64,000 nt of DNA from Gigantopelta aegis (taxonomy: Eukaryota; Mollusca; Gastropoda; Neomphalida; Peltospiridae), in assembly GCF_016097555.1 (NCBI RefSeq), contig NC_054704.1, forward strand, positions 101,111,820 through 101,175,819, read 5' to 3'. Under the pieces are notes generated by a model. It saw only the letters and a list, made by a program, of their open reading frames with translations, had not been told where the DNA came from and ran no database searches. This document shows, one piece after another, positions 1 to 64,000 of this stretch (position 1 is the first letter of the stretch; each line of letters opens with the position of its first letter). Position numbers and translations under genes: made by a program.

Positions 1-718
1 GATGTCATTCTTAAGAGTGGCAGTCCTTGTACAGTACAGGAAAGATGACATTCTTAAGAGTGGCAGTCCTTGTACAGAACAGGAAAGATGACATTCTTAA
101 GAGTGGCAGTCCTTGTACAGAACAGGAAAGATGTCATTCTTAAGAGTGGCAGTCCTTGTACAGAACAGGAAAGATGTCATTCTTAAGAGTGGCAGTCCTT
201 GTACAGAACAGGAAAGATGTCATTCTTAAGAGTGGCAGTCCTTGTACAGAACAGGAAAGATGTCATTCTTAAGAGTGGCAGTCCTTGTACAGAACAGGAA
301 AGATGTCATTCTTAAGAGTGGCAGTCCTTGTACAGAACAGGAAAGATGACATTCTTAAGAGTGGCAGTCCTTGTACAGAACAGGAAAGATGTCATTCTTA
401 AGAGTGGCAGTCCTTGTACAGAACAGGAAAGATGTCATTCTTAAGAGTGGCAGTCCTTGTACAGAACAGGAAAGATGTCATTCTTAAGAGTGGCAGTCCT
501 TGTACAGAACAGGAAAGATGTCATTCTTAAGAGTGGCAGTCCTTGTACAGTACAGGAAAGATGTCATTCTTAAGAGTGGCAGTCCTTGTACAGAACAGGA
601 AAGATGTCATTCTTAAGAGTGGCAGTCCTTGTACAGAACAGGAAAGATGTCATTCTTAAGAGTGGCAGTCCTTGTATAGAACAGGAAAGATGTCATTCTT
701 AAGAGTGACATGCTTTAC
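1..718. repeat. 43-bp tandem array, cut by the left window edge
   Basis: About 16 near-identical head-to-tail copies of a 43-bp unit beginning gatgtcattcttaagag and containing gtggcagtccttgtacag. Copies differ at a few positions (gatgtc/gatgac, acagaac/acagtac). From about 700 to 960 the unit decays into diverged, irregular copies, and two more decayed copies sit at about 1985-2052. The array lies upstream of the first visible exon of the C2-domain gene, probably in one of its introns. No coding capacity is evident. Confidence 0.95.
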
Positions 719-959
719 AAAGTAGGAAGGATACTTAACAGTGGCAGCCATCTTACAGAGTAGGAAGAGTGCCATTTTAAGAATGGCAGTCCTCAAAATG
801 CAGGAAGGATGCCGTTTTTACCAATGTCAGACCTCATAGAAAGAAAGGATGTGTCATTCTTAACAGTGGCAGTCCTCAAAGTATGAAGAATAAACCAATC
901 TTAGGAGTGGCAGTCCTCATAAAATGCAGGAAGGATGTCGTTTTCACCAATGTCAGACC

Positions 960-1985
960 TCATTGGGGGGGGGGGGGGGCGTAAGTTTGAAGTGGGCGGA
1001 ATTTGGAATAAAATTTTTAGTAAAGGTCTAAAAGCCTAAGTCGACAGAGAATAATCTGCCCAATCATGTCCGGACTAAGAAATTGAATCCAAAAATATAT
1101 TTGACTGCTTGGCCTAAAAGGTTTTAAGGTGATTTGAGCAATTGAACGGGCGCCAAAATGAAGTGCGTTGGACTATTTATAAAAAAAAATAAACATAAGA
1201 ATTTTGAGCCACAGCCAAAAAATTTAAAGTCCAACTAAGCCCCAAAAAGGAGGTTACCTGTCCTAGGTAAGGTTGGCGTCTACGGGGAGGCGATGATGTA
1301 TTCCTCGTTGAAGTGAGACACCAACTTCCTGTAGCTGTGGGTCCGCAAGCAGGTCACTAGCTGGAGGTACTAGGCGCCGGCGATGATCTTGATAATCCTG
1401 TGGACTGTGTAATTGTCCATCTCCTTGTAGAGGATTCCCTGTCTGTACAGTCCATCCCGGTGACCACTAGGACCTGCCCCACTCCCCGTAGATCCTTCGT
1501 GTGAATGGCGATCTGGTTGCCATCTGAGAACGTCTTGAAGTTGACCTCGTCAATCCGGCCTGGCAGTCTGTCGGGATCGGAGACGTCACCCACCAAGTAC
1601 TTAGAGTACTGGCCCTTGATCTTCCCTGCCGTGAGCTGCCAGTCATCCCTGGCAACTCCAACATCCAAAGTCGCCGTCGCGGAGTCCCTCGTGGGGGGGG
1701 GGGGGGGGGTCTCGACGCAGACGAACGATGGGCAGGAACAGTCGATGCTGGCCGCAGTGCAATGGTTGGCTGCTCCACCTGCCGCGTCTGTTCGGGTTGG
1801 CTTGATTGGATGGCGAGTCGCCTCCGGTCACTCCATCCAGTTTGGTCGTGGGGGGGGGGGGGGGGGGGACGCAGACAGGACCGCCACAGGCGGTTGAGCC
1901 GCCAGCTTTATCCCCACCTGAGCTGCCCCTGGCGCACGCTTCCTCTTCCTCGTTCCTCTCTTTTAAGAGGGCAGACCTCTTACAA
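960..1985. other. 1-kb block with poly-G runs interrupting the 43-bp array
   Basis: Unique-looking sequence separates decayed array copies on the left (to about 960) from two on the right (from about 1985). It carries three uninterrupted G runs of about 15-19 bases, at about 965-979, 1693-1709 and 1850-1868. The block is more GC-rich than the AT-rich surroundings. It looks like an insertion into the array, but I see no clear terminal repeats. The G runs could be length artefacts of assembly. Confidence 0.55.
1290..1700 (-). pseudogene. Degraded coding-like fragment, family not recognised
   Basis: On the minus strand part of this stretch translates into protein-like sequence, with a segment reading DWQLTAGKIKGQYSKYLVGD and later GVGQVLVVTGMD. 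It has balanced composition and higher GC than its neighbours, unlike the low-complexity shadows around it. No start, splice sites or continuing gene structure are apparent, so it is probably an old remnant, perhaps from a mobile element. I do not recognise the family, and low-complexity G runs border it. Confidence 0.25.
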
Positions 1986-2182
1986 CAGTAGGAAAGGTCA
2001 TTCTTAAGAGTGGCAGTCTTCATACAAGTAGAAAGGATGTTATTCTTAAGAGATTCATGGGAGAAGTTATGGTTTTTCAAAATATCCTTTTTACTCTGCC
2101 TTGTGCAGCGATATGATTTGGAATGTTATAAATGTTTTGTTATTTACATTATATACTGGATAGAATTATTATTTGTGTTTAG

Positions 2183-5100
2183 ATTGCCGGCCGTATTCTT
2201 GACCGGCGTTATGAAGTGTATGGCAAAGACATCTCTACGAGTGTTAAGCTGGAGAGTGACAGTTATAACCCAGTGTATGAACACAAGGAAGAATACCGAC
2301 TCCAGAACATCCCACCATCAGCTACTCTACTACTCAAAGTAAGTACATCCCACCATCAGCTACTCTGCTACTCAAAGTAAGTACATCTACGAGTGTTAAG
2401 CTGGAGAGTGACAGCTATAACCCAGTGTATGAACACAAGGAAGAATACTGACTCCAGAACATCCCACCATCAGCTACTCTACTACTCAGAGTAAGTACAT
2501 CCCACCATCAGCTACTCTGCTACTCAAAGTAAGTACATCTACGAGTGTTAAGCTGAAGAGTGACAGCTATAACCCAGTGTATGAACACAAGGAAGAATAC
2601 CGACTCCAGAACATCCCACCATCAGCTACTCTACTACTCAAAGTAAGTACATCCCACCATCAGCTACTCTACTACTCAAAGTAAGTACACCCCACCATCA
2701 GCTACACTGCTACTCAAATTAAGTACATCCCACCATCAGCTACTCTACTACTCAAAGTAAGTACACCCAACCATCAGCTACACTACTACTCAAAGTAAGT
2801 ACACCCAACCATCAGCTACTCAAAGTAAGTACATCCCACCATCAGCTACACTACTACTCAAAGTAAGTACACCTCACCATCAGCTACTCTACTACTCAAA
2901 ATAAGTACACCCCACCATCAGCTACTCTACTACTCAAAGTAAGTACATCCCACCATCAGCTACTCTGCTACTCAAAGTAAGTACATCTACGAGTGTTAAG
3001 CTGGAGAGTGACAGCTATAACCCAGTGTATGAACACAAGGAAGAATACCGACTCCAGAACATCCCACCATCAGCTACACTACTACTCAAAGTAAGTACAT
3101 CCCACCATTAGCTACTCTACTACTCAAAGTAAGTACACCCCACCACCAGCTACTCTACTACTCAAAGTACACCCCACCATCAGCTACACTACTACTCAAA
3201 GTAAGTACACCCCCACCATCAGCTACTCTACTACTCAAAGTAAGTACACCCCCACCATCAGCTACTCTACTACTCAAAGTAAGTACACCCCACCATCAGC
3301 TACACCACTACTCAAAGTAAGTACACCCCACCATCAGCTACACCACTACTCAAAGTAAGTACACCCCACCATCAGCTACACCACTACTCAAAGTAAGTAC
3401 ACCCCACCATCAGCTACTCTACTACTCAAAGTAAGTACACCCCACCATCAGCTACACCACTACTCAAAGTAAGTACACCCCACCATCAGCTACACCACTA
3501 CTCAAAGTAAGTACACCCCACCATCAGCTACACCACTACTCAAAGTAAGTACACCCCACCATCAGCTACACCACTACTCAAAGTAAGTATGCCCCACCAT
3601 CAGCTACACCACTACTCAAAGTAAGTACATCCCACCAAGTACACCCCACCATCACCTACACTACTACTCAAAGTAAGTACACCCCACCATCAGCTACACC
3701 ACTACTCAAAGTAAGTATGCCACGTCATCAGCTACACCACTACTCAAAGTAAGTACACCACACCATCAGCTACACTACTACTCAAAGTAAGTACTTCACA
3801 CCATCAGCTACACTACTACTCAAAGTAAGTACACCCCACCATCAGCTACACTACTCAAAGTTAGTACTTCACACTATCTGCTATACTACTACTCAAAGTA
3901 AGTACTTCACACCGTCAGCTACACTACTACTCAAAGTAAGTACTTCACACCATCAGCTAAACTACTACTACTCAAAGTACTTTACACTAATACTCAAAAT
4001 AAGTACACACATCATCAGTCATGTTACTACTTTTAAAGTACATGTATGTACATTCCACTATTCCTCTATCATCAGCTGGTAAGTACAGGGTTCAAATCCT
4101 AACACTGGCTCTGACCCAGAGTACATTTTAATGGCTCACTGGATATGAGGTGTATGCCCATGAAAGTGTGCTTGAACCTTAATTGGGTATAAACACAATA
4201 ATCAAGTTAAAATGCAATAAATCTGTCATATTTCATTGGTAAAATCTGCATGATGTAATATTTAATATACCGGTAAATGAATTATAAACAGCTATTTTTC
4301 CCACAGTTACCTGCACAATGTTATTGTTTTATCAATTTCAGATCTACACAATTGATCGTTTCTATAAGCAGATGACTGTCGTTGGTTATGCAACCATGAA
4401 CCTCTTCATAGAGGTTGGGACGGAGCGCCAACCAACAATAGACAAACAGGGGATGCAGGTATTTAAGATTTATTCATCATATTTCTATAATAATTTGGCA
4501 TTGTTCACCAATTCACAGTTTGTGGATGATTTTTTTTTTCATACCCAGATGAATATAATAGAAATAACAGACAATACTTATAATTAAATTTGAATCATAA
4601 ATAATATAAGACAACTTGCCCATATAAAATGACGTCATCAGATACGACGTTCCCTGACAACATAATTTTTATGTTCATCCAAACATGAACAAACTCCCCT
4701 TGCTACACTGGACCAATGAGATGACACTATGTTGTAATGAATGTAACAGAAATGTAATTATTTAATTACATGAAGTCTTATATTACCAGTGAAAACAGCT
4801 ATTTTTGACAACTGATTCCCAACCAGTGTCCCATGGTCATGGAGTGTGCTGTCCTGTCTGGAATGGTGTATATAAAAGATCCCTTGCTATTAATGAAAAA
4901 ATGTAGCAGGTTTCCTCTCCAAGACTATATGTAAGAATTAACAAATGTTTGACATCCAATAACCGATGATTAATAAAACGATGTGCTCTAGTGGTGTTGT
5001 TAAACATAAACAAACTAACTTTAACTGTCTCGCTTTTCGAATCATGGTTATGGTATGTGCTGTCTGGTCTGTGGGAATAAATATTTAACAGTACCCCAGC

Positions 5101-8100
5101 ACAAAAATATATATCGGCTATTGGATGTCTGTGTGAAAGTAAATATAAAAGATTTGTTGCTGCTATTTGTTAGAATTACCAAATGTTTGACATCCAATAG
5201 CCAATTAATAATAAATCAATGTGCTCTAGTGATACTTTAATACACCAGTTATTTCTGTCTTGTATAACAGGTTGCACTGAACACCGGTGCCCATCAGCTG
5301 AGGGTTTACAGTCAGGGACCAAACGGCGTCGATCCATTCTCAGAGAACTGTCTCAGAAACGCCAATGTCAGGATTGTTCCGTGTGCCTCAATCTTGGTCC
5401 GAATAACAAAAGTTCCAAAAGGACCACACGGAAAGCCACTTGAGGTACGGATATGACTAAATACCAGTCAACTCCACTGTATTGCTTTTCCGATTAAAAA
5501 TTAAAAAATGTCCCTCCAGCACAAAACACTAATCAGTCCATAATTCATCCTAAGAAATATTATTTAAAAAAGGACATTATTTCAGATACTTACTTTCATA
5601 ACTAAGCAATGCACAGCTACATGTATTTTATTTTTCTTATAAAAATCTATAAAGTTATATCTCAATATTTCAAATATTAGAAAATATTATATTTACAGAC
5701 CTAAAAGCAAGCACTGTGAAATCATTTCTTTCTGTGGGTTTAAATTTTAATTACAATACCCCCACATTTTATTGGATACATAAATTCTTAGATTGAAAAG
5801 GTCTATCTTAAATCTGTGTTATAGGTATACATGTATCTTATAGTTTTGTTGTGTTCTTAAGTTTCTTGACTACATTAGTTCTTGAAGTACACAATAATTA
5901 TACCACCACAGTGATATCAGTTATTATTCATTATACAGAAAAGACATTCCTGGGGTGTCTCCTTTAGACAGGTGGTTCTAAAAGGTAGCCTTTATTTATG
6001 ACAGGGTTCAACAGTACATTAACATTTGAGAAACACATTAAATGTTGTTTCTGTTTTCCTGCCCAGTGAAGGGTCGGGATGTAGTCAGACTCTCACCCGA
6101 GGGTTCCTGGCTCACAGGATCCATTGCTCTCTTTGCATATTAACTGTGACCCCAAACCCGAGCAGAGCCTTATGACTGATACATCATCACTGTCCTGTCT
6201 GTGGGAAAGTCCATACAAATGATCCTTTGCTGCTGTATGTAGATGTAGCTTATTTGGCAGCAGCAGGTTTCCTTTCTCTTTGTGTGGCTCATTGCCCAGT
6301 TTTAAAGCAGCGGTGACTTGCCTAGTGCATAGTTAGTCTAAGAGTGATCCCCATTACTGGGCCCCTTGCATATTTCTTGTTCCAGCCAATGCTCCACAAC
6401 TGGTGTAACAAAGGTAATGCTTTATACTATCCTGACTGTCGGTTGGTGCATATAAATGATTCCTTACTGCTAATCGAAAAGAGTAACCCACAGCATGGTG
6501 GCAACGAGTTTAGTTTCATCTGTGTGGTTCTTAACTATATGTCTGAAACCATATAATGGTTAATGTCATTAAAATGTGTTGAGCGAGTCATTAAATAAAA
6601 CATGTTGTCAAAGAAATATTCCTTTCTTTACTTTGAACAGTCCAGCAAAGTCCCTCAAGCTGACTGGCTGCGTCTTGGCCTGTGGCACCCGCGGCCCAAA
6701 TACTCGGATCGGATCTACTACTCCATGAAGTGTTTGCCCATGAAGGGAGAGAGCAAGATGTTCCATGCCATGATGCGGCGACAGCCGATCACCATCCGGG
6801 AAACGGTGGCCAAGAACACACAGGCCAAAGACAGCTTCCTGAGGAGTGACAAGAACATAGAGCAGTACATACGGGTGAGGGAGACACATCCAGCAAGACA
6901 TCTCGTCAGATCATATCTTTATACTACAGACATAGAAATAAGTAGATATCATTGTTCAGGTTATCAGGGGGTAATTACCACAGGTAAAAAAGTCAACAGT
7001 GGTTCTTTATTCTCAACTAAGGTCTTTAGTAAAAATTGAAAAGTTATTTCATTGTTTTGTTAATTTATTCATACTAATCACTGTTAGAAAGTAGACTGTG
7101 ATGGGGTTTGTTTTCAATGGCAGTTATATACAAGTATTTACCAAACGCCATGAACCTTTCTGGGTCTCTTTTATTGAGGATTAATGTGCCACAGTAATCA
7201 CCTATCTACTAATACACAAACAAACAGGAATATGTTGACATCTGTTGAATTTTGTTCATTTCAGAACCAGCTCACAAAGTCTGTGGATGTGAAACCTTTA
7301 GAACAAGACCTCAACTTCATTTGTCAGTACAGTCCAAAACATGGCATCAAGGTACATGATTATAACAACACAAAAAACTTTTAAGTCCATTTTGGTTTTG
7401 AGTGATTTATATGTATAGCTTAATTGGTAGAGTGCTCGCCTCATTCTTTGGTCACATGAACTTCTTCAGTGGATCTGTTCTCTGGTATAATTTATGTAAG
7501 ACTGTGGTATGTGCAGTCCTGTCTGGAAAAGTGCATATAAAAGACCCCTTGCTGCTAATGGAAAAATGTAGAGGGTTTCCTATAAGAAAATATGTCAGAA
7601 TAAATTAGGGTGCTCTAGAGGTGTCGTTACATAAGACAAATTTAACTTTTATACAATCATTAAAATGTCATACATCATAGATAATACATTTACTGGAAAT
7701 TAAGAGTTCTTGTGAAAAAAAGAAAATAGATTTTATTGAAGTTAAATTTTGCACAGGATTACCCTTTATCAAAATAAATGTAAGGTAGTCATGATTATAA
7801 GTATATGGTCATATTTGTTGAGCATAGACTACCCATGCAGTCATTATCACATAGCACTGTTATTGATGGATTTATTGATTATTATGGACTTTATTAATGA
7901 TTAATGGCTCACAACTCTTAATTAAAAGTTGTGAGCATTGTGCAGTATTGATGATTCGACTTTCACTCCAAACCATGAAACAGGATGGATCCTATATTTT
8001 ATTACTACAATAATTACAGTTCATAGGGTTTCTATTACTCAGCACTAAAACCTTCTGATTGACGTTTCAGATAGCTCTGGATAGCGCTGTCAACCTGCCG

Positions 8101-11100
8101 TGGTCAAACTTCACACATGCTCACATGTGTCTCAACCCTCCGGGAGCCTTCTACTTGGTAAGATGACAACTTCTAAGAGTTTTTCTTTTTAATTTACTGT
8201 GCTTTTCAACAAAAGAAATTCAAATATTAATGTAATTTTCTTTAAAATTATTTAGTTTGAATCCCATTAAGTTAAAATTCAGATTTGGAAGAGTATTCAG
8301 TTTACTGAAGTTGTTAATTTTTTTGTGATTGTTACATAATTCTGTTCTATACTAATATTAAAAAGTGACAAAACTGTAAAAAAAAAAAAAAAAACCACCA
8401 CTTGAATGTGGATATAATGGTACTTCATATTTCAACACGTCTTCTTTTTGGAGTATGTTCCAACATTCTGAAAATTGATATGAAATTTAATGTATTGTCC
8501 ACCCAGTAAAGTCAAAAAGTTGTACTCTTGTTAACTTGTAATTTTCTTAAATAAACTTAGTTAAAGAGTAAGTCAGTTCAAGCAATGACAACACAAGGAA
8601 TTAAATTCATGGTTGCTTATGGGTCATTGTGGTAAATCTTAGATTATTTGTCTTGTGTTCATTTTTGAGTTTATTGTTCAGAGGGGTAAATTTTAGTGTT
8701 ACAAAATATTAAGTAACTTACAAGGTCATGAAAAACATTCGGTTATGAGGGAATTCAGGTTTAATGATGGTCTATTTTTAGGGGTTTCATTTTACATTTG
8801 AGAGCTCACTGTATAGTAGAATTCAAAAATAGTGAAATACCTGTGCTACTGGCTGTACACAAGTTGTGATTATGTTATTTTTTTCTGTTTTTTTTTACAA
8901 CTAGTCGTTCTAGACCAATAAAATTGGTTTAATTGTTTGTTAGATTGTGATTATACTAAATTTAATTGTTACAATCAATCTGTCTGGTTCTGTGTTTTTC
9001 AGGGTACACCCCATGCAACCTATGACAAGCTGACATTCACCGAGGACTTGGACCTACGCAGTACCAACACCTCACCAGCATGGAGGGATGGATTCAAAGT
9101 AAGGGCTGTTACAAAATCAATAACCACTGGTGACTTATTTTCTGTCAAATGTTAGATACCTGTATTTTCAAATTTATATTTCTCTTGTTACGTTAAATAT
9201 GGATTTTTGTTTTTAAATAAAATATCTACAATAAGCATGAATGACTAATGGGGTTGTTTGGGTGAATTGTCAAAACCTTTTAAAGTTTTCTGCATTGTGG
9301 TTAAGCTAATTTTATTTATTAACACATTTGATTTTAATTAATCTAAAATAAGGTATTTGTTAGTGTAGATAAGACTATGCATATAAACTACCATATTTAA
9401 ATTAAACGTAAGATATCTGTGTTATTAATGTACATCATGCTTTTTGATACATCTAGCATCTGATGAATAGTCCTCTGCATCTAATCTGTTTATAATTAAT
9501 TCATATGTACATGTATTTGGAGTCAGTTTTGTGTTTCTAATTTCCAATCTTCCAGCATTTTCCCCGAAGATCCTACCACCGGTTCCTGACAGTGATCATT
9601 CACATACAGGAAGTGTTTGTGACAGTTTCCCGGGACAATTACAAATACGGTCTGCTTGAACAGGTTCGATATTCTACTTTAAGATCAAATTGTACAGTGT
9701 AAAATGGTGTGAGCAGGTCGATTCCTCATATACAGTTATACATCATGAATACCTCTTTAATATAATATAGTAGGGATAGTAAAACAAATAAGGTAACAAA
9801 TAACTAAGCAACTTTGCTGAGAGAATAGAAAAAAGGAACAAAATGCATAGGATTGGATTATTTGAACAAAAAAAAGAGGATATTTTAAGTACTTTCTGCA
9901 CATGGTCATACAAGGAAAAGGTTTTATACTTATACTTATAAAATAGTTAACTGGAAGTGGAGAATGTCTGTTCATAAATTCACTGCTAAAAATCAATTCT
10001 GACTGGCCAAGTCCAAAAGGATAATTTTATTTTATTTAATTTTCCAGGCGTGGACTGCCGTGCAGCTGTTTAAAGACCACTACGCCTACACAACGACATT
10101 CCAGCTGCCACTGTTCTTGGGAGCTCCAACTCCACAAATGCTCAAACAATTGGCCAGAGAGCCAACAAGGGAATGGATGGAGCGCAACATTCGCAGCAAT
10201 CTTGTCAGTAATACTTTACATACTTTTTAACACATTTAATACTGGTATCAGCACAGTTAGTCAATGAAATTTACAAAAATTCACAGTAATTTTGTGTAAG
10301 TAATTTTTAACATAGAATCTTGTATTTCAGACATTACAACATAAATTGAGTACCATTAGTAAATGAATTCATGCAAAGTTATAATTCTAGTAAGTTACAT
10401 TTCAAGTAATTTGAACTTAAAACATTTGTTTATGTTATTTTGTTTTAAATTTTTAATGGTATAAACACACATTATTATCATCAGTCATTAATTTATGAAA
10501 AGCTACCATAACTTTGTTAAGTAATTTTTAAATAGAACCTCGTTTTTCAGGTTTCAAATGTTACAACAGGCATTAATACTGTCGGTCAGTGAATTTATAA
10601 ACATTTACACCAAGTTTGTTGAAATTAATCAGAGCCTTGTTTTTCAGCTTTCATTTGTTACAGTTAACACATTTACTACAGCATCAGTGCTGTTAATTAA
10701 TGAATTTATGAAAATTTACAATAGGTTTGTTCAAGTAGCATAGAATCTTATCTTTCAACTGTCAGGTGTTACAACACAACCTAGTAGCATTAGTAAATTA
10801 ATTCATGAAAAGTTACAATTATAGTAATTTACAGTTAAAGTAAAAACGTTTTTTAACTTTCAAGTGTGTTAACACACATTAGTACAGTCAGTCAATGAAT
10901 TTATACAGCAATTGTTTTTTCAATTTTAATATAGAACCTTATTTTCAGCTTTCAAGATTTTCATTTTACCCTATATTTCATATTTTATGTTCTTGTCATT
11001 TGAAGGTTTATCAATGGCCTTTGTTTTTACTTCCAGCTAAATATTTGGATAATAAACTTCCAAATTAATTACCAATTTTTTGGAAGTCATTGTTGTAGTT

Positions 11101-12445
11101 TTTGCAATTAAAAAACAGAAAACTGATAATCATGTTAAGGACAAATTTTAACAATTTGAGTACTTAGGAGCCAGGATGTATATTTTCTCTACTTTGTAGT
11201 GTTTCAAATGAACATACACTATTTCTCCTAGATTAAACTCATTGAAGGGGGCTCCATCTTTGTACGGATCTGTGATGCCAGACGTGATGATGAGTTGGTC
11301 TTAGATGTCCCAAGCAACAAACTGGTAAGTTTACAATAACTAGTGAAACTGTTGACTTGGAAGTAAGAAACAAGTATATATACTACAAGCTAGAAATGTT
11401 TGATAATAATTGGTGAAAAAAGCACACCTAAAAAACATGTATTTTCATTAAACATTGCCATTAACATTTAAATGATGCATCATCCAGGCATGCTTTTAAG
11501 TTTGTATACAAACTGGAATGTTGTTAGTTTCAGACTGATGGTTTTAAACATTACTGGGTAGTATAATAAAAATTGCATTTGTATAATATATATAAAAGAA
11601 TAAAATATACTTGTGTCCAATCCTTTTGTTGTTTGTGCAATAAAATTGTTTTTAATCAAAACCTTTATCCAACTTTAAAATGAGTAAAATTCTCAGTGAT
11701 TCACTTTCACACTGCAGGCTTTGTAATGAATAATGCATTTGCTAATGATTTTGTTTAAGGTTGAAATCGACACGGACTACATCCCCAAGGGTCTGGAGGA
11801 CCAGTACAAGCGAGAACGGCCCGGCCGACCGATGGCCACACTCGTACCACAGGGCAAGAACCCTGAACAGTTTGTCGACAGTCTGTCCGTCAAGTTTAAA
11901 AGTGTAAGTACATGCACTTAACTGTAAAGAAACCTCTTTTACATAACTGGATTTCATGGAAGGCCATTATTTACCATGAAATTCTTTATTTTCATAGGCT
12001 TAAATTTGTGATTTTTAAAAAACACATTTTGTTGGGATACTTAAATGCATTAATCATGAATCTAAAAGGTATGATCATAAATGTTTAATATATGTGTATA
12101 CCTTATATATTATATAATATGTAATATGTATTATATTTTTGTTGTGTTCTTAAATTCTTTGGGTGTACTAGTCCATGAATACATGAAAATGAGACCATCA
12201 CAAACAAAAGATATTTCACAGTAGTTTGTTTGGGTGGTTTTCATATTTTTTTATTTTTTTTGCATTTTTTTATATATCTTTTTTATTTTGCATGTTGTCA
12301 AATAAATTTGCATCATATTTCTGTTGATCAAGTTTCCACCACAAAAACAAAGCTGTGTGTTTCTATTTTTAAGCTTAATTTTGTGTTTATTTTATTGCAG
12401 TTGGTTTACAAGCTGTACGAGGAGGGGAACATGAATAATGATTAA
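2183..12445 (+). CDS. Conserved protein with two C2-like domains, 3' twelve exons (5' end outside or unseen)
   Basis: Twelve exons join in frame with GT-AG borders: 2183-2338, 4342-4458, 5271-5444, 6641-6874, 7265-7351, 8071-8157, 9003-9098, 9556-9663, 10048-10203, 11232-11324, 11760-11903, 12401-12445. All introns are phase 0, giving 498 codons ending NMNND and TAA. Two segments look like C2 beta-sandwiches. The first is near the start (KIYTIDRFYKQMTVVGYATM). The second spans the 7265-9663 exons (GIKIALDSAVNLPWSNF, then SPAWRDGFKHFP). C2 folds bind membranes or proteins, and several ciliary proteins carry them, but I could not name this family, so function is left open. The first exon opens after an AG at 2181-2182 and has no ATG, so earlier exons are missing. 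The intron after it is filled with duplicated donor sites. The gene is tail-to-tail with DMAP1. Confidence 0.85.
2295..4005 (+). repeat. Tandem array of duplicated exon 3' end plus 5' splice site
   Basis: The last roughly 30 bases of the 2183-2338 exon and its donor (ctactcaaa|gtaagt) recur about 40-45 times head to tail through the following intron, mostly with a 38-bp period (catcagctac...ctcaaagtaagtac). Nearly every copy keeps a GTAAGT donor. Three longer copies, from about 2385, 2535 and 2985, also carry about 100 bp of the exon (acgagtgttaagctg onward). None of these has its own acceptor, and the first contains an in-frame TGA. Copies toward the right end are more diverged (tacttcacaccatcagc). 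Confidence 0.92.
4070..4210 (+). mobile_element. SINE-like fragment
   Basis: Contains a B-box-like motif (ggttcaaatcc) followed by ctctgacccagagtac and a body ending in an AT-rich tail. This resembles the tRNA-headed repeats elsewhere in the window. It is short and diverged, and lies in the intron between the first two visible exons of the C2-domain gene. Confidence 0.4.
4815..5027 (+). mobile_element. SINE copy lacking its head
   Basis: Carries the common SINE body of this genome: ctgtcctgtctgg, ataaaagatcccttgct, atgtagcaggtttcctctcc, gtttgacatccaataaccga, and the terminal motif gctctagtggtgttgttaaac followed by an A-rich, T-rich end. The same order of motifs recurs at 29160, 7410 and, inverted, at 29532, 37352 and 53555. 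Intronic in the C2-domain gene. Confidence 0.75.
5045..5255 (+). mobile_element. Diverged SINE copy next to an exon acceptor
   Basis: Has the motifs gtatgtgctgtctggtctgtggg, degraded ataaaagatttgttgctg, accaaatgtttgacatcc and atgtgctctagtgata. Its end lies within about 20 bases of the acceptor of the 5271-5444 exon of the C2-domain gene, so the SINE tail and the splice site are almost contiguous. Confidence 0.65.
6080..6605 (+). mobile_element. Two SINE-family fragments in tandem, the second abutting an acceptor
   Basis: The first fragment (about 6080-6335) has cactgtcctgtctgtggg and gatcctttgctgctg. The second (about 6340-6605) has gggccccttgcatatttcttg, then gtgcatataaatgattcc, gagtaacccacagcatgg and the terminal motif gtgttgagcgagtcattaaa. 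The latter matches the second SINE type at 45185-45570. Its tail runs into the pyrimidine tract of the 6641-6874 exon of the C2-domain gene. Confidence 0.65.
7410..7650 (+). mobile_element. SINE copy with tRNA-like head
   Basis: Opens with an A-box-like segment (agcttaattggtagagtgctcgcc), followed by the shared body (cagtcctgtctgg, gcatataaaagacccc, ttgctgctaatgg) and the end motif gtgctctagaggtgtcgtta. Located in the intron after the 7265-7351 exon. Confidence 0.7.
10230..10960 (+). repeat. Decayed tandem repeat of about 110-130 bp with acceptor-like motifs
   Basis: Several diverged copies share the order: ttgtttttcag-like tract, ttacaac or ttacag, cattaatac or catcagtgc, gtcagtgaatttat, gaaaatttac, then gttaattttt. 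Acceptor-like ttcag motifs occur near 10330, 10545, 10645 and 10945. The repeat fills most of the intron between exons 10048-10203 and 11232-11324 of the C2-domain gene. Confidence 0.6.
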
Positions 12446-14025
12446 ACGACAGCGGCTCACGTATCCAGGAAGCCGAGAGAGATCTTTGAAGGAGACAGAT
12501 CATCAATATCACAGACCAGTGTGTACTGTTACTGAAAATTGATTCTAAGACGGATATTTAGTCTGGAGAGCAAAGTCTCCAGAATAAAATCACATCCTCA
12601 GTGTCAGTTTATCTTAAAAAACAACTCAGGAAAATGAAAACATAATGTACTATGTGTCTTACGTGTGTTCCCAAAACAGTGATCCCAGTGTTTTTTATGA
12701 TTACTAACTAAAGCCATTTTCAGAACCAAAATTTATATTGTTTATGGCTTAGTTTACCAAAAACAATGATTAATTACCATGATGCTATGTTGTTGTTTTC
12801 TCAAGGTTACCAAGCCATTTGATGCAATACCTCATACAGTTTCTAAACAGAAATCTGTATCTTGTATGTCTTACGTGCGTTCCCAAAGACAGTGATTCCT
12901 TATGCAGTGGTTTCTTGTGTAATTACTGAGCTATTTATTGCAACAACTCATACATTTTCAGGAGAACACAAACATTGTTCCGTGTCGTGTGTGTTCCTCA
13001 ACAAAATGGATGCCCGACCATTAAACAATGATTAGAGCTATTAGCTCATCTGAAAATATTGCAACTCGTCATTATAAGTTGAGAAATGTTTTATCATAAA
13101 CTTGTGATGTGGACGGAGAGAGTCTCAGATGTTCAGTGAGTGTGTTCCTCAATTGACTTGTTTGATGACTTGACTGGTACAAGTAATACAACTTGTGTTT
13201 AGCAAGTGATACAGTTAAGAGCTACATGAAAACATGGACCTCTGTGCAGGATGTGTTTTGTGTTGAACTCTTCAGTGTTTTCTCGCAGACTGAATAATTT
13301 CTAGATGAAAATTACAACTGAACCCAATTCAGGGTTCGTTGGTGAAATGAAATGCTGATACCTCACCCAGTGCTTTAGGGTTTGTCTAGCATGTTGAAAT
13401 GTGTATAGATGTTCATATGATTGACCTTGTGATAAAGAGCACTTTTAATTAAGGTATATTAATACACTAATGGTATAATAAACCCACATCCAAAAGAATG
13501 ACGGTGAAATTCTTTGGAATAGACCGAGGAATGTTGCCTTTTATTGTTGCTGTTTATATTTAACAAATTAATTGAATTAAATATAGTCCTTTTCAATGCT
13601 ACAAGTTTCAGTATTGAATAATAACCAGAAATGTGTGAATATAATGCACATTTCATTATTTATAGCATTAAATGAATATATATGTTTTAATACATAAAAT
13701 GCCATATTTAACTTGAAGTGCCATATAGTACAGGATTATGTGTGTACAATCTTCCCAAAGTGATATATGCCTTTTGTACAAACAATATCACACTTTTGAT
13801 GTTTATTAGCTTTCATTCATGTTAGACTTACATTTTATAAAGGTTTTGTATTGAGAATCGTTATTTTTTTAATAAAAATATATATCCAGTAGAGTTTCTT
13901 ATGAAGAGTGTAAATTCAGTTAATTTATGTAGCATGTTGTACTTGAATTTACATTGTCCATGTGTAATAGTGATTATGAACTTAAATTTAATGTTTTAAT
14001 AAAATAATGTCTTTGTGAGGAAAAC
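12446..14025 (+). terminator. Probable 3' UTR of the C2-domain gene with poly(A) signals
   Basis: AT-rich non-coding sequence after the TAA. AATAAA hexamers occur at 12583-12588, about 13871 and 13998-14003; which one is used cannot be told from sequence. A segment around gtcttacgtgtgttccc (about 12657) is repeated as gtcttacgtgcgttccc (about 12867) and weakly near 12985, so part of the UTR is a diverged tandem duplication. Between about 14025 and the DMAP1 end I see no gene. Confidence 0.5.
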
Positions 14026-15009
14026 ATTTTGAGTGGTTAGTTTCTGGAAAATGTGTTATTCATTTTTGTTCGTTTTTTAATTTAAAAAATGCAGTTATTT
14101 TATAAAGTTGTTTAAAGTTCAGTAACTGATAATTCTCTCCTACATTACCTGATAACATTAATATAACTTAACACATTTAGGCAAGTCTTTGTAGTTAAGA
14201 TTTATTTAAAAAAATACTTTGACCATATTTTGTACTTACAAACTATGAAATTAATGTAAAGTAGTTGATGATAATAGTTATTACTACTCACTGGATAAAG
14301 CAGAAGGGGTTTTTACAGACATTTATTCAAATTTATTTATTATTCAGATTTATGTCGACTAATCTGTATACATTTTATTATTTTACAATTTATGACACAT
14401 TTTATGTTCAGTTACTTGTCTGGTAGTAATAAAAAATATATTAACATTGGTGTTAGTATTTCTATTGTACAAGAAAATTGTTGAATCATAATAATACCAT
14501 GCAGAAAAGCACTATTACATGAATTAACTCAGGAACATAATGGTTAAGCTGAATTGGCTTCTCGTAGAAAGTAACAAAGCACCAGTAACAATTTTAATAG
14601 TTTTAATAGAAACACTACAAAAACAATTGTCCATCACTTGCATATAACAAGTGTGCTAATCTGTAATGCCAAATGGAGTAATCCACAGTAACTCTTAAGT
14701 ACCCCAGGGCCAAAAAGAGATGTTTGTTGTATTGCTAGTGCAAATCAAACTTTGGAGCAATTACTTCTTATCTACTGACATGTTGTTCATCTCATCACCA
14801 AAAAACGATCCACTGACTGCCTGTGTTTGCATCCCATACTTTGGAAGGTACCTCAAGTCCACTAATATGTCTCTGTAGATTTTCAGTGCTAACTAGCTGA
14901 TGTCTTCTGGTTCTTGAAATTTAAACTTTGGAAGAGTTCCATCAAATCTACTGACAGGTCTGTTCTGGTTATCACCAAGCTGCACACACATAAGTTGAGA
15001 CTGAACCAA

Positions 15010-15150
15010 TCGCTACTTCTTCAATTGTTTTTATATCAGACTTTCTGCTTTAAACTCTTCTTCATCAGTTGTTTTTACATCAGACTTTCTGCTGCCAATC
15101 TCTTCTTTGTCAGTTGTTTTCACATCAGACTTTCTGCTTGATCTTCTTTA
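15010..15150 (-). repeat. Triplicated DMAP1 stop-codon region
   Basis: On the minus strand the end of the last DMAP1 exon (gcagaaagtctgatg, containing the TGA at 15125-15127) is followed by two further head-to-tail copies of a 43-45 bp unit, with the same motif near 15081 and 15038. Copies carry aaaacaactgay and aagaag segments. The coding end is therefore the first unit of a short tandem array extending into the 3' UTR. Confidence 0.75.
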
Positions 15151-18100
15151 ATATGGTACTTGATTCCACAGCAGTTTTTCGTTTTCTCTGAAGAAATAAT
15201 TCAAATGCACAATACAGTTATTATAAAAACCTTTCACACATACAAAAAAGAAGAAGAGAGAGTTGAATATGCTGACAAGTGAATAAGGAATCGGGAATCA
15301 GAACAACAAATTTTATGTGGCATTAAGATGTCAGTTTTGTTTTCATCTCCAGTAAGTATTCCCAGGTAAAGTATTATTTTTATTTTCAAAAAACTTTGAT
15401 GACATGAACTTCACAAATAAAATGGATTAATGGAAATATATTTGAACCTCACAAGCCAAGCAACTAACATGATTATAAAGAGATTTAAAATTCTATCCAT
15501 ACTTGCAGCTGAAATAGTTTAAGTCTGCTTTAGTGGCATAAAATGTAACGGGTAAAATATGAGGTTATGGTACAAACAAAAAATAATTTCCAAATGAATT
15601 TCATATATATTTTAAAGTGCACATATGCAAATTTGATTATTTTGAACTACATAGTTTATAATGTTTTGTGCTTGATCGGTATATGGCTTCTGTTTTTCAT
15701 GTATTTTCTGTATGTTACTTGACAAGGACCAGGCATGTGTACAAGAATTTATGCAGAGGGCTCTGAAATGTGGCAAGCGAAGTTTCTATGGAGTAAGTCA
15801 TGCTCTTGTGGAAAATATAGTAAAAGACATTTTTCTTGAGCAGGGGGGTTTCGACCCCTGAAACACTACCCTGTACACAGGTCTGAGAAGCCACAATTTA
15901 ACTTGAAATTTCTATATTTGCTTACATTTGGAGTTGTTGGTGTGGTGGGAGTCCCCACTACGTCTATTGTTTCTGAAAGCTTTCTCTGACCAGTGGGCGT
16001 GTCGGGTGTGGTGTTTATCCCAGACTCCGGCGTAGGACTCATTCGAATACTCGTCTCGAGGTTTGGAGTGGTCGGGGTAGATGGAACGGAGGGTTCAAGG
16101 TCGAGAGGAATTTTTATGTCTAATGGTGTAGATGGCGTCTCAGGTTCAATCTGAAAACAAAACAAGAAAATAACAACTGATCTCTTTTTTCTTAAGTTAA
16201 TGGAGTACCTGACTGTTGTGCCTGTTTAATGGATATATCAGTTTCATTCTGACAACAAATTTAAATACATTTATTAATTCAGAAATGATAAACAACTTAT
16301 GAGTGGCGGTGTGTAGATATTTCAGTGTGTCAGACGAAACAATACTCATCTAAACAAAGAGCTCTACTAAATGTATTATCGCTCCCTGAATATGTAACTA
16401 GAGTTACCCACCTTGATTTGACCTCCAGTGTTAATTTGATGTCTCAAAGTCTGCTGTTCATATTCACATGTTGCTGAAGCCAACTTTAGCTCATATAGTA
16501 ACACAATATCTTGACGCAGTTCGTTAAAGTTCTGAACTATTTCTTCTGTTGGCATGGGATTATATTCTTCAAAAGAAAAAAGGTATCATTTTCTTAAGAA
16601 TAAGCAGAATTAGGTTCAGTAAAAAGAACATTAAAATCCACAAACATCAATCTACTCAACTAATATAATTGCAATCAAAAGCAAATTCAGAATTTGAATG
16701 TACATCTCAAAACCAATCTTTATTCTATCTTAAAAATTAAAAACATTATTAAAATGAAACCACCACCATTCCTACACGCACCTGCATGTATAAATTATGA
16801 AATTCTGAATATTAAATTCATGAGTCATTACCAAAACGTCAATTTTTGCTGGAGTGAATTCGAAAGGATAACAAAAATGTATGTTAAACGTTTTTCTTAG
16901 ACATTTTGTCCATATAAAAATTGTTTACAACAGAAAATAGTTTATTTAACAGTAATTAACTTCAGTATTTTGAATTCGTCATGGACCACATTTATTACAT
17001 AAAGATTGAGTAAATGGTACCTATTCCGAGTTCCTCCAGCACTTGTTCAATTGCCTTCAATTTCTTTTGTCCCACTGATGCTGGCAGCTTCATCTACAGA
17101 AAAATAACAGGATATAATAAGGAAAGTTTTAAAATAATCCAACTGACAATGTATTAATGTGTGTCCAAGTAATTTAAAATAATCCAACTGACAATGTGTG
17201 TCCGAGTAATTTAAAATAATCCAACTGACAATGTATTTATGTGTGTCCGAGTAATTTAAAATAATCCAAACTGACAATGTATTAATGTGTGTCAGAGTAA
17301 TTTAAAATAATCCAACTGACAATGTATTTATGTGTGTCCGAGTAATTTAAAATAATCCAACTGACAATGTATTTATGTGTGTCCGAGTAATTTAAAATAA
17401 TCCAACTGACAATGTATTAATGTGTGTCCGAGTAATTTAAAATAATCCAACTGACAATGTATTTATGTGTGTCCGAGTAATTTAAAATAATCCAACTGAC
17501 AATGTATTTATGTGTGTCCGAGTAATTTAAAATAATCCAACTGACAATGTATTTATGTGTGTCCGAGTAATTTAAAATAATCCAACTGACAATGTATTTA
17601 TGTGTGTCCGAGTAATTTAAAATAATCCAACTGACAATGTATTTATGTGTGTCCGAGTAATTTAAATTAATCCAACTGACAATGTATTAATGTGTGTCCG
17701 AGTAATTTAAAATAATCCAACTGACAATGTATTAATGTGTGTCCGAGTAATTTAAAATAATCCAACTGACAATGTATTTATGTGTGTCCGAGTAATTTAA
17801 AATAATCCAACTGACAATGTATTTATGTGTGTCCGAGTAATTTAAAATAATCCAACTGACAATGTATTTATGTGTGTCCAAGTAATTTAAATTAATCCAA
17901 CTGACAATGTATTAATGTGTGTCCAAGTAATTTAAAATAATCCAACTGACAATGTATTTATGTGTGTCCGAGTAATTTAAAATAATCCAACTGACAATGT
18001 ATTAATGTGTGTCCGAGTAATTTAAATTAATCCAAATGACAATGTATTTATGTGTGTCCGAGTAATTTAAAATAATCCAACTGACAATGTATTTATGTGT

Positions 18101-21100
18101 GTCCGAGTAATTTAAAATAAGCCAACTGACAATGTATTTATGTGTGTCCGAGTAATTTAAAATAATCTAACTGGCAATGTATTTATGTGTGTCCGAGTAA
18201 TTTAAAATAATCCAACTGACAATGTATTTATGTGTGTCCGAGTAATTTAAAATAATCTAACTGACAATGTATTTATGTGTGTCCGAGTAATTTAAATTAA
18301 TACAAGAATGTCACAGAATTAAATATATTGCGAAACCACAGTTTTGGAACAGATATAACATACACCATACATCATTTCTCATTAGATTTGGATGATTCCT
18401 AAGATTTACCTTGTGTAACACAAAATCACAAAATTCCACAGATCCCCTGAGGAATATTTTCATTCCTGCATGTTTAATTAATCACGAGTTCGCTTGAACT
18501 GATCAGTCAATAATTAAAAGTTCATTAACTTTCGACACATAAAACATTTTTACCTCTTGACCCCAAAAATATCCAAGGTGTTAATATTTAAAGCTATTAA
18601 ATAATAAATAATATTGAAATAATTATGTTACTGTTACCAATCATATAAAGAACCATGTTATGACCCCATTGTGCAGTGTGGATCACAATGTATTAATTTC
18701 CACAAATCATCAAAGGTAATACAATTATCAGTCTCACTGAAAATGAAATGGCTACTATACCCTCTGACTGCGCAGTGTAACACCAGACTGTTTCAAATCT
18801 GCAAACTTTATCCCAGCAGCATCAGGTGTAGACGGCTGTAAAAACAAACATCAACAGAATTACAATACATTTAAACAAGAATTCCACAGATTTAGAATAT
18901 CTCGCCTACCATAAACATTTTGGTATACTGTGATGAACAACCATAAACTATTCTTGACTGATATAGGACTCATAATTTGTGACAAACTGATCTAAACTCA
19001 ACATTTTAATGCAAACATTGAGGCTGCTGCCATCACTGTCGGCATCATGGAAAAAGTAATACCGATATCTCGCATTTTCACTCCGTAATGGCAAGACTAT
19101 CAGTTTATATTGTCATTCAGACAAATGAAGTCAAGATTTTATATTTATAAATTCTATAGAAACAAAACAAATAAAATGTTTTCTGTTTAATTTGTTGCAG
19201 GGACAGTTATGCCATATTTGTTTCAAAATCAAACACATAATTACTAATTTAAACTAATTAAAATTAATGTCTTTTGGGAAAATAATAATCCAAAATATTG
19301 ACTCTATGCAAGTGTGATGGATGCATCCAAAGAAATGAATATTAGACCATTTTGACTTGAATAAATGTGACCCGCTCTGTCGAAACCAGGCACTTGGTGA
19401 TATTTATCAAAAGAGAGTTTTATATATCATTGGAAAGCTTATTGAATAAGCTTTCCAAAACTGGCTATTTAAAGATACTCAAAAGTTGGAATAAGAGCAA
19501 ATTTAGTTACTACAGTTACTTTTGGACCATTTAGGTTTATTTTGCTTATGCACGAACACAGCACCTGTAATAAATAGCAATTTTCATCAAAAAAAAGATT
19601 GTTTACTCAGTCAGGAGATAAAAATCCTGAAATTCACTTTTTGAGTAGTTTGTCGTGATTTTTTTTCCAATCCTGGGTTGGGGTAAGGGCTAAGTGCAAC
19701 CAGATTACTTCGTCCTTGTTTACCTATTTCTGATGCCTGCTTAATTAAAATGGCTGAGAAAAACACCCCCTTCCCGCTATTTTTTGGTGCGAGGTACACA
19801 TTATCATAGGGCAGGGAGTGCGCCCCTGCACCCAAGGCCTTGCTAGTGCATGCAGTCCAAAATGCTTAGCCATGCTAGCCCATGGTGGGTATTTTATTAC
19901 TTTCATTTAATTTTGGCTTTGCCTTTGCCGTGGCTTTATTATTGGCTAGGTTTGTAGTTTATAACCTATGCTCCTTTCATAGTCTCTGACAAGTCAACAC
20001 ATGTGATACAGGCCAATGTCAGTGATTTGTTTACAAACGTTTGTATAGAAAAGCATTCACCCAGCAATACAGAATTAACTTATGTTGGCCATAAAGGTAT
20101 ATAATAAAAAAATGATTGCTTATCAGTGAAGTAATCTTGGATGAGGTCAAGAATTCCTTTAAGCCCAAATAACTGATCAGAATTTAGCATCCATGCTATA
20201 TGACCACTATCTTTATCTTGCAAAGACATTTCTTGTCTAAATTATAACAATCGTTCAACTAATAGTGTTCAAACATAGCAAAAAATCTTTGTGCGTGAAA
20301 AACTACCTGAATGAGTTGTTGTTCATCATAGCGGAAGTGGATGACGCTGCTGCAGTGCGCATGCAGGATGTAATGTGATGTAATATAGACCAATCAGAGA
20401 CCTCGAAACAGGTCTGGGTAGCAACTAGATCAGATTGTTACATTCCATAAGCTTTAAAAGATCCCTTTGCATTGGCTGCATGTAATTTATTCTGATGTAA
20501 AACACTCATTATTAGAAAATATAGATCATGTGGGATCCTGTGGTATGTAGCTTTTACTACTCGCTGTTGAAAAAACCCACAACTAGCATGGAACTTGGAC
20601 GAGTTTTGTCTAAAACAAAGGATGATTAGCACAATTCTTTTCAGACACCTCATCAAAACATGCATTAAACAACACTTATCTATTGGTTTTATGCCCTAAA
20701 ATTTTTAGCTGTTAGAAAATTACATTTAGGCATTTAGATAATAAACCAATTTCCGTTGGGATGACCCATTTTTCACTTATTAAGCCATTGCTTGAATGTT
20801 AGCTCAGCGACAAGCGCCTGATTTCGACGGCGTTTCAATGGTGTTGTTCAAAAGATAAATCTTGAAACACCGTGTAAAACAAATAGTATCAGTCAGCAGT
20901 TCTTACAGTTTGACATGAGGAATTGCTTTTGCTTGTGTGCTGTCAATCACACGCCGATATCACTCATTCATTTTACTAACAATTTCTGTGAATTTGACAA
21001 TTACTCTCATACATAATTTCTGGACAGCAGTTTACAAACCATAAGCAATTTAACAGACATAAGTGTGGTATTCTTAATATTAATGATCAACATACTCCAC

Positions 21101-24100
21101 TGACTCTGATTTTCAAACCATAAGCACTCAAACAGACATAAGTGTGATATTCTTAATATTAATGATCCACATACTCCGCTGTCTCTGATTTTCAAACCAT
21201 AAGCACTCAAACAGACATAAGTGTGATATTCTTAATATTAATGATCCACATACTCCGCTGTCTCTGATTTTCAAACCATAAGCATTGAAACAGACGTAAG
21301 TGTGATATTCTTAATATTAATGATCCACATACTCCGCTGTCTCTGATTTTCTGCTGTGGTGTGATCCTCTTCTTCATGTTTCTCCTCTCAGCACGCCGGT
21401 TGTCGAAGTTGCTGTCGGCGGCAATGATCAGTTTCTGTAGATCCTGCGTCTTCTTCTCTCGCTCTCGTTTACGCAGCTCGATCTTCTTCAACTCCGTTAT
21501 CAGATTCTCTTCCTCTTCAACCTTGGAAACACACAGGCATAAACATGTTAGAATACCGTATATTGCCGTGTATTAGCCGACTTTTGAAGTCTAGAAATAC
21601 TTTCCAAAAGAAGAGAGTCGGCTTATACATGGAGGCAACAAATTGGTTCATAAAATTCCGATCGAAAACACTCCCGACCCCGACTTACAAATTTTGATCA
21701 GACCCTTAGAGCCTTTCACAGTTTATGTAACAATAATTTGTGCACAATATAAATAATACACCCCGTCATGCAATATTATGTAGTTTTTTGTTCTTGAATG
21801 CATTAATAGTTTGATGAATAATAATAAAAATTACTTGTTTTATTGTCATTTCAATGGTATAAACGTGTTCCGCCATCTTTGTTTGACACCTCTGTCTATA
21901 TCATTTTGTAAGCTCTTATTTGATTGGATTACACAATTTTGTGTAAACAACAGCCATGGACCACAGAATTGTTTCTGTGTGGAGGGGAAAACAGGGATTA
22001 AACACGCCTTAATGAGTTTATTATTTGCTGTCCAGTGAATAATTTAATTACTTATGTGCAATGATATGTTGTTACAGCTTGAATTGTTTATTTTCCTGTT
22101 ATGATTTATTGGTGCTAAATTATTTTTGCACGGCATGGAAGACGTTAGCATTGCGATGACGATTACCGTGTCTGTAATAATTAAAGGGGAAAAAATACAG
22201 TGAAAAAGAAAAGCACAAGTCTATTTGTTGACAGTATTATTGAAACCAATACAATATACAACTGGACAAAAGATGACTTCGGCTTATACACGAGGCCGAT
22301 GATTTTGTACTTGATATTTAGGGTCAAACTAAGAGGTCGGCTTATACAAGGAGTCGGCTAATACACGGCAATATATGGTAAACACAGCAGAATAAACAAG
22401 CATTCTCAAGAGTCTGCAGAAGCAATACATGTCCCCTATCAGGCACAACAAATCTCCATATCTCCTATGCTCAAAGGCCATAACTGTGTGACAAATGGAT
22501 AAATTGACAGTTAAATTTTATATGTAACAGTACAAACTATATAAAAAATTTCAGCTCATTATCTACAGGCACTGCATAAAAAAAAGTCTGGAAAACTAAT
22601 TTTCATATCTCCTAAGTTCAAGGGCCATAACTCTGTGACAAATGGATAAATTGCCATGAAAGTTAAACTTGCTATGTAACAGAACATTATAGTGTATACA
22701 CATTTGAGATTGACATGACAAAAGTATTAAACCATCATTACTTGTTCATGAGTTCTGTCAAACAGCTTCATGAGTTGTGACTTTCTTCTCCGCTCATGTT
22801 CTGCATCAAACACTCGGATCTTGGGTTCAATCCCCTGTGGTGCTCTTACCTTTTTAATAAATAAAAAGAAAATATGGAAAATATAACCTAGGAATAAACA
22901 ATCTTTAAAAAACCACAAAAAAACAATGGAGAACACAGTTAGTAATTGCATATTTTCAGTCTGATTAGCTGTGTTAATACAATAAAATCTATACTGAGAG
23001 CTCTTATTTATTACATTACTATCTTGTGACATTCAGTTGTTTTGTTTGTGCAATGGTATTAAATCTTTATACATACCATTGTTTGACAGGAATGGAACAT
23101 ATGTTTAACAGCACCTGAAAACATTTTTAAAATGATGGCTGGTTATACCTGGTTATTTTGACATAACATCTAAAGAATGAGAGAAAAAATGTGCTTATTA
23201 AACCTCACCTTGGCTAATATATTGCACACGTTATAGTATCTCTCCTTGAGGTCCTCAATGCTTCGGTCTCTGTATTTTTCTTTGTTCCATCGGTCGTGTA
23301 TTATGATAAAGCGCAGGTCAAATCGTTTACACAGGTCGAACAGATGATCGGTTTCTTGACGGGGCCAGTTATCATCGTGGAGATGTTGCTGGTATTCCAG
23401 GTCAGAGTATGTGGGCACGTCAACACTCTAAAATAGTTTTACAACTTTTATACGCTGCTTGTTACACGTATCACTTGTTACAGTATATCATAAAATTATA
23501 AAATTATTTAATTAGGAGATAACCACATGGAGTTTTTAGATTTGCGGGTGTTACTGTCTATTTGAAGTAAAAAAATTAAACATTTGTGGGCATCAAATAG
23601 ACAATAACACCCGCAAATCTAAAAACTCCATATGGTTATGTCCATTGTAAACTGAATTGTTTTTCTACGGAATTAACTGTATATTTGGTATTTCTTGAAA
23701 AAAATACCTGGCTACAGTCTAACTGTCGACCCTTGAATCGTCAACTTCGCCTGTTCCAATTGCTAATGATGTCATTTTCTAATGACGTCATTAGCTTTCC
23801 GGGTGTTATTGTCTATTTGATCCCGGAAAAAGAATGTAATTAACCAATCACAATAAAGAACACATTCGCAGTCATTTTACAATGTAAGTTAAAAATAAGT
23901 GTTCCAGTGGACAGATAAGATTTCTTTTATCACAATTACAATGCTAAAGTAATGATTTAATTGTTCATTCCCGATTACGACATGTTAGTCACAACTCAAA
24001 TCTTAAAACGTAATTCTAAGAGACTGGACATAAAATATATAAAATTTATTATCATGGATTCATGTCCTAAGTAGACCGAAATAGAATAGTGGATCAACAA

Positions 24101-25873
24101 GTAATTGGTCAAAACAAATGAAACATAAGCAGTCCTACTTTAGGAGCAAATTATGACACACTATAAAATATTACCCATACTATAGTTGCTAGTATTCTAA
24201 GAAAAGCAATAATATATTCTTACGGTATTCTACTGTTTACAGTATAAACAAAACCTGTTCATACCTTATTGAACCGTGCAAATGGGTAGTCTTTACCTTC
24301 GTCGGCCACTCTTCGGTAGTGGTAAAAAATTGCGCCATCCTGTTACAATTAAAACAACAACAATGAAAGAGAATTAAAAGATAGAAATATAAAATGCATA
24401 TTAATAAGTATTACTAAGTATTACTACGGGTATTTACAATCAAATGCAAAATATAAAATATTATAATTTAGTACATAAATACCTTTCAGGGCTAGCTAAG
24501 GCCCTCGCCAAATTCACTCATTTGCAAATTTAAAAAATAATTGGTTAATTTAATTTGCCAAAATAATTTCATCATTTTTGTGAGAAAATAAATAGGTTTT
24601 TGCCATTTTTTATATTTTATACATAATTTGGCGAAATGTTCTCAGCTAGAGCTAGCCCAGAATTTATAATTAAAATTCTACAACATGTGAACACATCATT
24701 TTTCAAAAATAACTGAAATGCAATCTTTAGAATATTAGTGTTCTTTCTTGTACTAACTCAGAAAGAAAACCAAAAGTAACTTGTGTTTAATGCCAATGAC
24801 TCATAATCACAGCTTGCATCCATTTGTGAGAGAAAACAGCTTGAAAGACATTAGATCTATACAACACCACATTAAAAGAGAGATAACTGCTAGTTCTAAA
24901 CAATTTCACAGACAAGCTTACCTTTCTTGCTGGATTTGTGAAAGGCATCCATTTCCAAGGCCGCACTCGACTTGAGCCAATTTTTGCTTTCATCTGTTTG
25001 TATCCCTGATTTGTGTCTGAGGGAACAATAGGTGGTGCATCTCTGTCAAAATGGAAGTATTTAATATCAATTTACAACTCCCGTAAACTCAGTAATCTAT
25101 ATATCCCAATAAGATCAACACATCTTTAAACAAAATTGTTCCGTCAAAGTACATAAGTATCTTTTTATTTATGATAAATAGAATTGTAAAACAAATATAA
25201 TATAATAATTAAAAACAAAAAGGTTTAAATTGTGATCTTACTTGCTATCTGTCCAGAGCAATCCCCACAGCTCTCTATGCATACCTTCTGGCCTTTTGAA
25301 TGTGAGGTCAACCTTCTTTGGCTTTTTCTGAACAAAATTATAATAAATAAAATAATAATATTAGCAGGAAGAAATTAGTCATTCAGTCACTATCCTTCCT
25401 TCTCTATCTCTCTCCCCATCTCTCACTCTCCCATTTCTCATAGACACTCATGTAGAAGCATACATGCACACACACCAATGCATATGTGCACATTTAAGAA
25501 TGTAAAATGTGTTCCACAGGTAGCATGATCCATAAAATGTATGAAAAATATATTTTACATTAAATTCAAATTATTTTCCCTTTGACACTGCAATCTGGAT
25601 GACTGCCAGTCATTTCACATTTTACTGCTCATATCCAAGACTATAGATTTCAGTTTAAAATAGACTAGTTTAAAAAAAACAAAAAAACACCTGACATATG
25701 GTTGATAAAAAGTAAGCTGGGATGATAATGTGTCAAGTTAAAAAAATACTTCTTAGGATCTTTAACATATGTACCTTTTTACCATCATTCAGGATGGATT
25801 CTTTGGTGATACCTTCTTTCTCTGTGCCTGTTTCCAACTCCAAAATCTCTCTCACATCAATGCCTGCTGCCAT
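15125..25873 (-). CDS. DMAP1: DNA methyltransferase 1-associated protein 1 (DMAP1 / Swc4 / Eaf2)
   Basis: Twelve coding exons on the minus strand give 495 aa (human DMAP1 467): 25775-25873, 25242-25327, 24922-25042, 24265-24339, 23209-23427, 22742-22849, 21333-21521, 18761-18835, 17021-17093, 16412-16566, 15926-16150, 15125-15187. Identity rests on the start MAAGIDVREILEL, LTFKRPEGMHRE, VRPWKWMPFTNPARK, the SANT/Myb-like block near residues 136-200 (ETDHLFDLCKRFDLR, SIEDLKERYYN), FDAEHERRRK, SQDLQ-like TQDLQKLI, MKLPASVGQKK and ETIDVVGTP, all in DMAP1 order. The family is a nuclear subunit of NuA4/TIP60 and SRCAP/SWR1 complexes that acetylate H4/H2A and load H2A.Z. The tail at residues 401-475 is richer in TP than I recall for human. 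An AG 15-19 bases upstream of the ATG implies a 5' UTR intron. Exon 7 borders are unusual: a MITE upstream and duplicated donors downstream. Confidence 0.95.
17125..18300. repeat. 45-bp tandem array in DMAP1 intron 8
   Basis: About 26 copies of a 45-bp unit (ataatccaactgacaatg, tatttatgtgtgtccgagtaatttaaa). Small variants include ttaatg for tttatg and tccaag for tccgag, plus one early 38-bp unit. The array ends about 30 bases upstream of the acceptor of the 17021-17093 DMAP1 exon, but unlike the other donor arrays it does not contain exon sequence. Confidence 0.95.
18836..20999. other. DMAP1 intron 7, no gene seen
   Basis: About 2.2 kb of intron sequence without convincing exons. It contains a short perfect palindrome at about 19430-19458 (ttggaaagcttattg and its complement). 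A stretch at about 19360-20450 is more GC-mixed and looks like an old interspersed repeat, with no ends that I can define. Confidence 0.4.
21000..21356 (-). repeat. 79-bp tandem array duplicating the DMAP1 exon 7 splice donor
   Basis: On the minus strand the 3' end of exon 7 and its donor (agagacagcgga|gtatgtgg) is repeated with a 79-bp period. The donor G positions fall at 21332 (the in-frame site), 21253, 21174 and 21095; the last copy reads agtcagtgga|gtatgttg. A partial unit without the donor lies at about 21010-21060. Because 79 is not a multiple of three, use of a downstream donor would shift the DMAP1 frame. Only the first donor keeps exon 8 in phase. Confidence 0.88.
21556..22378. mobile_element. 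Pogo/Tigger-like MITE with TA target duplication
   Basis: An 823-bp element with terminal inverted repeats (ccgtatattgccgtgtatta at the left, the complement of which ends in acacggcaatatatgg at the right), flanked by TA on both sides. Internal sequence repeats the gtcggcttatacatgg theme near both ends. No transposase frame is present, so it is non-autonomous. It lies in DMAP1 intron 6, and its left end is only about 33 bases from the exon 7 acceptor. Confidence 0.8.
22405..22705 (-). repeat. Interspersed repeat, internally duplicated
   Basis: Two diverged copies of about 150 bp share ccatatctcctatgctc or tcatatctcctaagttc, ggccataactctgtgac, aatggataaattg and gtaacagtac. The same family occurs in the opposite sense at 28790-29140 (gagttatggcccttgaac, gacatccatgtattgc). 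No coding sequence; intronic in DMAP1. Confidence 0.6.
23521..23637. repeat. Perfect-looking fold-back repeat in DMAP1 intron 4
   Basis: Two arms of about 45 bases (aaccacatggagtttttag at the left, its complement ending ctccatatggtt at the right) enclose a spacer of about 27 bases, with only a couple of mismatches. A third, partial copy of the arm end (gggtgttattgtctatttga) lies near 23800. The structure suits a MITE remnant that could form a long RNA hairpin in the pre-mRNA. Confidence 0.8.
24489..24658. mobile_element. Small MITE-like inverted-repeat element
   Basis: About 170 bp bounded by imperfect inverted repeats: gggctagctaaggcc...tcgccaaatt on the left and aatttggcga...agctagagctagccc on the right, around an AT-rich centre. 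No coding sequence. It lies in DMAP1 intron 3. Confidence 0.6.
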
Positions 25874-28239
25874 TTTTATTAGATGACAATACCTGAATAA
25901 AACAAAAACTTTAAATGGAACACTGAAGGAAGAAGCAAGACAAAGCAGTAACTTTTTAATTACTGGTAAAGGAGAAAAATGTGTTAGTTTTATTTCATTT
26001 ATATATATTCATTATTATTTCTGAAATTTTTTTATTACTGACATTTAAAAAAACCATCTTTGTAATTAAATAATATTTTTATTTCATTTCCATTACTTAA
26101 TTAATAAATGTTATTTTATTAGCTTTATTTTATTTTATTAACTTTAATTTATATCATTTTATTATATTAACTTTAATTTATTTTTACTTTTACGTGTATT
26201 TTATTTTATTAACTTTAATTCATTTTTAGTTTTATGGTGTTTTTTGTATTTATTATGGAACAAGAAATGACTTCACCGATCCTTTTCCACATACAAGACT
26301 GTTCCGTGTTTTATTTCCCTCCAATAAGGGCAGATAACAATAACCGTGCCTTAAAAAAAAAACCCACACAGACCTGTCAACCTCTAGTCAAGAGAAAGCA
26401 GGAGGTGTGTGTTAAAAAAACAGGAGATTTTTTATTTAATACATATTTTTAAAAAACCCACTCTTTTATCCAAAAATGTTAAGAACCTGAACAAGAAATA
26501 TGAACATTAATTAGTACATTTACGGTATTAGTATTACTTACAGGTTACGTTGCATCATCGTTATTTGTGGTTTGTGAAATCTTATAAATTAATATTCAGT
26601 TTTTACTATAATGAGGGACAGTGGTGTGGTACTTATTTAAAATAATCATAACAATGCAATAAACATTTTATTTCCAATAATCATAAGTAAAAGCTCATTA
26701 CTGACATTGTGTGAAATATACCAGAATTATACCCATTTGCGTGAGTAAGTTTATGTCAAACAACATTTTAATAATTGTACAAAAATAATCCCTTGAAGTA
26801 TACTCTTGTTACCAACATTTTACTGCACAAACATACAAAACTACCTGATAAAAGTATTGTTTATATAGCTAATTGGTCTTTTTGTAGTCTTGCTTTGACG
26901 TGATTTGGACATTGTGTCTATTGATGCATGCAGTCGCTGTCAATTCTGGCACTTTCAGCCATAGTTGCATTATGTAATCTAGTGGGAAGATATTATTAGG
27001 ACTAAATTCGATAGTTTTATACATGGCAACACTGAATGTAAATACACAGCCATGGTAGCTTGCATTTTTTATGCTAAGAAAATAAGGATTTCCCGGAAGA
27101 AAAGTTTATCCCGCGGGAGACTTGATCAAATACCGGGAGTCTCCCTCGGAATCCAGGAGGGTTGACAGGTCTGCCCACACAGTCAGACTTTTTTCCTTTA
27201 ATTCAAAGTGAAGATCGTTTCAAAGGAAGTATTTCTTGGTCTCCATAAGCTCGAAATAGATCACAATACACGATTAGGGTGGGAAAACATGATGCTAGTC
27301 GTTATTTTGACCGTAATTCTGTTCCTAGCAAAACGCTCGCTACAGGCGTAATGTGTTTAACCTTGTTTGTGCTTGCACTTGCATTTGAGGTTAATCTTGA
27401 TGAACTATGTAATAATATATAGCTAATTTGAATGACGTCACTTTGCATCTTCTTACAATAACCATAAACTGGGTACAGTACATGACGTTTTCGTTTTATA
27501 TATTTAAGAATGCTGAAAACATTCTAAACCAAAATAATGAAATTGCTATTGAAAATGTTTTGTTTGAACATTAATAATGCACCTGAAAAAAATCTTGTGA
27601 TTAAAAAATTGTACCTATTACGAAATAGGGATTTCAAGTGAAATTACGGTGAGATATGCTATATTTATTGTGTATAATGCCAAAACTGGGGTGCGAAAAG
27701 TGACTGTCGTCGACCTTACGTCTTACTCCTTACTGACTTTAGGTTTAATAAAACGTACGGTTCATCAGTTTATATTTTTAAAAAACACAGTTCATTCTAA
27801 AGAATTTACCTCTTAAGAACTTATTTTAGAAAAATCAGGTTTAAGTTTGGGCTGATATAACCTATGATTGATTAAATAGAATTCGAGTAACAAAATGGAA
27901 ATATTTGTTTCTCCAAGGCAGCCATATTTGAAATGTGTTTACAATATTTAAAATGTATCCGAAACGAAATGCTTATTTTGATAATGAAAAATAGAAATAA
28001 CTTAATTAATCACGTGAAAAAAACATTAAAAATTGCATGCTTATTATATTAATTTAATCACAATGATATACTTGGTTATATATATTTTAATATCTTAATA
28101 TTCCGATCCACATATCCATATAAAATATAAATTCATTATTTCGTTGATCTAGCTCAGTTATCTCCCTTACAATGAACTTTGATCATACTTTGTTTTTCTT
28201 CATCTATATATGCAGAACTGTCAAGCACTAGTAGTTAAA
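25874..28239. promoter_or_regulatory. Divergent intergenic region between DMAP1 and the MCCC2-like gene
   Basis: About 2.4 kb separates the two start codons, which face away from each other, so both promoters should lie here. An AG just 5' of the DMAP1 start (about 25890, minus strand) and a GTAAGT-type donor near 26541 suggest a non-coding first exon. A pyrimidine tract and CAG at 28213-28215 suggest a 5' UTR intron for the MCCC2-like gene. No TATA box is convincing. A transposon-like element occupies 26369-27173. Confidence 0.45.
26369..27173. mobile_element. hAT-like non-autonomous element
   Basis: About 805 bp bounded by inverted repeats cagacctgtcaacc and ggttgacaggtctg. The flanks share cccaca next to each end, compatible with a worn target duplication. 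No transposase frame is present. It sits in the divergent promoter region of DMAP1 and the MCCC2-like gene and covers the possible DMAP1 non-coding exon near 26542. Confidence 0.6.
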
Positions 28240-49236
<20,997 letters not shown>

Positions 49237-49704
49237 AAAGTTATCTACCTTATTTCCCAGCCCTCACATAACTTGTGGCTAGTGCTCTATGTATTATAGT
49301 ATGGTAACACAGATGAATAGTTCCACTAGCCCAGACCAAAAATTAACTTGCAGCGACCGAGGACGAGTGGATTTGTCAAACCCCGATTATTATATAGTTA
49401 AAACTTAAATCTAGTTTGTAGTATCAGTATACAGTAATGGTTACAAGTGTCACGATGTCTCAGGTTTAAAAATCAGCATCATGTTTTCATCAAGGTCTAG
49501 TAAAAACAATGTGATAAGATTATATATAATATCCATACTCTACTTGTCTGAAAGTGACATAGTGCAATTGTTCTCTTGATAATAACTTTTACACAGAGCA
49601 TATTTCAATTATTTGTATATTTTAAAATTATATCTGTCATATGAGTGAATGTGCGTTGAGCTGCGGTTAGGCACCTCCATACACGTAGTCTGGCCGAGCT
49701 TATT

Positions 49705-51100
49705 GGTCTTCAGCAGTCACCCATATTAGTCCAGCCTCTACCCTTTGACCAATCCAGCTTGGGTGACCCACAGTCATCCATATTAGTCCAGCCTTTACCC
49801 TTTGACCAATCCAGCTTGGGTGACCCACAGTGATCCATATTAGTCCAGCCTCTACCCTTTGACCAATCCAGCTTGGGTGACCCACAGTGATCCATATTAG
49901 TCCAGCCTTTACCCTTTGACCAATCCAGCTTGGGTGACCCACAGTCACCCATATTAGTCCAGCCTTTACCCTTTGACCAATCCAGCTTGGGTGACCCACA
50001 GTCACCCATATTAGTCCAGCCTTTACCCTTTGACCAATCCAGCTTGGGTGACCCACAGTGATCCATATTAGTCCAGCCTTTACCCTTTGACCAATCCAGC
50101 TTGGGTGACCCACAGTCACCCATATTAGTCCAGCCTTTACCCTTTGACCAATCCAGCTTGGGTGACCCACAGTGATCCATATTAGTCCAGCCTTTACCCT
50201 TTGACCAATCCAGCTTGGGTGACCCACAGTGATCCATATTAGTCCAGCCTTTACCCTTTGACCAATCCAGCTTGGGTGACCCACAGTCACCCATATTAGT
50301 CCAGCCTTTACCCTTTGACCAATCCAGCTTGGGTGACCCACAGTGATCCATATTAGTCCAGCCTCTACCCTTTGACCAATCCAGCTTGGGTGACCCACAG
50401 TGATCCATATTAGTCCAGCCTCTACCCTTTGACCAATCCAGCTTGGGTGACCCACAGTGATCCATATTAGTCCAGCCTTTACCCTTTGACCAATCCAGCT
50501 TGGGTGACCCACAGTGATCCATATTAGTCCAGCCTCTACCCTTTGACCAATCCAGCTTGGGTGACCCACAGTGATCCATATTAGTCCAGCCTTTACCCTT
50601 TGACCAATCCAGCTTGGGTGACCCACAGTGATCCATATTAGTCCAGCCTCTACCCTTTGACCAATCCAGCTTGGGTGACCCACAGTCACCCATATTAGTC
50701 CAGCCTTTACCCTTTGACCAATCCAGCTTGGGTGACCCACAGTGATCCATATTAGTCCAGCCTTTACCCTTTGACCAATCCAGCTTGGGTGACCCACAGT
50801 CACCCATATTAGTCCAGCCTTTACCCTTTGACCAATCCAGCTTGGGTGACCCACAGTGATCCATATTAGTCCAGCCTTTACCCTTTGACCAATCCAGCTT
50901 GGGTGACCCACAGTGATCCATATTAGTCCAGCCTTTACCCTTTGACCAATCCAGCTTGGGTGACCCACAGTGATCCATATTAGTCCAGCCTCTACCCTTT
51001 GACCAATCCAGCTTGGGTGACCCACAGTGATCCATATTAGTCCAGCCTCTACCCTTTGACCAATCCAACTTGGGTGACCCACAATGATCCATATTAGTCT
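49705..51100. repeat. 57-bp tandem array (second), downstream of the MCCC2-like gene
   Basis: About 24 copies of a 57-bp unit (gatccatattagtccagcc, tttaccctttgaccaatcc, then agcttgggtgacccacagt), with cagtcaccc/cagtgatcc and cttta/cctct variants. It is unrelated in sequence to the 57-bp array at 39541. Two minus-strand frames stay open for 460 codons each, as expected for a unit divisible by three. It lies about 470 bases after the MCCC2-like stop, possibly in the 3' UTR. No AATAAA is obvious between the stop and the array. Confidence 0.93.
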
Positions 51101-51984
51101 AAAATATGAATCACTGTGGGTCTAGGGTATGGTAGTGGGTGTAATATCTTATTTATTACACAATCAACATGACAAAGAGAAATTGTTGCAAAGAATAAAA
51201 ATTATTGTATCCATTCATCCAAAAAAAGAAGGAAAAAAGAATGTCAATTAACAAAGTAAATGTTAAAATCTGATGACAGTTGTGATATTATGAACAGTTC
51301 CGTGGCCCTTTTAAACCAGTTTAAGAATTTGCATTATTACATACATGTGAGAGATAACAGAGTTTAATAACAAAATCGTACGTCATATTGTGAGATACCG
51401 TTTTCCTTGACAAAGCTGGGATATAAACTCTAACGTGATTGGCCAACAGCACATTACGGGAGAATGGGGTCAATACAATGTGTCGTAAGATTTTGTACAT
51501 TTCTTACTGAAAGCAGTGCAGTTCAGCCAGAAAGCAGTAAACTGCCCGGCAAACTGGTTTATGCACTTCATGTTAAAAAGAATGACCATTTTGGAACCAG
51601 TCAAAATAGCTCGTAAATGTTAATGAAAAACGGCTGGCTGAACTTAGGGCTGATTTTACTCTCAGTAGTACAAATTAGTTTCAAAAGCTTTGTCCAATAA
51701 ACTATTTGTGAAATCCAAATCTGGGTCATTAACCTCGATTGTGGGCTGGGCCTATGCTGACACTTGAACACCAGCTGCTCTGAATGTTTACATTTGTTAC
51801 TTTTTGATGAATTCTAAGCAATAATTATAGGTAGGTAATAAATAATTAATACTATTTTTATGAACTTGTACATTAGAAAATGGTATCTAGCTCACTTTCA
51901 CTCAATAGATACAATTTTTTAATGTACTCATTCATAAAAATGGTATTAAACTGACAGTCATGTAGTATTCTCTATTTATATGTG
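51101..51984. other. Intergenic, no gene seen
   Basis: About 900 bases of AT-rich sequence between two arrays, with an AATAAA-like run near 51197. I see no exon, repeat ends or promoter motif here. Confidence 0.4.
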
Positions 51985-52770
51985 TGGAAAGGAAGAAACT
52001 TTAATTGTAATAGCTAATATGAGTATACAAATGGCAGTTCTTGCACTGATGTCATAACCAATCTGGTATTCCACTCGTTTATTACAATGCTTTGCTTTAT
52101 GTGTAGAAAAGAAGAAACTTTAATTGTAATAGCTAATATGAGTATACAAATGGCAGTTCTTGCTCTGATGTCATAACCAATCTGGTATTCCACTGGTGTA
52201 TTACAATGCTTTGCTTTATGTGTAGAAAGGAAGAAACTTTAATTGTAATAGCTAATATGAGTATACAAATGGCAGTTCTAATCTGGTATTCCACTGGTGT
52301 ATTACAATGCTTTGCTTTATGTGTGGAAAGGAAGAAACTTTAATTGTAATAGCTAATATGAGTATACAAATGGCAGTTCTAATCTGGTATTCCACTGGTG
52401 TATTACAATGCTTTGCTTTATGTGTGGAAAGGAAGAAACTTTAATTGTAATAGCTAATATGAGTATACAAATGGCAGTTCTTGCACTGATGTCATAACCA
52501 ATCTGGTATTCCACTGGTGTATTACAATGCTTTGCTTTATGTGTGGAAAGGAAGAAACTTTAATTGTAATAGCTAATATGAGTATACAAATGGCAGTTCT
52601 TGCACTGATGTCATAACCAATCTGGTATTCCACTCGTTTATTACAATGCTTTGCTTTATGTGTAGAAAGGAAGAAACTTTAATTGTAATAGCTAATATGA
52701 GTATACAAATGGCAGTTTCTGCACTTATGTCATAACCAATCTCGTATTCCACTGGTGTATTACAATGTTT
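51985..52770. repeat. Tandem array of about 95-120-bp units
   Basis: Seven copies of a unit containing gaagaaactttaattgtaa, tagctaatatgagtatac, aaatggcagttcttgcac and ggtattccactggtgtatt. Two copies lack a 20-25-base segment (actgatgtcataacc). It ends close to a possible minus-strand 3' exon acceptor near 52796, so it may lie in the 3' UTR of the minus-strand gene at 53020. Confidence 0.9.
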
Positions 52771-53019
52771 TGCTGATCTTCTGATTCTTCACTGAAATTA
52801 AAATAAAATCATTTATACAGTATCAAAAGGAATCCACGTTTTGGAAAATTGCAGCTATCATTTTGAAGTCTTATATCAACTATCAATTCACAAAATCAGA
52901 CAAATTACTCAATATTTGTATGTCATGTTGACAAACGTATGAATTCTGTGAAAGGGTGTTACGACAAAACTTAAAATTAAATTAAAATGAAAATCAAATG
53001 GATTGCTTACGTGTGGGTA

Positions 53020-53220
53020 TTATTCTCTCTGTTCACTGGAGTACTGACTACTGATGGTCGGTAATGTAGATTCAAACACTGGGTCGGTGCTGGGATGTTT
53101 GCCCATGCCATGATGGTGGCCTCCATGGTGGTGGTGGTAGTTTGTAGGGACATCCGTATCGAGGGAGAAGTCGGTGATATCGGAGCCACTGAAGCTACAC
53201 GTTTGGCCCACTGACTGTAT
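53020..53220 (-). CDS. C-terminal coding exon of an unidentified gene, His-rich
   Basis: After a minus-strand acceptor (ggtttcag at 53221-53228) the open frame reads IQSVGQTCSFSGSDITDFSL, continues through DTDVPTNY and a histidine-rich run (HHHHGGHHH) to TLPTISSQYSSEQRE and TAA at 53020-53022, 66 residues in all. Composition and codon use look like a real C-terminal tail, rich in Ser, Thr and Asp, as in many transcription factors, but I do not recognise the family. Upstream exons should lie at higher coordinates; none was found before the satellite at 54 kb, and they may be outside the window. A GTAAGC donor just after the stop (about 53012) would allow a 3' UTR intron. It is tail-to-tail with the MCCC2-like gene. 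Confidence 0.5.
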   Translation of the reverse strand: MQSVGQTCSFSGSDITDFSLDTDVPTNYHHHHGGHHHGMGKHPSTDPVFESTLPTISSQYSSEQRE

Positions 53221-53554
53221 CTGAAACCAGTACTGTAATGTTATTTAAAGTAACAGACCCTAGCTTTTAAACACTACAGCATATTTTTTACTATTGGAGC
53301 CATTTTGAGAATTAAAATTAGAAGTTACTTACAGTATATTTTATTGTTTAGATTATCCATTTTCGTACATACAAAGAAATTCTGGTCATCCTGGTTTTTG
53401 TAATATCCAAAATACATTTTTTATAATTAAAAAAACGAGCCAACCTTATCAAGACGTGTTACAGGTCTGTAGATTAAACCAACTGAGTGTCCATTTTCAC
53501 AGGCTAAAACTAGTGTCTGTCCCTTTAAGGTTTGAAAAGCGAGACCGTTAAAGC

Positions 53555-53830
53555 TTTTTTTAAATTATGTTTAACAACACCACTAGAGCACATTGATTTA
53601 TTAATCATCGGCTATCAGATGTCAAACATTTGGTAGTTTTGATGTATAATTTTAGAGAGGAAACCTGCTACATTATTTTATTAGTAGAAAGAGGTATTTT
53701 ATATGCACCATCCCACAGACCGGATAGCACAGGCTGAAATGAGAAATAGCACAATAAGCCCATTGACACGGATTGATTCTAGACCAACTGCACATCAACT
53801 GAATATACCACTGGGCTACATTGTCTGACC
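53555..53830 (-). mobile_element. SINE copy, inverted
   Basis: Plus-strand order aatt-atgtttaacaacacc, actagagcacattgattt, ttaatcatcggctatcagatg, gaggaaacctgctacatt, caccatcccacagaccgg, attgattctagaccaac and cactgggctacattgtc, i.e. the reverse of the 29160 type including the tRNA-like head. Confidence 0.8.
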
Positions 53831-54017
53831 GATCAATAGAAAATAGGTTCGGGAGAGACGGAGGAAGATAGAGGGGGTGTAGGAAGAGGGGAAAGAGAGA
53901 TATGGGGAAATGTTTAAGTGAAATACATGTACATGCACAGACACATGCATACACACACACACACATACACATAAACACACACATATACACAGAGTGATTC
54001 TCCACACATGAAAGTTA

Positions 54018-54140
54018 AAGTTTGTTTTGTTTAACGACACCACTAGAGCACACTAATTAATGAGCGGCTACTTGATGTCAAACAAAGGCACAGTCTTCAG
54101 ATGAGACTGGCTACATTAGCAGCAAGGGATGTTTTGTATC
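54018..54140 (-). mobile_element. SINE end that grades into the 70-bp satellite
   Basis: Plus-strand motifs gtttgttttgtttaacgac, accactagagcacactaat and cttgatgtcaaacaaagg are the inverted SINE 3' end. The body then continues as ggctacattagcagcaaggg and atgttttgtatctacttctc, which is also the first unit of the following tandem array. Confidence 0.75.
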
Positions 54141-57100
54141 TACTTCTCACACACACACAGCACATACTGTGGGACACTGGCTACTGCAGAAAGGGATGTT
54201 TTGTATCTACTTCTCACACACAGACAGCACATACTGTGGGGCACTGGCTACATTAGCAGCAAGGGATGTTTTGTATCTACTTCTCACACACACACAGCAC
54301 ATACTGTGGGGCACTGGCTACATTAACAGAAAGGGATGTTTTGTATCTACTTCTCACACACAGACAGCACATACTGTGGGGCACTGGCTACATTAGCAGA
54401 AAGGGATGTTTTGTATCTACTTCTCACACACAGACAGCACATACTGTGGGGCACTGGCTACATTAGCAGCAAGGGATGTTTTGTATCTACTTCTCACACA
54501 CAGACAGCACATACTGTGGGGCACTGGCTACATTAGCAGCAAGGGATGTTTTGTATCTACTTCTCACACACAGACAGCACATACTGTGGGGCACTGGCTA
54601 CATTAGTAGCAAGGGATGTTTTGTATCTACTTCTCACACACAGACAGCACATAATGTGGGGCACTGGCTACTTCAGAAGCAAGGGATGTTTTGTATCTAC
54701 TTCTCACACACAGACAGCACATACTGTGGGGCACTGGCTACATTAGCAGAAAGGGATGTTTTGTATCTACTTCTCACACACAGACAGCACATACTGTGGG
54801 GCACTGGCTACATTAGCAGCAAGGGATGTTTTGTATCTACTTCTCACACACAGACAGCACATACTGTGGGGCACTGGCTACATTAGCAGAAAGGGATGTT
54901 TTGTATCTACTTCTCACACACAGACAGCACATACTGTGGGGCACTGGCTACATTAGCAGCAAGGGATGTTTTGTATCTACTTCTCACACACAGACAGCAC
55001 ATACTGTGGGGCACTGGCTACATTAGCAGCAAGGGATGTTTTGTATCTACTTCTCACACACAGACAGCACATACTGTGGGGCACTGGCTACATTAGCAGA
55101 AAGGGATGTTTTGTATCTACTTCTCACACACAGTATCACTGGCTACTTCAGAAGCAAGGGATGTTTTGTATCTACTTCTCACACACAGACAGCACATACT
55201 GTGGGGCACTGGCTACATTAGCAGAAAGGGATGTTTTGTATCTACTTCTCACACACAGACAGCACATAATGTGGGGCACTGGCTACTTCAGAAGCAAGGG
55301 ATGTTTTGTATCTACTTCTCACACACAGACAGCACATACTGTGGGGCACTGGCTACATTAGCAGAAAGGGATGTTTTGTATCTACTTCTCACACACAGAC
55401 AGCACATACTGTGGGGCACTGGCTACATTAGCAGCAAGGGATGTTTTGTATCTACTTCTCACACACAGACAGCACATACTGTGGGGCACTGGCTACATTA
55501 GCAGAAAGGGATGTTTTGTATCTACTTCTCACACACAGACAGCACATACTGTGGGGCACTGGCTACATTAGCAGAAAGGGATGTTTTATATCTACTTCTC
55601 ACACACAGACAGCACATACTGTGGGGCACTGGCTACTGCAGCAAGGGATGTTTTGTATCTACTTCTCACACACAGACAGCACATACTGTGGGGCACTGGC
55701 TACATTAGCAGAAAGGGATGTTTTGTATCTACTTCTCACACACAGACAGCACATACTGTGGGGCACTGGCTACATTCAGGGGGTGTGTTTTTTATCTACT
55801 TCTCACACACAGCAGCAAGGGATGTTTTGTATCTACTTCTCACACACAGACAGCACATACTGTGGGGCACTGGCTACATTAGCAGCAAGGGATGTTTTGT
55901 ATCTACTTCTCACACACAGACAGCACATAATGTGGGGCACTGGCTACTTCAGAAGCAAGGGATGTTTTGTATCTACTTCTCACACACAGACAGCACATAC
56001 TGTGGGGCACTGGCTACATTAGCAGAAAGGGATGTTTTGTATCTACTTCTCACACACAGACAGCACATACTGTGGGGCACTGGCTACATTAGCAGCAAGG
56101 GATGTTTTGTATCTACTTCTCACACACAGACAGCACATACTGTGGGGCACTGGCTACATTAGCAGAAAGGGATGTTTTGTATCTACTTCTCACACACAGA
56201 CAGCACATAATGTGGGGCACTGGCTACTTCAGAAGCAAGGGATGTTTTGTATCTACTTCTCACACACAGACAGCACATACTGTGGGGCACTGGCTACATT
56301 AGCAGAAAGGGATGTTTTGTATCTACTTCTCACACACAGACAGCACATAATGTGGGGCACTGGCTACTTCAGAAGCAAGGGATGTTTTGTATCTACTTCT
56401 CACACACAGACAGCACATACTGTGGGGCACTGGCTACATTAGCAGAAAGGGATGTTTTGTATCTACTTCTCACACACAGACAGCACATACTGTGGGGCAC
56501 TGGCTACATTACCAGCAAGGGATGTTTTGTATCTACTTCTCACACACAGACAGCACATACTGTGGGGCACTGGCTACATTACCAGCAAGGGATGTTTTGT
56601 ATCTACTTCTCACACACAGACAGCACATACTGTGGGGCACTGGCTACTTTAGCAGCAAGGAATGTTTTGTATCTACTTCTCACACACAGACAGCACATAC
56701 TGTGGGGCACTGGCTACATTAGCAGAAAGGGATGTTTTGTATGCACTTCTCACACACAGACAGCACATACTGTGGGGCACTGGCTACATTAGCAGAAAGG
56801 GATGTTTTGTATCTACTTCTCACACACAGACAGCACATACTGTGGGGCACTGGCTACTTCAGAAGCAAGGGATGTTTTGTATCTACTTCTCACACACAGA
56901 CAGCACATACTGTGGGGCACTGGCTACTTCAGAAGCAAGGGATGTTTTTTTATCTACTTCTCACACACAGACAGCACATACTGTGGGGCACTGGCTACTT
57001 CAGAAGCAAGGGATGTTTTGTATGCACTTCTCACACACAGCACATATTGTGGGACACTGGCTACTGCAGAAAGGGATGTTTTGTATCTACTTCTCACACA

Positions 57101-57548
57101 CAGACAGCACATACTGTGGGGCACTGGCTACATTAGCAGCAAGGGATGTTTTGTATCTACTTCTCACACACAGACAGCACATACTGTGGGGCACTGGCTA
57201 CATTAGCAGCAAGGGATGTTTTGTATCTACTTCTCACACACAGACAGCACATACTGTGGGGCACTGGCTACATTAGCAGAAAGGGATGTTTTTTATCTAC
57301 TTCTCACACACAGACAGCACATACTGTGGGGCACTGGCTACTTCAGAAGCAAGGGATGTTTTGTATCTACTTCTCACACACAGACAGGACATACTGTGGG
57401 GCACTGGCTACTTCAGAAGCAAGGGATGTTTTGTATCTACTTCTCACACACAGACAGCACATACTGTGGGGCACTGGCTACTTCAGAAGCAAGGGATGTT
57501 TTGTATCTACTTCTCACACACAGACAGGACATACTGTGGGGCACTGGG
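54110..57548. repeat. 70-bp satellite, apparently SINE-derived
   Basis: About 49 copies of a 70-bp unit (ctacattagcagcaaggg, atgttttgtatctacttctc, acacacagacagcacatac, tgtggggcactgg). Variants include cttcagaag for cattagcag and ataatg for atactg, and a few units are truncated (about 55131, 55775-55813, 57040). The unit aligns with the inverted SINE body: ctacatt...tagcaaggg, atcttttatatgcac, ccacagacaggatagcacatacc and the gtgcactgg region. Overlapping open frames of 66-280 codons are shadows. Confidence 0.93.
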
Positions 57549-58098
57549 TGGGACTGTGTGTGTGTGTGTGTGTCTTTGGCTATGTGTGTGTGTGTCTGTG
57601 CCTGTGTGTCTGTGTGTGTGTGTCTGTGTGTGTGTGTGTGTCTGTGTGTGTGTGTGTGTGTGTCTGTGTGTGTCTGTGTATGTGAGTGTGTGTGTGTGTG
57701 TGTGTGTCTGTGTTTATGTGTGTGGTGTGTTTGTGTCTGTGGGTGTGGGTGTCTGTGTCTGTTGTGTGTGTGTATGTATATGTGTCTTGTGTCTGTCTGT
57801 GTGTGTGTGAGTGAGTGTGTTTGTGTGTGTGTGTGTGAGTGTGTTTGTGTGTGTGTTTGTGTGTGTATGTGTTGTCTGTCTCTGAGAGTGAGCGAGTGTC
57901 TGTTTGTGTATGTGAGAGAGTGTATGTCTGTGTGTGTGAGAGAGTGTGTGTCTGTGTGTGTCTGTGTGCATGTGTGTGTGTGTGTGGTATTTGTGTCTGT
58001 GAGTGAGTTTTTGGTGTGTGTGTGTGTGTGTATTAGTGTATGTATGTGTGTGAGAGAGTGAGTGTGTTTGTGTGTGTGTGTGTCTCTGTGTGTGTTTG

Positions 58099-58146
<48 letters not shown>

Positions 58147-58347
58147 TGTATGTCTGTATGTCTATCTGTCTGTGTCTCTGTATGTGTATGTGTGTATATA
58201 TGTGTGTCTGTGTGTGTGCGTGTGCGCGTGTGTGTCTATTTGAGTGTGTGTGTGTGTGTGAGAGAGAAAGAGAGAGTGTGTGTGTGTGAGAGTGTGTGCA
58301 TGTGTGTGTGGTGTGTGGTGTGTGTGTGTGGCGGGGGGGGGGGGGGG
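57549..58347. repeat. (TG)n-rich microsatellite ending in poly-G
   Basis: About 800 bases of impure TG repeats with TCTG, TATG and GAGAG interruptions, a short TATATA core near 58100, and a G run at about 58333-58347. It directly follows the last 70-bp satellite unit, whose ACACAC/GTGTGT content may have seeded it. Confidence 0.95.
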
Positions 58348-58367
58348 TAATCCAATCAGAAAATGGA

Positions 58368-58446
58368 TACACTAAAGGGATTGAATCCTTTGACCAAACC
58401 CATCAGGCGAACGCTCTACCAACTGAGCTAGAACCTGGGCCGCCCC
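58368..58446 (-). mobile_element. tRNA-derived SINE head, inverted
   Basis: The minus strand carries an A box (ctagctcagttggtagagcg) and a B-box-like ggattcaatccc with tRNA-like spacing. The acceptor stem does not pair convincingly and no functional anticodon arm is clear, so I call it a SINE head rather than a tRNA gene. The body is not preserved beyond the poly-G. Confidence 0.55.
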
Positions 58447-58599
58447 AAAAGTCACTGCATAGTGGATAGACCATATTTTTACTCATGAATACTTGTTGAA
58501 GGTACATGTGCATGGTTCTCCTAACATAATGTCAGTACACCTCTGATTCAAACTTGCAGCGTGTTATTGGTTGTCTTAAGTAACCGTTTGGAGCCAAAT

Positions 58600-58785
58600 T
58601 CATAAAACATCGTAAAATTACATTCACGACTAGCAGCCGTACGGTAGCCCGAATAGTCTGACGGTAAGAGAGTTTGACGGACAGTTATAACGGTAAAGAG
58701 CGCTATTACTGTCCGAATGTCCGTCTAGTTCTCTTACCGTCAGAGTTCTCGATTTACCGTACGTTTAGCCTTCATGTCTTTTTGA
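58600..58785. mobile_element. Fold-back repeat, MITE-like
   Basis: Contains the inverted pair ctgacggtaagagag (about 58659) and ctcttaccgtcag (about 58731), with further complementary pieces gacggacagt/actgtccg and cgtacggta/taccgtacg. CG dinucleotides are frequent here relative to the neighbouring sequence. No coding frame. Confidence 0.5.
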
Positions 58786-58989
58786 ACGTGCGTTGCTTGT
58801 ACTCGTCTCCTTATAAAAGCAAACGTTTTTCTTTTGTATGTTACGATTTAATGCCAAAAAAGCAAGTTGTAGGGTTGTTTTTTTTCAAACGTATTTTATT
58901 GGGGGGAGGGGGGGGGAAATTCGATTTGAAAAATATCTTCTTTCAGTTAAATTTGCTACCAATATGTCATTTGTCTACATGCTTCATAT

Positions 58990-59934
58990 ATACTGAACAA
59001 AAAAAGAAACTTCCGATTTGTACATATAGTATTTGTTGTGTTAAAGAATTCATTGTGTAACGAAATTATATAGGTAGTATTAGCCTTGAGCTGTATTATC
59101 AGGATTCATGAATTTTATCGATTATTTTTGCACTGTTAATTGTCCACAACGTGAAATTCAATTTGCACGTGCATGCATGGTTCGACATGTCCCGTGTAGT
59201 ATTCGGTCAATTTGTTTTACTTGTCTTACTGACATTGTTGTCAAGTGAACGAAAACGCTTAAAAATTTGTAAAAAAAACAACGTTTTTTACATTGTAGCA
59301 TTTTTAGTATGCCAAGAATACCCAATAATTTACGCGAACGGGCGATTGGCATGCTTGATGCTGGCATGTCGACAAAAGACGTTGCAAGGCATGTTGGGAG
59401 TTCTAGTCGAGCGATACGAAATCTTCGCGTAAGATTTCGAACGACAGGAAGCACCAACGACTTGCCACGCCGTGGACGTCCGTGTGTTACAACGCGTGGT
59501 CAAGACCGCTATATCATGAACACGCATTTGCGCAATCGATTCCAAACTGCCACTGCTACTGCCGCTAACACACCTGGGCTTCATAATAACCGAATCAGTG
59601 GGAAAACTGTTCGTAATCGTCTGCGGGAGAACGGTTCATATGCACGACGTCCTTACGTCGGATGCGTTTTAACGCAACGTCATCGTCTAAATCGTCTTAA
59701 TTGGGCACGTGTACACACTCGTTGGATACGGCGACGCTGGAATACCGTTCTTTTTTCGGATGAATCCAGATTTTCTTTACAACGTTGTGATGGCAGGGTG
59801 CGCGTCTACCGTAGGAAAAATGAACGCTATGCTGTCTGTTGTGTTCTTGAACGAGATCGTTTCGGAGGTGGGGGTTGTGTCATGGTCTGGGCAGCCATTG
59901 CCCATTGTCACGGGGATTCTATAATACCCGTAAC
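58990..59934 (+). mobile_element. Tc1/mariner-like transposon, 5' part, interrupted by an LTR element
   Basis: Begins after a TA at about 58989 with tactgaacaaaaaaagaaac, a typical Tc1-like inverted-repeat start. A non-coding leader is followed by the transposase frame. The element stops abruptly at 59934, where a long terminal repeat starts. The right half, including the second inverted repeat, is expected beyond the retrotransposon and outside this window. Confidence 0.8.
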
Positions 59935-59941
59935 TGAATAA
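59309..59941 (+). CDS. Tc1-like transposase, N-terminal two-thirds
   Basis: Starts MPRIPNNLRERAIGMLDAGM and has the paired-like helix-turn-helix DNA-binding region (about residues 5-60; MSTKDVARHVGSSSRAIRN, then RRGRP at 52-56). The second helix block follows (GKTVRNRLRENG), and then the start of the DDE domain (WNTVLFSDESRFSL), which supplies the first catalytic aspartate. A full Tc1 transposase is about 340 residues; this frame has 210. The second Asp and the Glu of the DDE/D triad are absent because the LTR element cuts in after the GDSIIPV region. The last codons and stop come from the LTR. The enzyme would be inactive. Confidence 0.85.
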   Translation: MPRIPNNLRERAIGMLDAGMSTKDVARHVGSSSRAIRNLRVRFRTTGSTNDLPRRGRPCVTTRGQDRYIMNTHLRNRFQTATATAANTPGLHNNRISGKTVRNRLRENGSYARRPYVGCVLTQRHRLNRLNWARVHTRWIRRRWNTVLFSDESRFSLQRCDGRVRVYRRKNERYAVCCVLERDRFGGGGCVMVWAAIAHCHGDSIIPVTE

Positions 59942-61161
59942 AACACGATTATCAAAATATCTCTCCTAACTGTATATCTATTAGATCTCTCTGTAACAGG
60001 CTGTTAAACCCTAGTATGGCTCGTCTCTAGGTATGATCAGAGATACGATCTTATATAAAGTATATATTAATATAGCACGTTTAGCTCACTAGAAACACAA
60101 CAAAACACAATACACTTTGGAATCTTATTAATCTACGCTGACAAATGTACAGCCGTAGTAGTTAATTAATAACAGCAATAATAACAACCCAGAACTGATC
60201 ACTTAATTAGTTAATCTCTAGGTGTCTAGTTACACAATATGCGAATCACTTCACCGTTACACCACACCCACACGTGTGATAATTGAGAAACGCTTCCAGA
60301 GAGATGTTAATTAATAAACGAATTACAACACCATTCCTAACTGGTTAATTTTTAGTTAACCCTTACTACTCGTTCAGTAACGTGTGATAATTTAGGAACG
60401 CTTCCAGGGGAACTTAATTAATAAAGGAATTACAGCTCTATTCCTAACGGGTTAATTTTTAATTAACCCTAACTACTCATTTAGTAACCTTGTGACACAG
60501 AATTAATACTGGTACCTATCACAATAAAGACAATAACCTACAGTTTACCTAGGTCCGCTAGGATGACTGGCTAAGCTTTATATTATATACTCATATAATG
60601 TTAGAACAAAAAGTCTACGATTTACTTCGTCAGATGACCGAAGACACTATCTAAAGAATATTGGTATAATACAGTATTAAAATATTTAAAGGTCACATCA
60701 ATCACATCAAGGTTATACACAGAGCAGAAATAATATATTTACCAGTCCAAACGGACAACGTTCCCCCTGGACGCCTTCCAAATGTTTCTCCTCGATATCT
60801 CTAAAACACTAGCTATTTATTATAAATCAGGATTTTGCCTCGGGGTACAAGGCGGTACCTCACGTATCATCTCATATTCCAACTCTACTAGAGTCGGTAT
60901 ATTTCTCTGTCTGATCGTCAGACTTACTGACGCCATCGTCGCCAAATCACGGTCGTCGAAACCGCACTCGCAGAGGTATTACGTAACTACTCGCCACATG
61001 GCTTCCACAGCTGGACTAAGTGCATATTGGAATGCCCGATCGCGCGAAGTATTACGTAACAAGTTGCCCACCTGGGCTACGGGCAATGAAACTGCACACG
61101 GCCCTCTAACACAATTAAAATCGCCACAGGCGAAACAAATTTAAGAGCATGTACCGTCACA
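59935..61161 (-). repeat. Long terminal repeat (3' LTR)
   Basis: About 1.23 kb. On the minus strand it starts tgtgacggtacatgc and ends in ca at the Tc1 junction, matching the TG...CA rule. A purine-rich tract (gaggtgggggtg) lies immediately upstream on the minus strand at about 61162-61175, as expected before a 3' LTR. The interior has a short diverged duplication (aggaacgcttccag near 60390 and an equivalent near 60290). The partner LTR is not in the window, so divergence cannot be used for dating. Confidence 0.7.
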
Positions 61162-63902
61162 CACCCCCACCTCAAAAAGGATATTTCCTCTACTCTAGGA
61201 ATAGGGAAATATACTACATTAAAACAAAAATGTGCGTTAACCGACGCATACGGACATTTATAACACATGTAATAATAAGGTGACTACCAGTAATCACACT
61301 GAGTCTCTGAGTCCCTGGTATACAAATAAAATATATATAAACAAAACAGAAATAAAGAATGTCAACACATTATCATAACGTTCAACTTCGGGACAGGGCA
61401 TCAGCGATTACATTGGATGTGCCCTTGATATGTCCATTGGTAATTGGGTATTCTTGCAGGATAAGACTCCATCTCAAAACTCTCTGGTTGGAAGCTTTCA
61501 TTAGGATGATCCAGTCCGTCTTCGTCTTCTTGGAACAGCACAGCTCCAGCACCCACGTCACTGGCACCCACAGCTAGCTTGAACGGCATTCGGTAGTCTG
61601 GTGCTGCCATCACGGGAGACGAGTAGCGCCTCTGCTTGAGACGGTTGAATGACTTCTCGCATTCACCTGACCAATGGAACTTCGTTTCCTTCTTTCTCAG
61701 CGTCGCACGTTTTCCAGGTTTTCTCCGATAGGCATGCTGTCGACGCGGTGTAGCGTTGGGTTCCAAGCGCACATCTTTGCTTAAGGTGTTGGTAACCGTT
61801 GGAAGGTTCTGACAAATGGAAACATTGTCTTGTTTCGACGTAGTCAACTTTGCTCGCTGGGGGTTCAAGTCTGCTAGAATCTGGCCGTTGGCCAACTTGA
61901 CCTCTGCAGTCTTGACGTCATCACAGGAAATTGAGTGTCTCTCAATTTGGACCGGTCTCTCTGGAACTATCGGCAGTCTGTCAAAATAACCTTTTAGCAA
62001 ATTGATGTGACAATACCTACTTTTCCTAACCCTATCAGGAGTGTTTATCATATACCCTGTCTCATTAACTCGTTTGAGCACAACATAGGGCCCGAAATAC
62101 CTGTTCTGCACAGAACCCCGTTTAATGGGAAGGTACAGCAGCACCTTATCCCCTGGTTTAAATTCCCGACTCTTAGCCTTCCTATCAAACACTGATTTTA
62201 TTTTGCTCTGAGCATGGCTCAGTTGCTTCCTAGCTAGTTCGGTCGCCGGCAACCTCCCATCTCTAACTCTCTTATTTTATTAATACTCCCTTGTCCACAG
62301 TTAACAAGGTAGTGCGAGCTGCCAACAAATTTGGATCAGCCCCCTGCTCTAGAATTAACTCTTGTCTATTACAAGGTAAATCCCCTCTATCAAAGACAAC
62401 TGGTTCAATTCCCCTCTGCGGGAGATCAACAGGTTCCACCACATTTAATTCCTCAGTTGACTTGTCTACAATTTTACTGATAACCTCATCCACTCCAATT
62501 TCATGGCTCACACACGTATCAGACAAATCACAAATATCCTCTGCGTCTTGTGCTAACCTACTGGTCATATCCCTAGTCATTACACACGCAGGATATTTAA
62601 TCTCATCAACCTCACACTCTTTTATGGGTAAAGGGCTGTCTGTCATTAACAATTGGTCACATTGCGGCTGACAACACTGACTAGTCAAATCATTACCCAA
62701 CAAAACTCCTATGTTTTCAACAGGCAAGTCCTTCACAACACCCATAACGACTGGTCCCGTCACAAACTTCGAACACAAGAAAACCTTATGTAACCGGACA
62801 ACCATTTTTTCTCCAGTAACCGAGGTTAAAGCCAAACTACGTCCTATGTTTGAATTTTCAATACCAGCTAAACACTTTTGCGTTATCAGACTCTGACTAC
62901 ACCCGGTATCTCTATAGATTGATATAGCCTTTGGACACAACTCTTGTTTCACATCACAAACCATACCAGTGGACACATACGGGTTTACTTTCTCTGCCAT
63001 GGGACTAACCATTAACTCTCTCGCTAACGGAGCTGACCTCACTAAACCGACCACTTGCGCATTATCGCGTTTCCTTTTAAAACAGTCCCCGATAAGATGG
63101 TTATCCTTTTTACAGTAACTGCAATGTGGACGAAAAGTTCGTGCATTGGCTGATAATGCAGGTCTATCCTTACTTTGCCCACCAGGTGCATTCCTTGCCT
63201 GACTAGCTGACCAACTAGATGACTCTCCCCGATAGTTACTTTCCCGGGAAAAACCTGGCTGAAATTTCTTCTTATCACCCTGTTGTAAAGAGCTACCCAG
63301 TACTGCCTGAGCTTTGTGTATTAACACGTAATCATCTGCCACTATGCCTGCCTCCTCTATCTTTTTGACTTCACGATCCTCTAAGTGAATACGTAAGCTA
63401 ACTGGTAATCCATTTTTAATGTCCTGTAAGATCAACAACTCCCGTAACTCGGTATATGACTCTACCTGATGAGACACCACCCATTTATCAAACATCCCTG
63501 CCTTCTTAGCCACAAACTCACTATAAGACTGACCCTGCGTTTTTCTCAACTCGCTATACCGTAAACGATAATCCTCAGGTCGTAATTCATAAGCCCTCAA
63601 CACTGCAGCCTTAACTAGGTCGTACTGACTTGCTCGCTCATCACTCATTGAATTATAAGCTATACTAGCCTTCCCCTCAACACGGCTAACAATGTCCACT
63701 TAGACTTCGGCCAATTTAGCTGCTTAGCGGCCCGTTCAAAAAGTTGAAAGAATATGTCTACCTCCTGATCGTCAAATACAGGCACTGATCTATAAGCCTC
63801 CGACATGTTAAAACCATTTCCTGCCTCACGTCTAACTTCTTCAGTATTCAACTTTAACTCATGTTCCACTTTTAATTTTTCTAACTGGAATTCTCTATCC
63901 CT

Positions 63903-63904
<2 letters not shown>

Positions 63905-63971
<67 letters not shown>

Positions 63972-64000
63972 CTCTCTATCTCTATCCCTCTCTATCTCTA
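63905..64000. repeat. (TC)n microsatellite at the right window edge
   Basis: About 30 TC units then a tctctatccc repeat. On the minus strand it reads as an Arg-Glu run in the gag-like region of the LTR element, a composition found in related elements. It may be a length-variable part of that element. Confidence 0.8.

Follow-up and report, generated by a model that had tools for sequence, protein, structure and literature searches.

A predicted exon at positions 2183-2338 of the window, by which we mean the whole stretch of 64,000 nucleotides that was analysed, is followed by an intron in which the end of that exon, complete with its splice donor, is repeated dozens of times. This locus raises the questions of how such an array came to lie at an exon boundary and of how one donor would be chosen among so many nearly identical copies. 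The interpretation that we favour, with a probability of about 0.82, is that the array is a minisatellite of the type described in amphioxus as "mirages", which has grown from the end of the exon and is tolerated.

Anatomy of the array and of its host exon

The features of the locus are given below, with a slash marking splice boundaries here and in the text.

2183..2338, + strand: predicted coding exon that seeds the array by its 3' end (IAGRILDRRYEV...IPPSATLLLK, phase 0 end; from its open frame and splice signals)
2307..4005, + strand: minisatellite of 38-bp units, with degenerate remnants to about 4045
2339..2344, + strand: first donor GTAAGT, alone among the 33 tested in keeping the frame open into 4342-4458
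2386..2488, + strand: extra exon-body copy 1, 98% identical, part of a 152-bp higher-order unit (TRF period 152)
2538..2642, + strand: extra exon-body copy 2, 98% identity
2986..3090, + strand: extra exon-body copy 3, 98% identity
4342..4458, + strand: predicted next exon (IYTIDRFYKQMTVVGYATMNLF..., acceptor tttcag/ATCTAC, phase 0)

An earlier note on this DNA had described, at 2183-4005, roughly 40 tandem copies of a unit made of the exon's last 30 or so bases and its donor. Our analyses agree with this description in its essentials and refine its limits. A scan of positions 2100-4150, allowing at most 4 mismatches in 17, has identified 39 recognisable copies of CTACTCAAAGTAAGTAC, and 32 of these carry the exact 12-mer CTCAAAGTAAGT, a word that is absent from the rest of the window's + strand and from its entire - strand. 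The 38-bp unit consists of 32 bp of the exon end and 6 intron bases (GTAAGT); the first unit begins inside the exon, at 2307, and the remnants extend past 4005. The range 2183-4005 holds 33 GTAAGT words, compared with 46 on the entire + strand of the window. Among the seven copies without the exact 12-mer, one is altered at position -2 with its GTAAGT preserved, the GT is gone from three others (one TTAAGT, two ATAAGT), and the last three are altered after it (GTTAGT, GTACTT, and GTACAC).

Tandem Repeats Finder (TRF) reports periods of both 38 and 152 at the array, the 152-bp unit being composed of the exon body and two short units. When the exon was used as a query against the whole genome, at least 12 matches were obtained, all at this single locus, viz. 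the exon itself and 11 matches in the array (three partial copies of 103-105 bp with 98% identity and eight short ones); no copy elsewhere in the genome was present among the matches listed. The 24-mer centred on the donor boundary of the exon recurs 34 times, and the array occupies the stretch from 2339 to about 4045 of a 2003-base intron. In a wraparound alignment, unit positions 4 and 20 show the bases of the exon itself (T4, T20) in the copies adjacent to it, the central copies have derived bases in common, and decay is greatest at the 3' end. This gradient shows the history that is expected of an array that has grown. Upstream of the exon, G runs of 15, 17, and 19 bases are present at 965-979, 1693-1709, and 1850-1868 (+), and these may be prone to sequencing error.

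The exon 2183-2338 (acceptor tttgtgtttag/ATTGCC, donor CTCAAA/GTAAGT), its donor, and its junction with 4342 are predicted from the open frame, the splice signals, and the matching 0/0 phase, and other predicted exons lie both upstream and downstream on the same strand. When 2183-2338 is joined to 4342-4458 the frame reads through. Every one of the 32 later GTAAGT copies leads to a premature stop: in 31 cases the stop is a TAA within the second donor, and for that donor itself the stop lies in the following exon. The expectation that a later donor would usually shift the frame or meet TAA thus holds more strongly than it had been put. As had also been pointed out, the spliceosome is confronted with dozens of almost identical donors. 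Of the first 12 that were scored, 11 have AAAGTAAGT as their nine-base sequence, so that U1 pairing does not distinguish the first donor from most of the others. RNA structure that hides the later donors was considered and rejected as an explanation, as the mean unpaired probability is 0.37 for the first donor and 0.19-0.55 for the others.

The assignment of the host gene as a C2-domain gene is weak, for the joined exons match only PI3K_C2, at E=0.11, under the Pfam cut-off; a longer join of exons gave no match in Pfam, and a comparison of the gene with PDB sequences gave none either. With its coiled-coil and C2-like character, the gene presumably resembles CCDC17.

Boundary arrays around the window and in kinase exons

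A second case in the window involves an exon of another gene:

21333..21521, - strand: exon ending CAGAGACAGCGGA/GTATGT, DMAP1-like (DMAP1 chain in PDB, E=2.7e-11)
21031..21351, - strand: array of four 79-bp copies, the unit combining the 19 terminal bases of the exon with its donor and some 60 bases of the intron

Near this DMAP1-like gene, an array of three 45-bp copies at 15034-15138 (-) is open as a 15-residue repeat (KSDVKTTD.EE) and is possibly coding.

The region examined comprised the window (C6:101111820-101175819 of a 1.149 Gb genome) and 100 kb on each side (263,819 bases), and 71 merged tandem arrays with a period of at least 14 and a length of at least 100 make up 48,061 of these bases. 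Other long minisatellites in the window, with units of 23-81 bp, are located at 1-707, 17128-18305, 30762-36118 (a 46-bp array that exceeds 5 kb), 37869-38789, 39539-40969, 49714-51099, and 54106-57547.

A boundary was scored as recurrent when the 24-mer centred on it recurred within 4 kb with at least 20 of 24 matches. The regional set consists of 85 boundaries from six genes, curated by hand from open frames, splice signals, and homology; of 110 boundaries belonging to 55 exon cores, 26 were dropped by hand as ambiguous at a time when the arrays were already known, donor 130596 was added on account of its array, and donor 9098 was also included, from exon prediction. Tandem recurrence was found at 10 of the 85 boundaries (5/41 donors and 5/44 acceptors). 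Boundary arrays were seen at the donor of a Roc-domain exon (Pfam Roc, E=2.4e-5, narrowly failing the cut-off), at a COR-like donor (a weak domain match, E=0.065), at the acceptor of a TIR-domain exon (TIR_2, E=1.2e-11), at the acceptor of a PDE exon (PDEase_I, E=7.6e-31), and at two acceptors at about -22044 and -6366, whose exons seem, from their order and strand, to belong to the same gene as the 38-bp array. The acceptor 24-mer of exon 4342-4458 shows no tandem recurrence.

As arrays inflate the length of introns, with each array position counted once per copy, we have taken the copy-weighted rate of recurrence among intron positions as the fair null. For the regional genes, 26% of intron positions are recurrent in raw terms and 3.7% when copy-weighted. 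Against the latter the 10 observed cases compare with 3.1 expected (P=0.0012, in a set that is partly post hoc), and with the 38-bp array and the hand-added exon removed the count is 8/83 (P=0.012); under the raw null there is no enrichment. After the regional count had been made the amphioxus precedent was found, and, as the regional set is partly post hoc, a separate sample of kinase exons was then drawn. It consists of 40 partial kinase-domain exons without stops, from PF00069 matches elsewhere in the genome, hand-picked roughly in table order before their sequences were inspected. Boundaries could be called for 69 of the 80 exon ends, the other 11 being left out automatically for want of a splice site above the threshold, and there may be erroneous calls among these 69 (e.g. 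L045). Recurrence was seen at 6 of the 69, compared with 2.96 expected (P=0.075, not significant by itself), the flanking intron positions being 15% recurrent in raw and 4.3% in copy-weighted terms. All six cases look genuine in sequence, viz. the donor of L031 (an array of DFG/GTAAGT donors), both ends of L046, and the acceptors of L052, L055, and L068. In L046 (C6:3044714-3046186) the arrays span both the acceptor (VAIKI region) and the donor of one kinase exon.

Pooling the two sets without the 38-bp array and the hand-added exon gives 14 of 152 boundaries, compared with 6.0 expected (P=0.003, again partly post hoc), which puts the frequency of amplification at boundaries at about 2.3 times that of copy-weighted intron positions. 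Similar arrays are thus present at about one in ten of the sampled exon boundaries in this genome. Boundaries are not spared, and they may even be favoured about twofold relative to copy-weighted intron positions.

Several further structures were left uncounted. Next to the COR-like exon, an 84-bp array with its end at 123496 is not recurrent in the boundary test; the acceptor of L045 has degenerate copies to the eye that this test does not confirm; and an array of eight 48-bp copies at -97398 to -97024 (C6:101014421-101014795) overlaps the predicted acceptor of an uncurated exon and is a possible acceptor array. In L024 (C6:101225983-101226108), a 60-bp tandem duplication (TRF 100%, 2.1 copies, 20 codons in frame) is located in the Roc-domain exon, a short distance 5' of the donor array. 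The window also contains, as judged by eye, an open frame resembling a Tc1/mariner-type transposase at 59273-59941 (+) and retrotransposon-looking gag/pol-like frames with a zinc-knuckle-like motif at 61401-63965 (-).

Conservation of the splice-site copies

Donor copies that serve a purpose are expected to be better preserved than the remainder of the unit, and harmful ones to be purged. In the 38-bp array, the 9 donor positions hold 7 substitutions, compared with 88 at the remaining 29 positions. Of the 88, 64 are shared variants at six positions; with these six positions removed, 24 substitutions remain on 23 positions. The number of distinct variants in the donor window is 8, compared with a mean of 8.3. 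When five arrays are pooled, 32/965 donor cells and 236/4063 cells elsewhere are substituted (P=0.0014, although the cells are not independent), and in a rotation test on six donor arrays, without L031, P=0.017 (P=0.024 for distinct variants). With L031 included, the mismatches in the donor 9-mer of seven arrays are still below average, though not significantly so (P=0.14). Donor conservation was therefore rejected as a sign of function, its significance being gone once the seventh array is included. Acceptor windows, in eight of the nine acceptor arrays (L052 was left out), have somewhat more mismatches, which is likewise not significant (P=0.12). The donor copies are thus neither clearly kept nor purged, perhaps with a weak constraint on them, and as far as can be seen the arrays evolve as tolerated passengers.

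These results bear on the reading that the array is a functional one, which binds many U1 snRNPs and serves as a poison-exon switch acting through nonsense-mediated decay, or as protection from premature polyadenylation. Since all 32 later donors create premature stops, any use of them would act as a switch; the donor word is intact in 32 of the 39 copies, and a hint of its conservation came from the tests with five and with six arrays. However, the seven arrays together show no significant conservation of the donor, and identical anatomy is found at acceptors and in unrelated genes. We regard this reading as improbable, though slightly less so than the others considered below, and the special regulatory role that the earlier note had raised is not borne out by a donor 9-mer at P=0.14 in a genome where both donor and acceptor arrays are common. 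The locus is similar to alternative tandem 5' splice sites in that several 5' sites compete for one acceptor; several U1 particles are reported to be able to occupy such alternative sites, which affects the choice of site and not the efficiency (PMC5389562). It differs from regulated alternative 5' sites in that none of the 32 later donors keeps the frame and the donors show no significant conservation. None of the 32 thus gives an open product, though a poison-exon role would need none.

Origin of the array, choice of donor and comparison with amphioxus mirages

Under the interpretation that we favour, a short segment lying by chance across the 3' boundary of the exon would have been duplicated in tandem, and the array would then have lengthened and been partly homogenised through slippage or unequal exchange. 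Copies would have been added on the intron side, and because they join there, the exon and its own donor would stay intact at the 5' edge, with the array turned into intron sequence. By exon definition, the donor picked is most likely the first, because it is paired with the upstream acceptor across an exon of normal size (156 nt) and is transcribed first. Use of later donors would produce longer, frame-broken exons with stop codons, and stray products of this kind would for that reason be destroyed or selected against. The array itself probably has no function. Two observations fit this account less well: the donors are somewhat better kept in several tests (P=0.0014 for five arrays, P=0.017 for six), and boundaries are amplified at a rate roughly double that of copy-weighted intron positions, an excess that would not arise if arrays were born purely at random.

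It is quite unlikely that the array represents an intron gain in progress, in which a tandemly duplicated proto-splice site would have created the intron itself (a model of the Rogers type, cited in PMC3087553). The array does fill most of the intron, and a model leading from mirage to intron has been published (PMC3087553). However, neither the 4342 acceptor nor the final 300 or so bases of the intron resemble the unit, and an intron of this origin would have both of its ends duplicated, whereas the 4342 boundary is not among the 10 recurrent ones. An assembly artefact, or a repeat collapsed or expanded in assembly, is slightly less likely still. Long tandem arrays are hard to assemble and the copy number may be inexact, but the copies differ by ordered variants and gradients, the locus lies within a 102.9-Mb contig, and other genes show the same anatomy. 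Least credible of all, and close to negligible, is a U1 sponge acting in trans, a possibility that the earlier note had raised and that the 33 GTAAGT words in one intron might suggest: U1 far exceeds any one nascent intron in abundance, and because three GTAAGT at a spacing of 20-50 bases already give 30,404 overlapping matches genome-wide (compared with 57,483 for a reversed control word, so that no genome-wide excess of donor arrays is seen), 33 sites in one intron add little and make a poor candidate.

The closest parallel to the tolerated minisatellite that we propose is provided by the amphioxus mirages, which are described as minisatellite-like, length-polymorphic tandem duplications of exon/intron boundaries, either 5' or 3', with AG or GT retained in many copies (PMC3087553). 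They have been reported in Adh3, BflGb6, BflGb9, TnC, and PGBD5 (PMC3087553, PMC3902484), with unit lengths given as 10-72 bp in Adh3 and 150-160 bp in the globins (PMC3087553). As in the mirages, the unit here spans an exon-intron boundary, many copies bear splice signals, both donors and acceptors of unrelated genes are affected, and the centre of the array is homogenised while its edge has diverged; the unit lengths also overlap. The array differs in its 39 copies (about 3-50 in the other arrays tested), compared with 3 and 6 in two BflGb6 haplotypes. How the correct donor is selected had been posed as an open question, and to this the amphioxus work gives a partial answer, in that mirages are reported to be apparently without effect on regular splicing, as indicated by Adh3 data and globin RT-PCR (PMC3087553, PMC3902484).

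The amphioxus papers name a handful of genes, and the incidence of the structure is estimated here, at about one boundary in ten among those sampled. This broader pattern is a more interesting result than the single array. It also gives a measure of how frequently tandem duplications extend into splice sites and are tolerated. Arrays of this kind, with dozens of nearly identical 5' or 3' splice sites at genuine exon ends, set exon definition against site strength: because U1 complementarity cannot separate most of the copies, whatever selects the first donor must be context or the order of synthesis. A more far-reaching idea, which we consider tentative and rather doubtful, is that minisatellites in this lineage of molluscs arise preferentially at splice boundaries. 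If so, perhaps one boundary in ten, in very many genes, would carry arrays that the spliceosome must ignore daily, a process tied to splice sites would be seeding repeats (e.g. transcription-linked breakage at hybrids of nascent RNA and DNA), and the genome would constitute a natural experiment on choosing among dozens of identical splice sites.

The mirages have been described in cephalochordates and the host here is a mollusc, taxon not being a defining feature of this type of repeat. The haemocyanin domain PF14830, a family that we take to mark molluscs, has 5 matches in the host genome (best E=5.8e-33), on small contigs (C2783 and C5121) for which contamination is possible, and matches in none of 14 control genomes. 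The present cases thus probably lie in another phylum than amphioxus, and our search of open-licence papers found no report of mirages in molluscs. A likewise molluscan intron with a minisatellite is intron 3 of the abalone TSSK1-like gene, in which a polymorphic repeat with a 27-bp unit has been reported (PMC6905558); the available description does not state whether that repeat spans an exon boundary, as the array described here does.
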